Positions 1 to 64,000 of a stretch of 64,000 nt of DNA are shown here, piece after piece. How positions within the stretch are numbered: position 1 is the stretch's first letter; every line of letters begins with the position of its first letter. The position numbers and the translations under genes are program-made. The notes under the pieces were generated by a model. It worked only from the letters and a program-made list of their open reading frames with translations. It did no database searches and was not told the DNA's origin. This DNA comes from Oceanimonas pelagia (GTDB taxonomy: Bacteria; Pseudomonadota; Gammaproteobacteria; Enterobacterales; Aeromonadaceae), in the NCBI RefSeq assembly GCF_030849025.1, contig NZ_CP118224.1, forward strand, positions 542,001 to 606,000. The letters run 5' to 3'.

Positions 1-225
1 GGCGCCATGGTGGCGATGGAGCTGGTGCACAATGGGGATGTGGACCAGCCCAACCCGGAACTGACCAGGGCCGTGGTGGCCAAGGGGATCGAGAAAGGGG
101 TGATTTTGTTGTCCTGCGGTGTGCGCGGCAACGTGATCCGCTTCCTGCCCGCCCTGACCTCACCACTGGAGGTGGTCAGTGAAGGTCTGGATCTGCTTGA
201 GCAGGTGCTGACCGAGCTCATCTGA
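1..225 (+). CDS. gabT: 4-aminobutyrate (GABA-type) aminotransferase, 3' end only
   Basis: Only the last ~74 codons lie in the window; the reading frame is open to base 1, so the start is outside. The visible part (GAMVAMEL at the edge, then KGVILLSCG and GNVIRFLPALT) matches the small C-terminal domain of class III PLP aminotransferases of the GabT/PuuE group, which move the amino group of GABA to 2-oxoglutarate. The catalytic lysine is outside the window, so GABA versus another omega-amino acid cannot be settled here. A strong intrinsic terminator follows 30 bases after the stop, so this gene ends its transcript. Confidence 0.75.
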   Translation, partial: GAMVAMELVHNGDVDQPNPELTRAVVAKGIEKGVILLSCGVRGNVIRFLPALTSPLEVVSEGLDLLEQVLTELI

Positions 226-255
226 GCCGGTGAATACGTCGATGTCAAATCATTT

Positions 256-280
256 GGCGGGCCTTGTGCCCGCCTTTTTT
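256..280 (+). terminator. Intrinsic terminator of the aminotransferase gene
   Basis: GGCGGGC (256-262), a 5-base loop and GCCCGCC (268-274) form a perfect 7-bp GC-rich stem followed by six T. It lies just after the aminotransferase stop codon. Confidence 0.85.
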
Positions 281-507
281 GTTTTAAACCAGGCAAAACC
301 TGTGGTGCCGGAGTGTCACAAGGCATCAGCAGGGTTGCCTCCACCGACACGCTTCGAGCCCATCCATGGGGCGCTCGGCACATGCCTTCCCTGGCATGTG
401 ACGGTCGGTTATGGCAAGCCCTGCTACTGCCTTGTGCAGCAGGGCCGTAGACATGGCTATGAGCGAAGTGAATTCACAGCATTTCATAACCAGCATCAAT
501 TCGAAGC
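281..507. other. Non-coding stretch upstream of the copper genes
   Basis: No convincing gene is seen here. It holds two perfect small stem-loops: CATGCC/GGCATG (381-386 with 393-398) and GCCCTGCT/AGCAGGGC (418-425 with 438-445). Neither has a T-tract, so they are not simple terminators; they could fold in a leader RNA or be chance. The only clear signal is the MerR-type promoter directly downstream. Confidence 0.4.
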
Positions 508-538
508 TTGACCTTCCCCCTGTGTCAGGGTTCAAAGT
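508..538 (+). promoter_or_regulatory. MerR/CueR-type promoter of copZ-copA
   Basis: TTGACC (508-513) as -35 and CAAAGT (533-538) as a weak -10 are 19 bp apart, the long spacing typical of MerR-family activated promoters. The spacer carries a dyad, CCCTG-TGT-CAGGG (518-530), and the sequence after the -35 (CTTCCCCC) resembles known CueR copper operators. It lies 32 bases before the copper chaperone start. No cueR gene is in the window. Confidence 0.65.
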
Positions 539-569
539 AAGGGCGTCAAACTTAATCAGGAGATAAACC

Positions 570-761
570 ATGCTGACCCTTACCGTACCCGAAATGGCCT
601 GCGGCCACTGTGTGGGCGTGATTTCCGGCATTCTGACCGAGCTGGATCCGGACTGTGAACTGAACTTTGAGCTGGCCACCCGCAAGGTGAGCATCAGTAC
701 TCACTTGCCCCGGGAACAGATTGTCGCGGCCCTGAGCGACGCCGGCTACGACTGCGAATAA
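570..761 (+). CDS. CopZ-like heavy-metal-associated (HMA) domain protein
   Basis: A 63-residue single HMA domain with the metal site MACGHC near residues 9-14, the right length for a CopZ-type cytosolic Cu(I) chaperone. It probably hands copper to the N-terminal HMA domains of the P-type ATPase that begins 13 bases downstream; both would be read from the MerR-type promoter upstream. An AGGAG ribosome site sits before the ATG. The central histidine in CGHC (rather than the CASC of the ATPase domains) is a common chaperone variant. Metal choice (Cu versus Ag or others) rests on the neighbour. Confidence 0.8.
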
Positions 762-774
762 CACGGAGGCGGCC

Positions 775-3231
775 ATGACCACAAAAACAGCGGAACTGCG
801 TCTGCCCATCGAGGGCATGAGCTGCGCCTCCTGCGTGTCCCGGGTGGAAAAGGCGCTGGGGGCAGTGGAAGGCGTGCGCTCGGCCAGCGTCAACCTAGCC
901 ACCAACAGTGCCGAGCTGGAAGTGGCACAGAGTGCCGCCACCGCCGAGCTGGTGGCGGCGGTGGAAAAGGCCGGCTACCAGTGCCCGCTGGAGCAGGTGG
1001 AGCTGGTGATTGAGGGCATGAGCTGCGCGTCCTGCACCGGCCGGGTAGAAAAGGTATTAAGCCGGCTGCCCGGGGTGCTGTCGGCCAATGTGAATCTGGC
1101 CGCCGGCCGGGCGTATGTGGAGCTGCTTGTCGGCAGTCAGGATGTCAGCGCCCTGAGCGCCGCGGTGGCAAAGGCCGGCTTCAGCGCCGAGGCCGCCGAC
1201 GATGCCCCCAAAGCCGATGAGAACGATGGCCGTGAGCGGGAGCAACAGTCACTGAAACGCTCCCTGCTTGTTGCTGCCGTGCTTACCCTGCCGGTGTTTG
1301 TGCTGGAAATGGGGGCCCACTTTGTGCCCGGCATGCATCACTGGGTTGAAGCCACCCTGGGCCAGACGCTGAACTGGCAGCTGCAGTTTGTGCTGGCCAC
1401 CCTGGTGCTGTTTGGTCCGGGTTTCCTGTTTCTGAAAAAAGGGCTGCCGGCACTGCTGAAGGGCGCGCCCGAGATGAATTCCCTGGTGGCGCTGGGTGGC
1501 CTGGCGGCCTGGGGCTATTCCACCGTGGCCACCTTTGCCGGCCACTGGCTGCCCGCCGGCAGCCGCCAGGTGTATTTCGAGGCGGCGGCGGTGATCGTCA
1601 CCCTGATTTTGCTGGGGCGCTTTCTCGAGGCTCGCGCCAAGGGCCGCACCGGCGAGGCCATTAAAAAGCTGCTCAGCCTGCAGGCGCCCACCGCCCGGGT
1701 GGAGCGCGACGGCCACAGTGAAGACGTGCCCCTGGAACGGGTCAGGGTCAAGGACCGAGTGCGGGTGCGCCCGGGCGAGCGCATACCGGTGGACGGCACC
1801 GTGATTGAAGGCAGCTCCTGGGTGGACGAGTCCATGCTCACCGGCGAGCCGGAGCCGGTAGAAAAAGGCAAGGGCAGTGAGGTCACCGGCGGCACCGTCA
1901 ACAGCAAGGGCTCCCTGCTGGTGGAGGTGACCCGGGTGGGCAAACAGACAAGGCTTTCGCAAATCATTCGCATGGTGGAACAGGCCCAGGGGGCCAAGCT
2001 GCCCATTCAGGCGCTGGTGGACAAGGTGACCGGAGTGTTCGTGCCCGTGGTCATGGGACTGGCGGCATTCACCTTTGTGCTCTGGTGGTGGCTGGGGCCG
2101 GCGCCGGCGCTCAGCTTTGCCCTGGTGAACGGGGTGGCGGTGCTGATCATCGCCTGCCCCTGCGCCATGGGGCTGGCCACGCCCACCTCCATTATGGTGG
2201 GCACCGGCCGGGCCGCCGAGCTGGGGGTGTTGTTTCGAAAGGGGGAGGCGCTGCAGGCCCTGCACGGCGTCAAGGTGATCGCTTTTGACAAGACCGGCAC
2301 CCTGACCGAAGGCAAGCCCCAGCTTACCGATTTGCACGTTAATGAAGGCTTTGACGAAGACGCCGTGCTGGCGCACATCGCCGCGGTGGAGCGGCGCTCC
2401 GAGCATCCCATTGCCGAGGCACTGGTGGCGGCGGCCAGAGAGCGCAACCTGAGCCTGCCCGAGGTGAGCGACTTCGACACCGTTACCGGCATGGGGGTGA
2501 GGGCAAAGGTCGACGGTGTGCGCGTAGACGTGGGCGCCGATCGCTACCTCAAGTCCCTGAATATGGATCTGTCGGTGTTTGCCGGTGCCGCCCAACGACT
2601 GGCCAGCGAGGGCAAAACGCCCCTTTATGCCGCCATCGACGGCAAACCGGCGGCCATTCTGGCGGTGGCCGACAAGGTCAAGCAAGGTACCCCCGCCGCC
2701 ATTGCCGCCCTGCATGATCTGGGGCTGAAAGTAGCCATGATCACCGGCGACAATCAGGGCACGGCCCGGGCCATTGCCGACGAGCTGGGCATTGATGCGG
2801 TGGAGGCCGAGGTGATGCCCGACGGCAAGGTCGAGGCGCTGAAGCACCTGCGCCAGCAACACGGTGCCGTGGCCTTTGTGGGCGACGGCATCAACGATGC
2901 CCCGGCGCTGGCGGCGGCGGACGTGGGTCTGGCCATTGGCACCGGCACCGACATCGCCATCGAGGCGGCACAGGTGGTGCTGATGCGGGGCGACTTGCGT
3001 GCCGTGCCCCAGGCGCTGGCCATCAGCCGGGCCACCCTGCGCAACATTCGCCAGAACCTGTTCTGGGCCTTCGCCTACAATGTGTGCCTGATCCCGGTGG
3101 CCGCCGGCGTGCTTTACCCGGCCCTTGGCCTGCTGCTGTCGCCCATGCTGGCCGCTGCCGCCATGGCGCTGTCCAGCGTGTTTGTGGTGACCAATGCCCT
3201 GCGGCTGAAGCGGTTGTCGCCCGCGGGGTAA
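775..3231 (+). CDS. copA: Cu(I)/Ag(I)-exporting P1B-type ATPase CopA
   Basis: An 818-residue inner-membrane pump that exports monovalent copper or silver using ATP. Two N-terminal HMA domains each carry GMSCASC (about residues 14-20 and again near 87). The transmembrane metal site is C461-P-C463 in [13 protein letters not shown], the phosphorylated aspartate is D505 in DKTGTLTEG, and the hinge motif [16 protein letters not shown] is intact. The length is typical of proteobacterial CopA with two HMA domains. It follows the CopZ-like chaperone with a short gap and a good ribosome site (GGAGG), so the two form a copper-efflux operon. Confidence 0.95.
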
Positions 3232-3237
3232 GCCGAA

Positions 3238-3256
3238 TACCGGGCCAAGCCCGGTA
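3238..3256 (+). terminator. Stem-loop after copA, possible weak terminator
   Basis: TACCGGGC-CAA-GCCCGGTA is a perfect 8-bp stem seven bases after the copA stop. It lacks a T-tract, so it may stabilise the mRNA end or need Rho. A second stem, CCCCGC-TCAT-GCGGGG (3312-3327), follows before purT. Confidence 0.4.
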
Positions 3257-3386
3257 TGGCGTAAAAAATGCCGTCATGCCGGCCTTCGAGCCGGGATCTT
3301 GTTAAGTTTGGCCCCGCTCATGCGGGGTCACTTAATGGACCCGACTTGGTACAATGTGCGCTTTCTCACAAAACAGGAACTCCGTT

Positions 3387-4562
3387 ATGACAACTCTGGG
3401 TACCCCCCTGTCGGCAACTGCCACCCGGGTTTTGATGTGCGGCGGCGGTGAGCTGGGCAAGGAAGTGGTGATCGAGCTGCAGCGCCTGGGCGTTGAAGTG
3501 ATCGTGGTGGATCGCTACCCCAACTCCCCGGCCATGCAGGTGGCTCATCGTTCCCATGTGATCTCCATGCTCGATGGCGCCGCCCTGCGTGCCGTTATCG
3601 AACAAGAGCAGCCCCACCTGATCGTGCCGGAGATAGAAGCCATTGCCACCGATACTCTTGGCGAGCTGGAGAATGAGGGCTTTACCGTGGTGCCCACCGC
3701 CCGCGCCACTCAGCTCACCATGAACCGGGAAGGCATTCGCCGGCTGGCGGCGGAAGAGCTGGGGCTGGCCACATCCCCCTACCGCTTTGCCGGCACTCGG
3801 GAGGAATTCCGTGCCGCCGTGGCCGAGATCGGCCTGCCCTGTGTGGTCAAGCCGATCATGAGCTCGTCGGGCAAGGGCCAGAGCACGGTGAAAGCCGAGG
3901 CCGACATCGACGCCGCCTGGCACTACGCCCAGGAAGGCGGCCGCGCCGGCCGGGTGATAGTGGAAGGCTTTGTGCAGTTCGACTACGAAATTACCCTGCT
4001 CACCGTGCGTCATGCCGGGGGCACCGGCTTCTGCGCCCCCATCGGCCATGTGCAGGTGGACGGCGATTACCGGGAGTCCTGGCAGCCCCAGGCCATGAGC
4101 CCGGCGGCGCTGGCGGCGGCCGAAGCCATGGCGGAAAAAGTCACATCCGCGCTGGGGGGCCGTGGTCTGTTCGGCGTGGAGCTGTTTATTCGCGGTGACG
4201 AGGTGCTGTTCAGCGAAGTCTCGCCCCGGCCCCACGACACCGGCATGGTGACGCTGATCTCCCAGAATTTGTCGGAATTCGCCCTGCACGCCCGCGCTAT
4301 TCTCGGCCTGCCCATTCCCGCCATTCGCCAGCATGGCCCGGCGGCCTCGGCGGTGATCCTGCCGGAAGGCAGCTCGACCCAGACCACCTTTGGTAACCTG
4401 AGCGAGGCCCTGGCCGAGCCCGACACCGAGCTGCGCCTGTTCGGCAAGCCGGAAATTCACGGCCGCCGCCGCATGGGCGTGGCCCTGGCCCTGAGTGAAA
4501 GCATCGATGCTGCAAGAGAAAAGGCCCGCCGTGCCGCCGGCGCGGTGAAGGTTACCTTTTAA
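3387..4562 (+). CDS. purT: Formate-dependent phosphoribosylglycinamide formyltransferase PurT
   Basis: A 391-residue ATP-grasp enzyme that makes formyl-GAR from GAR, formate and ATP, an alternative to PurN in purine synthesis. Visible hallmarks are the N-terminal [11 protein letters not shown] nucleotide/GAR-binding turn, [14 protein letters not shown] (ATP-grasp lid) and [15 protein letters not shown]. The length equals the usual 392. ATG at 3387 is chosen over an in-frame ATG at 3354 because it has a ribosome site (CAGGAA) and gives the family N-terminus. A -10-like TACAAT lies at 3350-3355. It is transcribed alone; an 11-bp stem (4570-4580/4589-4599) follows the stop. Confidence 0.95.
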
Positions 4563-4569
4563 CCCTACG

Positions 4570-4599
4570 GTCGCCTGCGGTATCAACGCCGCAGGCGAC
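4570..4599 (+). terminator. Stem-loop after purT
   Basis: GTCGCCTGCGG (4570-4580) pairs perfectly with CCGCAGGCGAC (4589-4599) around an 8-base loop, eight bases after the stop codon. There is no T-run, so termination would be weak or Rho-aided. Confidence 0.45.
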
Positions 4600-4719
4600 G
4601 ACGCAGTCCCTCTCTCCTTTCTGCTCAATTCCTGTCTTCTGCACAGGCAAACAATGCGCCAGCCGGCAAAACCGCTAAAAATATCCTCCCTACCGTGAAA
4701 GTCCCGTAAAAATGTCAAT

Positions 4720-4754
4720 ACTCAATTGGGATACATTTGAGTAACACCTATAAG
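4720..4754 (+). promoter_or_regulatory. Sigma70-type promoter with dyad upstream of the first hybrid kinase
   Basis: TTGGGA (4726-4731), a 17-bp spacer and TATAAG (4749-4754) form a good promoter 45 bases before the kinase ATG. A dyad ACTCAA-N11-TTGAGT (4720-4742) wraps the -35 box and could be an operator. No binding protein can be named. Confidence 0.5.
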
Positions 4755-4798
4755 CCCAAAGCACGGGAGCCCGTTGGCAAAACGGGTAAGGAAGACGC

Positions 4799-7633
4799 AT
4801 GAAGGGACCAATGGTAATGGTGCTGCTCGGCGGCCTACTGTTGTCGGTGTCGGGCACCGGGCTGGCAGCCTTGTTTAGCCTTGAAACGGTCGTCTGGCCG
4901 GCTTCCGCTCTGGCGTTGTATGGCCTGATGGCAGGGGGCAGGCGCCTGCCGTTGTGGCTGACCTTGAGCGCCGGCCTTTGGCTGGGCCGTTTTTTGACGG
5001 CGGGCACGCCGCCCGGTGTACCCGCCATGTGGTTGGCGGGGGGAGGGGCTCTCGGGGCCATGCTGGCGGCGACCATGGCCGCCGCCAGCCTGCGAAAGGC
5101 GGGAGAAGTGAGGCGGCGGCAACACATGCGTACGGCCCTGCTGAAAGCCTTGCTGGTGATCCCCCTGGGCTGTGCCCTGGCCGCCAGTCTGGGGCTGGCA
5201 GGACTGCACCTGCAGCCGGCGCAGCCCGCCGAGGCCATGACGGATCTCTGGCTGCTCTGGTGGACGACCGATACCCTGGGAGTACTGGTGGTTGCTCCCT
5301 TTGTGCTGCCTCCCGCATACCGGATTTCAGCGGCAGAAAAAAGCGAGGTGCGGATCCTGCAATGGCTGCCCCTGTTGTTGCTGGGCATGATCATGTTGTT
5401 GCTCACCGGCGGCGAGTTGATGGCCCGCCCTGCTTTTTCCCCCGTGCTCTGGCTCGGTCTGGGCTGCATGTTGGTGATGTTGTCGACGGTATGGTTTGTG
5501 CTGGCCAGCATGCAGCAGCATGTACGTTTGCTGCACCTGCGCCGCAGCGGCCTGCGGGCGGCAAAACGAAAAAAACAGCGCCTGCGGCAGCTGCATCAGG
5601 AGCTTGACCAGCGCGTGGCCAGGCGCACCCTGGAGCTGCAACGGGCAACCGAGCAGGCGGAGTCTGCCAATCGCTCCAAATCCCACTTCCTGGCCAGCAT
5701 GAGTCATGAGATCCGTACGCCTCTCAATGGAGTGGTAGGCATGCTGGACGTGCTGGCCTGCACCGGACTGACTGCCGATCAGCGGGAGATGCTGCAGGTG
5801 ATCAGGTTTTCTGCCAACAGCCTGGCGGAGCTGACCAGCGATATTCTGCTGCTGTCCCGTATTGAGGCGGGCAAGCTGGAAATAGCGTCCGCGCCACTGT
5901 CGATCACCCAGGTGGTGGAGCAGACCTGTTTGCTGCAACAACAGCAGGCGGAGCAACAGGGCGTGGAGCTTCGGGTGTTTGTGGATCCTGCCATTCCAGA
6001 GCAGGTGTGCGGCGACCGGTTGAGGATCTGCCAGATCCTCACCAATTTGCTGAGCAATGCCATCAAATTTTCCAGCGGCAGCGCCTCGGGCCGTGTGTCC
6101 TTACGGGCCACCCTGTCTGCCCGGCGAAAAGACAGGGCCCTGCTTAATCTGGAGGTCAGCGACAACGGCATAGGAGTGGATGAAAGCTTCAAGGAAAACA
6201 TTTTCGATTATTTCGCCCGCCAGGATGAAACAAGCATCGGCCAGTTTCAGGGCAGCGGTCTGGGGCTGGCCATCACTCATCATTTGATCAGGCTGCTGGG
6301 TGGCGCCATTTTTCTGCGCAGCCGCTCGGGGGAGGGCAGTTGTTTTACCGTGGTATTGCCGGTGGGGCTGAGCGGAACGGCACCGCCGGCCATTCCGTTG
6401 CTGAAAGGTCTGTCCTGTCTGGTGATCGGGGGCAATGACGGTGTGGAGCATGAGCTGTTTCATTACCTTAGGCATGCCGGGGCCGAGGTGCTGTTTGCCC
6501 GTAATTTGAATGAGGCGGTGGCCATGACCGGCCTGCTGCCGGCCGGCCCTTGCGTCTGGGTCCATGACTCGGGCAGGCGGCATGCGGATCTGGCAATGAT
6601 CCGGCGCCATGTCGCCCGCTGGCAGGGCCCGGTTCGCCTGCTGGTGCTGGAGCGGGGTAACCGGCGGCGGGTACGGCAATGCGGCGATAACGCCTTTATG
6701 CTGGATGCCAATGTGCTCGGCTGTGCGGCCCTGGTCGAGGCCGTGGCGGTCGCCGCCGGCCATGCGCCGCCGGTGTCGGGGCTGGCCGGCCAGGTGCAAG
6801 ACCGGCAGCACGTTCCGCCGGCAAGGCGCCACTGCCGGGTTCTGGTGGCGGAGGATAACGACGTCAACCAAAAGGTGATAGCCCGTCAGCTGGACGTGCT
6901 GGGGGTCAGTGCCGAGATTGCCGCCAACGGCAGCGAGGCTCTGGCCCTGTTTGACCAGGAACGCTTTGATTTGGTGTTTACCGATATTCGCATGCCACAC
7001 ATGAACGGATATCAGCTGACCCGTCGTATTCGGGCGAGCGGCAGCAATATTCCCGTGATAGCCCTGACCGGCAACGGCTTCAGAGAGGACATTGAAAACA
7101 TGTACAGTGCCGGACTCAGCGACTGCCTGATCAAACCGGTTCATCTGCCGCAATTGCAGGCCATGCTCGACAAATGGCTGCCGCTGCCGGCAGCGCAGGC
7201 GGACCAGAGCGTGCCGTCCGAAGAGGGTGAAGCAGGCAGCGACACCATCAGGCTGTCCGTGCTGGAAGAGCTGACCGGAGGGGATGCAAAGCTGCAAAGC
7301 GAGCTGATAGGGGATTACCTCGGCCAGCTGGAGGCAATACACCGAAAGTTGCAGGTGGCCATTGGTCAGAAAAATGGCAACGCCGTTGAGCGTCATCTGC
7401 ATTCGTTAAAGTCCTCATCCCGGGCCGTGGGGGCCAACAGGCTGGGGGAGCTGTGCCAGCTCCTGGAGCGCGCCTGTCATAAGGGCAGGGACTGCTGGCA
7501 AATGAGGGAGTGGTCGGACTACGAAAACGAACGGCAACGGGTGCAGCGCGTTCTTGAGCAATACCGGAGCCCGGCAGGGCGGCTGAAGATGACTCAAGGG
7601 GAGCGTCATACGACCCATGCGGGCAACGGCTGA
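4799..7633 (+). CDS. Membrane hybrid sensor histidine kinase (MASE1-like, HisKA, HATPase, degenerate REC, REC, Hpt)
   Basis: A 944-residue unorthodox phosphorelay kinase. Residues 1-245 are hydrophobic helices resembling MASE1. A charged coiled coil leads to HisKA with H303 in [10 protein letters not shown], then the ATPase with DNGIGV and [11 protein letters not shown]. Residues ~530-650 look like a receiver that has lost its acidic pair (CLVIGGN where VVDDD is expected). A canonical receiver follows (AEDN, D729 in [12 protein letters not shown] in CLIKPV), then Hpt with H868 in [19 protein letters not shown] precedes the ATG. The partner double-receiver gene starts 13 bases after the stop. 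The same architecture recurs in the kinase at 10.3-14.4 kb. The signal is unknown. Confidence 0.9.
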
Positions 7634-7646
7634 GGGAGATCGGAAT

Positions 7647-8780
7647 ATGCACAGAGAACTTAATGGCACCCTGTTTCTGGCCGCCAACAACACCAGCACA
7701 GTGGAGTCGGTCAGCGCGCTTCTTCGGGGAGCGGTGAGCCGGGTGATTATTCCCGACATTTCCGCCGACATGGTCAGGGCCTTTGACGATAGCGAAGCAA
7801 AGGTGATTGTATTTGCCTTCAACGAGGTGGAGCAGGCGGTGGAGCTCAACGAACGGCTGCGTCAGCAGAGCCAAAGGCTGCATAGCCGGCCCTGCCGGTT
7901 GCTGGTGCTGTGTGACAAGTTTGAAGTGGAGCGCGCCTTTGACCTCTGCTGCAAGGGGGTGTTTGACAACTACATCGTCTTCTGGCCCATGGCCTATGAT
8001 CCGCACCGGCTGAAAATGTCCATCCTGCAGGAGTTTCGCGAGCTCGACAAACTGGAACGCACTCGAAACAGGGTAAAAAAGCTGGCGGATCTTCACAAGG
8101 CGGTCACCGCGCTGGAGGCCATCATGGCCCGGCAGCTGGAAGGTGGCCACGCGCTGACCGATACGGTGAAATCGGTGCTGGCGCTGAAATATGAGCAGAC
8201 GGCCCAGGCCGGGCCGCTCCGTGACACTGACCGCGACCACCGGGAAGGCGCCGGCATTGAGGCTCTGTATCAGCGTCTGGAAAATCTGGGGCGCATGGCG
8301 AGCAGCTTTGAGGCCCTTTCCCGGAAAAACTGTCAGTCCTCCAAAGCGGCCCTCAGCGATATTAAAACCTTCAGGGGAACCATACTGGTGGTGGAGGATG
8401 ATGCCTTTCACCGCAACCTGATGGTGGCCCTGCTGAGTGCCGGCGGTTATCAGGTGCTGGTGGCGCCCTCGGCGGAAGAGGCCCTGCTGCTGTTGCAGGA
8501 AACAACCCCGGATCTGGTGCTGATGGATATCAACATGCCGGGCATGAGCGGGCTGGATGCCATCAGGATCATGCGCCAGAACGACTGGAGCAGGCATGTT
8601 CCCGTTATCGTGATCAGCGGAAACAACGAAAAGGACGTTATCGTGGAGAGCGTCCAGCTGGGCGCCTCCACTTTTATCGTCAAGCCCTTCAGCCGGCAGG
8701 TGCTGCTGAACAAGGTTCAGGCGGTGCTCCACTCCACCAGACCGGCCGCTCCCCGGGAGGTGCCCTGGAACATGATGTAA
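7647..8780 (+). CDS. Response regulator with N-terminal degenerate receiver-like domain, coiled coil and C-terminal receiver
   Basis: A 377-residue soluble protein with no DNA-binding or enzymatic output. Residues 1-130 look like a receiver fold without a phospho-acceptor motif and contain FDNYIVFWPMAYDP. Residues ~130-235 are charged and helical (probable coiled coil), and ~244-372 are a canonical receiver with VVEDD, D294 in LMDINMPGMSG, and K in FIVKPFS. ATG 7647 has a GAGGGA ribosome site; an earlier in-frame ATG at 7617 overlaps the kinase and has none. It is the likely phospho-acceptor of the Hpt domain encoded just upstream. A paralogue of the same layout lies at 15634-16740. Confidence 0.8.
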   Translation: MHRELNGTLFLAANNTSTVESVSALLRGAVSRVIIPDISADMVRAFDDSEAKVIVFAFNEVEQAVELNERLRQQSQRLHSRPCRLLVLCDKFEVERAFDLCCKGVFDNYIVFWPMAYDPHRLKMSILQEFRELDKLERTRNRVKKLADLHKAVTALEAIMARQLEGGHALTDTVKSVLALKYEQTAQAGPLRDTDRDHREGAGIEALYQRLENLGRMASSFEALSRKNCQSSKAALSDIKTFRGTILVVEDDAFHRNLMVALLSAGGYQVLVAPSAEEALLLLQETTPDLVLMDINMPGMSGLDAIRIMRQNDWSRHVPVIVISGNNEKDVIVESVQLGASTFIVKPFSRQVLLNKVQAVLHSTRPAAPREVPWNMM

Positions 8781-8786
8781 CGCCGG

Positions 8787-9917
8787 TTACAGCCAGAATC
8801 CCAGCAGCATAAAGGCCGGGATCAGGACCAGCAGCGGACAGCGAAATACCCGCAGGGCCAGCAGTCCCAGTGCCGCGGCGGCCAGCGCCGGGGCACCGGT
8901 GATGCTGGCCACAAATACCGGCTGATACAGGGCCGCCAGCAGCAAGCCCACCACAGACGCATTCACTCCGGCAATGGCCCCGGCCATGCGCGGGTTTGAG
9001 GCCAGCGTCTGCCAGCCGTTCAGCAATGCCAGCACCAGCAAGAAGCCCGGCAGAAACACGCCAAAGGTGGCCACCAGTGCGCCGGTCAGGGGGCTCGCCG
9101 GCAACAGCTCGGCCCCGAGAAAGGCCGCCAGGCTGAACATGGGACCGGGCATGGCCTGGGCGGCGGCGTAGCCGGTGAGAAACGCCTCGCTCGACAGCTC
9201 GTCCGCCAGCAGGTTCTGCAGCAGAGGCAGCACCACATGGCCGCCGCCAAATACCAGGCTGCCGGCCTGGTAGAAGTCGGCAAAGAGCCTGGCAGAAGCC
9301 GTGTTCGTCACCAGCGGCAGCAGCAGGAACAGGCCGGCAAACAGCAGCAGAAAGGGCCAGTTAAGCACAGGAGAATGCCCGGGCTCGCCCTTGCCCCGGC
9401 GCAGCCAAAGGGCGCCGATCAGCGCCGCTGTCAGCAGCGCCGCAAACTGGGCGGCCAGCCCCGGCCACAGCCACTGCCCGGCGGCGGTGGCTACCGCCAA
9501 GGTGAGCGGCAGGCGCTGGCGGCAGAACTGGCCGGCCATGGTCAGCACGGCGTCGGCCACCACCACCAGCGCAAACAGCTTGAGACCGCTCACCACTGCC
9601 AGGGTGATGGCCGAGCCGGCGTATTGCCGGCCCAGCAGCGCCAGGGCCAGCATCAGCACAAAGGACGGCAGGGTAAAGCCCACAAAGGCGGCGATGGCAC
9701 CGCCCAGGCCGGCGCGCTGGTAACCGATGGCAAACCCCAGCTGGCTGGAAGCCGGACCCGGCAAAAACTGGCACAGCGCCAGGGTGGCGGCAAAGCGCTC
9801 CTGAGGCAACCAGCCCAGCTTTTGCACGAAATGACGCTGAAAATAACCGATATGGGCGGCCGGTCCGCCAAAACTGACCCAGCCCAGCATAAAAAATTGC
9901 CAGAATACCGAAAGCAT
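8787..9917 (-). CDS. chrA: Chromate transporter, ChrA family
   Basis: A 376-residue multi-helix inner-membrane protein of the CHR family, which exports chromate by ion exchange. The N-terminal half has the family signature (FFMLGWVSFGGPAAHIGYFQ and LCQFLPGPASSQLGFAIGY), and the second half repeats it (VFGGGHVVLPLL, AMPGPMFSLAAFLG), as expected for the fused two-domain type. ATG 9917 gives the normal N-terminus; the frame is open further upstream, but that part is not family-like. It is the only minus-strand gene in the signalling block, ends six bases from the first response regulator, and diverges from the second kinase. Confidence 0.9.
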   Translation of the reverse strand: MLSVFWQFFMLGWVSFGGPAAHIGYFQRHFVQKLGWLPQERFAATLALCQFLPGPASSQLGFAIGYQRAGLGGAIAAFVGFTLPSFVLMLALALLGRQYAGSAITLAVVSGLKLFALVVVADAVLTMAGQFCRQRLPLTLAVATAAGQWLWPGLAAQFAALLTAALIGALWLRRGKGEPGHSPVLNWPFLLLFAGLFLLLPLVTNTASARLFADFYQAGSLVFGGGHVVLPLLQNLLADELSSEAFLTGYAAAQAMPGPMFSLAAFLGAELLPASPLTGALVATFGVFLPGFLLVLALLNGWQTLASNPRMAGAIAGVNASVVGLLLAALYQPVFVASITGAPALAAAALGLLALRVFRCPLLVLIPAFMLLGFWL

Positions 9918-10273
9918 GATGAGTAACTGTGTCTGAAAAGAGGAATGCCGATAATGCCACAGCTCTCCCGAACGTTTAACCGTATATGTCGGAGGCTGGA
10001 AGCAGACATTTTTTATTGTGCGGCATACTTTTGTGAACCGGTGAGTATACATATCTCCGGTTTGTAGGTAGTAAGACTATCCTTGGTGAGACCTGCCATA
10101 TCAGGGGGGATTGCAGCATGTCTCTGGCTGGTATAAATACCGATTGTTTTTGACATTCTTGTAACACTGTTGATACTCATTTAAGATCAAAGTCGTATGG
10201 TGGCGGGTCTGTCAGGCGTTCATGCCGCATTATCAAGGGACGGTTTCCCATTCAATCTGGCCCGGGTCAGGAT
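9918..10273. other. Divergent intergenic region between chrA and the second kinase
   Basis: This AT-richer 356-bp region has no convincing gene on either strand. It contains the probable promoter of the second kinase (10150-10177). On the chrA side the ribosome site before ATG 9917 is weak. No clear operator was found. Confidence 0.5.
10150..10177 (+). promoter_or_regulatory. Sigma70-type promoter upstream of the second kinase
   Basis: A perfect -35 TTGACA (10150-10155), a 16-bp spacer and GATACT (10172-10177) as -10. The first coding ATG of the kinase is about 100 bases downstream, which leaves a leader. Confidence 0.55.
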
Positions 10274-10900
10274 ATGTTCTCAAAGTGGTGGCCCATTGTG
10301 TTTTGGTCGGTTCAAAAAAACCTTCGCTCAGAACAACGCCTGGCGTCGGGAATTACGCAGCAGTCATGGCTAAGAGCAGTGCTGTTGTTTGGCGGGTATT
10401 TTGCCCTTGCCGAGCTGGGTATGTGGCTGGCGGTGCCGCCCTTTTACAGTGCCCCCATCTGGCCGGCAACGGGACTTGCCGTGTACTGCCTGAGCTTGTG
10501 GGGGCGGCGATATTGTTACGTGATCTGGCTGGCGGCCTGGTCGGCAGACATGTTGCACAAAACCTGGATTACCGGGCATGCTGCCGAGCCGGAACTGTTG
10601 TTGGTTACAGGTGCCACTGCACTCGGCTCCCTGCTGATGGCTCTGGTCAGCGTTATCTTGCTGCAGCCATTGATGCTGGAGCGCACCAGGCGTCTGGGAG
10701 AAGGCCGTATTATCTGGCGGTTGTTTCTGGCGGTGCCGGTGGCTGCGGCTCTGTCGGCCACTCCGGGCATTGTCAGTTTGCAGTGGTATCAGCCCCAGTC
10801 TGAAGGGGTTCTGATCGGTAACTGGCTGACCTTGGATGTCGGAATGTCTGGCGTTGTTTGCGGTCGTGCCCTTTATTCACAACGCCAGTATCACGGGTAA
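10274..10900 (+). CDS. MASE1-like membrane domain, N-terminal fragment of the split hybrid kinase
   Basis: A 208-residue mostly hydrophobic product with MASE1 character (PIWPATGLAVYCLSLWGRR, then several helices). It resembles the N-terminus of the kinase at 4.8 kb. The last expected helix is out of frame here: the frame reads NWLTLDVG and then loses family character. One base removed at about 10841-10845 would join it as DVG-CLALFAVVPFI to the next frame. It therefore looks like the front of the adjacent kinase, cut by a +1 frameshift (mutation or sequence error). It could still be made as a separate membrane piece, since the downstream ATG at 10836 overlaps it. Confidence 0.6.
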   Translation: MFSKWWPIVFWSVQKNLRSEQRLASGITQQSWLRAVLLFGGYFALAELGMWLAVPPFYSAPIWPATGLAVYCLSLWGRRYCYVIWLAAWSADMLHKTWITGHAAEPELLLVTGATALGSLLMALVSVILLQPLMLERTRRLGEGRIIWRLFLAVPVAAALSATPGIVSLQWYQPQSEGVLIGNWLTLDVGMSGVVCGRALYSQRQYHG

Positions 10901-13900
10901 CCGAAAACGTCGTTTTGACAGCCTCAGGCTCAGGTTGCTGCCGCTGGTGGTCGGCTTGCTGCTGGTGGTGGCGAACATCAGCCTGGCCAGGGCCGAAAAG
11001 TCGGAAAGTGATCAACAGTTTTCCATGTTGAGTGATTTGTTGCATGAGCACTTTGAAAGCGCCCTGTTGTCGCTGGACGAAATCATCAAGGCGCTCGCCG
11101 CTTTTATGCTCAGCAGTCATAAGGTGGAGCCGGCAGAATTTGATTACTATGCCCGGCGCCTGCTGAATAAAGAGGGCATAGAAGGGCTGGCCTGGATCCC
11201 TCGGGTTTCTGCTGCTGAGCGTGCCCGTTTTGAGGGCGAAGCGGGAATTGCCATTCGTGAGCAGGATGGGCGGGGCGGCCTGCAATATGCCGGCTCCAGA
11301 GCGATGTATTATCCCTTTGCCTTGATGGTTGTTCCTCGCGGCCGCCTTCCCATGGCTGGCTTTGATTTGGGCAGCACCGAACAGGCTGCCGCACTGGAGC
11401 AGGCCATTGCCAGCGGCAGGACTGTGTTGCTGCGGCGCAGTGCCATTCATGCCGAAGAGCCCGAAAGACCCGATGACTGGCGTTATCTGATGCCGGTCTA
11501 TATGCCCGGTTTTAATGCCGAGCAGGCTTCGCCTCAGGAAAGGCAAGGTTCTTTTCTTGGCTTTGCCAGCGTGCTGATCTATTTCGACGAGCTGGCCAAA
11601 GCGTTGGCGCACAGCATGGAAGCCCGTGGCGTTAGCGTGTGCGTGACCATGACCGCACACGATGGCACGGATCCCGTGACCATTCTGGATAACCGCGGTC
11701 CGGCGCAAAAAAACAGGGCGCCCGACTGGTTTAATCACCCGGAATATCTTGCCGACAGAACCTTTTTGATGAAAAGCTGGTCTGTGAGTCCCTGGCAGCC
11801 GGCCCAGTCACTTTTTATGCAACTCTGGATGCTGGGCGGAATGGTACTGATGCTGCTGGTGACCTCCTATGTCGTCAATACCCAGCTCCATAATGTGCGC
11901 ACAGTGCAACGAATTGCCAGGCGCACCGAAGCCTTGAAAAAAACCAGAATGGAGCTGGCCGGCATTCTGGACAGCCTGACCAATTACATTGTTGAAGTTG
12001 ACGCCGCCGGCCGTGTTACCAAGGTCAACCAGTCACTGCTCAATGACTATGGGGGACACAAACAGCAACTGCTGGGGCGGCAGATTACCGATATCCCCTG
12101 GCTGCAGAACCTGCCGGCCGCCAGGCAACAGTTGAAACGGGATCTTAACAGGGCCTGGCAAGGTCTTCGTACACGAAGGGATTTCATGCTTTACCGACAA
12201 TCCCGCCAGCCGTTTTTTGTGGATGTAAACGTGATCCCGATTTCCGGTGGTCGGGGGGAAGTGGAAAAGGTGATCATTTCCGCCATTGATATCACCGAAC
12301 GCAAAACCGCAGAAGATAATCTGAAAAAAAGCGGCCAGATGCTGTTGGCCATGAACCAGTCGCTGGAAGGCCTGGTAGACGAACGTACTCAGGAGCTGAA
12401 AGCCCTGACAGGGCAACTCGAAGACAGGGTCAGGGAGCGAACTGCCGAGTTGGTGCAGGCCAGACAGGAAGCCGAGCGGGCCAATCAGTCCAAGTCCTAT
12501 TTTCTGGCCACCATGAGCCATGAGATTAGAACGCCGCTCAATGGCGTGATCGGCATGCTGGATGTGATGGCCAGGACCGATCTGACCCGCCGGCAACAAG
12601 AGATCCTGGATATCATTCAGTATTCCGCCCTGTCGCTGAAAGAGCTGATCAATGCGATTCTGGAGTTTTCCAAAATCGAGTCCGGCAAGGTGGAGCTGGA
12701 AAAAACGCCCTTTGATATCATTCACATGATTGAACAAACCTGTGTGGCGCTGGATCAGCAGGCCAGTGCCCAGGGGGTGGAGCTCATGCTGTTTGTGGAT
12801 CCCTCACTGCCCGAGCGGGTGATTTCCGACAGCCTGCGTTTGCGACAGATCCTGCTTAATCTGGTCAGCAATGCCATCAAGTTCAGCAGTATCAGGAAGC
12901 CGGGCAAGGTTTCGGTACGGGCCAGCCTGTCGGACAACGGCCGTTCGTCCATCGTGGTCCAGTTTGAGGTGGCCGACAATGGCGTGGGTATGAGCCAGGA
13001 GGCCATTGCCAGTATTTTCGAGGCCTTTACCCAGGCCGACTCGGGCACTACCCGTCGCTTTGGCGGCACCGGACTGGGGCTGACCATCAGTCATCATTTG
13101 ATCACCCTGCTGAACGGTGATATTCAGGTGCAGAGCGAGCCCGAACGGGGCAGTTGCTTTACGGTGACGCTGCCGTTCGAGCTTGAGCATGAATATAGCC
13201 CCAGCCCCCGGTACGACACTCGGCTCGACGGGCTGGGTTGCCTGGTGATTGGTGGCAATCAGGGGGTATCTGAAGATCTGCTGTGTTACCTCAGGCATGA
13301 ACGGGCGCGAGTGCATTTTGCCCCCGATATCGAGTCTGCCCGCCAACTGCGTGACCTCTATCCAGAAGGGCGCTGTATCTGGATTTATGATGCCACCCGC
13401 CAGAGATTTCCTGTGGCGCAGCTCAGGCAGGCGGCAGCGGCATGGCCCGAGCACAGGGTAAGTTTTGTTACGCTGGAGCGCGGTGCTCGCCGGCGTGCGA
13501 GAAAGGTGGCCGATGATCATGTGATGCTCGATGCCAATGTGCTCAGAAGGGCGGCCTTTATTGAAGCCGTGGCCGGAGCCGCCGGCTATGTTGAGCTGCC
13601 CGACAAACAGGCCCTGATGGCCCGGGCGAAGGCCAGGGAAACACTGGCGCCGCGGCCGGGGGCGCGCATTCTGGTGGCCGAAGACAATGTGGTGAATCAA
13701 AAGGTCATTTGGCAACAGCTGGCGCTCTTGGGTTATGAGGCCGATATGGCCGACAATGGGGCCGTCGCTCTCGCGCTTTACCGGCAGCATCATTATGATC
13801 TGCTGCTTACCGATCTCAACATGCCGGAAATGGACGGTTATCAACTGACCAGAAGGCTGCGTCAGGAGGATGGCAGCCAGGCATCCATTCCCATCATTGC

Positions 13901-14405
13901 CCTCACGGCCAATGCCTTCAAGGAAGACATGGCCCGCTGCCTGGAAGCGGGAATGAATGATTACCTGAGCAAACCGGTAGAGCTGGAGAAACTGAAGGAG
14001 ATGCTTGGCCGCTGGCTATCGGCGCCACTGTCTTCACCGGCAATGACAAAAACTCAGTCTGAGCCGGTAAACGAGCCGGTAGATGCCGGTGTTCTCAGAG
14101 AACTGGTGGGGGGTGATGAAGCACTGTGCGCAGAATTACTGCAAGACTATCAACAGCAGCTGGAGCGGCAGATACGGGAAGTGCGCGAGGCCGCTGATAT
14201 CGGTGATATAAAGCGTCTGGAAGAACTCGTACACAGCATGAAGTCCTCTTCCCGCTCGGTGGGGGCCCTGGCGCTTGGCGACGTGTGCCATCAAGTGGAA
14301 GTGACCTGTCATACTGATCCGCAGCAATTATCCCGGAACCGTGTGCAACGGCTGGAAATGGAAGCCGCACGAGTGATCGAATTTCTGAAACTTAATAAAA
14401 AATAA
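10836..14405 (+). CDS. Hybrid sensor histidine kinase (CHASE, PAS, HisKA, HATPase, degenerate REC, REC, Hpt), probably missing its in-frame MASE1 front
   Basis: An 1189-residue product. A helix at ~33-50 is followed by a periplasmic CHASE domain (~55-310, with YYPFALMVVP and GFDLGSTEQAAAL), a second helix (~324-348), PAS (~371-485) and a coiled coil. Then come HisKA with H562 in [10 protein letters not shown], the ATPase (DNGVGM, GTGLGLTISHH), a degenerate receiver (CLVIGGN), a true receiver with D993 in LTDLNMPEMDG, and Hpt with H1133 in VHSMKSSSRSVGA. ATG 10836 is simply the first in this frame and has no good ribosome site, which supports the view that the native protein starts at 10274 and a frameshift separates the parts. 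It is followed by REC-EAL and double-receiver genes. Confidence 0.8.
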   Translation: MSECLALFAVVPFIHNASITGNRKRRFDSLRLRLLPLVVGLLLVVANISLARAEKSESDQQFSMLSDLLHEHFESALLSLDEIIKALAAFMLSSHKVEPAEFDYYARRLLNKEGIEGLAWIPRVSAAERARFEGEAGIAIREQDGRGGLQYAGSRAMYYPFALMVVPRGRLPMAGFDLGSTEQAAALEQAIASGRTVLLRRSAIHAEEPERPDDWRYLMPVYMPGFNAEQASPQERQGSFLGFASVLIYFDELAKALAHSMEARGVSVCVTMTAHDGTDPVTILDNRGPAQKNRAPDWFNHPEYLADRTFLMKSWSVSPWQPAQSLFMQLWMLGGMVLMLLVTSYVVNTQLHNVRTVQRIARRTEALKKTRMELAGILDSLTNYIVEVDAAGRVTKVNQSLLNDYGGHKQQLLGRQITDIPWLQNLPAARQQLKRDLNRAWQGLRTRRDFMLYRQSRQPFFVDVNVIPISGGRGEVEKVIISAIDITERKTAEDNLKKSGQMLLAMNQSLEGLVDERTQELKALTGQLEDRVRERTAELVQARQEAERANQSKSYFLATMSHEIRTPLNGVIGMLDVMARTDLTRRQQEILDIIQYSALSLKELINAILEFSKIESGKVELEKTPFDIIHMIEQTCVALDQQASAQGVELMLFVDPSLPERVISDSLRLRQILLNLVSNAIKFSSIRKPGKVSVRASLSDNGRSSIVVQFEVADNGVGMSQEAIASIFEAFTQADSGTTRRFGGTGLGLTISHHLITLLNGDIQVQSEPERGSCFTVTLPFELEHEYSPSPRYDTRLDGLGCLVIGGNQGVSEDLLCYLRHERARVHFAPDIESARQLRDLYPEGRCIWIYDATRQRFPVAQLRQAAAAWPEHRVSFVTLERGARRRARKVADDHVMLDANVLRRAAFIEAVAGAAGYVELPDKQALMARAKARETLAPRPGARILVAEDNVVNQKVIWQQLALLGYEADMADNGAVALALYRQHHYDLLLTDLNMPEMDGYQLTRRLRQEDGSQASIPIIALTANAFKEDMARCLEAGMNDYLSKPVELEKLKEMLGRWLSAPLSSPAMTKTQSEPVNEPVDAGVLRELVGGDEALCAELLQDYQQQLERQIREVREAADIGDIKRLEELVHSMKSSSRSVGALALGDVCHQVEVTCHTDPQQLSRNRVQRLEMEAARVIEFLKLNKK

Positions 14406-14422
14406 TCACGGGGCAGACTGTT

Positions 14423-15613
14423 ATGGACATATTGGTTGTCGACGATGATGTGGTGTCACTCAAGCTGTTAATTCATCATTTAAAAAAGCTGGGTTTTTCG
14501 AATGTCAGGGGCGTCGAAAGTGCAACGGATGCCCTGCGGTTGATAAAGGATGAGAACCATGTTCCCGATCTGGTTTTTCTGGATATCAACATGCCTGGCA
14601 TGGACGGACTGGCCCTGATCAGAGAGCTGGAAAACATGCAGTTCAATGGTGATTTGGTATTGGTCAGTGGCCAGGACAAGAAAATACTGCACTCTTCCAT
14701 TGAGTTATCCAGAGCGTGCAAAGTCAACCTGGTAGGGCATATAGAAAAACCGGCCACTCAGTCCAGTCTGGCCGAGCTGTTTGAACGACTTGATGACAAG
14801 GGCATTCAAGCCGGCCGCCATGAGTGGCAGCCTGCTGGTCGTGAGCTTGCTGCCGCCATTGAGCAGCGCGAGCTGGTTAACCACTACCAGCCCAAAATCT
14901 GTCTTGCCAGCGGCGCCGTAGCCGGGCTGGAGGCGCTGGTTCGGTGGCAGTACCCCGGGCTGGGGCTGATGGGGCCCGACCGGTTTATTGGAGCGGCAGA
15001 GCATTATGGCCATATTGATGCGCTTACTCACTTGGTTGTGGAAAATGCTCTGCGGGATTGCCGAGCCTGCTTGCAGGCTGAGGAGCCATTGTCGGTGTCG
15101 ATCAATATATCCATGCTGAGCCTGTCATCGCCCGAGGTAATGACGGGCCTTTACCATCTGGTGCTGGAGCATGGTGTTTCTCCTCGTCGGATCACCTTTG
15201 AGGTCACGGAAAGCCACGTGCTGAATGACAGGCGTCAGCCTCTGGAAATACTGACACGATTAAAAATGCTGGGGTTTGGTCTGTCCATCGATGATTATGG
15301 GACAGGATATTCCAGCCTACGTCAGCTAAGGGACTATCCCTTTGATGAATTGAAGCTGGATCGTTCATTTATTGATGGCATCAGTGAAAGCGTGTCAAAA
15401 CGTAATATATATAACTCTACCGTTGCCATGGCCAAAGACCTTGGTATGACTGTCGTGGCCGAAGGGGTGGAGAACATTGATGATTTGAATTTACTGAAAA
15501 GCACTGGTTGCAATTTTGCCCAGGGGTTTCTGCTGGCAAGGCCCATGCCAATAGAGACGGTACTTGAGTGGCTTCCAAGGAATGAGCACCCTGTTATTGC
15601 GGTAAAAATATGA
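14423..15613 (+). CDS. Response regulator with EAL c-di-GMP phosphodiesterase output
   Basis: A 396-residue cytosolic REC-EAL protein. The receiver has VVDDD and D54 in FLDINMPGMDG. The EAL domain begins near residue 138 with E170 in EALVRW, and keeps FEVTES, IDDYGTGYSSL, KLDRSFI and VAEGVE, so hydrolysis of c-di-GMP to pGpG is expected. It starts 17 bases after the second kinase stop with a GGGGCAG-type ribosome site, so it is likely co-transcribed and phosphorylated from that kinase's Hpt domain. The gene is less GC-rich than the kinase before it. This is the clearest output of the signalling block. Confidence 0.9.
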   Translation: MDILVVDDDVVSLKLLIHHLKKLGFSNVRGVESATDALRLIKDENHVPDLVFLDINMPGMDGLALIRELENMQFNGDLVLVSGQDKKILHSSIELSRACKVNLVGHIEKPATQSSLAELFERLDDKGIQAGRHEWQPAGRELAAAIEQRELVNHYQPKICLASGAVAGLEALVRWQYPGLGLMGPDRFIGAAEHYGHIDALTHLVVENALRDCRACLQAEEPLSVSINISMLSLSSPEVMTGLYHLVLEHGVSPRRITFEVTESHVLNDRRQPLEILTRLKMLGFGLSIDDYGTGYSSLRQLRDYPFDELKLDRSFIDGISESVSKRNIYNSTVAMAKDLGMTVVAEGVENIDDLNLLKSTGCNFAQGFLLARPMPIETVLEWLPRNEHPVIAVKI

Positions 15614-15633
15614 CTTTAAGGTGAAGGGTAGTG

Positions 15634-16740
15634 ATGGTTATCAAAGGAAGCGCCGACGTTTTTGTCGCTACGGGAAGCAACAGTACGGCAGAAATCATCA
15701 GTCAGATGCTGATACCTGAGTTTGAACGACTGATCATATGCACATCGACGGAGCATGTTGTCAAAGAATTTGATGCATCTGGTGCTTGTGTATTGGTGCT
15801 GGCATACAATGAGGTTGTTCAATCCGGCGAGGTATATGATTTGCTATGCCGTCACAGTAAAAAGATTAATCTTTTACCTCACAAGGCCCTGTTGTTATGC
15901 AATAAGCATGAGGCAAAAGTAGCCTATGACTATTGTCGCGACGGTAAGTTTGACAATTATGTGGTATTCTGGCCTCTTTCTTATGATCCGTTCCGTTTAT
16001 TGATGTCGATACATCAGGCATTGGTTGAACTGGACAAAATTCATCACTTGCGCGAAAAGGACAAGGTAACGCGCGAACAGCGAAATCACCTTGTTAATCT
16101 GGAAGCGCTGTTGGCCAGACAGTTGAAGGAAAGCAGTAACTTTACACTGCAGGTTAATCATGCTGTTGACCGGGTGGAAGGTTATATCAATGATACCTTC
16201 ATGGCCAAACACGGTGATGGTTGGCGGAAGTCGGTAGTTTTTGATCTCGAGCAACTGAGAGGGGGGATAAAAAGTATCAGAAAAGCCACCCGTGACTTTG
16301 ACTCATTTTCACATCAAAGTGACAGAACATCCCGACGTTTAAATAAAAAGAGAGGAGAAACTAAAGCCAGTATTCTGGTAGTGGAAGATGATGCCTTTCA
16401 ACGTAATCTGCTGGTCGCACTGCTTAGAAGTGATGACTATGATGTGCAGTTTTCCGCCAGCGGTGAAGAGGCCATTGGCATGTTACAGCATAGTACGCCG
16501 GATCTGATTCTAATGGATATCATGATGCCAGGCATTAATGGCATTGAAACCACCCGTCTGATAAAAACGTCTCCCCTGAGCAAGAATATTCCCATCATCA
16601 TTACGAGCGGGTATAACCAACGGGATGTCATTCTCGAATGCATCAACCTTGGTGCCTGCAGTTTTATCATCAAGCCCTTTAACCGACAGACGATTATCAA
16701 GAAAGTGGCAGCAGCTCTTGAGAGTAGCTCTTCAGTATGA
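15634..16740 (+). CDS. Second double-receiver response regulator (degenerate receiver-like domain, coiled coil, receiver)
   Basis: A 368-residue paralogue of the protein at 7647-8780 with the same order: a receiver-like N-terminus without an acceptor site (FDNYVVFWPLSYDP matches FDNYIVFWPMAYDP), a charged coiled coil, and a C-terminal receiver with VVEDD, D295 in LMDIMMPGING and K in FIIKPFN. ATG 15634 is preferred over GTG 15631 for its spacing from GAAGGG (15623-15628). It has no output domain. The gene is clearly more AT-rich than its neighbours, so the copies have diverged. It may act as a phosphate sink or as an adaptor for the REC-EAL protein. Confidence 0.8.
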   Translation: MVIKGSADVFVATGSNSTAEIISQMLIPEFERLIICTSTEHVVKEFDASGACVLVLAYNEVVQSGEVYDLLCRHSKKINLLPHKALLLCNKHEAKVAYDYCRDGKFDNYVVFWPLSYDPFRLLMSIHQALVELDKIHHLREKDKVTREQRNHLVNLEALLARQLKESSNFTLQVNHAVDRVEGYINDTFMAKHGDGWRKSVVFDLEQLRGGIKSIRKATRDFDSFSHQSDRTSRRLNKKRGETKASILVVEDDAFQRNLLVALLRSDDYDVQFSASGEEAIGMLQHSTPDLILMDIMMPGINGIETTRLIKTSPLSKNIPIIITSGYNQRDVILECINLGACSFIIKPFNRQTIIKKVAAALESSSSV

Positions 16741-16880
16741 CTTTCATTGATTCGACGGTCATGGCCATCTGAGCCAGTAGAGGCTGTTTGATGTGGATCA
16801 ACAAAAGTATCATTGTCCGCTGTGCCACGTGACACCCTCGGATATACTCGCGGCTTTGAAAACAGGGAGTGTTCCTCATC

Positions 16881-19457
16881 ATGGCCGGACGTCCGACCAC
16901 CATACGGCGGTATTTGCTTAACCGTACCCTGCTGTTTTCCGTTATCGGTTTTTTGCTGCTGCTGGTGGTAGCCAACCAGGCCTATCAGAGCAGTGTGCGG
17001 CAAAGCGCGCGCCAGGTGGCGGCCTCGGTGGCCCAGACTACCTTCAATTCCATGTATTCCATCATGAGCCAGGGCTGGAGCCGCAATCAGCTGGAAACCT
17101 TTTTGCAGCAGCTGGAGCAGGGCAACCGGGAGCAGGGCTTTCATATCGGCCTGTACCGGGGCGAGCTGGTGAGCGAGCGCTTTGGCGCCATCGAGCAGCG
17201 CCAGCCCGATGAGCCGCTGCTGGCTGCCGCCGCCAGCGGCGACATCAGCGCTCTGGATCTGGGAGAGCGGCTGCGCTACCTCTATCCGCTCAAGGCCCGG
17301 GCCGACTGCCTGGCCTGTCATTCCAATGCCGCGGTGGGGGATACCCTGGGTGTGATTACGGTGGAGCAGGATCTCTCCGGTCAGCTGAGCATGGCCAACC
17401 GCAACCTGCTTTATTACCTGTTGTGGTTATCACCGCTGCCGCTGCTGTTTGCCTTCTGGGCGGTGCGGCGGGTGAGCCTGCACATCAACGACTCGGTGCT
17501 GCACCTGTCCCGCAGCATTGACCAGGTGGAAAGTCTGTCCGACTTGTCGCGCATGGGCAGCGAGCGGCAGCCATTTCGTTTTATCGAGATGAACTCGATT
17601 TTCGGCCAGGTCGAACAGCTGGCCGACAAGCTGCGCAACATTGCGGTGGACAAGGATCTGCTGGAGTTTGAGATTCGGCTGCTGGAAAAATTCGTGATCA
17701 CCTCGGAAGTGGTGCGCGACTGGCGGGAATACGTCAATGTACTGATGCTCGACATCAATAAGGTGCTCGACATCTACACCATGTTTTCCATCTTCAAGGT
17801 GGACGACGAACTGTTCGATCTGGAAATCTTCTGGCTGCACACGCCCACACCGGCCACCCGCCACATGATGGAGCAGGCGGTATTGGCCAGGCTGCGCGGC
17901 AGCGAGACGCCCTTCAGCCATGGCGAATTTTCCGTGCATCACAATGTGGTCAAACACGATCATGATCATCTGCTGGAGCTCGACGAACGGGACATAGAGC
18001 TGCAGACCAAGTCGCTGCTGGTGGAAGCGCCCAAGATCGGTGGCATTGTCGGCATCGGAGTGCAGGCCGACATCGTCAAGGACAAGACCCGGGTACTGGT
18101 GCTGGAGAGCATTCTCTCCACCCTGCTCAACGTGGTGGGCTCGGTCAAGGCCATCTACAAGTACACTCGGGATCTGGAGTATTACGCCACTCGGGATCCG
18201 CTTACCAACCTCTACAACCAGCGCATGCTGTGGGAGCTGCTCGACTACGAGCTGGAGCGCAGCCGCCGGCACGACTACCCGGTGGCTATGCTGCTGCTCG
18301 ATCTCGACAACTTCAAGTCGATTAACGACGGCTACGGCCATGCCTGCGGTGACCTGCTGCTGACCGAACTGGCGGGGCTGCTCAAGGCGCAGCTCGGCAC
18401 CGGCGACGTGCTGGCCCGTTACGGCGGTGACGAGTTCGTGATCGTGCTTACCGAAGCGGGCATGGCGCGGGCCCGGGAAGCGGGCGAGCGTATTCTGGCG
18501 GCGGTAGACGGCTTTGCCATGGACCACGACGGCGGCCAGATCCGAGTCACCTGCTCTGTGGGTGTGGGCATTTACCCCGAACATGCGGCTAACGCCAAGG
18601 AGCTGTTTATGTTCGTCGACAACCTCATGTATCGCGCCAAGAGTCAGGGCAAGAACCGGGTCTGCCTGCCCGGCGAGCAGGATGTGGCCGACATTTTTCG
18701 GAACATGAGCGAAAAGACCCTGCTGGTGAATCAGGCCATTGAACAACGTACCCTGTTGCCGGTGTTCCAGCCCATACTGCCGCTGCAGAACGGCGCTCCC
18801 GTGGCGGTGGAAGTGCTGAGCCGCATTCGCCTGGCCGACGACAGCCTGATGAATGCCGGTGAGTTTATCGAGATCGCCGAGTCCATGGGCAAGGTGCACC
18901 TGCTCGACTACATCGTGATGGAAAAGGCCTTTGCCCAGGTGCGGGAGACCGGCTTTGACGGCCTGGTGTTTATCAATCTGTCGCCCCGGGCCGTGCTGGT
19001 GGGGGATTTTCTCATGCGCGTTCGCACCCTGGTGGCCGACTATGGCATTGATCCGGGGCGGGTGGTGTTCGAGATCACCGAGCGCGACACCATCAAGAGC
19101 ATGACGCTGCTGGAGCAGTTTGTTCGGGCCCTGAAGGATGCCGGCTTTTTGCTGGCAATCGACGACTTTGGCTCGGGGTTCTCGTCATTTCACTACCTCA
19201 AGCACCTGCCCATCGATTTTGTGAAAATCGAGGGCGAATTTATTGCCAACATGAGCCACGACAGCCGGGATCTGGCCTTTGTCAGCAGCATCACTCAGCT
19301 GGCCAAGCAACTGGGAGTGAAAACCGTGGCCGAATACGTGGAAAATGCGGAAGTTCTGGCCATGGTACGCGCCACCGGCATTGATCATGCCCAGGGTTAC
19401 CATGTGGGACGACCCCATCCGCAACTGAGCACCTGGCTGCACATGGCAGCGCTCTGA
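16881..19457 (+). CDS. Membrane GGDEF-EAL protein with periplasmic haem-c-type CxxCH sensor region
   Basis: An 858-residue c-di-GMP protein. The helix at ~14-36, a periplasmic part with C143-x-x-C146-H147 (CLACH) and the second helix (~176-195) fit a DUF3365/Tll0287-like sensor that could bind c-type haem. A GAF-like linker follows, then GGDEF with intact GGDEF at 515-519. The product-inhibition site RxxD is absent (GTGD there). The EAL domain has EVL from E644, with FEITERD, IDDFGSGFSSF and VAEYVEN retained, so either activity is possible. ATG 16881 follows GGGAG with an 11-base gap; GTG 16869 overlaps that site. It directly follows the phosphorelay genes. Confidence 0.85.
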   Translation: MAGRPTTIRRYLLNRTLLFSVIGFLLLLVVANQAYQSSVRQSARQVAASVAQTTFNSMYSIMSQGWSRNQLETFLQQLEQGNREQGFHIGLYRGELVSERFGAIEQRQPDEPLLAAAASGDISALDLGERLRYLYPLKARADCLACHSNAAVGDTLGVITVEQDLSGQLSMANRNLLYYLLWLSPLPLLFAFWAVRRVSLHINDSVLHLSRSIDQVESLSDLSRMGSERQPFRFIEMNSIFGQVEQLADKLRNIAVDKDLLEFEIRLLEKFVITSEVVRDWREYVNVLMLDINKVLDIYTMFSIFKVDDELFDLEIFWLHTPTPATRHMMEQAVLARLRGSETPFSHGEFSVHHNVVKHDHDHLLELDERDIELQTKSLLVEAPKIGGIVGIGVQADIVKDKTRVLVLESILSTLLNVVGSVKAIYKYTRDLEYYATRDPLTNLYNQRMLWELLDYELERSRRHDYPVAMLLLDLDNFKSINDGYGHACGDLLLTELAGLLKAQLGTGDVLARYGGDEFVIVLTEAGMARAREAGERILAAVDGFAMDHDGGQIRVTCSVGVGIYPEHAANAKELFMFVDNLMYRAKSQGKNRVCLPGEQDVADIFRNMSEKTLLVNQAIEQRTLLPVFQPILPLQNGAPVAVEVLSRIRLADDSLMNAGEFIEIAESMGKVHLLDYIVMEKAFAQVRETGFDGLVFINLSPRAVLVGDFLMRVRTLVADYGIDPGRVVFEITERDTIKSMTLLEQFVRALKDAGFLLAIDDFGSGFSSFHYLKHLPIDFVKIEGEFIANMSHDSRDLAFVSSITQLAKQLGVKTVAEYVENAEVLAMVRATGIDHAQGYHVGRPHPQLSTWLHMAAL

Positions 19458-19524
19458 ATTCAGGTCTGGCATGCTGCCGGCACGGCTATACTGATAGCGG
19501 TTGCTTGTTGGAAGGATGAACACC

Positions 19525-19668
19525 ATGACAGTACGACATCTGGCGTTATGGATACTGGCCGTGCTGACCCTGGCCGGCTGCAATACCCTGGCCGGTGCCG
19601 GCAAGGACATTGAACAGGGTGGTGAAGCGGTGCAGGAAGCGGCACGGGACGTGCAAAACCGGCTGTAA
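19525..19668 (+). CDS. Entericidin EcnA/EcnB-family small lipoprotein
   Basis: A 47-residue lipopeptide: a short hydrophobic signal ending in lipobox LTLAGC, then NTLAGAGKDIEQGGEAVQ and a charged tail ending in NRL. This is the entericidin pattern (membrane lipopeptides tied to envelope stress and a bacteriolytic toxin/antidote pair in Enterobacteria). AAGGAT lies 7 bases before ATG 19525; an ATG at 19516 overlaps that site. Only one copy is present, so a two-gene pair is not seen. A stem-loop follows the stop. Confidence 0.8.
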   Translation: MTVRHLALWILAVLTLAGCNTLAGAGKDIEQGGEAVQEAARDVQNRL

Positions 19669-19688
19669 CCGGCCCGAGCGCCAATGCC

Positions 19689-19717
19689 ATGCCGGGGCCT
19701 GCCCCGGCATGCTTGTT
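19689..19717 (+). terminator. Stem-loop terminator after the entericidin gene
   Basis: ATGCCGGGGC (19689-19698), a 2-base loop and GCCCCGGCAT (19701-19710) form a perfect 10-bp stem, then GCTTGTTT. It lies between convergent genes. The T-tract is short. Confidence 0.6.
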
Positions 19718-20553
19718 TACCGCTGGCCATCCTGGCGCAGTATGCGCCTTGCCCGTGCCATCACCGGGCTGTCCACCATCTGTTCGTTGACCGCCACCAC
19801 GGCGCCGTTGACCCTTTGCTCGGCAGCCAGCCCCCTCCCGGCCCAGGCGACCTGGGCCGGAGTGGGGGCCATGGCCTGCACGGCGGGGGCGACCTGGCGC
19901 GGGTGGATCAGCAGTACGCCGCCAAAGCCCAGCTTCATGCCCTCGCGCACATAGGCCTGCAACCCGGCGTCGTCGTGAAAGGCGGTATAGACGGCGTCCA
20001 GGGGGGCGGCCAGGTCATGGGCCCGTGAACACACCACCAGCTGGCTGCGAATGGGCAGAAAGGGAGCCTGATCATCGGGCTCGCCGGGCGGGGGCGGGTA
20101 GTCCATGGCCAGATCCAGCGCCATGTCGAGCTGGCCGAACAGCAGCCGGGCCACGCCGTTGGCACTGGCAATGGCATCGAGACGGGCCAGTGCCCGGGCC
20201 GATTCGATAAAGGGCAACAGCGGCTTGTCGGTGACGTGGGCCAGCTCCGCAAGCGCTTCTGCGTCTTCGGCCTTGGGCACCACCACGGCGGCCACCGCAT
20301 CGGAGCGGCACAGGGCCATGTCCTGATTGAACCAGGGGCTGCCGGTGCCGTTGATGCGCACCAGTACCGACGCCGGCGGTTGTTCTGTTAACCAGTTGGC
20401 CAGCATGTTGCGGGCGGCGTCCTTGTCCGCCGCTGGCACCGCATCTTCCAGATCGATGATCACGGCGTCGGCGCCGCTGCTCAGCGCCGTTGCAAACCGC
20501 TCGGGGCGGTTCGCCGGGACAAACAGCAGGGTCTGCAGCGCATTGATATTCAT
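19717..20553 (-). CDS. CitE-like HpcH/HpaI aldolase / citrate lyase beta-subunit family protein
   Basis: A 278-residue TIM-barrel lyase-family protein. Visible are LLFVPANRPERF at the N-terminus, VIIDLEDAVPAADKD (the acidic Mg2+ site), VRINGTGSPWF, VVVPKAEDAE and FGGVLLIHPRQV. These fit stand-alone CitE-like enzymes acting on (S)-citramalyl- or malyl-CoA-type esters rather than the citrate lyase complex, because no CitD or CitF gene is nearby. ATG 20553 follows a GGAG ribosome site; the frame is open further upstream but without family sequence. The substrate cannot be told from the sequence. Confidence 0.8.
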   Translation of the reverse strand: MNINALQTLLFVPANRPERFATALSSGADAVIIDLEDAVPAADKDAARNMLANWLTEQPPASVLVRINGTGSPWFNQDMALCRSDAVAAVVVPKAEDAEALAELAHVTDKPLLPFIESARALARLDAIASANGVARLLFGQLDMALDLAMDYPPPPGEPDDQAPFLPIRSQLVVCSRAHDLAAPLDAVYTAFHDDAGLQAYVREGMKLGFGGVLLIHPRQVAPAVQAMAPTPAQVAWAGRGLAAEQRVNGAVVAVNEQMVDSPVMARARRILRQDGQR

Positions 20554-20620
20554 AAGAAAACTCCGTTTAACCCGTTGCCAGAGCAAAGCAGGCAGTGAAG
20601 GAATCTTCTGTTTAGAACAA

Positions 20621-20653
20621 ACCAGGCCCGGCTGCAAGCAGCACGGGCCTGGT
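20621..20653 (-). terminator. Long stem-loop, probable terminator of hmp
   Basis: ACCAGGCCCG (20621-20630) pairs perfectly with CGGGCCTGGT (20644-20653); the loop can itself pair (GCTG-CAAG-CAGC). Reading leftward it is followed by TTGTTCT. It lies 117 bases after the hmp stop and 68 bases before the CitE-like start. A second stem GCTGTCG/CGACAGC sits at 20667-20687. Confidence 0.55.
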
Positions 20654-20769
20654 ATTCTTTATCGTGGCTGTCGCTTGCGCCGACAGCGCCCTGTGTAACC
20701 CCCCTTCCAAGGACAGTGTTCAGGGGTGTGCCGGCCAAAGCGGCGCCTGCAGCCTGGATATGCTGTCTG

Positions 20770-21966
20770 TTACAGGCTCTGGTGCGGGCCGAACACCTCG
20801 TAGTGCAGTTGTTCGTCGGCAATGCCCCAGCCCGACAGGGTATCCTTGACCATGGCCATAAAGGGCAGAGGGCCACAGAAGTAGTAGTGGGCGGCGGGCT
20901 GGCTGATGGCCTCACGCAGTTTGTTCAGGTCCATCAGGCCGGTGGCGTTGAAGTCTTCCGCCGGTTGGTCGTCTGCCAGCGGCGCCCGGTACCAGATGTG
21001 AGTGTGCAGGTTGGCATGGGCCCGGCGGCGGGCCCGAATGTCCGCCCTGAAGGCGTGCTGGGCGCCGTTTTCACAGGCGTGCAGCCAGTGAATGGGGGCC
21101 CTGTGGCTCTGGCTCAGCAGCTGGTCGAGCATGGCGCGCACCGGGGTCTGGCCCACGCCGGCGGAGATCAGCACCACAGGGGTTTCGGCGCTCACCTCCA
21201 TAAAGAAGTCGCCGGCCGGGGGCAGCACCTGAAGGGTATCGCCTTCCCGTACCTGGTCATGCAAAAAGTTTGAGCCCACCCCGCCCTGCTCGCGCTTGAC
21301 CGCAATGCGGTAGTTTTCGCCGTTGGGCGCCTGGCACAGGGAATACTGGCGGTATTCCCTGTGCTTCAGCGCGGGAGAGTCCAGGTGCAGACTCAGGTAC
21401 TGGCCGGGCTTGAAGTCCAGCACGGCACCGCCGTCGGCGGGCACCAGCAGAAAGCTGGTGATCTGCTCGCTTTCCACCCGTTTCTGTTTCACCACAAAGG
21501 CCCGGGTGCCACGCCAGCCGCCGGCCCGCGTTTCGTTGTCCTGATAAATCTGCGCTTCCCGGCCAATAAAAATCTCGGCCAGGGCGCCGTAGGCCTTGCC
21601 CCAGGCGCCGATCACCTCGGGGGTGGCGGCGTCGGGAGCCAGCTCCTTGATGGTTTCCAGCAGGTGATGGCCGACAATGGCGTACTGCTCGGGCTGAATG
21701 GCAAAACCGGTGTGCTTGTGGGCAATGCGCTCCACGGCGGCGCTCAGCACCGCCGGGTTGTCGATGTTTTTGGCATAGGCCAGCACGGCGGCAAACAGGG
21801 CGGCGGGCTGGCGGCCGGTGTGCTGGTGACTGAGGTTGAAGACATCCTTCAGCTCGGGGTTATCGCGAAACATCCGCTGGTAAAAGTGCTGGGTGAGGGC
21901 GGTGTTGGCCGATTCCAGCAGGGGAACGGTGCTTTTCACGATATCAATGGTGCGGGCATCCAGCAT
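20770..21966 (-). CDS. hmp: Flavohaemoglobin / nitric oxide dioxygenase Hmp
   Basis: A 398-residue soluble enzyme that converts NO to nitrate with O2 and NAD(P)H. The globin part keeps Y29, Q53, proximal H85 and Y95. The FAD/NAD-binding reductase follows, with EYRQYSLCQAPN, LISAGVGQTPVRAML and YFCGPLPFM. The length matches Hmp (about 396). ATG 21966 is the family start. The promoter region carries an NsrR-like palindrome in the -35/-10 spacer, so NO-induced derepression is expected. Confidence 0.95.
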   Translation of the reverse strand: MLDARTIDIVKSTVPLLESANTALTQHFYQRMFRDNPELKDVFNLSHQHTGRQPAALFAAVLAYAKNIDNPAVLSAAVERIAHKHTGFAIQPEQYAIVGHHLLETIKELAPDAATPEVIGAWGKAYGALAEIFIGREAQIYQDNETRAGGWRGTRAFVVKQKRVESEQITSFLLVPADGGAVLDFKPGQYLSLHLDSPALKHREYRQYSLCQAPNGENYRIAVKREQGGVGSNFLHDQVREGDTLQVLPPAGDFFMEVSAETPVVLISAGVGQTPVRAMLDQLLSQSHRAPIHWLHACENGAQHAFRADIRARRRAHANLHTHIWYRAPLADDQPAEDFNATGLMDLNKLREAISQPAAHYYFCGPLPFMAMVKDTLSGWGIADEQLHYEVFGPHQSL

Positions 21967-22021
21967 AAGTACCTCGTTGCTCGAATTAAGGGGTATTTAA
22001 AATGTTACTTAATGGTCGCGA

Positions 22022-22050
22022 ATAATATAGGTACATTTGAAATGCATCAA
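22022..22050 (-). promoter_or_regulatory. hmp promoter with NsrR-like operator
   Basis: On the minus strand TTGATG (22050-22045), a 17-bp spacer and TATTAT (22027-22022) form a promoter. The spacer holds a near-palindrome at 22030-22048, centre 22039 (ACATTT-G-AAATGCATC), close to the gammaproteobacterial NsrR site ATGCATTT-N-AAATGCAT, with 7 of 9 arm positions symmetric. It lies about 60 bases before the hmp start. Confidence 0.75.
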
Positions 22051-22138
22051 TGAATTTTTGCCTTTTTTATGCCACAGGCTCGAGCTGTGACGGCGCAGCC
22101 GCTATTATTGCGGACCTTATACGGAAGGAGTCTGCCAA

Positions 22139-22729
22139 ATGTCGTCTTTATCGGGTTTTGAGCGAGTAATTTCCGCGATTGATCAGATCAACCGCGAAGA
22201 TCCCAACCAGCAGTCCAGCGATGGAACAAGCTGGCCCAAGGAGCTGCTTTACAGCGAGCGCATGACGCAAAAACTCTGCGAGTTTGCTCCCGATGCCGAC
22301 GAATTACTGCACATTGCCGCCCGGGGGCAGCATGTTCGCCGCTGGGCCATTCCCCGGGCCGGTTACCCCATGGACCGGGCCGGCTACAAGCGCTGGCGCA
22401 GCGAACTGGCGCAATATCATGCCGATCTCATCACTCAACTGATGGCCGATGCGGGTTACGGTGAGGAGGCGCAACAACGGGTCCGCGACTTGCTGCTGAA
22501 AAAGCGGCTCAAGCAGGATGTGGGCGTGCAGACTCTGGAAGACGTGATTTGTCTGGTGTTCCTGCAGTATTACCTGGAAGATTTCGCCGCCCGCCACGAC
22601 AAGGCCAAGGTCGTGGATATTATCGGCAAAACCTGGCGGAAAATGTCGGAAAAAGGGCATAACGCTGCCCTAGCATTGCCGTTGTCGCCGGCCATGCAGG
22701 CGCTGGTGGGTCAGGCCCTGGCTGGCTGA
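22139..22729 (+). CDS. DUF4202 family protein
   Basis: A 196-residue soluble protein that matches DUF4202 in outline: ISAIDQINREDPN at the start, PKELLYSERMT, LHIAARGQHVRRWAIPR, YPMDRAGYKRWR and VVDIIGKTWRKMS. Its several conserved histidines (ARGQHVRRW) and acidic residues suggest a possible metal site, but no function is established for the family. ATG 22139 has a strong GGAAGGAG ribosome site with 8-base spacing. It diverges from hmp across the NsrR-like region, so it could share NO control; that is inference. An ATAGCC/GGCTAT stem follows the stop. Confidence 0.75.
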   Translation: MSSLSGFERVISAIDQINREDPNQQSSDGTSWPKELLYSERMTQKLCEFAPDADELLHIAARGQHVRRWAIPRAGYPMDRAGYKRWRSELAQYHADLITQLMADAGYGEEAQQRVRDLLLKKRLKQDVGVQTLEDVICLVFLQYYLEDFAARHDKAKVVDIIGKTWRKMSEKGHNAALALPLSPAMQALVGQALAG

Positions 22730-22861
22730 ACATAGCCGGCAGGCTATATGGAACATACGCAAAATATATTCATTTTAAATGCAAACCGGGTGTTAATTTT
22801 TTGTTGTGCATCGGGGCCGGTGCACCCTTGACAGGACGCGAGCGAAAAGGGAGAGGATCCG

Positions 22862-24217
22862 ATGAATGCCATAGTTTTGGCCATAGTGGTAATGGTGGGC
22901 CTGTGTCTGGCCCGGGTATCGGTGGTGTTTTCACTGGTGGTGGCTGCCCTGGTGGGCGGGCTCTGGGCCGGCATGTCGGTGGACCAGGTGATTTCGGCCT
23001 TTAACGAGGGACTGGGCGGCGGTGCCACCGTGGCCCTGGCCTACGCCACCCTGGGCGCCTTTGCGGTGGCGCTGTCGCGCACCGGCATTACCGCCATGGT
23101 GTCCGACAAAGCCCTGGCCTGGGTCGGGGCCCGGGGCAATGTTTCCGGGGAAGCAAGCGGCCAGGGGGGCGGCATCAAATGGCTGCTGTTTGTGGCGCTG
23201 ATCCTGGTGGGGGCGGCCTCGGGCACGGTCGTGCCGGTGCATATTGCCTTTATTCCCATTCTGGTGCCTCCGCTGCTCGGGCTGATGAACATGCTGCAAC
23301 TGGACCGGCGCGCGGTGGCCTGCGTGATCACCTTCAGTATCACCATCATGTACATGACCACCCCGGTGGGCTTTGGCACCATTTTCCTCAATGACATTCT
23401 CACCAACAGCGTCAATCAGGCCGGTGAGGAGCTGGGCATGCAGGTGACCACCGCCATGGCGCCCAGGGCCATGCTGCTGCCGGCGCTGGGCATGGTGCTG
23501 GGGCTGCTGGTGGCGGTGCTGTTCAGTTACCGCCGCCCCCGGGGCTACCGGTCGCCGCTGAATGAGGTGAAGGGCGAAAAGGTCAGCCGGCCGGCGCTCA
23601 GCCGCAAGCAACTGCTGATGATTGGCGTGGCCATTGTCGGCGCCCTGGTGGTGCAGCTGAGCACCGGCTCCATGGTGCTCGGTGGCCTGCTGGGCTTTGC
23701 GTTGCTGTCCATGAACGGCCTGTTCAAGTGGAAGGATCAGGATGACGTGTTTACCCAGGGCATGCGGCTGATGGCGCTGATCGGCTTTATCATGATTGCC
23801 GCCTCCGGTTTTGCCGGGGTGATGAAGGCGTCCGGTGCCATTCCCGAGCTGGTGGCGGGCTCCGGCGATTTGATTGGCGACAATCCGGGGCTGGCGGCAC
23901 TGGTGATGCTGCTGGTGGGACTGTTTATCACCATGGGCATTGGCTCGTCATTTTCCACCATTCCGATCATTGCCGCCATTTACGTGCCCCTGGCCATCAG
24001 TTTTGGCTTTTCGCCCCTGGCCACCCTGGCGCTGGTGGGCACCGCCGGCGCCCTGGGCGATGCCGGCTCGCCGGCGTCGGACTCCACCCTGGGGCCCACC
24101 GCCGGCCTGAACGCCGACGGCCAGCACGATCATATTCGCGACTCGGTGATCCCCACCTTTATTCACTACAACATTCCGCTGGTGATCTTTGGCTGGATAG
24201 CGGCCCAGGTGTTGTAA
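22862..24217 (+). CDS. Na+/H+ antiporter family protein (YuiF/NhaC-like)
   Basis: A 451-residue integral membrane protein with about 10-12 helices. The C-terminus has the signature GTAGALGDAGSPASDSTLGP, then TAGLNADGQHDHIRDSVIP, characteristic of the Na+/H+ antiporter family related to YuiF and some amino-acid/Na+ carriers. TVVPVHIAFIPILVPPL and MTTPVGFGTIFLND are further conserved helices. It likely exchanges Na+ for H+ or an organic substrate. GGGAGAGG precedes the ATG. It stands alone, ended by a good terminator that overlaps the opposing gene. Confidence 0.85.
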   Translation: MNAIVLAIVVMVGLCLARVSVVFSLVVAALVGGLWAGMSVDQVISAFNEGLGGGATVALAYATLGAFAVALSRTGITAMVSDKALAWVGARGNVSGEASGQGGGIKWLLFVALILVGAASGTVVPVHIAFIPILVPPLLGLMNMLQLDRRAVACVITFSITIMYMTTPVGFGTIFLNDILTNSVNQAGEELGMQVTTAMAPRAMLLPALGMVLGLLVAVLFSYRRPRGYRSPLNEVKGEKVSRPALSRKQLLMIGVAIVGALVVQLSTGSMVLGGLLGFALLSMNGLFKWKDQDDVFTQGMRLMALIGFIMIAASGFAGVMKASGAIPELVAGSGDLIGDNPGLAALVMLLVGLFITMGIGSSFSTIPIIAAIYVPLAISFGFSPLATLALVGTAGALGDAGSPASDSTLGPTAGLNADGQHDHIRDSVIPTFIHYNIPLVIFGWIAAQVL

Positions 24218-24262
24218 CAGTTCTCTCCGGTTTATCGGGGCGATGGCCATCAGTGATCCGTA

Positions 24263-25045
24263 TCAGCGCCGAAAGGCGCTTTTTTCTTGTTTGTTCACAT
24301 AATCCGCCAGTTCGCTCAGCAGCCAGTCGGGGTCGTCATGGGGCAGATCGTGGCCGGCCCAGTAATGCACGTGCGCCCGAGTGTGCCAGTGGCGGGCCAG
24401 GGCGAGGCTGCAGCGGTAGTCCACCAGCCGGTCATGGCGGCTGCACAGGATCAGCGGCGCGACCGGCAGCGCCCCGGCGGGCAGCCGGTAGCGGGCGGCG
24501 GCGGCAAGCTGGCGCAGCAGGTTGCTGCGCCATACCGGGCAGTCGCCGGCGTAGCGAGTCCAGTCTTGCAGGGTGGCGTGGCGCTCTTCACGGCGTGCGC
24601 AGGTCAGCCGGTACACCAGGGCTTCCCGCTGTGCGGGGGGCAACAGCAGCGCCCGCAATAACGCCGGCAGGGCCGTTGGGCGCAGGCGCTGCCAGGGCGG
24701 GCTGAGGGCGCTGCTGGAGTTTATCAGTACCAGCCCGGCCACCTCCCGCGGGTAACGCATGGCCCATTGCGCCGCTATCATGCCTCCCATCGACAACCCC
24801 AGCAGGTGCACTCGAGGGTGCGGCCGGGCCCGCTGCCGTATCTGCTCCAGCATGCAGGAAACCGAGACGGCGCTTTGTTGCCGGTGATAACGGCCATTGC
24901 CGGGCAGATCGAGACAACGGACCTCGGCGTCAAGGCGGGCGGCCAGGCGGGCGGGAACCTCGCCCCAGTGGCGGCATTCCCGCGCCAGCCCGCGCAGCAG
25001 CAGCCAGCAGGGGCGCGGTGAGGGGGAAGAGCCCGGGGCGCTCAC
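24263..25045 (-). CDS. Alpha/beta hydrolase
   Basis: A 260-residue esterase/lipase-fold protein of roughly BioH size. The nucleophile is S85 in GLSMGG, the acid D205 in SRHDRLV, and the base H232 in AGHDLPHDDPDWL, so the catalytic triad is complete. An oxyanion turn is seen near LLLRGLARECRHW. The start is GTG at 25045, which overlaps the upstream gene's TGA by four bases (GTGA), so translation is coupled to the M14 peptidase gene. The last codons overlap the terminator of the convergent antiporter gene. The substrate is unknown; BioH-like carboxylesterase is possible but not shown. Confidence 0.8.
   Translation of the reverse strand: MSAPGSSPSPRPCWLLLRGLARECRHWGEVPARLAARLDAEVRCLDLPGNGRYHRQQSAVSVSCMLEQIRQRARPHPRVHLLGLSMGGMIAAQWAMRYPREVAGLVLINSSSALSPPWQRLRPTALPALLRALLLPPAQREALVYRLTCARREERHATLQDWTRYAGDCPVWRSNLLRQLAAAARYRLPAGALPVAPLILCSRHDRLVDYRCSLALARHWHTRAHVHYWAGHDLPHDDPDWLLSELADYVNKQEKSAFRR
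24265..24285 (+). terminator. Intrinsic terminator of the antiporter gene, inside the 3' end of the opposing gene
   Basis: AGCGCC-GAAA-GGCGCT followed by TTTTT is a compact stem with a GNRA loop. It lies 48 bases after the antiporter stop and covers the last codons of the hydrolase gene on the other strand. Confidence 0.8.
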
Positions 25046-26133
25046 CGGGCGCTCCAGCGACGTTCGGCCTGGTGCTGATGGTGCCGGCGTGCCGGCTCAC
25101 CGGGCAGCCATTGCTGCCAGGCATGCACCGCCCGCAGCAGAAAGTCCAGCAACAGTTGATGGCGGCGCAGGGTGCGCTGGTGGCGGTGGGGCACCAGGGG
25201 GTTGAACAGACCGCTGTAACTGGCCAGCTGGCGCGGATTTTTCTTGACCCACAGCCAGGAGCCCATTTCCAGTGTCAGCGGCAGGAATACCTGGCCGGCG
25301 CGTTGCAGGTGTTGCCGGTAGAGGTAATCCCACAGGTCGCCATGGGTGCGGTAATGATGATGCTGAGGCTCAAACAGATAGGGATGATGAGGGTGGCTGC
25401 GCTCAAACAGCCGCAGCAGCACGTGCAGTTCGGCGGCGTGCTCCAGCAGTTGCCGGCACCCGGAGTAGGGGAACCAGATCCGGTCGCGCAGGCCAAAGCC
25501 CGAATGGCAGTCCAGCACCAGGGCCAACGGCGCCGTGGCAATCTGCTCCTGCACCAGGGTGCACAGGGCCTGGGCCTCGGGCTCCATGGGCTGGTTCGGC
25601 CGGCCCCGGTACCAGGGCAGCCAGCGGCCCAGGCGGTGTCCGGACACCGGCCAGGGGCCGGGTTGCTCGGCTTCGAGCGGAGCGTTGCGCATCAGATCGA
25701 TGCCGTTGCCGTTGCAGCGCCATCCCCGGGCCATGCCCACCGGGTTGAGCAGCGGGCAGATCACAATGCGAATGCGCGCCAGTTGTTGCTGCAGGCTGGC
25801 ATCCCAGCGCAGTCGTTGCAGCAGGGTTGCGAGCTGGGCCAGCAGCAACTGGGTGCCGATACGCTCAATGCCGTGCACGCCGCCGCACAGCAGCAGCACC
25901 GGGGCCGTGGGGCTGCTGCTGCCCAGCTCAAGGGCGTGCACCGGCAGTTGCCAGCGGCCATCCGGCACTTCCGTCAGCACGCGGCTGCGCAGGGCCGGGG
26001 TGCCCCGGCGCAGCAGCCGTTGCAACAGGCCCAGTTCCGGCAGCCGTTCACGGCAGTAGCGCCGAAAGGCGCGGTCCGCGCTCTGTTGCGGCAAGTCGGA
26101 GTGGGCGGGGTGGGGGCGAGTGGTCATGGCCAT
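25042..26133 (-). CDS. M14-family zinc carboxypeptidase / succinylglutamate-desuccinylase-like protein
   Basis: A 363-residue putative metallohydrolase. Zinc ligands fit H87 and E90 (GGVHGIE) and H210 (LDCHSGFG); the substrate-binding segment NPVGMARGWRCNGNGIDLMRN (130-150) and general base E289 (TLEMGS) are present. This is the M14 fold as in AstE/aspartoacylase-like and murein-peptide carboxypeptidases. It is first in a two-gene operon, overlapping the alpha/beta hydrolase by four bases. The start may be ATG 26133 or 26127. C-terminal residues are rich in histidine, arginine and glutamine. Whether it acts on peptides or amidated small molecules is open. Confidence 0.75.
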   Translation of the reverse strand: MAMTTRPHPAHSDLPQQSADRAFRRYCRERLPELGLLQRLLRRGTPALRSRVLTEVPDGRWQLPVHALELGSSSPTAPVLLLCGGVHGIERIGTQLLLAQLATLLQRLRWDASLQQQLARIRIVICPLLNPVGMARGWRCNGNGIDLMRNAPLEAEQPGPWPVSGHRLGRWLPWYRGRPNQPMEPEAQALCTLVQEQIATAPLALVLDCHSGFGLRDRIWFPYSGCRQLLEHAAELHVLLRLFERSHPHHPYLFEPQHHHYRTHGDLWDYLYRQHLQRAGQVFLPLTLEMGSWLWVKKNPRQLASYSGLFNPLVPHRHQRTLRRHQLLLDFLLRAVHAWQQWLPGEPARRHHQHQAERRWSAR

Positions 26134-26209
26134 CGGGCTCTCGGGGTTATGGGCTCCCTCGCAGTGTAGCGTTTCGCCGGCGCTTCGCCGCCGCGATCAT
26201 TCCCAAGGC

Positions 26210-27115
26210 TCAGCCGGTGGCGGAGCAAGCCGTCACCTGCTTCACAAACAACCGGGCCGGCACCGACAGCGGAAAGGCGGGAGAATGGGCCAGCACCACC
26301 CGCTGGGGCGGCACGTCATCGGAGAGCGGCACGCAGGCGATGGGGGCCCCGTCGTAGCTGTGATCCCCGGCGGGCCGGGTGCACGACAGCGCCACCCCGT
26401 GGCCGTGGGCCACCAGGCCGCGCTGCATCTCAAACGACAGGGTATGGTGAATGCGCGCCGGCTGCAGATCCCGCTGCCAGAACAACGACAGAAAATATTC
26501 CCGGGTAACCGGCAGATCCTGCAGGATCAGGGTTTCATTCGCCAGCGCCGCCAGGCTCAGTCGTGGCAGGCCCGCCAGGGCATGGTTTGCCGGCAGCAGG
26601 GCATAGGGCCTGAGTTCATCCAGCACCTGGGGGCTGCATTCCGGCGGCAGCCCCAGGGCATAGCTCAGCACCAGTTCGCTTTTGCCCTGCTCCAGTCCCC
26701 GGCGCACGCCGGCCAGATCCTGCTCCTGCATGATCACGCGAATGCGCGGGTAGCGCCGTTCAAACTCGCTCACCAGCCGCGGCAGATAGTAGGGGGCGAT
26801 ATCGCGAAAGCAGCCGATCACCAGCTGGCCTTCCACGTCGGTTTCGTGCTGGTGCTGACTGTCGAGCAGGTTGTGGGACAGGGTCAGAATATGCCGGGCT
26901 TCCCTGAACAGCACTTCTCCCCTGGGGCTGAGGCTGACCCCCTGGCCCCGGTGGCGCTGAAACAGCGGCTGGCCCAGCAGGCCCTCGAGCTGGTTGATGG
27001 CCACCGACACCGACGGCTGGGACACATGCAGTGCCTCGGCCGCCCTGCTGATGCTGCCGTGCTGGGCCACGGCCACAAAGTAGCCGAGCTGGCGAAAGGT
27101 AAAGGGTATAGCCAT
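26210..27115 (-). CDS. LysR family transcriptional regulator
   Basis: A 301-residue regulator. The N-terminal winged HTH (residues 1-65) includes TFRQLGYFVAVAQHGSISRAAEALHVSQPSVSVAINQLE, the typical LysR pattern. The rest is a periplasmic-binding-protein-like effector domain (GQLVIGCFRDIAPYYLP onward). ATG 27115 is the family start; the frame continues upstream without a start site. It diverges from the PhyH dioxygenase gene 96 bases away, so it most likely controls that gene. A 10-bp direct repeat spaced 33 bp lies between them. Confidence 0.9.
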   Translation of the reverse strand: MAIPFTFRQLGYFVAVAQHGSISRAAEALHVSQPSVSVAINQLEGLLGQPLFQRHRGQGVSLSPRGEVLFREARHILTLSHNLLDSQHQHETDVEGQLVIGCFRDIAPYYLPRLVSEFERRYPRIRVIMQEQDLAGVRRGLEQGKSELVLSYALGLPPECSPQVLDELRPYALLPANHALAGLPRLSLAALANETLILQDLPVTREYFLSLFWQRDLQPARIHHTLSFEMQRGLVAHGHGVALSCTRPAGDHSYDGAPIACVPLSDDVPPQRVVLAHSPAFPLSVPARLFVKQVTACSATG

Positions 27116-27157
27116 TATGCTATGAGCTTTATATTTAAACTGTATTTTTATGCTATG
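27115..27157. promoter_or_regulatory. Direct repeat in the LysR/dioxygenase divergent region
   Basis: TTATGCTATG occurs at 27115-27124 and again at 27148-27157, exactly 33 bp (about three DNA turns) apart, in an AT-rich segment. The spacing fits two LysR dimers bound on one face of the DNA. The first copy overlaps the LysR start codon. Confidence 0.45.
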
Positions 27158-27211
27158 TAAAAAGGCTGTTAAAGTCGAGCCGTAATCAACACACCGGGGA
27201 AGGAGTGAGAC

Positions 27212-28027
27212 ATGACTACCGCAACCGCCAGCCAGACCTGGCTCACCGACGAGCAAGTCGCTGCCTATCAGCGCGACGGCGCCATCGTGATCAAGGGCGT
27301 GTTCAGGGACTGGATTGAGCCGCTGCGCGCCGGCTTTGATCGCGTGTTGCAGGATCCGAGCGAGCATGGCCGGGAAAACGTCACCGGCAACGACACCGGC
27401 CGTTTTTTTGAGGACTATTGCAACTGGCAGCGCATTCCCGAGTTTCGCCGGTGGATTGAGCAGTCCCCCGGTGCCGCCATTGTGGGCGAAGCCACCGGCT
27501 CGAACGCCATTCAGGTGTTTCACGAGCACATTCTGGTGAAGGAGCCGGGCACCTCCAAGGCCACTCCCTGGCACCAGGACAATCCCTATTACTGCGTGGA
27601 CGGCGAGCAGACCGGCAGCTATTGGATCCCCCTCGACCCCATTACGCCGGAAAACGCCCTGCAGGTGGTGCTGGGCTCCCACCGCTGGCCCAAACCGGTG
27701 CGCCCGAGCAAGTGGTCCACCAACGCCTCCTGGTATGCCGACGACAGCCCCTATATGGAGATGCCGGACATCGACAACGGCGACTTCGAGATCCTGATCC
27801 CCGAGCTGGAACTGGGCGACGCCCTGCTGTTCAACTTCAAAACCGTGCACGGCGCGCCGGGCAACCAGACCCCACACCGCCGCCGGGCCTTTTCCACCCG
27901 CTTTATCGGTGACGACGTGCGTTACGTGAATCGCGGCGGCCCCACCTCACCGCCCTTTGACGGCATCAACCTGCGAACCGGCGACAGAATGCGTGAAGAC
28001 TGGTTCCCGGTGGTGTGGCGGCGTTGA
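27212..28027 (+). CDS. Phytanoyl-CoA dioxygenase (PhyH) family Fe(II)/2-oxoglutarate oxygenase
   Basis: A 271-residue non-haem iron oxygenase. The iron site is H121-x-D123 (PWHQDNPYY) with distal H213 (TVHGAPGN), and the 2-oxoglutarate arginine lies in RRRAFSTRF (223-231). The facial triad is therefore intact. It hydroxylates or demethylates an unknown small molecule; it lacks clear ectoine-hydroxylase signatures. GGGGAAGGAG precedes the ATG. It diverges from a LysR regulator and is followed by a bidirectional terminator, then by the convergent GMC oxidoreductase, which may act on its product. Confidence 0.85.
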   Translation: MTTATASQTWLTDEQVAAYQRDGAIVIKGVFRDWIEPLRAGFDRVLQDPSEHGRENVTGNDTGRFFEDYCNWQRIPEFRRWIEQSPGAAIVGEATGSNAIQVFHEHILVKEPGTSKATPWHQDNPYYCVDGEQTGSYWIPLDPITPENALQVVLGSHRWPKPVRPSKWSTNASWYADDSPYMEMPDIDNGDFEILIPELELGDALLFNFKTVHGAPGNQTPHRRRAFSTRFIGDDVRYVNRGGPTSPPFDGINLRTGDRMREDWFPVVWRR

Positions 28028-28051
28028 TTCAGTCGCCCTGACCGTGAATGC

Positions 28052-28079
28052 AAAAGGCCCGCTGAACAGCGGGCCTTTT
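28052..28079. terminator. Bidirectional terminator between dioxygenase and GMC genes
   Basis: AAAAGGCCCGCT-GAAC-AGCGGGCCTTTT is a perfect 12-bp palindromic stem with A-tract and T-tract ends. It lies between two convergent genes and serves both strands. Confidence 0.9.
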
Positions 28080-28095
28080 GGTTGATGTCTTTCTG

Positions 28096-29718
28096 TCAGT
28101 GATGTCCCTGATCTTCCTTAATCATGTCGGCGGCTTTTTCGCCGATCATGATCGAGGGCGCATTGGTATTGCCGGAGACAATCACCGGCATGATGGAGGC
28201 GTCGGCGACCCTCAGTCCTGTAATGCCGTGCACGCGCAACCGGCTGTCGACCACGGCCATGTCGTCCTGGCCCATCTTGCAGGTGCTGGTGGGGTGGTAA
28301 ATGGTCTGGCTGAAACGCCGGGCCGCCTGCAGCAGCTCTTCATCGCTCTGGTACTGGCGCCCGGGCACATATTCGTCGGTGATCACCGGACGCAGGGCAT
28401 CGGCCTCGGCAATGCGCCGGGCCACCTTGATGGCATCCACCGCCACCCGGCAGTCTTCCTCGGCAGACAGGTAATTAGGCTGAATGGACGGGTATTGATG
28501 CGGATCGGCGCTGCGAATGCGGATCCGGCCCCGGCTGTGTGGGCGCAGCTGGCATACGGAGGCGGTAAAGGCCGAGAAGGGGTGTACTCCGTCACCGGGC
28601 TTGTCGGCGCTCAAAGGCTGCATATGGAACTGAATGTCGGGCCGGCTCAGCCCGTCCCGGGACTGAGTGAAGATATAGACCTGGCTGGCGGCCAGGGTAA
28701 GGGGACCGGTGCGCGACAGCGCATACTGCATGCCGACGCCCATTTTCTTCAGAGTATTGTTCACTTCGTCGTTCAGGGTGCGGCAACGGGTTTTGAACAC
28801 CAGACGGATCTGCAGGTGATCCTGCAGGTTCTCACCCACCCCGGGCAGGGGATGGCGGCAGTCCACTCCGACCGAGGCCAGGTGCTCGGGCTCGCCAATA
28901 CCGGAGCATTGCAGGATTTGCGGTGAGCCGATGGCGCCGGCGCTCAGCACCACCTCCCGAGTGGCCCGGGCCAGCAGGCGCTTGCCCTTGTGTTCAAATT
29001 CAATGCCGGTGGCCTGTTTGCCTTCCAGCAGAATGCGCCGGGTGTGAGCATGAGTGAGCAGGGTGAGGTTGGGGCGCTTGAGCGCCGGCCGCAAAAAGGC
29101 CTTGGCGCTGCTGCAGCGCAGGCCCTTGTGGGCGGTTTGCTGAAAATAGCCTACCCCTTCCTGACGTTCGCCATTGCAGTCCGGGTTGGCGGGAATGCCG
29201 GTCTGCCGGGCGGCTTCGATAAAGCGCTCGGCAATTTCCCGGCGCAGGCGCAAATCGGACACTTTCAGCGGCCCGTCCACGCCGTGGTAGGCATCCTCGC
29301 CCCTTGACTGGCACTCGGACTTTTTAAAGTAGGGCAGTACCTCATCAAAGCTCCAGCCCTCGTTGCCGAGGGCTGCCCAGTCGTCGTAGTCCTGGTGCTG
29401 GCCGCGAATGTAAAGCAGTCCGTTCAGCGAGCTGGAGCCCCCCAGTACCTTGCCCCGGGGCCACTGCAGCCGGCGTCCGTCTATGCCCTGATCCGGATCC
29501 GTGACATAGCACCAGTCGGTGGCCGGATTATGCATGGTCTTGAAGTAGCCCACCGGCACGTGAATCCAGGGGTTCCAGTCTCGTCCACCGGCTTCCAGCA
29601 GCAGCACGCGAATGGCGGGGTCTTCGCTGAGCCGGTTGGCCAGCACACAACCGGCCGAGCCGGCACCCACCACGATATAGTCAAACTCGCCAAACACACG
29701 GTTTTGATACAGGGACAT
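28096..29718 (-). CDS. GMC-family FAD-dependent oxidoreductase (choline/alcohol dehydrogenase type)
   Basis: A 540-residue flavoprotein. The FAD-binding [18 protein letters not shown] is at 13-30. GMC signature segments [15 protein letters not shown] and [15 protein letters not shown] are present, and the C-terminal catalytic region is [10 protein letters not shown] then [20 protein letters not shown]. It oxidises an alcohol to an aldehyde. BetA-like choline dehydrogenase is possible, but the context (TRAP transporter, dioxygenase, no betaine aldehyde dehydrogenase) argues for another alcohol. ATG 29718 has GGAG five bases upstream. An operator-like site sits at its promoter -10. Confidence 0.85.
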
Positions 29719-29734
29719 AATCACTCCATGAAAA

Positions 29735-29751
29735 TGAGACGTTTTGTATCA
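29735..29751. promoter_or_regulatory. Operator-like site 1 (TGAgAC-N5-GTATCA) at the GMC promoter
   Basis: TGAGACGTTTTGTATCA matches the site at 29922-29938 in 14 of 17 positions; both fit TGARAC-N5-GTATCA, a partial palindrome. It touches the probable -10 (TATTTT, 29756-29751 minus strand; -35 TTGCCA 29778-29773, 16-bp spacer), so a bound protein would repress the GMC gene. The IclR-type regulator at 33.6 kb is the obvious candidate. Confidence 0.5.
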
Positions 29752-29921
29752 AAATATACACAATGGTCTCGTTGGCAAGTTTTTTGTTGGTTTTTTGTTA
29801 TGTTTTTGCTGGCGGCGTCACCGCTTTTATGGCTCTGATAGTCGGTGATACGGCCATAGGACCGTGGGGCCAGGGGGGTAAAGGAAGGTAATGCACTGAA
29901 AGATATGTGATTTAAATAAAA

Positions 29922-29938
29922 TGAAACTTTATGTATCA
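29922..29938. promoter_or_regulatory. Operator-like site 2 (TGAaAC-N5-GTATCA) upstream of the TRAP promoter
   Basis: TGAAACTTTATGTATCA is the second copy of the element near the GMC start, in the same orientation. It lies 18 bases before the -35 of the TRAP promoter, a place that suits an activator or a looping repressor. Confidence 0.5.
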
Positions 29939-29956
29939 CTTTTTTGTGTTTACCTG

Positions 29957-29986
29957 TTGACACTTTAGTCAATCGATTTCTATAGT
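29957..29986 (+). promoter_or_regulatory. Sigma70-type promoter of the TRAP operon
   Basis: TTGACA (29957-29962), an 18-bp spacer and TATAGT (29981-29986) form a near-consensus promoter 64 bases before the DctP start. Confidence 0.7.
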
Positions 29987-30050
29987 TCCACTCGTTGCTA
30001 GTGAGTAACCGTTTTTTAACATTCCAACGAGAGACAGGGAGAGGTCATTT

Positions 30051-31064
30051 ATGAAGTGCATATCAGGTGTTGTCTCATCCGCCGTGCTGGCCATGTTGCT
30101 CAGCGGCCACGCCGTCGCCGAATATCAGGGGCCCAAGGTTCAGTTCAAGCTGGCTCACCCGGCACCTCCGGGCAGTCATATCACCGCGGCCTACAAGAAG
30201 TTTGCCGACCTGGTCAAGGAAAAGTCCGATGGCCGTATTCGGGTCAAGGTGTTTCCGGGGGCGATACTGGGCAGCGACCGGGTGATGATCGAAGGGGCCC
30301 AGCGCGGCACCCTGGAGGTGGGGGTCAGCTCCACGCCCAATCTGGCCAGTTTTACACCGGTCTTCCAGGTGTTTGATCTGCCCTATATCACCAGCCCCGA
30401 CAAACAGGAACAGCTGTACCGCGCCCTCGACAAGGGTCAGCCGCTGCATGCCTACCTGGAGCGGGCGGCCAACGATATCGGCCTGCAGCCGCTGATGTAT
30501 GCCGAATACGGCTACCGCAACTTCGTGTCCAAAGACCGTCCGCTCACCGGGCCCGACGCCCTGGCCGGGCTCAAGATGCGCACCACCGACTCGCCGGTGG
30601 ACGTGGCGGTGACCAAGGCGCTGGGCGCCAATCCTTCCCCCATTGCCTGGGGCGAGGTCTATACCGCCCTGCAGCAGGGCACCATAGACGCCGAGGGCAA
30701 TACCTTTGATCTGATGGTCGGGGCCAAGCACCATGAAAACCTGAAATACGCCATTACTTCGGCCCATAACTACGGCATGCAGGTGGCCATGGCCAACAAG
30801 AAATGGTGGGACAGCCTTCCGGCGGAAGCCAGAGAAATCCTGGAGCAGGCGTCGGCCGAGGCTCTGGAATACCAGCGTACCGTGGCCTATCCCGCCGATC
30901 AGCAGAAGGCCCGGGAAAGCATGCTGGCTGCCGGGGTGAGCATTCATGAAACCAGCGAAGAAGACATGGCCCGTTTTCGAGAGCTGACCCGACCGGTGTT
31001 TGAAGAGTTTGCCGAACGCCTGCCCGCCGAGCTGGTAAAGCTGGTACAGGACACCCAGAGCTGA
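30051..31064 (+). CDS. TRAP transporter substrate-binding protein, DctP family
   Basis: A 337-residue periplasmic receptor. A signal peptide of about 23 residues ends AVA before EYQGP. Family features include FKLAHPAPPGSH near the mature N-terminus, LGSDRVMIEGAQRGTLEVG, GLKMRTTDSP with the arginine that binds the substrate carboxylate, and GEVYTALQQGTIDAEGN. It captures a carboxylate-bearing solute and delivers it to the fused membrane subunit encoded 61 bases downstream. A strong intercistronic stem-loop lies in that gap. The neighbouring oxidoreductases suggest a carbon source that is hydroxylated or an alcohol, but the ligand is not identifiable. Confidence 0.92.
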   Translation: MKCISGVVSSAVLAMLLSGHAVAEYQGPKVQFKLAHPAPPGSHITAAYKKFADLVKEKSDGRIRVKVFPGAILGSDRVMIEGAQRGTLEVGVSSTPNLASFTPVFQVFDLPYITSPDKQEQLYRALDKGQPLHAYLERAANDIGLQPLMYAEYGYRNFVSKDRPLTGPDALAGLKMRTTDSPVDVAVTKALGANPSPIAWGEVYTALQQGTIDAEGNTFDLMVGAKHHENLKYAITSAHNYGMQVAMANKKWWDSLPAEAREILEQASAEALEYQRTVAYPADQQKARESMLAAGVSIHETSEEDMARFRELTRPVFEEFAERLPAELVKLVQDTQS

Positions 31065-31076
31065 GCCGTCCCTGTT

Positions 31077-31098
31077 GGCCCGGGAGGCTTCCCGGGCC
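31077..31098 (+). other. Intercistronic stem-loop between DctP and DctQM
   Basis: GGCCCGGGA-GGCT-TCCCGGGCC is a perfect 9-bp stem 12 bases after the DctP stop, with no T-tract. Such stems commonly protect the upstream message and so raise the binding-protein level relative to the permease. Confidence 0.65.
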
Positions 31099-31125
31099 TG
31101 GTCCAACCCGATTCCGGAGCCCCCT

Positions 31126-33078
31126 ATGGAAACCCTGAAGCTGGACAGTGCCCTAGGGCACAACAAGCCGGGCCGGCCACTGAGCCGGCTGCTTCAAGAC
31201 TTTGAAAAACCCCTGCTGTTTACCGGTCTGCTGGCGATGATCCTGATCATCAATTATCAGACCTTCTTTCGTTACACCCTGTCGGCCCTGCTGGAGCTGG
31301 TGGCGTCTCCCGGTTTCGGGCCGGTGGTGGAAGGTCTGATTGATCCCGAAGCGCTGCGACAGGCCCTGCGCAGTGCCGCCGGCTGGGGCATCTGGACCGA
31401 AGAGCTGGCCCGTTACATTTTTATCTGGATCTCCTACCTGGCGGTGTCGCTGTCCATTCTGAACCGCAGTGGCATACGGGTGGATGTGCTGCACAACCGC
31501 CTGCCCGAACGCGCCCAGGCAACCCTGTGGATAGCCATTGACGGCTGCACCCTGGTGCTGGTTAGCATGTTCGCGGTAATGGGGGCCGATTATGTACGGA
31601 TGCAACTGGCCATGCCGCAGACCACGCCGGCGCTGCAGATTGGCTATTACCTGCCGTATCTGATCCTGCCCATCGGCTTTGGCCTGATGGCGGTGCGGAC
31701 CCTGCAGTCGCTGTGGCGCCAGGGCCGGGCCATGCCGTTGGTCAGTGTGGTGCTGGGACTGGCCCTGACGGTCCTGCTGTTCATGCCCGTGCTGCTGTCG
31801 GATGAGTGGAGCGCCACCGGCCTGCTGTTTGGCTACTTTGTGTTGTTTCTGGTGCTGGGGGTGCCCATTGCCTTTGCCCTCGGCCTGGCCGGTCTGGTCA
31901 CGGTGCTGGGAGCCGGCACCCTGCCGGTGGATTACCTGGCGCAAATCGCCTTTTCGTCCATCGACTCCTTTCCCATCATGGCCATTCCCTTCTTTATCGC
32001 CGCCGGCGTGTTCATGGGGGCAGGCGGGCTGTCCCGCCGGTTGCTGGCGCTGGGCGATGAGCTGGTGGGCGCCCTGCCCGGGGGCATGGCACTGGCCAGC
32101 ATCATGACCTGTATTTTCTTTGCCGCCATCAGCGGCTCGGGCCCGGCCACGGTGGCGGCCATCGGCTCCATTACCATACCGGCCATGATTGCCCGGGGGT
32201 ACGACAAGTATTTTGCCGCCACCGTGGTGGCCTGTGCCGGCGCCATCGGGGTGATTATTCCGCCCAGCAACCCTTTTGTGGTGTATGGCGTATCGGCCCA
32301 GGTCTCCATTGGCGAGCTGTTTATCGCCGGTATTGTGCCCGGACTCATTATGGGGGGGGCGCTGATGGTGGTGGTTTATGTGGTGTCAAAGAAAAACGGC
32401 TGGTATGGCGAGGCGCGCGAGCGCTCCCTGAAAACCCTGCTGGCCAGTACCTGGCAGGCCAAGTGGGCGCTGATGGTGCCGGTGATCGTGCTCGGCGGTA
32501 TTTATGGCGGCATCATGACCCCGACCGAGGCGGCGGCGGTGGCGGCCTTCTACGGTCTGCTGGTGGGGCTGTTTATTCACAAGGAGCTGTCGCTGGCCAG
32601 CCTGTGGCACGCCAGCCAGGAAGCGGTGGGCATTTCTTCCATCATTATCGTGCTGATGGCCATGGCCACCATTTTCGGCAACATCATGACCATAGAGCAG
32701 ATTCCCGAGACCATTGCCGATCTGATCCTGTCGATCACCAGCAACAAGTGGGCGATCCTCATCATGATCAACCTGTTCCTGCTGTGGATAGGCATTTTCA
32801 TGGAGGCACTGGCGGCCATCGTCATCCTGACCCCCATACTGCTGCCCCTGGTGACTGCCGTGGGCGTGGATCCGGTGCATTTCGGTGTGATGATGGTGAT
32901 GAACCTGGCCATCGGCTTTGTCACACCGCCGGTAGGGGTCAACCTGTTTGTGGCCAGCGGCATCGCCAGGGTGAGTATCGGAGGGCTGGCTCGCCATATC
33001 TGGCTCTATCTGCTGGTGATGATCGCGGTGTTGCTGCTGATCACCTATGTGCCTTCCCTGTCCCTGCTGTTGCTGTAA
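31126..33078 (+). CDS. TRAP transporter fused small and large permease (DctQM)
   Basis: A 650-residue membrane protein joining the 4-helix DctQ part (residues ~1-190) and the 12-helix DctM part (~230-650). The DctM half has FIAAGVFMGAGGLSRRL, AISGSGPATVAAIGSITIPAM and a Na+-coupled transport core ending VTPPVGVNLFVASGIA. It imports the solute bound by the DctP protein, driven by the sodium gradient. ATG 31126 is chosen; a TTG further upstream in frame would add residues encoded by the stem-loop. A terminator-like hairpin separates it from the next gene. Confidence 0.93.
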   Translation: METLKLDSALGHNKPGRPLSRLLQDFEKPLLFTGLLAMILIINYQTFFRYTLSALLELVASPGFGPVVEGLIDPEALRQALRSAAGWGIWTEELARYIFIWISYLAVSLSILNRSGIRVDVLHNRLPERAQATLWIAIDGCTLVLVSMFAVMGADYVRMQLAMPQTTPALQIGYYLPYLILPIGFGLMAVRTLQSLWRQGRAMPLVSVVLGLALTVLLFMPVLLSDEWSATGLLFGYFVLFLVLGVPIAFALGLAGLVTVLGAGTLPVDYLAQIAFSSIDSFPIMAIPFFIAAGVFMGAGGLSRRLLALGDELVGALPGGMALASIMTCIFFAAISGSGPATVAAIGSITIPAMIARGYDKYFAATVVACAGAIGVIIPPSNPFVVYGVSAQVSIGELFIAGIVPGLIMGGALMVVVYVVSKKNGWYGEARERSLKTLLASTWQAKWALMVPVIVLGGIYGGIMTPTEAAAVAAFYGLLVGLFIHKELSLASLWHASQEAVGISSIIIVLMAMATIFGNIMTIEQIPETIADLILSITSNKWAILIMINLFLLWIGIFMEALAAIVILTPILLPLVTAVGVDPVHFGVMMVMNLAIGFVTPPVGVNLFVASGIARVSIGGLARHIWLYLLVMIAVLLLITYVPSLSLLLL

Positions 33079-33091
33079 CCGCCAAATATCA

Positions 33092-33113
33092 GGGGGCCTG
33101 CTGGCCCCCTTTT
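33092..33113 (+). terminator. Terminator-like hairpin between DctQM and the GlcG-like gene
   Basis: GGGGGCC-TGCT-GGCCCCC then TTTT, 13 bases after the permease stop and only 17 bases before the next ATG. It would stop or reduce read-through into the downstream, already damaged gene. Confidence 0.7.
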
Positions 33114-33130
33114 GTTATCAAGGAGTGCCC

Positions 33131-33564
33131 ATGAATGAGCCATTATACCGGGCGGTGAAGACCGCGGGCCGGCTGGCCGAAACCCTGGAAAACGAGCCCG
33201 GCCCGCCGGTGTGCCTGGCGGTGGTGGATGGCAGCGGTGCCCTGGTTTACCTCTATCGCATGGCCGGGGCGCCGGCCCGGCTGGTGGCCATTGCCACCGC
33301 CAAGGCCTATACCGCGGTCAGAATGGGCCAGCCGACCCAGGCCTTTCGTGAGCGGCTGGAGCGGGAAAGGCTGACCCTGGCCGATTTTCAGGACGACGGG
33401 CTGACCTCCCTGCCCGGAGGCTGGCCGCTGTCACTGGCCGGCAACCTGTGGCCGGCCTGGGGGTCAGCGGCCGTACCCTGGCCGAGGATGAGCGGCTGTG
33501 CCGGCGCTGGCTCGATGGCCTGAGCAGGGATGCGCAAGGGCAGGCCGGTGGCGTAGCATCCTGA
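33131..33564 (+). pseudogene. GlcG/HbpS-like protein gene broken by a frameshift
   Basis: The first frame (to a stop at 33523) encodes about 106 residues of GlcG/HbpS type: a helix with AGRLAETLENEPGPPVCLAVVDGSGALVYLYRM, then AIATAKAYTAVRMGQPT. It ends in family sequence at GGWPLSLAGNL near 33448 and then turns to unrelated residues. The next frame, from GTG 33448, reads VAGLGVSGRTLAEDERLCRRW and ends at TGA 33562-33564, which is the expected GlcG C-terminus. One missing G after 33448 explains it. AGGAG precedes the ATG. Such proteins often sit in organic-acid operons. A sequencing error is an alternative. Confidence 0.7.
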
Positions 33565-33607
33565 TTTTCCTATGATAAGATGCCTGTTCAATGTTACAGG
33601 AGAGCCT

Positions 33608-34375
33608 ATGAGCACCGCCGCCAGCGCAACCAATTCCACCCTGCTGAGAGCCTTTGCCCTGCTTGAGGAAGTTCTTGCGGAAGAAAGGGGGATCACGGCC
33701 GCCGAACTGTGCCAGCGGCTCGATGTGCCCAAGCCCACCATACATCGCCTGATTGGCCAGCTGGAGCAGGAAGGCCTGTTGCAAAAAGAGCCCGATGGCC
33801 GTTACCTGGCGCCGGGCCCCCGGCTGCGGCGCATGGCCCTGGGGGTGCTGGCCCACCGCAGTGTGGGCGCCGCCCGCCGGGCGGTATTGCAACGGCTGGC
33901 GGACGAGCTGGGAGAAACCTGCAACCTGACCCTGCTCGACGGTCATGAACTGGTTTATTTCGAACGGGTAGAAACCAACTGGCCGGTGCGCATTCAGTTG
34001 CATCCGGGCTCGCGCATGCCGTTGCACTGCACCGCCAGCGGCAAGCTGTTTCTGGCCATGATGCCGGTGCATCAGCGCAAGGCGCTGCTGTCGGCGCTGA
34101 GCCTGAGTGCCCATACCGAGCACACCATTACCGACAGGGCGCAGCTGGAGCAGGAGCTGGACAAGATCGCGGCCCAGGCCCTGAGCACCGACAATGAGGA
34201 ACTGATTGAGGGTATGGTGGCACTGGCGGTGCCCATCTATAACGAGGTGGGGCAGGTGCGGGCGGCGGTGGCGGTGCACGCTCCCACTATTCGCAAACCG
34301 CTCTCCAGCCTGATGGAATGGGCACCCGCCTTGCGGCGGGCGGCCCTGCAGCTGGAAAAGGTGCTCGATCTGTAA
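33608..34375 (+). CDS. IclR family transcriptional regulator
   Basis: A 255-residue regulator. The N-terminal winged HTH (about 8-72) includes GITAAELCQRLDVPKPTIHRLIGQLEQEGLL, and the effector domain has CNLTLLDGHELVYFERVET, HCTASGKLFLA and MVALAVPIYNEVGQVRAAVAV, all normal for IclR. GGAGA precedes ATG 33608; an in-frame ATG at 33572 adds residues without family character. It closes the TRAP cluster and is the best candidate for the TGARAC-N5-GTATCA sites 3.7 kb upstream. Confidence 0.92.
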   Translation: MSTAASATNSTLLRAFALLEEVLAEERGITAAELCQRLDVPKPTIHRLIGQLEQEGLLQKEPDGRYLAPGPRLRRMALGVLAHRSVGAARRAVLQRLADELGETCNLTLLDGHELVYFERVETNWPVRIQLHPGSRMPLHCTASGKLFLAMMPVHQRKALLSALSLSAHTEHTITDRAQLEQELDKIAAQALSTDNEELIEGMVALAVPIYNEVGQVRAAVAVHAPTIRKPLSSLMEWAPALRRAALQLEKVLDL

Positions 34376-34400
34376 CCGGCAGTCCCGGTACCGGTGGGAT

Positions 34401-35870
34401 TTACCCGGCGCTCAACTGCCGTTTAAGCTTTGCCAGCAGCCGTATGCCCGGCTCGATGCGCTCCAGCGGAATGGCCGAGAAGCCAAGCTTGAGGGTGTTG
34501 GTCGGCAGGCCTTCGCCAATGTGATAGCTGTCGCCGCTGATGAGCAGCAGATCGTGTTCGGCCGCCAGCCGCTTCAGTGCCGCGCCGTCCAGCCCGGGGG
34601 GCAGGGTCAGCCAGCAGGACGAGCCGCCGATGGACGAAACCCGGCAGTCGGGCAGATGTTGCTTCAGGGCGTTCTCCAGGCAACGGGCCCGCTCTTCAAA
34701 TACCCGCGCCAGCTTGCGCACCAGGGCATCGTGGTAGCCCAGGGAAAGAAACAGGGCGACGGCACGCTGGTTGTTCAGGGGCGGGTGGCGCAGCATCAGC
34801 TGGCGCAGGTTGCGGGCCTCCCGAATCACCGGGGCCGGCGCCACCAGAAAGCCCATGCGCAGGCCCGGCGCCAGGGTTTTTGACAGACTGCCGACGTAAA
34901 GCACCCGGCCCCTGTCGTCCAGGCTTTTCAGCGCCGGGGTGGGGTGGCTGTCGAAATTCATCTCCATTTCGTAATCGTCTTCAATCAGCAGAAAATCATG
35001 CTGTTCGGCCTGTTGCAGCAGGGCCTGGCGCCGTTCCAGCGGCAGGGTGACCGTGGTCGGGCACTGGTGGCTGGGGGTCAGGTAGATGGCGTCGCAGCCG
35101 GACAGGCGGTCGTCCACCACCAGCCCCTGCTCGTCCACCGGCAGGCTTCGAACGCGGGCGCCAAAGAGGCGGGCGATATGGGCGGCGCTGGGGTAGCCCG
35201 GATCCTCAATACCAAAACAGGCACTTTTATCGAGCAACAGCTGAGCCAGCAGATAGATCGCCTGCTGGGAGCCGACGGTGATCAATATTTCATCATTGCT
35301 GGCCCGTATGCCCCGGCTCGGCAGAATGCGTTTTTGCAGCTGTTCGATCAGCATGGGGTCGTCGCTGTCGTATCTGTCTGAGCCCCAGTCCCGAATGGCC
35401 TGCACGCTCACCGCATCACGCCAGCACCGGCGCCAGTGCTGAACCGGAAACAGGCTGTTGTCGAGCTGGCTGTAGACAAAGGGATAACGGTAACGCTGCC
35501 AGTTGTGAGACAGGCTGGCATTGGGCTGCTGGCCCGGCCGGGTTTTGAGCCGGCTGGTCCAGTCCAGACCGGCCCCTGGTCTGTCGCTATTGCCGGGCGC
35601 GGTAGCCCCGATCGCCTCGGTCTGAAAGTGGGGGTTGACGAAATAGCCGTGTCGCTCCCGGGAAACCAGATAACCATCGGCCACCAGGCTGTCGTATACC
35701 AGTACCACGGTATTGCGGGACACATTGAGGTTTTTGGCCAGGTTACGGCAGGAAGGCAGCGGACTGTCGGGGGACATAAACCCTTCCAGAATGGCACTGA
35801 CCAGCTGTTCCCTCACCTGTCGTTGCAGGGTGGCCGGGGCGCTTCTGTCCAGGTGAAATAAGGCGGACAT
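34401..35870 (-). CDS. MocR-type regulator (GntR HTH fused to aminotransferase-like domain)
   Basis: A 489-residue PLP-dependent transcription factor. A GntR winged HTH occupies about 10-75 (LQRQVREQLVSAILEG, LPSCRNLAKNLNVSRNTVVLVYDSL). The fold-type I aminotransferase domain follows, with FGIEDPGYPSA, PSHQCPTTVTLPLERRQ, LIEDDYEMEMNF and the PLP lysine K331 in SLSKTLAPG. Lengths and order match PdxR/GabR relatives. The target could be the azlCD pair just upstream or itself. Palindromes near its start (35891-35975) are possible binding sites. It is convergent with the IclR gene. Confidence 0.92.
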   Translation of the reverse strand: MSALFHLDRSAPATLQRQVREQLVSAILEGFMSPDSPLPSCRNLAKNLNVSRNTVVLVYDSLVADGYLVSRERHGYFVNPHFQTEAIGATAPGNSDRPGAGLDWTSRLKTRPGQQPNASLSHNWQRYRYPFVYSQLDNSLFPVQHWRRCWRDAVSVQAIRDWGSDRYDSDDPMLIEQLQKRILPSRGIRASNDEILITVGSQQAIYLLAQLLLDKSACFGIEDPGYPSAAHIARLFGARVRSLPVDEQGLVVDDRLSGCDAIYLTPSHQCPTTVTLPLERRQALLQQAEQHDFLLIEDDYEMEMNFDSHPTPALKSLDDRGRVLYVGSLSKTLAPGLRMGFLVAPAPVIREARNLRQLMLRHPPLNNQRAVALFLSLGYHDALVRKLARVFEERARCLENALKQHLPDCRVSSIGGSSCWLTLPPGLDGAALKRLAAEHDLLLISGDSYHIGEGLPTNTLKLGFSAIPLERIEPGIRLLAKLKRQLSAG

Positions 35871-35890
35871 GAATGATGCTCTCCCTTGCT

Positions 35891-35928
35891 TTCGATAAAT
35901 CGAATTGTACTGTTACCGAACAGATACA
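35891..35928. promoter_or_regulatory. Two short palindromes upstream of the MocR gene
   Basis: TTCGAT-AA-ATCGAA (35891-35904) is a perfect 6-bp palindrome. TGTA-CTGTT-ACCG-AACAG-A-TACA (35906-35928) is a longer near-palindrome. They lie 21-58 bases before the MocR ATG, where an autoregulatory operator would be expected. Confidence 0.45.
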
Positions 35929-35938
35929 TCATAGACAA

Positions 35939-35975
35939 AAAAACGAAATAATATGAGACATATTGTTTCGTTTTT
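35939..35975. terminator. 17-bp AT-rich inverted repeat between azlD and MocR
   Basis: Arms at 35939-35955 and 35959-35975 pair in 16 of 17 positions around a 3-base loop (AGA), core ACGAAA/TTTCGT. Read on the minus strand it ends in seven T, so it can terminate the azlCD transcript. It may also act as an operator for the MocR promoter. Confidence 0.55.
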
Positions 35976-36007
35976 TATTTGCTGGCAAGAGGAGCCTGAT
36001 GAAGGCT

Positions 36008-36319
36008 TTAAAGCATTTGCCGCCACAGCGCCGCGGTGAGCACGCCGGCGGCGATGGCGGGCAGCGGCTTTTTCAGCACCAGCATCACCAGGCCGGTGGC
36101 CAGCAGGGCGGCGCGGGCGCCGCCGTCGCCGTTCACCGCCTGCGGAGTGAGAATGGCGATCAGCACCGATCCCGACATGGCGCTGATAAAGTTCTGCACC
36201 CGGCGGTTGATGGGAATAAACGACATCACCAGCACGCCGCCGAGGCGGGTGAACAGGGTGACCACGGCCATCACGGCAATAATAATCAGGGTGCCGTTGC
36301 CGGCGGTTTCCAGCATCAT
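36008..36319 (-). CDS. azlD: AzlD family branched-chain amino acid exporter subunit
   Basis: A 103-residue protein with about four helices (LIIIAVMAVVTLFTRLGGVLV, VLIAILTPQAVNG, AALLATGLVMLVLKKPLPAIAAG), typical AzlD/YgaH. With AzlC it forms a two-component exporter for branched-chain amino acids or analogues. ATG 36319 overlaps the azlC stop by four bases (ATGA), so the two are translationally coupled; GGAGAAAGG precedes it. A second ATG follows directly at 36316. Confidence 0.85.
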   Translation of the reverse strand: MMLETAGNGTLIIIAVMAVVTLFTRLGGVLVMSFIPINRRVQNFISAMSGSVLIAILTPQAVNGDGGARAALLATGLVMLVLKKPLPAIAAGVLTAALWRQML

Positions 36320-37023
36320 TCGCCTTTCTCCATCCAGATGGCGCCCAGCAGGCCGCCGGCCAGGGCGCCCACCACCACATGGCTGTTTTCCGGCAGCCAC
36401 CAGTACGCCGCCATGGACGAGGCGGCGGCCACCACCCAGATGGCCAGGGTGCGTATGTCCTTGCGCGCCCCCAGGGCCATGGCCAGCAGAAAGCAGCCCA
36501 GTACCATGTCGAGGCCGATGCTTACCGGATCTTCAATGGCGCTGCCAAAACGAATGCCGAGCCAGGTGCCGACCATCCAGAAGCTCCAGATCGCCATGCC
36601 GCCGCCAAACAGAATGCCCAGCGCCCGCTCACCCTTGTGAAATTGCTGCATGGCCAGGGCCCAGTTGGCATCTGAAGCAAACAGCATGATGCCGTAGCGC
36701 CTGGCCGGTGGCAGGTGGCGCAGCCAGGGATAGAGGGTGGCTCCCATCAGCAGGTGGCGGGCGTTAATGGCAAAGGTGGTGATGGCCAGCGGCACCACGG
36801 GCACCTGCAGGCCCCAGATATCGAGGGCGGCAAACTGGGAGGTGCCGGCGAACACGGCGGCGCTCATCAGCACGATATGGCCGTCGCCAAGGCCGGTCTG
36901 GTGCGCCGCCAGGCCAAAGGCCAGGCCAAAGGCGGCCACAAAAAAGGAAAGGGGCAGCAGTTGCTTGAAGCCCTGCCAGGTGTCCTGCCGGTCCAGCCGG
37001 GCCTGGGCCGCATGGGTATCCAT
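36316..37023 (-). CDS. azlC: AzlC family branched-chain amino acid exporter subunit
   Basis: A 235-residue inner-membrane protein of the AzlC/YgaZ family. Conserved stretches include QLLPLSFFVAAFGLAFGLAA, AAVFAGTSQFAALDIWG, AINARHLLMGATLYPWLRHLP and ASDANWALAM. It is the large subunit of the exporter with AzlD. ATG 37023 gives the family N-terminus and follows GGAATTCC; the longer open frame upstream crosses the ettA terminator and is not coding. The nearby MocR gene may regulate it. Confidence 0.9.
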   Translation of the reverse strand: MDTHAAQARLDRQDTWQGFKQLLPLSFFVAAFGLAFGLAAHQTGLGDGHIVLMSAAVFAGTSQFAALDIWGLQVPVVPLAITTFAINARHLLMGATLYPWLRHLPPARRYGIMLFASDANWALAMQQFHKGERALGILFGGGMAIWSFWMVGTWLGIRFGSAIEDPVSIGLDMVLGCFLLAMALGARKDIRTLAIWVVAAASSMAAYWWLPENSHVVVGALAGGLLGAIWMEKGE

Positions 37024-37106
37024 AGGAATTCCGCGTGTGAAGACGTAAAACCGACAGCATACCATAGCGGGCGGCAAGGGCGAGGCGGCAGGATCACAGA
37101 TATAAC

Positions 37107-37129
37107 AAGGCCCGCACGGGGCGGGCCTT
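37107..37129 (-). terminator. Stem-loop after ettA
   Basis: AAGGCCCGC (37107-37115) pairs with GCGGGCCTT (37121-37129), 22 bases after the ettA stop. On the minus strand it is followed by GTTATATC, a weak T-tract. Confidence 0.65.
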
Positions 37130-37150
37130 TGGCAGCACAGGAAGCAGGCC

Positions 37151-38818
<1,668 letters not shown>

Positions 38819-39061
38819 TTCTATATTGTCCTGATAAATCAGTGAGTTGACAGGCCGTCCTGGCAGGCTGTGAATCAGCCCGCGGCCAACGCAGGGCCAT
38901 GGCGCTATATGGTACTTGGCTGGGCGGGGAATGCCAGAGGCGAGTGGAGTGAAAAGCGAAGCTTTGATGCCGAGGAAGGTAGTCGTTTGCGGGTAAAGGT
39001 CGTCTGTTGATTTCTTGAATATCGTCGGACAAGGAGCACTACTTCGCCGACACGCCGTGAT
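38819..39061. other. Upstream region of ettA, no gene seen
   Basis: The 243 bases between ettA and the nested-palindrome element show no convincing coding potential. The ettA promoter must lie here on the minus strand, but no box pair is clear enough to mark. Confidence 0.4.
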
Positions 39062-39197
39062 GATATGCCGCTCAATGTTTCAACCCGCTGCGAACATACT
39101 GCATGTTCGGTCGGGATGAAACATTGAGCCACGGCGAGCAAGCTCGCCCCATGTAGGCTCCGCTGCGCCATCCCTGGCGCAGAGGGTGCGGCATATC
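39062..39197. repeat. 136-bp nested-palindrome (MITE-like or structured RNA) element
   Basis: Perfect 10-bp terminal inverted repeats GATATGCCGC (39062-39071) and GCGGCATATC (39188-39197) enclose three further hairpins. First, CTCAATGTTTCA/TGAAACATTGAG (39071-39082 with 39117-39128), itself holding CGAACAT/ATGTTCG (39091-39097 with 39103-39109). Second, GGCGAGC-AA-GCTCGCC (39133-39148). Third, CTGCGCCA-TCCC-TGGCGCAG (39163-39182). No gene fits in it. It could be a small mobile repeat or a folded RNA; no clear target-site duplication is seen. Confidence 0.7.
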
Positions 39198-39228
39198 TGA
39201 CGGTTGTTGTCAGCAGGCCAACGCAAAA

Positions 39229-39247
39229 CCCCGCTCGGTGAGCGGGG
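39229..39247 (-). terminator. Intrinsic terminator of the BMP-family gene
   Basis: CCCCGCTC-GGT-GAGCGGGG; on the minus strand the stem is followed by TTTTGCG. It lies 22 bases after the BMP gene stop. Confidence 0.8.
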
Positions 39248-39269
39248 CTTGTTTATCAGGACTTATGCA

Positions 39270-40325
39270 TCAGGACTTGGTCTTCAGGGTTTCCTTGAAG
39301 GACTGCTCCACAAAGTCGCCGGTGGCGGGGTGGAATTCCTTGCCTTCATAGGTGGTTTTCATGGTGATTTCGCCGCTGATCAGCTTTTCGGCCAGCTCGT
39401 CCAGTGTCGCCCGCACCTCGGGGGAAACGTCGTCCGCCAGGGTCAGCTTGACTACATCACCCTGGCCCAGGCCGATTTCGGTGATTTGGTTGGGCTGCCA
39501 CTTGCCGGTGGTGAAGTCCTGGGCGGCGTTGAGAATGGCCACGCTGGCGTCGGCCACTGCCGAGCCCACAAAGGTGTCGTCCACCTGGGTCCAGTCGGAC
39601 ACGTTGCCGATGTGGCGCACCTCGCCGTTGTGCTGTTTGATCTCGTCAATCACACCCTGGCGGCCGGCATTGAGCATGGTGTAAATCACGTCGGCGCCAT
39701 GGGCGATTTCGGCGGCGGCGGCCTCGGCGTTGATGCCGGTGTTGTCCAGATCGCCGGTGAACCAGGTCAGGAATCTGGCGTCGGGGTTCACGTGCATCAG
39801 GCCGTCATAAAAGGCGGCACGGCCAATCAGGCCGGGCTTGGGCCAGGCGCCGGAGATGTGGCCCACCACGTCCGATTTGGTGGTCAGGCCCGCCAGCGCA
39901 CCGGCCAGCCAGGCGGAGTCTTCCTGGCGCACCACATAGCTGGACAGGTTGGGGCCCTGCACATGGCCCTGAATCACCACGAATTTGATGTCGGGGAACT
40001 CCTTGCTCACGGTTTCGGCCGGGCCGTTGCACTGGCCGCCGTGGGCGATGATCATGTCCGGGCCTTTCCGGGCCAGCTCGCGCATGGCCTCGGTGAGCAA
40101 TACCGGATCCGAGGTGGCGGAAATATTGGATACAAAGATGGCGTTCACGTCCAGCTGATCACGAATCTTTTCATAGCCCCGGTGGGCGGCCTGCATAAAG
40201 CCACCGTCGTCGTGCTTGCCGGGGATCAGCACGGCAATGTCGGTTTGCTCTGCCGCCATGGCCTGAGCCAGGGGAGTGAGGGCCAGGCCGGCGGCGACCA
40301 GCAGGTTGCGAGTGGTTTTGTTCAT
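39270..40325 (-). CDS. BMP (Med/PnrA) family ABC transporter substrate-binding protein
   Basis: A 351-residue exported protein. The signal peptide MNKTTRNLLVAAGLALTPLA (1-20) runs on to about residue 24; there is no lipobox, so it is likely free in the periplasm. The mature part has VLIPGKHDDGGFMQAAHRGYEKI, DMIIAHGGQCNGPAETV, VVIQGHVQGPNLSSYVVRQEDSAWLAGALAG and ADVIYTMLNAGRQG, the BMP family usually tied to nucleoside or related uptake. No ABC permease or ATPase is adjacent, so it is an orphan receptor here. ATG 40325 has an AAGGAAG ribosome site. It is transcribed alone with its own terminator. Confidence 0.85.
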   Translation of the reverse strand: MNKTTRNLLVAAGLALTPLAQAMAAEQTDIAVLIPGKHDDGGFMQAAHRGYEKIRDQLDVNAIFVSNISATSDPVLLTEAMRELARKGPDMIIAHGGQCNGPAETVSKEFPDIKFVVIQGHVQGPNLSSYVVRQEDSAWLAGALAGLTTKSDVVGHISGAWPKPGLIGRAAFYDGLMHVNPDARFLTWFTGDLDNTGINAEAAAAEIAHGADVIYTMLNAGRQGVIDEIKQHNGEVRHIGNVSDWTQVDDTFVGSAVADASVAILNAAQDFTTGKWQPNQITEIGLGQGDVVKLTLADDVSPEVRATLDELAEKLISGEITMKTTYEGKEFHPATGDFVEQSFKETLKTKS

Positions 40326-40506
40326 GGTGTCTTCCTTGATTGTTTCTGCGTTATTTGTGGGTTGTAAACCTTTTTGGCGCAAAAAATCCTATACTTCTGT
40401 CTTTCAGATGTTAACGGATTGTTTACGTTGTTGCGGGGAGAGTCACAAAAGCAGGGAAGGGAGGGGAGAATTAACCGGCAGGACCGCCTCCTTGCGGCCT
40501 CTGGTG

Positions 40507-40701
40507 TTATTCAGGATCCCGGTTATTACACCAGCGGGTCAGACAGGCGGAAGCCACCGTATTGCCCAGAAACGCCCAGTCCATCCAGACCGGTTTTTGC
40601 GCGTGTTTGTCGATAACGGCGGCAGACACCAGCAGGGGAGTCCACAGCGCCGCCAGCAACAGGCAGGAGAGCAAGCCTTTTCTTATTTTGATGGTTTTCA
40701 T
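40507..40701 (-). CDS. Small putative exported protein, unknown
   Basis: A 64-residue product with a probable signal peptide (KIRKGLLSCLLLAALWTPLLVSA, about 1-27), then a short mature part with two cysteines (SACLTRWCN). GGAAG precedes ATG 40701. No family is recognised. It stands alone between the BMP gene and the exbD end. Coding status rests on the signal-like start and ribosome site only. Confidence 0.4.
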   Translation of the reverse strand: MKTIKIRKGLLSCLLLAALWTPLLVSAAVIDKHAQKPVWMDWAFLGNTVASACLTRWCNNRDPE

Positions 40702-40825
40702 TGAAGCACTTCCGGTTAAACAGAAGCCTTGCTTATAGCACGGCTCACGCAAAGCCAGAAGCGGGCGACATGATTATTTTTACACCGCTACCGCGGGCCC
40801 GTCAGCCGCAGGAAATGGCCGCCCC

Positions 40826-41248
40826 TTACTCTTCCTCCATCAGAATCTGGGTGGCCTGAATGTTATGCTCCTGCAAAAAGGCCAGCAGCTTCATCATGTT
40901 GTCCACGGTGACGGTCGCATCGGACGCCAGCATCAGCTCCGTCTTCTTCAGGGCTTCCAGGTTCTGTTCAAGCACCGGCTTAAAGGCGGCCCAGTCGTCG
41001 TATTGCTCTCCCTGCAGGGCCCAGGCCGGGCTGCCCGCCAGCAGGCTGATGGTCATGGTTTTTTCTTCCTGTACGACAGAGAGTGCCTCGCTGTCGCTCT
41101 TGGGCAGGTCCACTTCCAGCGACTGCAGCGGCATGTTGGCGGTAAGCAGCAAAAACACCAGCACGATAAAAATAATATCGAGCAGGGGGGTGATATCGGG
41201 CGTGAGGGCGCGCCAGCCGCCGGCGCCGGCGTTGGGGCTGTTGATCAT
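40826..41248 (-). CDS. exbD: ExbD/TolR family biopolymer transport protein
   Basis: A 140-residue single-helix protein. The helix (PLLDIIFIVLVFLLLTA) carries the essential proton-channel D24. The rest is a periplasmic domain. With ExbB and TonB it couples proton motive force to outer-membrane iron/haem receptors. ATG 41248 overlaps the exbB stop by four bases. It is last in the tonB-exbB-exbD operon. Confidence 0.88.
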   Translation of the reverse strand: MINSPNAGAGGWRALTPDITPLLDIIFIVLVFLLLTANMPLQSLEVDLPKSDSEALSVVQEEKTMTISLLAGSPAWALQGEQYDDWAAFKPVLEQNLEALKKTELMLASDATVTVDNMMKLLAFLQEHNIQATQILMEEE

Positions 41249-41865
41249 GGTGCTTCTCCCGCCTTGAGGCCTTCCAGGTGCAGGTTGCAGCGGTTCAGTT
41301 CGTGGGTCAGGCCATCAAGCAGGCGATCGGCCCACAGCCCGAACAGCTGGGCGCCGGCGATGGCGGGCAGGGCGATCAGCAGGCCGGCGGCGGTGGTGCT
41401 CATGGCCAGGCCCAGACCGTCGGCCAGCAGGGCCGGCGTGACCGGGCCGCCGCTTTCGCCAATGCTGCCGAACATGTCAATCAGGCCCAGCACGGTGCCC
41501 AACAGGCCCAGCAGGGGGCTGATCACTCCCACCAGGGTCAGCACCCGCAGGCCGGCATGCAGCCGGCGGCGCTGCTGTTGCAGCCAGACCGCGGCCAGGT
41601 CTTCGCGCAGGGCCTTGGGACACTGCTGATGCCGCATCAGCAACTGGCAGCCCCGCAGCATGACGGACGCCGGCCTGGCCTCCTCTCCGGCGGGGTAGAG
41701 CCGCCCCTGGCGGCGGCGCCGGCGTTTTTCCTGCTCGCCGCGCAGGCTGGTCCAGAACAGGGTCAGGCCACGCTCCAGCCAGATGGCCAGGGTAATAACG
41801 GAGCAGATAAGCAGGGGCCAGCTCATCAGGCCCAGTTGTGCATGCAGTTGGTTAATAAACGCCAT
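41245..41865 (-). CDS. exbB: ExbB/TolQ family proton channel protein
   Basis: A 206-residue membrane protein of the MotA/TolQ/ExbB family: an N-terminal helix (WPLLICSVITLAIWLERGLTLF), a cytoplasmic loop, then two helices with LTLVGVISPLLGLLGTVLGLIDMF and GLAMSTTAAGLLIALPAIAG. It forms the channel with ExbD. It starts three bases after the tonB stop, so it is translated with its neighbours. Confidence 0.9.
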   Translation of the reverse strand: MAFINQLHAQLGLMSWPLLICSVITLAIWLERGLTLFWTSLRGEQEKRRRRRQGRLYPAGEEARPASVMLRGCQLLMRHQQCPKALREDLAAVWLQQQRRRLHAGLRVLTLVGVISPLLGLLGTVLGLIDMFGSIGESGGPVTPALLADGLGLAMSTTAAGLLIALPAIAGAQLFGLWADRLLDGLTHELNRCNLHLEGLKAGEAP

Positions 41866-41868
41866 GAT

Positions 41869-42540
41869 TTAGTCCAGTTTGAAACGAATGGGGATCTGTA
41901 CGCGATGGGCCAGTGCCCGGCCGTTTTCCACGTAGGCAGAAAAGCGCCATTTGGCGATGGCCTTCAGTGCCGCCCTGTCGAGCAGGCCGGTGCCGGAAGA
42001 GCGGGCCAGTACCCGCTTGATCTGCTGGCCCTGTTCATTCAGCCACACCTCCACCACCACTGTGCCTTCCAGACCGCGGCGGCGGGCCTGCACCGGATAG
42101 GCAATGGGTGAGGGCTGAGTGCGAAAGCTCGGCGTTTCGATGCGTTTGGGGGCGCTGTCTCGGGTTTGTTGGGGCTGCGGCCTGGGCGTTTCCTGTACCG
42201 GCTCGGGCGACGGGGCTGGCACGGGCTCGGGTCTGGGCTCTGGTCTCGGTGCCGGTTTCGGCTCAGGCCTGGGCGCCGGTTTCGGCTCGGGTTTGGGCGT
42301 CGGCTTGGGTTTGACCGGTTCAGGCTTGGGTGCAGGCTTGGGCTCGGGTTTGGGAGCCGGTGCAGGCGGCTCCGGGGGCGTGGGTTTGGCCACGGCCGGC
42401 ATCATTTGCACGCTGATGGGGCCGGGATTATCGGCCGGCGACAGGGCCATTTCCAGTGGTTCGGGCTCTACGGCGTCGGCCAGCAGCCCGTGCAGCAGCA
42501 GCGACGTCATAATAAAGAGGCCGTAGCGTTTCAGGCTCAC
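41869..42540 (-). CDS. tonB: TonB energy-transducing protein
   Basis: A 223-residue protein with an N-terminal anchor helix (YGLFIMTSLLLHGLLAD), a long periplasm-spanning Pro-Glu/Lys/Arg segment (PEPKPAPKPEPVKPKPTP and on), and a C-terminal TonB domain (PIAYPVQARRRGLEGTVVVE, VLARSSGTGLLDRAALKAI, WRFSAYVENG). The start is GTG 42540 with an AAGGTG ribosome site. It heads the tonB-exbB-exbD operon, opposite hutZ, with a perfect-arm Fur box between them, so it is expected to be induced by iron starvation. Confidence 0.92.
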   Translation of the reverse strand: MSLKRYGLFIMTSLLLHGLLADAVEPEPLEMALSPADNPGPISVQMMPAVAKPTPPEPPAPAPKPEPKPAPKPEPVKPKPTPKPEPKPAPRPEPKPAPRPEPRPEPVPAPSPEPVQETPRPQPQQTRDSAPKRIETPSFRTQPSPIAYPVQARRRGLEGTVVVEVWLNEQGQQIKRVLARSSGTGLLDRAALKAIAKWRFSAYVENGRALAHRVQIPIRFKLD

Positions 42541-42615
42541 CGTTCACCTTTTCAATCAGATGGATAAAAATGAAGCCCAAATCATACGGATTTTTATCGC
42601 AATGTCTATTCAAAT

Positions 42616-42634
42616 GATAATGGGTTGCATTATC
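42616..42634. promoter_or_regulatory. Fur box between tonB and hutZ
   Basis: GATAATG-GGTTG-CATTATC: both 7-base arms match the 19-bp Fur consensus exactly. It lies 76 bases before the tonB start on one side and 188 bases before hutZ on the other. Confidence 0.85.
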
Positions 42635-42822
42635 TTGCAGCGCTGGCTGCGGCTCTTTCCCGAAGGGGGAGAACGGGCCATACCGGCACAGGCAAGCTGG
42701 CGCCATTGCGTTTTACGATAACCGGGAGCAGGGTATGTTTGAGAGTGACTCGGGCCGAGAGGGGCAGGGCGTGCCGCTTCCGCGGCAGGTGGCCACCTTT
42801 CATGCACTGAAGGAGTAACCAT

Positions 42823-43311
42823 ATGGTTGACCACACAGAAAAACAGGGCCGCCTTGCGCCTGAAATACGAGCGTTTCGCGACAGCATGAACACTCTGGTG
42901 CTGGCCACGGTGAGTGCCGAGGGGGCGCCCAACGTCAGCTATGCGCCCTTTGCCCCGCGGCAAGACGGCTATTACATTCTGATCAGCGAACTGGCCCGGC
43001 ATACACAAAACCTGCTGGCCAATCCCAGGGTGTCGCTGATGATGGTGGAAGACGAGCAGGACAGCCGCAGCCTGTTTGCCCGCCGGCGGCTGACCTTTGA
43101 CGCCGTGCCCGAGCGGCTGGCGCGCAACAGCGCCGCCTGGCACAGTGGCATGGCGGCGCTCACCGCCCGCCATGGCGACACTGTTGCCGGCCTGGCCGGG
43201 CTGGAAGATTTTCACCTGTTCCGGCTGGTGCCCACACAGGGGGTGTTTGTTAAGGGCTTTGGCCAGGCCTTTGCGGTGAGCGGAGACGCTCTGGTGGAGG
43301 GCTGTACCTGA
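42823..43311 (+). CDS. hutZ: HutZ-like haem utilisation protein (PNPOx-fold)
   Basis: A 162-residue split-barrel protein close to Vibrio HutZ: RLAPEIRAFR, LVLATVSAEGAPNVSYAPFAP, YYILISELARHTQNL, VSLMMVEDEQ, LFARRRLTFDA and FVKGFGQAFAVSGD. HutZ handles or degrades haem in the cytosol. The protein stops ten residues after FAVSGD, so the short tail that in Vibrio HutZ holds the haem-ligating histidine (recalled as H170) is missing. The usual hutW/hutX neighbours are absent. GGAG precedes the ATG. It diverges from tonB across the Fur box. Confidence 0.85.
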   Translation: MVDHTEKQGRLAPEIRAFRDSMNTLVLATVSAEGAPNVSYAPFAPRQDGYYILISELARHTQNLLANPRVSLMMVEDEQDSRSLFARRRLTFDAVPERLARNSAAWHSGMAALTARHGDTVAGLAGLEDFHLFRLVPTQGVFVKGFGQAFAVSGDALVEGCT

Positions 43312-43441
43312 TCCGGTAACCGGCACGCCCGTGTCTTTCGGCCCGCGGGATTTTGTTTTTGTTGCAACCAATTCGCCACTGTGCCAAAACAGGACACATA
43401 CTAACTGGTTGTAGTGATAAACAGGAAAAAGGAAGTTTCTC

Positions 43442-43876
43442 ATGGCTTTGCAATACGTTGGTGACATCATGACCCGTGAGCTGCTCACCCTGGATCAGAC
43501 CGCGACCCTGAAGGATGCCCATGATCTGATGCGGGAAAAGAGCATTCGCCATATTCCGGTGGTGGATCCACTCACCGGCAAGCTGCTGGGGGTGCTTACG
43601 CAAAAGCGCATGATCGCCACCATCATGGGGCTGCTGTCCGACTATGGCGTCAGTGCCCTGGAGCGGCGCGAACGCCAGTGCCGGGTAATGGAGATCATTG
43701 ACCCCGACATGGAAAGTGTGGATGTGCAGGCGCCGCTGACCGAGGTGGTGGAGTTTTTTCTCAGCAACAAGCATGGCTGCCTGACGGTAGTGGACGACGA
43801 GGGCCGGCTGCAGGGCATGGTGACTTCGTCCGATTTTGTGCGTCTGTGCGCCGAGCTGCTGAAAAGCCGGGGTTAA
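43442..43876 (+). CDS. CBS-domain pair protein
   Basis: A 144-residue protein made of two CBS motifs: VGDIMTRELLTLDQTATLKDAHDLM with RHIPVVDPLTGKLLGVLTQKRM, and VMEIIDPDMESVDVQAPLTEVVEFFL with GCLTVVDDEGRLQGMVTSSDF. Such stand-alone pairs bind adenine nucleotides and act as sensors for other proteins; no partner is evident here. It is ended by a strong terminator before benE. Confidence 0.85.
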   Translation: MALQYVGDIMTRELLTLDQTATLKDAHDLMREKSIRHIPVVDPLTGKLLGVLTQKRMIATIMGLLSDYGVSALERRERQCRVMEIIDPDMESVDVQAPLTEVVEFFLSNKHGCLTVVDDEGRLQGMVTSSDFVRLCAELLKSRG

Positions 43877-43895
43877 TCACTGTTGTCGTGAAACA

Positions 43896-43924
43896 AGGCG
43901 CAGCCCGGCTGCGCCTGTTTTTTT
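43896..43924 (+). terminator. Intrinsic terminator after the CBS gene
   Basis: AGGCGCAGC-CCG-GCTGCGCCT then GTTTTTTT. It separates the CBS gene from benE, whose ribosome site (GGAG) begins right after the T-tract. Confidence 0.88.
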
Positions 43925-43933
43925 GGAGCCTTC

Positions 43934-45085
43934 ATGTTCAGCCTGTCTCATCTTTCCGCGGGCTTTATCGCCGTGCTGGTCGGCTACAGCAGCTCGGCCG
44001 CCATTATCTTTCAGGCTGCCGCGGCGGCCGGCGCCAGTCAGGCCCAGACCAGTTCCTGGCTGTGGGCGCTGGGGCTGGGCTCGGGCCTGACCACCCTGTT
44101 GCTGACCCTGCGTTACCGCCAGCCGGTGCTCACCGCCTGGTCCACCCCGGGGGCGGCGCTGCTGGTGACCGCCCTGGCCGGCCTGCCCATGGGCGAGGCG
44201 GTGGGGGTGTTTGTGTTCAGCTCGGCGCTGTTGCTGCTGTGCGGCCTCACCGGCTGGTTTGATCACATGATGCGGCTGCTGCCCGGGGGATTGGCGGCAG
44301 CCATGCTGGGGGGCGTGCTGCTCGACTTTGGTCTGAACCTGTTTGTGTCGGTGCAACAGGCGCCGGCGTTGGTGCTCTCCATGCTGGCGGTCTACCTGAC
44401 GCTGCGCCGGCGCCTGCCCCGCTATGTGATCCCCCTGTGTCTGCTGGCCGGGCTGGCGCTGGCGGCAGGGCAGGGACTTTTGCATATGGAGCGGCTCGAC
44501 TGGCGGCCGGCCATGCCGGTGCTGATGTGGCCCGAGTTCAGCCTGGCCAGCCTGATTGGCGTGGGCATACCGCTGTTTATGGTGACCATGGCTTCGCAAA
44601 ACGTGCCGGGCGTGGCGGTGCTGCGCGCCCACGGCTATGAAGTACCGGCCTCGCCGCTGGTGAGTGTCACCGGCCTGGCCGGGGTGGTGCTGGCGCCCTT
44701 TGGCGGTTTTGCCTTTAATCTGGCGGCGATCAGCGCCGCCATCTGCATGGGGCCGGAGGTGGATACCGCCCCCGAGCGGCGTTACAGGGCCACCCTCTGG
44801 GCCGGGCTGTTTTACCTGCTGATGGGCCTGTTTGCCGCCACCGTGGTGTCGCTGTTTGCGGCCCTGCCCGGGGAGCTTATCATGGCCATCGCTGGCCTGG
44901 CGTTGCTCGGCACCATTGGCAACAGCCTGACCGTGGCCCTGCGCGACGAGCAGGAGCGGGATGCGGCCCTGCTCACCTTTATGGTGACCGCGTCCGGGGT
45001 GTCGTTGCTCGGTGTCGGCAGCGCCTTCTGGGGGCTGGTGATTGGCGGGGGAGTACACTGGCTGAACAGCCGGCGCCGCCCTTAA
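43934..45085 (+). CDS. benE: BenE family benzoate/H+ symporter
   Basis: A 383-residue, 11-12-helix inner-membrane protein. BenE-family segments are SAGFIAVLVGYSSSAAIIFQAA, LTAWSTPGAALLVTALAG, GIPLFMVTMASQNVPGVAVLRAHGY and NLAAISAAICMGPEVD. It should import benzoate or a related aromatic acid with protons. No benzoate catabolic genes are adjacent. Terminators flank it on both sides, so it is monocistronic. Confidence 0.9.
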   Translation: MFSLSHLSAGFIAVLVGYSSSAAIIFQAAAAAGASQAQTSSWLWALGLGSGLTTLLLTLRYRQPVLTAWSTPGAALLVTALAGLPMGEAVGVFVFSSALLLLCGLTGWFDHMMRLLPGGLAAAMLGGVLLDFGLNLFVSVQQAPALVLSMLAVYLTLRRRLPRYVIPLCLLAGLALAAGQGLLHMERLDWRPAMPVLMWPEFSLASLIGVGIPLFMVTMASQNVPGVAVLRAHGYEVPASPLVSVTGLAGVVLAPFGGFAFNLAAISAAICMGPEVDTAPERRYRATLWAGLFYLLMGLFAATVVSLFAALPGELIMAIAGLALLGTIGNSLTVALRDEQERDAALLTFMVTASGVSLLGVGSAFWGLVIGGGVHWLNSRRRP

Positions 45086-45088
45086 AAT

Positions 45089-45116
45089 AAAAACCCCGGG
45101 GCAAGCCCCGGGGTTT
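45089..45116. terminator. Bidirectional terminator between benE and the helicase gene
   Basis: AAAACCCCGGGGC-AA-GCCCCGGGGTTTT is a perfect 13-bp stem with A- and T-tracts, lying between convergent genes. Confidence 0.92.
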
Positions 45117-45121
45117 TGCTG

Positions 45122-46525
45122 TCAGCTGCTGTGCTCGGCCTGAGGGCGTGAGCGGCGGCGGGGGGCACCGGCGCGCGGGCCGTCGCCGTCACCGCTGCGG
45201 TTGCCATTGGCACGCTGACCGCTGCGTTGGCCGTTGCCGCCGCTGCGGTTGCCACCGGCACGCTGGCCATTGCGTTGGCCCCCATTACCACCATTGCGCT
45301 GACCGCCAGAGCGCTGGCCGCCACCATTACGGCCACGGTTGCCGCCGCGGGTGTCTTCAAGGGGAGTCACCGGGGCGTTGGGATCGGGCTCGAAACCGGC
45401 CACCCGCTCCAGCGTGGCGGTCTGCTTGATGAGCCTTTCAATGGCCTTCAACAGCGGTTTTTCCTCGGCGCTCACCAGCGACAGCGCTTCGCCGTTGCTG
45501 CCGGCCCGGCCGGTGCGGCCAATGCGGTGCACATAGTCTTCCGCCACATGGGGCAGCTCATAGTTGACCACGTGGGGCAGCTCGCTGATGTCGATGCCGC
45601 GGGCGGCGATGTCGGTGGCCACCAGCACGCGAATGCCGCCGCTCTTGAACTCGCTCAGGGCCTTGGTGCGGGCACCCTGGCTCTTGTTGCCGTGAATGGC
45701 CATGGCCGGCAGGCCGTCCTTGCTCAGCTGTTCGGCCAGGCGGTTGGCGCCGTGCTTGGTGCGGGTAAACACCAGCACCTGACGCCAGTTGTGATGGCCG
45801 ATATGGTAGCTGAGCAGGGCGCGCTTGCGGCCCTTGTCCACCTCAAAAAAGCGCTGGGCAATGGTCTCGGCGGTGGCGTTGCGGCGGGCCACTTCAATGT
45901 GCTCGGGCTGGTTCAGCAGATCTTCGGCCAGGGCCTTGATGTCGTCGGAGAAGGTGGCGGAAAACAGCAGGTTCTGCCGTTGTCTGGGCAGCAGCGCCAG
46001 AATGCGGCGAATGTCGCGAATAAAACCCATGTCGAGCATGCGATCCGCCTCATCCAGCACCAGCATCTCAATGCGGGACAGATCGATGGAGCGCTGGGAC
46101 ACGTGATCCAGCAGCCGGCCCGGGGTGGCCACCACCACGTCCACCTTGCGGCCCAGGGCTTTCATTTGCGGGTTGATGCTGACGCCGCCGAACATCACCA
46201 GGGTGCGCAGGTTGGTGTGCCTGGCATAAGCGCGCAGGTTTTCTTCCACCTGGGCGGCCAGCTCGCGGGTGGGCGTGAGCACCAGAGCGCGCACCGGCGC
46301 CCGGCCGTTGGCCAGGGGGCGGGCCTGGGTTTCGCTCAGGCGCTGCAGCATGGGCAGGCCGAAGCCGGCGGTCTTGCCGGTGCCGGTCTGGGCGCCGGCG
46401 AGCAGGTCACCGCCCTTCAGCACCAGCGGAATGGCCTGCTGCTGAATGGGGGTCGGCTGGGTGTAACCACATTCGTGAATGGCTTGAACGAGCTTTTCGT
46501 TCAGGCCGAGGGAAGCAAATGACAT
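45122..46525 (-). CDS. rhlE: DEAD-box RNA helicase, RhlE type
   Basis: A 467-residue ATP-dependent RNA helicase. Motifs in order: Q-motif [24 protein letters not shown], Walker [21 protein letters not shown] in [16 protein letters not shown] in LLFSATF, and HRIGRTGR. The C-terminal ~85 residues are a low-complexity Gly/Asn/Arg/Gln tail that probably binds RNA loosely. ATG 46525 gives MSFASLGL, the family start. The long open frame upstream is not coding. RhlE acts in rRNA maturation and RNA turnover. Confidence 0.92.
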
Positions 46526-46628
46526 GAGACTCCGAACTAACAAGGTCCTGGCGGACGATTGAGGGATTGCCGGTGGGCAAAGTGGCGGCATGATAACAGA
46601 AAAGCGGCAAAAGCCATAAAAAGCGGTG

Positions 46629-47345
46629 TCAGCCGGCGTGATACCCGCGCGGATCGTCGGTAAAGACCATGTCCACGCCCCAGTGGTCAAGCGTGCGCAT
46701 ACGGTCGGGGTCGTTCACGGTATAGCAGTGCAGCAAAAAACCGGCGGCCTTGACGGCCCGGGCCTGGCGTTGGGTCAGGTAGCGCTGGTTGCAGTGTAAC
46801 GCCACGCAGCCCAGTCGCAGCAATTGTGCGTGCCAGTCGGGGGGCAGCCGCTCCACCAGCAGGCCGCGGGTAATGGCCGGGGCCAGTTGCCGCAGGTGAG
46901 CCAGGCAGGCGGGGGCAAAGCTGGAAAACAGCAGGGCGCCGGCGGGCATTAGCTGCTCGTTAACCACCTTACTTACCCGCCGGCTCAGGCGTTCGGGATC
47001 GGCTCCCGGATTCATTTTCAGTTCAATGTTCACGCTCATGCCCAGTGTACCGGCCAGGGAGAGGTAATCCGCCAGCCGGGGCAGGGGCTCGCCGGCAAAC
47101 TCGGCGCCAAACCAGCCGCCGGCATCCAGCCGGGCCAGTTCCGGCCAGGTGAGTTCGCGCACCCGGCCCCGGCCATTGCTGCAGCGGTTGACGGTGGCGT
47201 CGTGGATCAGCACCACCTCATCATCGCGGCTGAGCTGCACGTCGATTTCCACCCACTTCAGGCCGAGTGCATCTGCGGCGCGCAGGCCGGCCAGGGTGTT
47301 TTCCGGCGCCAGCGCCGCCACGCCCCGGTGGCCGCAAAGCTTCAT
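46629..47345 (-). CDS. ugpQ: Glycerophosphodiester phosphodiesterase
   Basis: A 238-residue TIM-barrel enzyme that hydrolyses glycerophosphodiesters to sn-glycerol 3-phosphate. The catalytic pair lies in [14 protein letters not shown] and [15 protein letters not shown]; metal ligands fit [14 protein letters not shown] and NIELKMNPG. There is no signal peptide and the length matches cytosolic UgpQ (247). It starts one base after the stop of the SMR gene, so the two are co-transcribed. Confidence 0.92.
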
Positions 47346-47346
47346 G

Positions 47347-47685
47347 TCAGTGTCCCCCGGTCCTGGACCACAACTGGATCACCGCCACACCGGCAATGAT
47401 CAGCGCCATGCCGAGCATGGCCGGCAGATCCGGCATCTGCCGGTAAAACAGCACCGCCAGCAGGGTCACCAGCACGATGCCGGCGCCGGACCAGATGGCG
47501 TAGGCGATGCCCACCGGCACGGTTTTCACCACCAGCCCCAGCAGCCAGAAGGCCAGGCCATAACCGGCCACCACCAGCAGCGACGGCCCCGGCCGGGTAA
47601 AGCCGGCGGCGGCCTTGAGGGCCGTGGTGGCCACCACTTCCGCGGCAATGGCCAGAGTCAGCAGCAGATATGCATTCATCAACAT
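47347..47685 (-). CDS. Small multidrug resistance (SMR) transporter, EmrE-like
   Basis: A 112-residue, four-helix proton-coupled exporter. It keeps the essential membrane glutamate in LAIAAEVVATTALK, the substrate-site GIAYAIWSGAGIVL with tryptophan, and DLPAMLGMALIIAGV. It resembles EmrE more than Gdx/SugE by these segments. Starts at ATG 47685 or 47679 are both possible. It is first in an operon with the glycerophosphodiesterase. Confidence 0.88.
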   Translation of the reverse strand: MLMNAYLLLTLAIAAEVVATTALKAAAGFTRPGPSLLVVAGYGLAFWLLGLVVKTVPVGIAYAIWSGAGIVLVTLLAVLFYRQMPDLPAMLGMALIIAGVAVIQLWSRTGGH

Positions 47686-47802
47686 TCGGCTCAGTTACAA
47701 AAGAAACGGTCGATATGGGCGAGTTTATCGTAAACTGACCGCCGAGTACGGTTCTGCCTTGCTTTCGTAACCAGTATCAACCTTTCGACGTCGTTTTTTC
47801 TT

Positions 47803-49167
47803 ATGATAAATCCTCTTGATTATGGCCGGTCTCAGTGGCGGCAAATTCTTCACGACTACTCACCGGTACTGCGCCACGACATGAGCGAGCTGGTGCGGGC
47901 TCACAGCCGGGCGCTGGCGGTGAATTTCTATCAGCAAATGATGGAGCAGCCCGACGCCCGACGCTTTCTCGAACATGAGCAGGTCAACCGGCAACTGAAG
48001 GCATCCATGACCCGCTGGCTGGAGCAGGTGTTTTCGGTGCAGGAACTCACTCAGGTCGATGAGGCGGTGGAGCGTCAGTTTGAAGTGGGTCGGGTGCACG
48101 CCCGCATCAACCTGCCCATCAGCCTGGTCTCGGCCGGGGCCCGGTTGCATAAAAAGCGTCTGCTTGAGCAGGTAACGCAGCACTGGTCCGGCCCCGGTGA
48201 TTGGCTGCAGGCGGCCACCTATCTGGCCGAGGTGATTGACCTGTCCATTGAGCTGATGAGCCTGGCATTTGTGTCCAAGGCGGATGATAAGAGCCGGGCG
48301 GCCGAGGCCTACCGGCTGCACAGCCTGGGGCTGAACCTGTCGGTGGAGCGGGAGCGGCAACGGGCGTCCTTGCTCGACTGGAGTCAGGAGCTGATGTTTA
48401 CTCTGCATCAGCCCGGCATGTCATTGCAGCCGCTGCGTCAGTCCGAGTTCGGGCTCTGGTTTTACCATCAGGCGGTGTCGGTGTTTGAAGGTGCTCCCGA
48501 GCTTGAAAAAATCGAGCAGATTCTCAACCAGATTGATGAGCAGCATCTGCCGGCCCTGGCCTGCGTGCTGGAAGACAGAGCCCGGCTGGCAGAGCACATG
48601 GCCGCCCTGCAGCAACAGCTGCGCGCCGTGTCCTATGTGCTGAGCAAGCTGTTTGATCGCTTTATCGAACTTGAGCATGGCCGGGACACCCTCACCCGGC
48701 TGCTGGACCGGCGCTTTTTGCCGGCGGTGCTCAACCGGGAAGTGCGCCTGGCCATGCGTGGCGGCGGCACCTTCTCGGTGGTGCTGTTCGATGTGGATCA
48801 TTTCAAATCCATTAACGATAACCACGGCCACAAGGGCGGTGACCTGGTATTGCAGCAGGTGGCGGGGCTGGTGGCCGGCAGTATACGCAGCAGTGACTTC
48901 TGCTTTCGCTACGGCGGTGAAGAGCTGCTGGTGGTGCTGGTGGAAGCGGATGCGCAAAATGCCCTGAAAGTGGCGGACAAAATTCGCGAAAAGCTGATGA
49001 ACAGCGAGCTGGAGCTGGAAAATCAGCAGTCACTGAAAGTGACCATCAGTGGCGGTGTCGCCACCTTTGATGGTCATCCGGATTATGCGCAGCTTATCAA
49101 GCGGGCCGATGAGGCCCTGTACCGGGCCAAGGCCGGGGGCCGCAACCGCTGCATGGCTGCCGGCTGA
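47803..49167 (+). CDS. Globin-coupled diguanylate cyclase (DosC-like oxygen sensor)
   Basis: A 454-residue soluble enzyme. Residues ~10-160 are a sensor globin with proximal H99 (VGRVHARINLP) and distal Y43 (NFYQQM), the same pair as in E. coli DosC. A helical linker leads to GGDEF with catalytic GGEEL at 371-375 and an intact product-inhibition site RSSD (362-365). O2 binding to haem should tune c-di-GMP synthesis. The ATG has almost no ribosome site (TTTTTTCTT before it), so it may be poorly translated. No DosP partner is adjacent. Confidence 0.92.
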   Translation: MINPLDYGRSQWRQILHDYSPVLRHDMSELVRAHSRALAVNFYQQMMEQPDARRFLEHEQVNRQLKASMTRWLEQVFSVQELTQVDEAVERQFEVGRVHARINLPISLVSAGARLHKKRLLEQVTQHWSGPGDWLQAATYLAEVIDLSIELMSLAFVSKADDKSRAAEAYRLHSLGLNLSVERERQRASLLDWSQELMFTLHQPGMSLQPLRQSEFGLWFYHQAVSVFEGAPELEKIEQILNQIDEQHLPALACVLEDRARLAEHMAALQQQLRAVSYVLSKLFDRFIELEHGRDTLTRLLDRRFLPAVLNREVRLAMRGGGTFSVVLFDVDHFKSINDNHGHKGGDLVLQQVAGLVAGSIRSSDFCFRYGGEELLVVLVEADAQNALKVADKIREKLMNSELELENQQSLKVTISGGVATFDGHPDYAQLIKRADEALYRAKAGGRNRCMAAG

Positions 49168-49182
49168 CGGGCAGCAGCCGGG

Positions 49183-50082
49183 CTAGCGGCACTCGGGCGT
49201 GCTCATGTTGATCTTCGGCAGGGGTTCGCCCTTCAGCCGGGGCGTGGGCAGGGCCTGCACCCTGAGCGTCCAGCCCGGCGGCGCAGTTTCGCCGGGCAGC
49301 ACCGGGTAAATCAGTGCGATGCTGAGGTTGGGGTTGCGCCGGGCCAGACGCTGGGCGGTGCCCAGGCCCTCATCGATATGAAAGCGGCCCACGGTCAGCA
49401 TCACCCGGTGGCCGGGGTGACGCTCGAGGTAGCGGGCAATGCTTTCGGCCATGGTGTCGTCCCAGCTGGTCTGGGCGGCGAACTGGTGGTCGGTGGGAGC
49501 CTGGCCGTGAAAGCGGCTGGCCATAAAGCGGGCCTTGTAGGCGTCGTTGTCCAGGGTCAGTCGCTCGGCCACCCAGCCCCGGTGGCTGGCCGGCAGCCGG
49601 TTCAGGTAATCCGGTCCTTCGTGGCCAATGCAGCGCACGATGGCCCGGGGCGCATTGGCGGCCAGCACCGGAATGCCCGCGGCTTTGGCCAGCTCCACCA
49701 GCGGCCGGTAGTCGCGACGGTAACCGGGCCAGGCATCCGCCCGCTCGATAAAGGCGTCCTCGCCCAGCTCACCGGCCAGGTAGGCATTCACCTCGGTCTG
49801 CCTGTCGCGGCTGAACTGCTCCATGGCCAGTGCCAGCGGCCGGGGCCGGGTCAGCAACTGCGCCAGCAGCTCGGCCTGAAAGCGGTGCACGCCGGCATGG
49901 CCATGCAGCTCGCCCACCATGATCACATCGGCCCGATCCAGCCGCCCGGCGGCCTCGGCCAGCGAGACCGGGCGACCCTGGTCATCCAGCAAGCGGTAGT
50001 CAAACAGGGTGGCGGGCGGAGTGGCCTCGGCCTGGCAGCCAAGCAGCGCCAGGGTGAGCAGCACTGTGATCAGGGAGCGCAT
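49183..50082 (-). CDS. ChaN family haem-binding/iron-regulated lipoprotein
   Basis: A 299-residue outer-membrane-type lipoprotein with lipobox LALLGC (C16). ChaN-family segments include VIMVGELHGHAGVHRFQAELL, LALAMEQFSRDRQ, VLAANAPRAIVRCIGHEG and VMLTVGRFHIDEGLG. ChaN of Campylobacter binds haem and is iron-regulated. A Fur-like sequence lies in the short gap upstream. AAGGTGA precedes the ATG. It diverges from the MFS transporter gene. Confidence 0.85.
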   Translation of the reverse strand: MRSLITVLLTLALLGCQAEATPPATLFDYRLLDDQGRPVSLAEAAGRLDRADVIMVGELHGHAGVHRFQAELLAQLLTRPRPLALAMEQFSRDRQTEVNAYLAGELGEDAFIERADAWPGYRRDYRPLVELAKAAGIPVLAANAPRAIVRCIGHEGPDYLNRLPASHRGWVAERLTLDNDAYKARFMASRFHGQAPTDHQFAAQTSWDDTMAESIARYLERHPGHRVMLTVGRFHIDEGLGTAQRLARRNPNLSIALIYPVLPGETAPPGWTLRVQALPTPRLKGEPLPKINMSTPECR

Positions 50083-50121
50083 GAGTCACCTTTCAATAAA
50101 TGGTTAACGGCAATTCGCCGG

Positions 50122-50140
50122 TAAAGTGATTATCATAGCC
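50122..50140. promoter_or_regulatory. Possible Fur box upstream of the ChaN gene
   Basis: Centred on TGAT-T-ATCA, about 12 of 18 arm positions match the Fur consensus. It is 40 bases before the ChaN start and 26 bases before the divergent MFS start. It is much weaker than the tonB site. Confidence 0.35.
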
Positions 50141-50166
50141 GGCATCCTACTCCAACCAATACGGAC

Positions 50167-51312
50167 ATGGCGCCCGCATACTGGCTTTCACTGTTTTTTG
50201 CCCTGTATTACTTCGGCTACGGCACCTTTCTGCCCTTCTGGGCGCTGTGGCTGGAGCATGCCGGCGCCACGGCGGGGCTGATTGGCCTGCTGCTGGGGCT
50301 GGGCATGGCGGTGCGCTGCGTGGGCATTCTCGGGGTAATGAGCCGGGTGCGGGCGGCCCGTCACCTGCTGCCGGTGATGCAGGGGCTGAGTCTGCTCAGC
50401 CTGCTGGGCTTTGCCGCCTTTTACGGCTGGCAGTCGAGCACCGGGCTGCTGGTGCTGACGGTGCTGGTCAACCTGATCTACCCGGCGCTTATTCCCCTCA
50501 GCGAGGCCATGGCCAGCCGCTATATTGTGCAAATTCAGCTCGACTACGGCCAGACCCGACTGTGGGGATCGGCGGCCTTTATTGCCGCCAACCTGGTGGT
50601 GGGCCTGCTCGACGAGCGGCTGGGCAGCCAGTGGATTTTGCACAGCATGGTGATGTCGCTCGGGCTGATGCTGTTGCTCAGCCTGACGCGGCCTCAGCCG
50701 CTGCCGGCGGAGCAGCCGGCCAGCCGGGCCGGCGAGGGCATCGGGCGTGTGCTGCGCCGCCCCGGGGTGGGGCGGTTTTTGCTGATCACCGCCCTGCTGC
50801 AGGGCAGCCACGCCTTTTACTACGGCTTCAGTGCCCTGTACTGGCAGCAGCAGGGGTACAGCACCAGTGTGATCGGTTATCTGTGGGGGCTGGGCGTGCT
50901 GGCGGAGATCCTGGTGTTTGCCGGCGATCGCAAGTGGCTCGGTCACCTGGGGGCCCGGCCCCTGCTGCTGGCCGGCCTGTGTTGTGCCCTGTGCCGCTGG
51001 CTGATACTGGGCGCCACCACCGAACTGGTGTGGCTGGTGCTGGCCCAGCTGCTGCACGCGGGCAGCTTCGGGCTCAGCCACCTGGGGGCGGTGCGCTTTA
51101 TCAGCCGGGAACTGGATGAGGGCGCGGTTTTTGGCGCGCAGGCCTTGTATGCGTCCATTTCTCTCGGCATGGTGTCGGGAGTCGTGCTGATGGTGTCGGG
51201 CCCGCTCTACGGGCAGTTTGGCGGGCACACTTTCTGGTTAATGGCGGCGATGGTGCTGCCGGTGGCCTGGCTGCTGGCCAGGCCCCTGTTGAAGGAGCAA
51301 AAGCAGCCATGA
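50167..51312 (+). CDS. MFS transporter, HcaT/3-phenylpropionate type
   Basis: A 381-residue, 12-helix transporter of the MFS_1-like group that includes HcaT: SLFFALYYFGYGTFLPFWALWLEHAG at the start, GQTRLWGSAAFIAANLVVG, HAFYYGFSALYWQQQGYS, GVLAEILVFAGDRKWLG and FGLSHLGAVRFISREL. It may take up an aromatic or other organic acid. The stop overlaps the start of the CrbS-type kinase by four bases (ATGA), so the two are coupled; the link with a carbon-sensing kinase is suggestive. Confidence 0.85.
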   Translation: MAPAYWLSLFFALYYFGYGTFLPFWALWLEHAGATAGLIGLLLGLGMAVRCVGILGVMSRVRAARHLLPVMQGLSLLSLLGFAAFYGWQSSTGLLVLTVLVNLIYPALIPLSEAMASRYIVQIQLDYGQTRLWGSAAFIAANLVVGLLDERLGSQWILHSMVMSLGLMLLLSLTRPQPLPAEQPASRAGEGIGRVLRRPGVGRFLLITALLQGSHAFYYGFSALYWQQQGYSTSVIGYLWGLGVLAEILVFAGDRKWLGHLGARPLLLAGLCCALCRWLILGATTELVWLVLAQLLHAGSFGLSHLGAVRFISRELDEGAVFGAQALYASISLGMVSGVVLMVSGPLYGQFGGHTFWLMAAMVLPVAWLLARPLLKEQKQP

Positions 51313-54300
51313 TGCAGGGCTGGACCGTAATCAATATCGCACTGGCCTACCTGGGGGTGCTGTTTCTGCTGGCCTGGCTGGGGGATCAGCCGCGCATGGG
51401 CAACCGCATTCGGCGCTTCAGGCCTCTGCTCTACAGCCTGTCGCTGGCGGTGTACTGTACCTCCTGGAGCTTTTTCGGCACCGTGGGTCAGGCCAGCACC
51501 GACGGCTGGACCTATTTCACCATTTATCTCGGCCCCATTCTGATGTTCACCCTGGGCGGGCGTTTTATCGCCCGGCTGATCGACGTGGCCAAGCGCGAGC
51601 ACATTACCTCCATTGCCGACTTTATCGCCGCCCGCTACGGCAAGTCCCAGCGGCTGGCGGTGTTCATCACCCTGATCGCCATCGTGGGTGTGCTGCCCTA
51701 CATCGCCCTGCAGCTCAAGGCCATCGTCATGGGGCTGAACCTGATGGCGCCGGACGTGGTGGCCGGCGCCGGCCGCAACGCCGGCGAGGTGGCGTTGATG
51801 GTGACCCTGCTGTTTACCCTGTTTATTCTGCTGTTCGGCACTCGCCATATCGACGCCACCGAGCACCAGCGCGGGGTCATGGTGGCCATTGCCGCCGAGT
51901 CGGTGGTCAAGCTGGTGGCCTTTATCGTGGTGGGCGGATTTGCGCTCTGGCTGATCCTGGCCTTTCCCAACCAGCAGCGGGTGATGGTAACCGAGGACTT
52001 TATTCGCTCCCTGAGTGTGGTCAGCGGCGGTCACCTGCTTGACATCGGCGTGTATACCCTGCTGTCGATGAGCGCCATTATCTGCCTGCCGCGCCAGTTT
52101 CACGTGGCAGTGGTGGAGCACCATGGTCCGGCGGATCTGCGCTGGGCCCGGCGCATTTTTCCGGTGTATCTGCTGTTGTTTGGCCTGCTGGTGCTGCCGT
52201 TGTCGCTGGCGGGGCAGCAGTGGCTGTCGGCGGGCACCTCGCCCGATACCTATGTGATCAGCCTCCCCCTGGATCTGGGGCACCCTAATCTGGCCATGCT
52301 GGCCTTTATCGGCGGCGCCTCGGCCGCCACCGGCATGATGATCATTTCCACCATCGCCCTGGCCATCATGATCAGCAACGATCTGGTGCTGCCGATGATC
52401 CTGCGCCGGCGCCAGCTGCAGGGGGCCGGCTTTGAGGACGTGGCCCAGCTGCTGCTCAATGTGCGCCGTACCGCCATTATGGTGATCATGGCCACCGCCT
52501 GGCTGGTGTTTCTGTGGCTGGGCGACATCAGCAGCCTGTCGCGCATCGGTTACCTCAGCTTTGCCGCCATCGCCCAGTTTGCCCCGGCGCTGGTGCTGGG
52601 GTTGCTGTGGCGCGGCGGCAACCGCCGCGGTGCCTACTGGGGACTGAGCCTGGGCATGCTGATGTGGCTGCTCAACCTGATGGCGGAAACCGGGCTGTTT
52701 GCCGGCGACGCCAGCACCAACGTGGTGCTCTGGCTGCTGACGCCGCCGACTGTGGGCTGGCTGGCCGAGATGAGCCCGGTGACCTGGGGCATTCTGCTCA
52801 GCCTGCTGTGCAACCTGGCCGGCTACCTGGCGGGCTCCTGGCTGTCGGTGCCTTCGGTGAGCGAGCGCTTTCAGGCCGCCGCCTTTGTGGGACGTCCCCA
52901 CAAGGATGACGACGATGTGTACCGGGCCAAGGTGACGGTGCGGGATCTGGAGCAGCTGGCGTCGCGTTTTGTGGGCGAGGCCAGAGTCAAGCGGGCCTTT
53001 GCCCGCTATGCCGGCGAGCAGGGCACCCTGGAAGGCAGCATGCAGGCCCCGGCCAGCCTTATCCGCCATACCGAGCGGGTGCTGGCCGGGGTGTTCGGCA
53101 CCTCGTCGGCCCGGCTGGTGCTGGCGTCGGCGGTGCAGGGCCGCTCCATGGAGCTGGACGAGCTGGCCACCATCGTCGACGAAGCCGGCGATGTGTTCCG
53201 TTTTAACCGGGGCCTGCTGCAGGGCGCCATCGAGCACATCAGCCTGGGCATTTCGGTGGTGGACAAGGAGTTGCGGCTGGTGGCCTGGAACCGGCGCTAC
53301 CTGGAGCTGTTCCAGTATCCGCCCGGGCTGATCCGGGTGGGCCGGCCCATTGCCGACATTATTCGTCACAACGCCGGGCAGGGCCTGTGCGGCCCCGGCG
53401 ATGTGGACCAGCATGTGTCCCGGCGGGTGGCCTTTATGAAGGCGGGCAGCCGCCATGTGTCGGCGCGCACCCGGCCCGACGGCCGGGTGATCGAGGTGCA
53501 GGGCAATCCCATGCCCGGCGGTGGCTTTGTGATGACCTTTAACGACATCACCACCTTTCGCCAGGCCGAGCAGGTGCTGAAAGACGCCAACGTCATGCTG
53601 GAGCAGCGGGTGGCGGAACGCACCCGCGAGCTGTCGACGGTGAACGAGCAACTGCTGGCGGCCAACCGCCAGGCGGAGCTGGCCAATGCCTCCAAGAGCC
53701 GTTTTCTGGCGGCGGTCAGCCACGATCTGATGCAGCCGCTCAACGCCGCCAAGCTGTTTGCCTCGTCCTGGCTGGAAACCTCCAGTGACGATGAAAGCCG
53801 GCGGTTGGCTGGCCATATCGACCGCTCCCTGACGGCGGCAGAAGAGCTGATCGGCGATTTGCTTGACATGTCCCGGCTGGAGTCGGGCAAGCTCACCGCC
53901 AAACCCCAGGATTTTGCCATTGAGGAGTTGTTCGACACCCTCAAGGCCGAGTTCGGGGTGCTGGCTGAACAGCAGGGGGGCGCGTTTTCGGTGGTGGGCA
54001 GCCGGCTTGGGGTGCACAGCGATCCCCGGTTGTTGCGGCGCATATTGCAGAACTTTCTCACCAATGCCCTGCGTTACAGCGCCGGCGGCCACATTGTGCT
54101 GGGGCTGCGGCGGGCCGGCGAGCAGGTGCGCATAGAGGTGTGGGACAACGGTCCCGGCATTCCCGCCGACAAGCTGGATCTGATCTTTGACGAGTTTACC
54201 CGGCTGGAAGCGGGCCAGCGCCATCAGCAGGGCCTGGGCCTGGGCCTGGCCATCGCCCAGGGGCTGGCGGGCATTCTGGGCCACCGGCTCGGGGTGCGGT

Positions 54301-54779
54301 CAAGGGAAGGCAGGGGCTCGGTATTCAGCATTACCCTGCCGCGGGCTCACCGGCCGCCCGGCGCCGGAGTGCCCGTGCCGGTGGCGGTGGCCGGCGGCGG
54401 CAACCGGCTGGCCGGGCTGAAGATACTGTGTATCGACAACGAGGCCGACATTCTCACCGCCATGAACAGCCTGCTGGGGCGCTGGGGCTGCGAGGTGCGT
54501 CTGGCCGGCGGTGGCGATGAGGCCAGGGCGTTGTGCCGTGACGGTTTTTCGCCTCAGGTGATCCTCTCCGATTATCATTTGGACGACGGCGAAAACGGGG
54601 TCTCGGCGATCAACATGCTGCGGCTGGAGTTTGGCCGCATTCCGGCGGTGGTGATCAGCGCCGACCGCCAGCCCGAGTTGCAGCAGCAACTGCAGCAGCA
54701 GGATCTCGGTTACCTGAGCAAGCCGGTCAAGCCGCTGAAGCTGCGGGCACTGTTGCAGCATTTGGTGAAGGGGGGATAA
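51309..54779 (+). CDS. crbS: CrbS/MxtR-type sensor kinase (Na+/solute symporter domain, PAS, HisKA, HATPase, REC)
   Basis: A 1156-residue membrane hybrid kinase. Residues ~1-500 are a PutP/SLC5-like 12-13-helix domain (SLAVYCTSWSFFGTVGQASTDGW). A linker and PAS (~625-750) precede HisKA with H805 in SHDLMQPLNA, the ATPase (DNGPGIP, GLGLGLAIAQG) and a receiver with D1088 in LSDYHLDDGENG. This order is that of CrbS/MxtR/CbrA-like kinases that control acetate or carbon use. The convergent LuxR-type regulator next to it is the likely partner. Confidence 0.88.
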   Translation: MMQGWTVINIALAYLGVLFLLAWLGDQPRMGNRIRRFRPLLYSLSLAVYCTSWSFFGTVGQASTDGWTYFTIYLGPILMFTLGGRFIARLIDVAKREHITSIADFIAARYGKSQRLAVFITLIAIVGVLPYIALQLKAIVMGLNLMAPDVVAGAGRNAGEVALMVTLLFTLFILLFGTRHIDATEHQRGVMVAIAAESVVKLVAFIVVGGFALWLILAFPNQQRVMVTEDFIRSLSVVSGGHLLDIGVYTLLSMSAIICLPRQFHVAVVEHHGPADLRWARRIFPVYLLLFGLLVLPLSLAGQQWLSAGTSPDTYVISLPLDLGHPNLAMLAFIGGASAATGMMIISTIALAIMISNDLVLPMILRRRQLQGAGFEDVAQLLLNVRRTAIMVIMATAWLVFLWLGDISSLSRIGYLSFAAIAQFAPALVLGLLWRGGNRRGAYWGLSLGMLMWLLNLMAETGLFAGDASTNVVLWLLTPPTVGWLAEMSPVTWGILLSLLCNLAGYLAGSWLSVPSVSERFQAAAFVGRPHKDDDDVYRAKVTVRDLEQLASRFVGEARVKRAFARYAGEQGTLEGSMQAPASLIRHTERVLAGVFGTSSARLVLASAVQGRSMELDELATIVDEAGDVFRFNRGLLQGAIEHISLGISVVDKELRLVAWNRRYLELFQYPPGLIRVGRPIADIIRHNAGQGLCGPGDVDQHVSRRVAFMKAGSRHVSARTRPDGRVIEVQGNPMPGGGFVMTFNDITTFRQAEQVLKDANVMLEQRVAERTRELSTVNEQLLAANRQAELANASKSRFLAAVSHDLMQPLNAAKLFASSWLETSSDDESRRLAGHIDRSLTAAEELIGDLLDMSRLESGKLTAKPQDFAIEELFDTLKAEFGVLAEQQGGAFSVVGSRLGVHSDPRLLRRILQNFLTNALRYSAGGHIVLGLRRAGEQVRIEVWDNGPGIPADKLDLIFDEFTRLEAGQRHQQGLGLGLAIAQGLAGILGHRLGVRSREGRGSVFSITLPRAHRPPGAGVPVPVAVAGGGNRLAGLKILCIDNEADILTAMNSLLGRWGCEVRLAGGGDEARALCRDGFSPQVILSDYHLDDGENGVSAINMLRLEFGRIPAVVISADRQPELQQQLQQQDLGYLSKPVKPLKLRALLQHLVKGG

Positions 54780-54924
54780 GGGGAATGAGTAGGTTGCGAA
54801 TGAGCGCAGCGAATTCCAACATGAAGGCGCTTGCGGTTTCGTGAACTGAGGGATTAGGGATTAGCGGGAGTTTATTCTGTTCCCTAGTCCCTAGTCCCTA
54901 GTCCCTAGTCCCTAGTCCCTATTG
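54780..54924. repeat. Heptamer tandem repeat between the CrbS- and CrbR-type genes
   Basis: Five perfect TCCCTAG units (54881-54915) and one TCCCTAT (54916-54922). Upstream, GGGATTAGGGATTAG (54850-54864) is a near-complement of the array, so the RNA could fold into a stem. The rest of the gap (54780-54849) shows nothing clear. No separate terminator is seen for either convergent gene, so this stem may serve that role. Confidence 0.75.
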
Positions 54925-55563
54925 TCAGAACTCGCCACCTTCCAGTTGCGACAGGGCGATCACCGCCTGGGTGCGGTTCTTGACCCCGAGCTTGCGGAAA
55001 ATGGCGGTGACATGGGCCTTGATGGTGGCTTCCGACACCTCCAGCTCGTAGGCAATCTGCTTGTTGAGCTTGCCTTCCGACAGCATGGTGAGCACCTTGA
55101 ACTGCTGGGGGGTGAGGCTGGCCAGGCGCTCGGCCATGTCATCTTCGGGGGCGTCGTCCGGGCTGATGCCTTCGGGAAACCAGCCGTCGCCCTCCAGCAC
55201 GGTGTTGAGCGCGCTCACCAGGGTGGCCATGGGCGCCGACTTGGGAATAAAGCCCACCGCCCCCAGGCGCATGGCCTGCTGCACCACGGCGGCTTCCTCG
55301 CTGGCCGACACCACTACCACCGGCAGCGCCGGATACAGGGCGCGCAGCCGGGTCAGGCCGGAAAAACCGCTGGCGCCGGGCATTTTCAGATCCAGCAGCA
55401 GCAGGTCGACCTCGTCGGTGCTCGCCAGCAACTGCAACAGGTTGTCGATGCTGTCCACTTCCTGCAGGCGGGCGCCCTGCACCGCCAGTTGCACGGCCTG
55501 ATGCAGGGCGTTGCGAAACAGGGGGTGGTCATCGGCAATAATAATGCTGTAACCCGTGTCCAT
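54925..55563 (-). CDS. crbR: CrbR/ErdR-type LuxR-family response regulator
   Basis: A 212-residue regulator. The receiver (1-120) has ADDHPLF and D58 in LLLDLKMPGASG, with K in FIPKSA. A LuxR/NarL HTH lies at about 145-205 (LTPQQFKVLTMLSEGKLNKQIAYELEVSEATIKAHVTAIFRKLGV). With the CrbS-type kinase it should form a pair that in other gammaproteobacteria activates acetyl-CoA synthetase and acetate use. ATG 55563 is the family start; the frame is open further upstream. It is convergent with the kinase, not in an operon with it. Confidence 0.85.
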   Translation of the reverse strand: MDTGYSIIIADDHPLFRNALHQAVQLAVQGARLQEVDSIDNLLQLLASTDEVDLLLLDLKMPGASGFSGLTRLRALYPALPVVVVSASEEAAVVQQAMRLGAVGFIPKSAPMATLVSALNTVLEGDGWFPEGISPDDAPEDDMAERLASLTPQQFKVLTMLSEGKLNKQIAYELEVSEATIKAHVTAIFRKLGVKNRTQAVIALSQLEGGEF

Positions 55564-55696
55564 CAGTGCTGCATCCTTGTGTTCGGTAAAGTATTCAATG
55601 GAAGCTGATTCCACTTTTAATTGTATGATAGGGGTTTGCTGCCTGGCTGAGAACCGCCTGGCGCCATTTTCGTGATCCGACAGAATGAGCTGAACG

Positions 55697-57034
55697 ATGT
55701 CTGGCCATAATCCGCCATCCTCGGGCAAGCGTCAGTCCCTGCTGGCAGGCTTGCTGAGTAACGATGAAGACGCCCGTGTCTGCAAGGACATTCCCGATGA
55801 CGCCTGCCGGCAGGTAGCCGGCAACCGGCGCAGGCTGATCCTGGCGCAGCTGGCCACCGCCCTGGCCGAGCTGATGATCAATGCCAAAACCGTGCTGCCC
55901 TGGCTGTTTCAGGCGGTAGGCGCGCCGGTATGGCTGATCGGCTGGCTGGTGCCGATACGCGAAAGCGGCTCCATGCTGCCCCAGCTGATGCTGGGCGCGC
56001 GGGTACGGCAAATGCCGCTGCGCAAGGGGGCCTGGTTGTGGGGTGCCGGGCTGCAGGCGGCCTGCCTGGTGCTGATGGCGGTGGCGGCGCTGCTGAGCAG
56101 TGGCTGGCTGGCCGGTGTGCTGTTGTTGCTGCTGCTGGCGCTGATGAGCCTGTCGCGGGGGCTTTGTTCCATTGCCGCCAAGGACGTGCTCGGCAAAACC
56201 ATTCCCAAAAACGAGCGGGGCGGGGTGACCGGTACCGGCGCCAGCCTGGCGGGCGGCGTGGGCCTGGTGTTTGGTTTGCTGCTGACCCTGGCCGGTGAGC
56301 TGCCGCTGTGGGGCTATGTGTTGATCCTGCTGGCGGCGGCGCTGGTGTGGGCGCTGGGCATGCTCTGTTACCGTCAGATACGGGAATATCCCGGCGCCAC
56401 CGAGGGGGGCGTGAATGGCTGGCGCCATGCCATTAACAGCCTTCGGCTGGTGCGGGACGATGCGGCCTTCGGGCGTTTTCTGCTGGTGCGTACCCTGCTG
56501 ATGTCCACCGCCCTGGTCACGCCCTATTATGTGCTGCTGGCCCGGGACTACAACGGCGGCCTGCAGTCCCTGGGCGGCCTGCAGTCCCTGGGCGGACTGG
56601 TGCTCGCCCAGGGGCTGGCGCAGTTTGCCAGCAGCTGGGTCTGGGGCCGGCTGGCGGATGTGTCGTCCCGGCGGGTGATGCAACTGGCCGGCATGATCGC
56701 CGCCGGCCTGGGGCTGGCGGTGTGGCTGCACCTGAGCCTGGGGGGAACGGCGCCGGCGGGGTATTTTGCCGGGGTCGTCTTTATTCTCAGCCTGGCTCAC
56801 GCCGGGGTGAGGGTGGGCCGTAAAACCTTTCTGGTGGATCTGGCTGGTGGCGACAGACGCACCGATTACGTGGCGGTGAGCAATACCCTGATGGGCTTGC
56901 TGTTGCTGGCAGCAGGGGCGCTGAGCATGCTGCTGGCGCTGTTGTCGGGGCTGGCGGTGATCCTGGTGTTTTCGCTGCTGACGATTCTTGGTGTATGGTT
57001 GGCACAGGGCCTGCCAGATGTTCAGGCCCACTGA
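55697..57034 (+). CDS. MFS transporter of unknown substrate
   Basis: A 445-residue protein with about 12 helices and an ~35-residue soluble N-terminal extension (LAGLLSNDEDARVCKDIPDDACRQV). Helical segments include AVGAPVWLIGWLVPIRESGSMLPQL and GTGASLAGGVGLVFGLLLTLAG. A six-residue tandem duplication GLQSLG-GLQSLG comes from an exact 18-bp DNA repeat (56558-56593). The stop lies 11 bases before the DUF3108 gene, so both are probably in one transcript. Confidence 0.8.
   Translation: MSGHNPPSSGKRQSLLAGLLSNDEDARVCKDIPDDACRQVAGNRRRLILAQLATALAELMINAKTVLPWLFQAVGAPVWLIGWLVPIRESGSMLPQLMLGARVRQMPLRKGAWLWGAGLQAACLVLMAVAALLSSGWLAGVLLLLLLALMSLSRGLCSIAAKDVLGKTIPKNERGGVTGTGASLAGGVGLVFGLLLTLAGELPLWGYVLILLAAALVWALGMLCYRQIREYPGATEGGVNGWRHAINSLRLVRDDAAFGRFLLVRTLLMSTALVTPYYVLLARDYNGGLQSLGGLQSLGGLVLAQGLAQFASSWVWGRLADVSSRRVMQLAGMIAAGLGLAVWLHLSLGGTAPAGYFAGVVFILSLAHAGVRVGRKTFLVDLAGGDRRTDYVAVSNTLMGLLLLAAGALSMLLALLSGLAVILVFSLLTILGVWLAQGLPDVQAH
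56558..56593 (+). repeat. Exact 18-bp tandem duplication inside the MFS gene
   Basis: GGCCTGCAGTCCCTGGGC occurs twice head-to-tail (56558-56575 and 56576-56593), keeping the frame and adding six residues in a loop or helix end. It looks like a recent slippage event. Confidence 0.9.
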
Positions 57035-57045
57035 CAAGAGGAACA

Positions 57046-57762
57046 ATGATGTTGCAAAAATGCCTGCTGGCGATGGCCGGCCTGATGATGGCAAGCACCG
57101 CCGCCGCACGGGACATAGAGCAGCTGCGCGCCGAATTTTCGGTCATTCTCAACGGCGACCCCACCCGGGGGGTCAACACCCTGACCATAGATCGCAACCG
57201 GGATCAGTACCATGTGCACTTTTCCCTGCGCCACTGGCTGCTGGACGTGGATCAGAAGGCCAGTTTCGGCTGGCAGGATTGCACCGCCCGGCCCGACACC
57301 TTCAATTACAAGGCCAAGGCCCTGGGGGTTACCCGGGAAGAGCGGCTGGTGTTCGATCAGAGCACCGACATGGTGCTCTACCAGGACAAGGACGGCGACA
57401 AGCTGTTGTCGGCACAGGGGGGCGTGTTTGACCCGGTCAGCTTTTTCTTTGAGGCCCGCTGCGATCTGATGGCGGGCAAACAGGCCTTTGATTACAGGGT
57501 GATCCGCGACGGCGAAATCAAGGCCACCCCCTTCAAGGTGGTGGGTACCGAGGCGCTGCGCACCGGCATTGGCACCCTGGATACCCTGATCGTGGAGCGT
57601 GACCGGGGCGACAGCAAACGCAAAACCCGCTTCTGGGTGGCCCCCGAGCTCGACTACCTGCTGGTGCAGATCAGCCACGAGGAAAACCGCCAGCTGGCGG
57701 TGACCGCCACCCTCAGCAAGATGGCTTACCGGCTGGCAAAGGTGTCTTCCTCCGCGCACTGA
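57046..57762 (+). CDS. DUF3108 family periplasmic protein
   Basis: A 238-residue exported protein. Signal peptide MMLQKCLLAMAGLMMASTAAA (cut near AAA), then a beta-rich DUF3108 domain: LRAEFSVILNG, YHVHFSLRHWLLDVDQKASFGWQDC, FDYRVIRDGEIKATPFKVVG and TRFWVAPELDYLLVQI. The family's role is not known. AGAGGA lies before the ATG pair at 57046/57049. It probably shares a transcript with the MFS gene. Confidence 0.8.
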   Translation: MMLQKCLLAMAGLMMASTAAARDIEQLRAEFSVILNGDPTRGVNTLTIDRNRDQYHVHFSLRHWLLDVDQKASFGWQDCTARPDTFNYKAKALGVTREERLVFDQSTDMVLYQDKDGDKLLSAQGGVFDPVSFFFEARCDLMAGKQAFDYRVIRDGEIKATPFKVVGTEALRTGIGTLDTLIVERDRGDSKRKTRFWVAPELDYLLVQISHEENRQLAVTATLSKMAYRLAKVSSSAH

Positions 57763-57792
57763 CGGGACATGACTGGTCGTGCTGAATGCAGG

Positions 57793-59097
57793 TTAACGGC
57801 GGTATCTGGCCAGTTTGTCGTACAGCGTCTTGCGGGGAATGCCGAGGCGTTCGGCGGCCCGTGCCACATTGTCGTTTTCCTTGTGCATGGCCTCAAGGAT
57901 CAGCTGTTGTTCGAGAGCGGCGAGCTGGCCGGGAAGCGAGAGTGGCGCCGGTTGCTCCGCCACCGGCAGCACGCCCAGCACATACTGTTCGGCGGCGTGG
58001 CGCAGCTCACGGACGTTGCCCGGCCAGTCCCGGCAGATCAGCTGTTGCAGCAAGTCATCGGATGGCGGCGCGGCGTCCCGGTTGTATTGGGTGCGGGCCT
58101 GCTCAACGAAATGCATAAACAGCAGCGGAATATCGGCGCGTCGTTCGCGCAACGGGGGCAGGAACATGGTCACCACATTCAGCCGAAAGTAGAGATCCGG
58201 GCGAAACAGGCCGGCGCGTCCGGCTTCCTGCAGATCGACCTTGGTGGCCGCCACGATGCGGGCATCCACTTCCACCAGCCGGTTGCCTCCCAGCCGCTCC
58301 AGCACAGATTCCTGTAACACGCGCAGCAGCTTGGCCTGCAGCGTCACGGGCATGCCTTCAATCTCGTCCAGAAACAGGGTGCCGTTGTCGGCATGCTCGA
58401 TTTTACCGATGCGCCGCCTGGTTACGCCGGTAAAGGCGCCGGGCTCGGCCCCGAACATTTCGCTTTCAAAGATGGACTCGGGCAGGGCGGTGCAGTTGAC
58501 CGCCACAAAGTGGCCCTTGCGTCCGCTGCCCTGGTGCAGGCTGCGGGCCACCATTTCCTTGCCGGTGCCGGTTTCACCGAGGATCAGCACGCTGGCGCTG
58601 GTATCGGCAATATTGTCAATCTGCCGGCGCAGCAATTCGATTTGCGGTGTGTGGCCCAGCAGCAGGCCGGGATCCCTGCCTGCGGCCAGCTGCTGGCGTA
58701 ACCGGCGGTTGTCGAGGACCAAGGCGCGCTTGTCCATGGCCCGGCGCAGGCTGTGCAGCAGCCGCTCGGGCGGGTAGGGCTTTTCAAAGAAGTCGTGGGC
58801 GCCCAGGCGCATGGCCTCTACCGCCATGGGAATGTCACCATGGCCGGTCAGCAGCACCACCGGCAGTTCGGCATCGCGGGCCTGAAGCTGTTTCAGCAGG
58901 GTCAGGCCGTCCATGCCCGGCATGCGCACATCCGACAGCATGACCACGGGAGCTTCGGCCGGCAGCGCCTGCAATGCCTGCTCTGCCCGGGCAAAGCCCC
59001 GGGCGCCGATGCCGGACAGCTGCAGGGTCTGCAGCAGGGTCTGGCGTACGTCATCGTCGTCTTCCACCAGCCAGACGTCAATGGGTGTCGGGGTCAT
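57793..59097 (-). CDS. dctD: DctD-type sigma54-dependent response regulator
   Basis: A 434-residue activator. The receiver has VEDDDD and D56 in MLSDVRMPGMDG; the AAA+ domain has Walker A GETGTGKE and FLDEIEGMP; the C-terminal Fis-type HTH ends AAERLGIPRKTLYDKLARYRR. The sigma54-contact loop reads GAFTGV rather than the usual GAFTGA. ATG 59097 follows GGAG and overlaps the end of dctB by 20 bases. With DctB it should switch on C4-dicarboxylate or related TRAP genes from a sigma54 promoter. Confidence 0.9.
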   Translation of the reverse strand: MTPTPIDVWLVEDDDDVRQTLLQTLQLSGIGARGFARAEQALQALPAEAPVVMLSDVRMPGMDGLTLLKQLQARDAELPVVLLTGHGDIPMAVEAMRLGAHDFFEKPYPPERLLHSLRRAMDKRALVLDNRRLRQQLAAGRDPGLLLGHTPQIELLRRQIDNIADTSASVLILGETGTGKEMVARSLHQGSGRKGHFVAVNCTALPESIFESEMFGAEPGAFTGVTRRRIGKIEHADNGTLFLDEIEGMPVTLQAKLLRVLQESVLERLGGNRLVEVDARIVAATKVDLQEAGRAGLFRPDLYFRLNVVTMFLPPLRERRADIPLLFMHFVEQARTQYNRDAAPPSDDLLQQLICRDWPGNVRELRHAAEQYVLGVLPVAEQPAPLSLPGQLAALEQQLILEAMHKENDNVARAAERLGIPRKTLYDKLARYRR

Positions 59098-60835
59098 GGT
59101 TACTCCAGTCAATACGAAATCGAATACCGCCCTCGGGCGGGTGTTGAATGTTCAGCCGGCCATCGCTGGCCTCCACCAGATCACGCACGATGGACAGACC
59201 CAGGCCCAGGCCATGGCCTGTCTGCTTGGTGGAGAAGAACGGCTCGGTGACCTTGTCGGCCAGTTCAGGGGAAATGCCCGGGCCATTGTCCTGCCATTGC
59301 AGCCAGTCTGGTCCGGCGGTAATGATGATGCGGGCCGGATTGGTGCCGGTCAGGGCGTCGATGCTGTTGGTCAGCAGGTTGGCCAGCACCTGCTCCAGGG
59401 CGTGCAGCTCCATGGGCAGGATCACCTCGTCCGCTGTGGGACGCTCCAGATGAATGCGCTGCTCGGCCAGCCGGGGCGCCAGCCAGCTCAGTATGTTGTC
59501 GAGCGCCTCGTTCAGCCGTGTTTGGCCACGGGTATGGCGGCGGGTGGCCGCAAACAGCTTGAGCTGGGAGGTCAGCCGGGCGATGCGATCAATCAGCCGG
59601 CCCATGGTCTGCAGGCTGGCTTCCAGCTCGTGATGGCGGCCATGCTGACTCAGCAGCAGGGTATTCACCGACTGGTTGCGCAACGCCGTCAGCGGCTGGT
59701 TGACCTCATGGGCGACACCGGCGGCCATCTGGCCAAGGGCGGCCAGCCGGTTGCTGTGGATCAGCTCATGCTGCATGGATCTGAGCCTGGCTTCGGCCTG
59801 AATACGCTCCTGTATCTGTTGTTCCAGCTCCCGGTTGGTGGCGGCCAGGGCGGCGGTGCGGGACATCACCTGCTGCTCCAGCTCGCTGCGGGCCCTGAGC
59901 TGCATGCGGTAATAGCGCCGGCGCTGGCGCCAGTACAGCAACAGCAGCAGCACGGCGATAAGACCGACGCCGGTGAGGGCGCTCAGCTGGGTGGCATTCA
60001 TGGCCAGCTGCCGGCTTGGCCACCATAGCTGCATGCGCCACTGCAGGCGGGGCAGGGCCAGCTCACTGACACCGTACTGCTCGCCCTGCCACTCCACCTG
60101 GTGCCGGTCGTAGGTGACGGCCAGGGGCGTCAGCGGCATGGGAGTATACTGGCGGGCGTCTTCCAGCCGTTGGCGTGCCGCCGGAGTCAGCGGTGCCAGG
60201 GTGCGGAACTTGAGCTCGGCCCGGGAAGACAGGGCGATGACCTCTTCCCTGTCCACCACCAGCACCAGTTCGCGGGCCGGTTGCCAGCTGTGCTCCAGTG
60301 GCAGCAGGGTGATCTTGGCCGCCAGCACGCCTTTGGCGCCATCCGGGCCCGTCATGTGCAGGCCAAAAAAGTAGCCGGGGGTACGGGTGGTGGCGCCCAG
60401 AGCATAAAACTCGCCCACGCTGCCGCGCAGGGCATCACTGAAATAGGGGCGGTAACGGTAGTTCTGGCCGATAAAGCTGTGTGGCAGGTGCCAGTTGCTG
60501 GCGGCCAGGGTCACGCCGTCGGCGCCGATAAGATACAGGGCTTCCACCCCGGTTTCTTGCGCCAGGTGCTGCAGCAGCCGGTTGGCCTGCTCGATGGCGT
60601 CGTCCCGGCTAGGATACTGCAGGGCGCGGGTCAGTACCGGGTGAGACTGCAAGGCGCGGGGAATATTTTCAAACCGGGTAATTTCCGACTCCAGAGCGGT
60701 GCGGTAGACCTGCAGCTGCTGCTGGGCGCGCAGTTCCTGCTCTTCAACCTGATGCCGCCAGCTGGCTCGCCAGACCAGGGTCAGCAACAGGGCAAACACC
60801 AGCAGGGCGAGCAGCCAGGGCAGGCGCTTTTTCAA
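59078..60835 (-). CDS. dctB: DctB-type sensor histidine kinase
   Basis: A 585-residue membrane kinase. An N-terminal helix (PWLLALLVFALLLTLVW) and a second one near 270-290 bracket a periplasmic PDC sensor domain (ETGVEALYLIGADGVTLAASNW, GQNYRYRPYF, YFFGLHMTG). A coiled coil leads to HisKA (GVAHEVNQPLTALRN) and the ATPase (DNGPGI, GHGLGLGLSIV). The start is TTG 60835; no ATG lies nearby in frame. It follows the DUF1850 gene by nine bases, in the same direction as the TAXI TRAP genes, so the sensor may respond to that transporter's substrate. Confidence 0.9.
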   Translation of the reverse strand: MKKRLPWLLALLVFALLLTLVWRASWRHQVEEQELRAQQQLQVYRTALESEITRFENIPRALQSHPVLTRALQYPSRDDAIEQANRLLQHLAQETGVEALYLIGADGVTLAASNWHLPHSFIGQNYRYRPYFSDALRGSVGEFYALGATTRTPGYFFGLHMTGPDGAKGVLAAKITLLPLEHSWQPARELVLVVDREEVIALSSRAELKFRTLAPLTPAARQRLEDARQYTPMPLTPLAVTYDRHQVEWQGEQYGVSELALPRLQWRMQLWWPSRQLAMNATQLSALTGVGLIAVLLLLLYWRQRRRYYRMQLRARSELEQQVMSRTAALAATNRELEQQIQERIQAEARLRSMQHELIHSNRLAALGQMAAGVAHEVNQPLTALRNQSVNTLLLSQHGRHHELEASLQTMGRLIDRIARLTSQLKLFAATRRHTRGQTRLNEALDNILSWLAPRLAEQRIHLERPTADEVILPMELHALEQVLANLLTNSIDALTGTNPARIIITAGPDWLQWQDNGPGISPELADKVTEPFFSTKQTGHGLGLGLSIVRDLVEASDGRLNIQHPPEGGIRFRIDWSNHDPDTH

Positions 60836-60843
60836 TAAGGGCT

Positions 60844-61215
60844 TCAGTGGGCCTCCGGGTCACAGATGGCAAGGGTCACTGTCTGTCCGGGGGGCAGCCA
60901 GTGGCTGAGCGGATGGCAGCGCTCGTATGCGTCACAGAGGGTATATTCGCCGGTAAACGCCGACCCGGCAAGGGTGACCTGGTCCAGCAGCAGGTTTGGC
61001 TGCCAGCGCCAGACTCCCTGCTCCAGCCGGGCCTCGGGGGGCGGCTCCATGCCGGCCCCCGAGCCCTGAACACTGGCCTCGATCAGGCGCAGTTGCCGCC
61101 CTTCGGCCCGGTAGGTCTCCTCCCAGCGCGTTTTTTCCACCGAGTGTTGCCAGCTCAGGGTGATGCTGCCGGTCAGCAGCATCACGGTGGTGGAGGCGGA
61201 AAGCAGGCAGATCAT
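60844..61215 (-). CDS. DUF1850 family protein of the TAXI TRAP operon
   Basis: A 123-residue small protein with an N-terminal helix (MICLLSASTTVMLLTGSITL) and a mature part carrying LDQVTLAGSAFTGEYTLCDAYERC and LPPGQTVTLAIC. DUF1850 proteins regularly follow fused TAXI-type TRAP permeases and their role is unknown. ATG 61215 overlaps the permease stop by four bases (ATGA), so it is translated together with it. Confidence 0.82.
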   Translation of the reverse strand: MICLLSASTTVMLLTGSITLSWQHSVEKTRWEETYRAEGRQLRLIEASVQGSGAGMEPPPEARLEQGVWRWQPNLLLDQVTLAGSAFTGEYTLCDAYERCHPLSHWLPPGQTVTLAICDPEAH

Positions 61216-63227
61216 CCAGCTACCGCCACGGGGTGCCGGCGACGGCTTTGCCACCAGTGGCGACCCAGCACCAGGGCGGCCAGGGCCAGTCCCAGTTCGT
61301 CGGTCATCGGCAGCGAGAATACCAGCAGGGCGGCGGCCGTCACCGCGATCAGCCGCTCCCACCGGGCAAAGGGCCGCAGCCAGTAGCCGATGGCGCCCAT
61401 GCCCCACAGGGACACGGCCAGCAGCGCCTTGAACACCACGAACACGGTGGCCAGCATGCCGGCGTCACCCTGCAACATCAGCTCCGGGGCATAGACCGCC
61501 ATATAGGGCACCACAAAGCCGGCGATGGCGATCTGCAGCGAGCGCAGGCCTATGCGCAGGCCCGAGGCCTTGGCGATGGGGGATGCGGCAAAGGCGGCCA
61601 GGGCCACCGGCGGGGTCAGATCCGCCATGATGCCGAAATAGAACACGAACATGTGCGAGACGATCAGCGGCACGCCCAGTTCCAGCAGTGCCGGGGCGGC
61701 GATGGAGCTGGTAATGATGTAGTTGGGAATGGTGGGAATGCCCATGCCCAGCACCAGGCAGGTCACCATGGTCAGTGCCAGTGACAGCAGCAGGCTGTGC
61801 TCACCCAGCTGAATGATGAAGCCCGCCACTATGGTGGCGGCGCCGGTCAGCGAAATCACACCGATGATCACCCCGACCAGGGCACAGGCCACCCCCACTG
61901 GCAGGGCATGCAGCGCGCCCTGGTACAGGGCGTTGACCACGGTGGCGAGCATGCTTTGCTCACGCTTGACCAGCAGCAACAGGGTAAGCACGGCCACCAC
62001 CGCAAAAATGGCGGTAATGCCGAAGTGGTTGAAGCTGGCACAGGCCAGGCCAAGCAGGATCCAGAAGCCGTAACGCAATCCCTTCGCGTTCAGTTTTCTG
62101 GCTACGCCATTGCCCATGATCAGCACCACGGTCAGCGCCAGGCCCATCATGCCCGCAAACAGGGGGGTAAAGCCGGAGAACAGCATGATCACCAGGGCTA
62201 CCAGTGGCATCAGCAGGTACCAGCGCTGTTTCAGCGCCGCCAGCGGCCTGGGGCACTCGGACCTGGGCAGGCCGTTGAGGCCGGCGCGGCCGGCTTCCAG
62301 GTGCACCATCAGAAACACGGTAAAGAAGTAGAGCACGGCGGGGATCAGGGCCGCCTTGGTAATGTCCACATAGGGCACGTTGATGGTTTCGGCCATGATA
62401 AAGGCCACGGCGCCCATCACCGGCGGCATGATCTGACCGCCCATGGAGCTGGTGGCTTCCACCGCACCGGCAAAGTCGGCCTTGTAGCCGAACTTTTTCA
62501 TCAGGGGAATGGTGAACTGACCGGTGCTGACCACGTTGGCCACGCCGGAGCCGTTGATGGTGCCCATCATGCCCGAGGACAATACCGACACCTTGGCCGG
62601 ACCGCCACGGGTATGGCCGACCGAGCCGATGGCCACATCGTTGAACAGCCTGAGCATGCCGGCCTGCTCGAGAAAGGCGCCAAACAGAATAAACAGGAAA
62701 ATGTAGCTGGATGAAACATAGGTGGGGGTGCCGTAAATGCCCTCGGTGCCAAAGGCGAGCTGGGACACCACCTGATCCAGGCCATAGCCGCGGTGCATCA
62801 GGGCGTCGGGCAGGTACTGGCCAAACAGGGCATAGCCCACGAAGCTCAGGCAGATAAGCGGCAGGGCCCAGCCCATCAGCCGGCGTGCGGCGTCAAACAC
62901 CATGATCAGGGTGACGCTGCCGATCACCCAGTCGGCCTGACTCATGTCGCCGGCCCGGTAGATCAGGTCGGCCTCAAACCACCAGTGATAAAAGGCAAAC
63001 AGCAGGGCCGCGGCACCAAGCAGCATGCCCCACACCGAAGGGCGGGCCAGCGGCTGGCCACGGCCACCGTAAAGCTGGTAGACCAGAAACAGCAAAAAGC
63101 CCACGTGTACCGCCCGCACTACCGTGGTGGACAGCGGGCTGAAGGCGGCGGTCACCACCTGAAAAATGGAAAAACACAGGGCGCCGTAAAAGATCAGCGC
63201 ATGATGCCGGGTCTCGGAACTGCTCAT
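61212..63227 (-). CDS. TAXI-type TRAP transporter fused permease (4TM/12TM)
   Basis: A 671-residue membrane protein with both TRAP permease parts in one chain. Features are VLSSGMMGTINGSGVANVVSTGQFTIP, AGAVEATSSMGGQIMPPVMGAVAFIMAE, MGIPTIPNYIITSSIAAPALLELG and DLTPPVALAAFAASPIAKA, typical of the TAXI subfamily. It imports a carboxylate, often an organic acid or glutamate-like solute, using Na+. GGGGAGA precedes the ATG. It lies between the TAXI binding protein and the DUF1850 gene. Confidence 0.93.
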   Translation of the reverse strand: MSSSETRHHALIFYGALCFSIFQVVTAAFSPLSTTVVRAVHVGFLLFLVYQLYGGRGQPLARPSVWGMLLGAAALLFAFYHWWFEADLIYRAGDMSQADWVIGSVTLIMVFDAARRLMGWALPLICLSFVGYALFGQYLPDALMHRGYGLDQVVSQLAFGTEGIYGTPTYVSSSYIFLFILFGAFLEQAGMLRLFNDVAIGSVGHTRGGPAKVSVLSSGMMGTINGSGVANVVSTGQFTIPLMKKFGYKADFAGAVEATSSMGGQIMPPVMGAVAFIMAETINVPYVDITKAALIPAVLYFFTVFLMVHLEAGRAGLNGLPRSECPRPLAALKQRWYLLMPLVALVIMLFSGFTPLFAGMMGLALTVVLIMGNGVARKLNAKGLRYGFWILLGLACASFNHFGITAIFAVVAVLTLLLLVKREQSMLATVVNALYQGALHALPVGVACALVGVIIGVISLTGAATIVAGFIIQLGEHSLLLSLALTMVTCLVLGMGIPTIPNYIITSSIAAPALLELGVPLIVSHMFVFYFGIMADLTPPVALAAFAASPIAKASGLRIGLRSLQIAIAGFVVPYMAVYAPELMLQGDAGMLATVFVVFKALLAVSLWGMGAIGYWLRPFARWERLIAVTAAALLVFSLPMTDELGLALAALVLGRHWWQSRRRHPVAVAG

Positions 63228-63297
63228 TATTATCTCCCCGCCCGTGCCGTTGGCAGAACGGCCAGGCTGTTGTTATGTCGGTATTGGCCGAAGGGAT

Positions 63298-63321
63298 GGC
63301 GCCTTCAGGGACGAAGGCGCC
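63298..63321 (-). other. Intercistronic stem-loop between TAXI binding protein and permease
   Basis: GGCGCCTTC (63298-63306) pairs perfectly with GAAGGCGCC (63313-63321), seven bases after the binding-protein stop, with no T-tract. It mirrors the stem after the DctP gene and probably protects the upstream message. Confidence 0.6.
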
Positions 63322-63327
63322 GGTTGT

Positions 63328-64000
63328 TTACTGGATCAGGCCCTTTTCCCTGAAGTAACGCTCGGCCCCGGCATGCAACGGCAGCGGCAGGCCGGCGGTG
63401 GCCTGGGCCGGATCGATGCCGTTGGCGGCGTTATGGGCATTGCGCAGCGCCGGCAGGTTTTCATAGACCTGTTTTGCCATCTGGTAGGCGGTTTCGTCAG
63501 AGACCTTGTCATGGGTGATCAGCAGGTTGCTGATGGCTACGGTGGGCACGTCGCTGTCCTGGCCGGAGTAGGTGCCTGCCGGGATCACGCCGGGGCGATA
63601 GGCATCGTTGCCGATGCCGGCGACCAGCTCGGCGGGAATGGGAATGAACACCACGGGGGCGTGGGACGCCAGATCGCGAAAGGCGGCCATGCCGAGGCCG
63701 GCAGACTGCAGGGTGGCATCGAGCTGGCGGTTTTTCATCAGCTCCACCGACTCGCCAAAGGGCAGATATTCGGTGCGCTCGAAATCGTCATAGTTCAGCC
63801 CGGCGGCCTGAAAGATGGTACGGGCATTGAGTTCGGTGCCGGAGCGGGGGGCGCCCACCGACACGCGCTTGCCCTTGAGATCTTCCAGGCTGGTGATGCC
63901 GCTGTCGGCCCGGGCCACGATCTGAATGTAGTTGGAATAGGTGGCGCCGATGGCCCGCAGCTTGCTGAGGGGCGCATTGAAGCCGGCCTCTTCCACGCCG
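63328..64000 (-). CDS. TAXI family TRAP transporter solute-binding protein, 5' end outside the window
   Basis: The last ~224 residues are visible; the frame runs off the window edge, so the signal peptide is missing. TAXI features: YIQIVARADSGITSLEDLKGKRVSVGAPRSGTELNARTI, LPFGESVELMKNRQLDATLQSAGL and VPTVAISNLLITHDKVSDETAY. It is the periplasmic receptor for the fused permease 100 bases downstream. Confidence 0.9.
   Translation of the reverse strand, partial: GVEEAGFNAPLSKLRAIGATYSNYIQIVARADSGITSLEDLKGKRVSVGAPRSGTELNARTIFQAAGLNYDDFERTEYLPFGESVELMKNRQLDATLQSAGLGMAAFRDLASHAPVVFIPIPAELVAGIGNDAYRPGVIPAGTYSGQDSDVPTVAISNLLITHDKVSDETAYQMAKQVYENLPALRNAHNAANGIDPAQATAGLPLPLHAGAERYFREKGLIQ

Follow-up and report, generated by a model that had tools for sequence, protein, structure and literature searches.

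Two output-less proteins encoded beside two unorthodox histidine kinases in Oceanimonas pelagia belong to a recurrent family of kinase partners, in which a receiver fold that cannot be phosphorylated comes first and an intact receiver last, joined by a helical linker. Comparison across genomes shows that members of this family are linked to hybrid kinases, that partners and kinases have diverged together, and that the phospho-acceptor aspartate of the intact receiver has been lost exclusively in partners without an Hpt-bearing relay beside them. On this basis the partner is probably the phospho-acceptor of the relay, exerting its effect via protein contacts and accompanied by a RocR-like c-di-GMP phosphodiesterase.

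The stretch of DNA that was analysed (64,000 nucleotides, positions 542,001 to 606,000 of contig NZ_CP118224.1; the window) originates from a genome that consists of a single contig of 3.59 Mb. The gene order is copper ATPase, PurT-like protein, first kinase (K1), first partner (P1), chromate transporter (on the opposite strand), second kinase (kinase 2, in two frames), REC-EAL protein, second partner (P2), and GGDEF-EAL protein, in which names of flanking genes such as the copper ATPase and the PurT-like gene were assigned by reading their sequences. The GGDEF-EAL protein (16869..19457, plus strand; recognised by Pfam) starts 128 bp downstream of P2 and possibly belongs to the second set; its counterpart in the congeneric genome G053 occupies the equivalent position, with approximately 80% identity.

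Both kinases had been read from the letters as HisKA, HATPase, degenerate receiver, receiver, and Hpt, and this order was recovered with Pfam and a pseudo-receiver profile in K1 (4799..7633, plus strand, 944 aa) and in kinase 2, although the latter is not one frame. Its first part (10274..10900, plus strand) holds about half of the MASE1 domain (Pfam E 8e-7, just below cut-off) and overlaps at 10836-10900 with the remainder (10836..14405, plus strand, 1189 aa), in which CHASE, PAS, HisKA, HATPase, pseudo-receiver, receiver, and Hpt were delineated with Pfam and own-genus homologues. For each kinase, Pfam returned HisKA, HATPase_c, Response_reg, and Hpt, and it bore out the proposed difference in input, MASE1 in K1 versus MASE1-CHASE-PAS in kinase 2, with MASE1 matches of 26.6 bits (K1) and 28.9 bits (kinase 2) that stay below the cut-off of 29.8. 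The stretch from HATPase to receiver, unmodelled by Pfam in both kinases, aligns as a degenerate receiver across K1, kinase 2, three congeneric kinases, and one Nitrospirota kinase. Moreover, the active-site motifs of the relay are readable (HisKA His, N and G boxes, receiver Asp, and Hpt His), as are those of the REC-EAL protein and of both partner receivers.

The split of kinase 2 could indicate that the frame change has deprived it of a full sensor and that the second set in this window is a relic, as kinase 2 is one continuous frame of 1347-1490 aa in all four congeneric copies of this locus (L097, L098, L099, and L170), and in other genomes of the genus a partner is missing or stands alone. 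Such decay is nevertheless very unlikely, given that the remaining 1189 aa of kinase 2, REC-EAL, and P2 all have open frames and retain their active-site residues, and that the single frame change can be either a mutation or an assembly error.

P1 (7617..8780, plus strand, 387 aa; an additional in-frame Met lies at 7647, directly past the K1 stop) and P2 (15631..16740, plus strand, 369 aa; 17 bp after REC-EAL) are 38-39% identical and have the motif FDNY[IV]VFWP..YDP in common, in agreement with the FDNY-VFWP-YDP similarity seen earlier; the own genome contains 40 matches to P2, and P1 and P2 are the only full-length ones. The relative AT-richness ascribed to the second partner was evident from its GC fraction of 0.445, compared to 0.592 for P1 and 0.64-0.66 for the neighbouring CopA, PurT, ChrA, and CitE-like genes. 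In both proteins the C-terminal receiver is the sole match above the Pfam cut-off and the first 160 residues are without one, P1 being recognised in addition by the family profile A2; HTH domains were without Pfam match in P1 and P2, and TPR was likewise without match in either. The Asp site of the C-terminal receiver is intact in P1 and P2. For the N-terminus, the check suggested in the sequence-only reading, structure prediction, yielded a model with a receiver fold, and the linker was modelled as long helices (119-163, 170-192, and 195-236) with low confidence from about residue 140 to 240. The proposed composition of receiver-like domain, coiled coil, and receiver without output thus stands for the domains and their order, with the coiled coil replaced by predicted long helices of low confidence. 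The N-terminal domain lacks the phospho-acceptor Asp, as none of 30 sequences has an acidic residue at the two columns that end strand 3, and its motif FDDYxVxxPLYD is highly conserved (Y or F in 30 of 30, of which 28 Y; P in 29 of 30). A search of solved structures with the N-terminal profile returned nothing convincing (best E 0.25), comparison with PHROGs gave nothing useful, and a literature search, judged mostly on titles and abstract openings, included no paper recognised as treating the partner family. It is this family that is unnamed in the layout.

The REC-EAL protein (14423..15613, plus strand, 396 aa) starts 17 bp after kinase 2 and aligns co-linearly with RocR (3sy8) over 2-384 (E 1e-56), its best solved match, with the EAL, NIS, DD, K, E, and Q motif residues readable. 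An HTH following the EAL match, which ends at residue 374, was not matched, and the PvrR model (NCBIfam NF052596) was hit with 269.8 bits, below its curated cut-off of 580 bits. By its sequence the protein appears to be a RocR/PvrR-like c-di-GMP phosphodiesterase response regulator, which makes the suggested output through REC-EAL in the second set plausible.

The distribution of the family was determined with a profile of the partner N-terminus alone, built from seven sequences, which matched 19 of 345 genomes in the order sample, 8 of 369 in the class sample, and 9 of 398 in the phylum sample (each count includes the own genome); at family level, a search with the P2 N-terminus matched 5 of 75 genomes. 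The genomes with the kinase-partner pair are mostly gammaproteobacterial, and the N-terminal domain is also present in a Nitrospirota MAG. Outside the genus, the profile searches pointed to 30 separate places, 28 of which were examined: 25 have a frame with pseudo-receiver and receiver (including L156, with a weak match of 21 bits), and two were false or too weak (G720 and G888). The last, G268, is degraded, with a kinase and REC-EAL followed by no more than a piece of the partner that is interrupted by one stop. The partner count leaves out the weak matches in G720, G888, G842, and G892 (E 2e-4 to 1e-3); the G720 match falls within a kinase frame, adjoined by a REC-HD-GYP protein, and G888 has no frame with the partner domain. 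In addition, a REC-EAL-partner fusion suggested by a 743-aa frame at L158 was rejected, the start of that frame being over-extended, with no EAL found inside by Pfam and REC-EAL encoded by a separate overlapping frame (8868-10106).

For 21 of the 25 partners, the cluster includes a hybrid kinase with HisKA, HATPase, and receiver, no further than one gene from the partner, and 20 of these 21 have an Hpt domain, either as part of the kinase itself or encoded by a small gene beside it (in L140 at 15 bits only). Partners located mostly away from such kinases would have spoken against the pairing of kinase and partner, and the opposite was found. No kinase was detected beside the remaining four (L143, L152, L155, and L156); an Hpt-like frame is adjacent in L156. 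A REC-EAL gene is part of the cluster for 8 of the 25 partners and lacking for 17, and in L144 an EAL-HDOD gene adjoins the kinase. Two partners, L137 and L143, carry an additional C-terminal hemerythrin domain. The linkage extends to plasmids, among which the P2 search matched 3833 records, 4 of them covering 80% or more of the query at a single site. The four records examined, which were among the best-ranked, all have the partner profile with a hybrid kinase adjacent or one gene away, in the orders kinase, REC-EAL, partner (Pseudoalteromonas sp. NC201), REC-EAL, kinase, partner (P. xiamenensis), REC and EAL as two frames, kinase, GAF protein, partner (Vibrio coralliilyticus), and kinase, partner (V. 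tritonius, with a weak partner profile match of 21 bits); the partner is annotated merely as 'response regulator' in three of these records and not at all in the fourth.

Kinase and partner identity-distance matrices were correlated (r 0.83 for 27 pairs, permutation p 0.0002), also upon removal of four near-duplicates (r 0.66, permutation p 0.0002), and the two trees had several clades in common, such as that of L134-L136 with L138/L139 and that of L140-L142 with L145-L147 and L149. Linked inheritance alone would yield such a correlation, which therefore identifies kinase and partner as a long-lived unit and does not establish contact between them. All 32 partners that were compared have the second receiver in the same chain, and its Asp is kept in 29 of them: in all 26 that have an Hpt-bearing relay as neighbour and in 3 of the remaining 6 (Fisher p 0.004, a value that overstates the case, because L137 and L143 are sister rows and L100 is separate, so that approximately two independent losses are involved). 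The Asp was lost in L100, a lone partner in a genome without match to the kinase pseudo-receiver profile, in L143, beside which no kinase was found, and in L137, of which the kinase lacks Hpt; L152, L155, and L156 have kept it despite the absence of a relay beside them. Stand-alone receivers without output can act as phosphate sinks, and the retention of the Asp wherever an Hpt-bearing relay is adjacent would also fit a partner that draws phosphate off Hpt, its hydrolysis sharpening or ending the signal in a phosphatase-like drain. This explanation is improbable; it accounts neither for the conserved N-terminal pseudo-receiver with its FDDYxVxxPLYD motif nor for the hemerythrin domain added to two members.

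The claim that no named system has this layout was too strong. The order HisKA-HATPase-pseudo-receiver-receiver-Hpt of both kinases is that of the GacS/BarA type (excerpts of PMC12148439 and PMC7010744), from which they differ by their MASE1/CHASE input; GacS has a pseudo-receiver in a comparable place (excerpt of PMC12148439), and kinases that carry one between catalytic domain and receiver, GacS/BarA included, are described as widespread (excerpt of PMC7010744). BarA and TorS were the two top-scoring NCBIfam models for both kinases, with the BarA model (NF008318) scoring 341.6 and 391.5 bits and not reaching its curated cut-off of 890. As in the Roc system of Pseudomonas aeruginosa, two paralogous unorthodox kinases derived from duplication are combined with a REC-EAL phosphodiesterase, RocR in that species, and with extra response regulators; in Roc, however, the latter are of the REC plus DNA-binding (GerE) type, whereas those of the window are output-less double-receiver proteins (excerpt of PMC12051241). 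The excerpted description of VieSAB of Vibrio cholerae (PMC4352251) likewise comprises a complex kinase (HK, REC, and Hpt) and a REC-EAL regulator in one cluster, together with a third protein that has a receiver and is devoid of HTH, the genes forming a single putative operon. In that same excerpt, VieA has an additional HTH, for which the REC-EAL of the window has no match, and VieB has an N-terminal receiver followed by TPR and an unknown half, whereas the pseudo-receiver comes first and the live receiver last in P1 and P2; the pseudo-receiver-linker-receiver layout does not feature in it. Judged by domain order, the layout is the logic of VieSAB and Roc with a different third part, a kind that is already known, with a partner that differs from VieB in the order of its domains.

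The similarity to VieSAB suggests an alternative role for the partner as a brake, which would bind the kinase and block its autophosphorylation and the transfer to REC-EAL until relieved by phosphorylation of the receiver. The three-gene logic is alike, VieB binds VieS and blocks transfer in a manner modulated by its Asp (excerpt of PMC4352251), and linkage of the partner to a kinase (21/25) is much commoner than linkage to REC-EAL (8/25). Against this, VieB, compared by its description, consists of receiver, TPR, and unknown half, and the partner has its live receiver last and no TPR; VieB is poorly phosphorylated by VieS (excerpt of PMC4352251), whereas the Asp of the partner is never missing next to an Hpt-bearing relay; and many clusters hold kinase and partner only, in which nothing local would be left for the relay to act on if the partner were purely a brake. 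We consider such a brake unlikely, and it is the main rival to the phospho-acceptor role, with which it overlaps.

If the partner is a phospho-acceptor, phosphate would pass from the HisKA His to the kinase's own receiver Asp, onward to the Hpt His, which would hand it to the C-terminal receiver of the partner; in the second set, the Hpt His would also phosphorylate the RocR-like REC-EAL and change its c-di-GMP breakdown. Helix 1 of receivers commonly contacts Hpt domains, and this helix is identical at 13 of 19 positions between P1 and P2, compared to 5 of 19 between either partner and REC-EAL, which suggests that the two kinases could share partners. Taken together, the readable active sites, the RocR alignment, and the helix 1 likeness favour phosphotransfer to the partner, with REC-EAL as the presumed c-di-GMP arm of the second set. 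The N-terminal receiver fold, not being phosphorylatable, may provide a docking or dimerisation surface, and phosphorylation of the C-terminal receiver may alter the packing of the two halves across the helical linker, as for the receiver and pseudo-receiver of PleD, and thereby change binding to the kinase, REC-EAL, or another target.

The ancient tandem duplication proposed for the two sets agrees with the partner and kinase trees, although the sets did not stay two clean pairs. The six known partners of the genus form one clade (100/99), divided into branches of P2, L097, and L098 versus P1, L099, and L100 (100/99 each). The six genus kinases of this locus are likewise united in a single clade (100/100), K1 being sister to the other five (fork 90/90), and other hybrid kinases of the genus (L171 and L172) fall outside this clade. 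Beside the chromate transporter, G053 has kinase 2, REC-EAL, P2, and GGDEF-EAL; G052 has kinase 2, REC-EAL, and P2; G043 combines a P1-type partner with a K2-type kinase and REC-EAL, in the order P1-type partner, kinase 2, REC-EAL; and G047 has kinase 2 and REC-EAL, with no partner found, which indicates that the partner is dispensable for that branch. G058 contains a lone partner of which the adjoining genes read as flagellar. An ancestral tandem K1-P1-K2-REC-EAL-P2 followed by differing losses would be an economical account of this variation, of which horizontal exchange may be an alternative source.

PleD of Caulobacter (receiver-pseudo-receiver-GGDEF; excerpt of PMC12632262) resembles the partner in having one live and one dead receiver per chain; in the partner the order is reversed, a long helical linker separates the two, and there is no cyclase. 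It is the best solved sequence match to the live receiver of P2, bar one de novo design, and Foldseek ranked it first for the model of complete P2, with a low TM-score. ShkA of Caulobacter has a pseudo-receiver inside a hybrid kinase that, in ShkA, binds c-di-GMP (excerpt of PMC7010744); the kinase pseudo-receiver of the window may yet be akin to it, with no chain named ShkA among the eight solved-structure matches of the kinase pseudo-receiver profile (E up to 5). By analogy, there is a slim chance that the partner is a PleD-like switch without enzyme, and that its dead receiver or that of the kinase binds c-di-GMP as that of ShkA does. The relay that sets c-di-GMP via REC-EAL would then read the same messenger back, and the partner would be a c-di-GMP- and phosphate-gated connector common to paired kinases.

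Response regulators without output domain are hard to interpret. The partners described here are a recurrent family, with a dead receiver encountered from Gammaproteobacteria to a Nitrospirota genome, which usually adjoins an Hpt-bearing kinase and probably helps to steer c-di-GMP together with that kinase. The kinase-partner pairs and the natural Asp losses among them constitute a concrete, testable set for the role of the pseudo-receiver, and the findings extend the VieSAB/Roc type of c-di-GMP relay.

Outside the genus, a cluster at L139 (4057-14590) comprises two hybrid kinases around one REC-EAL gene and one gene for a partner, the output-less protein in which a helical linker joins an N-terminal pseudo-receiver to a C-terminal receiver; one of the two kinases is accompanied by a separate Hpt gene. 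This locus is a second case of two kinases placed around shared regulators. In an Oceanisphaera genome, a cluster spanning 10 kb (L171, 2-9990) contains three kinase frames, two of them with a MASE1-like stretch, as well as a REC-EAL match split into two pieces; no partner was found within these 10 kb.

Across the second set of the window (10274-16740) the GC content drops stepwise, from 0.566 in kinase 2 to 0.509 in the REC-EAL gene and 0.445 in the gene of its partner, P2, versus approximately 0.65 in most flanking genes. L097 and L098, the two relatives whose partner is of the P2 type, show the same slope. The GGDEF-EAL protein encoded downstream of P2 (16869-19457) has an intact GGDEF motif, and its N-terminal sensor part gave a weak, below cut-off Pfam match to Tll0287-like domains. 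The same part contains a CLACH motif that resembles a c-type heme site.

Alignment of the N-terminal pseudo-receivers of 30 partners showed that 26 of them keep a Cys where strand 4 ends, at the position of the usual receiver Thr/Ser, and a redox or metal role of this residue is possible. In a lone partner (L100, 9822-10907), Glu occupies the phospho-Asp position, and a profile of the degenerate receiver of the hybrid kinases found no match in its genome. This gene adjoins genes resembling flagellar export and switch genes. Two partner homologues, L137 (8249-9817) and L143 (8213-9814), carry an additional C-terminal hemerythrin domain and both have lost the receiver Asp, as if phosphorylation had been replaced by an iron/oxygen switch.
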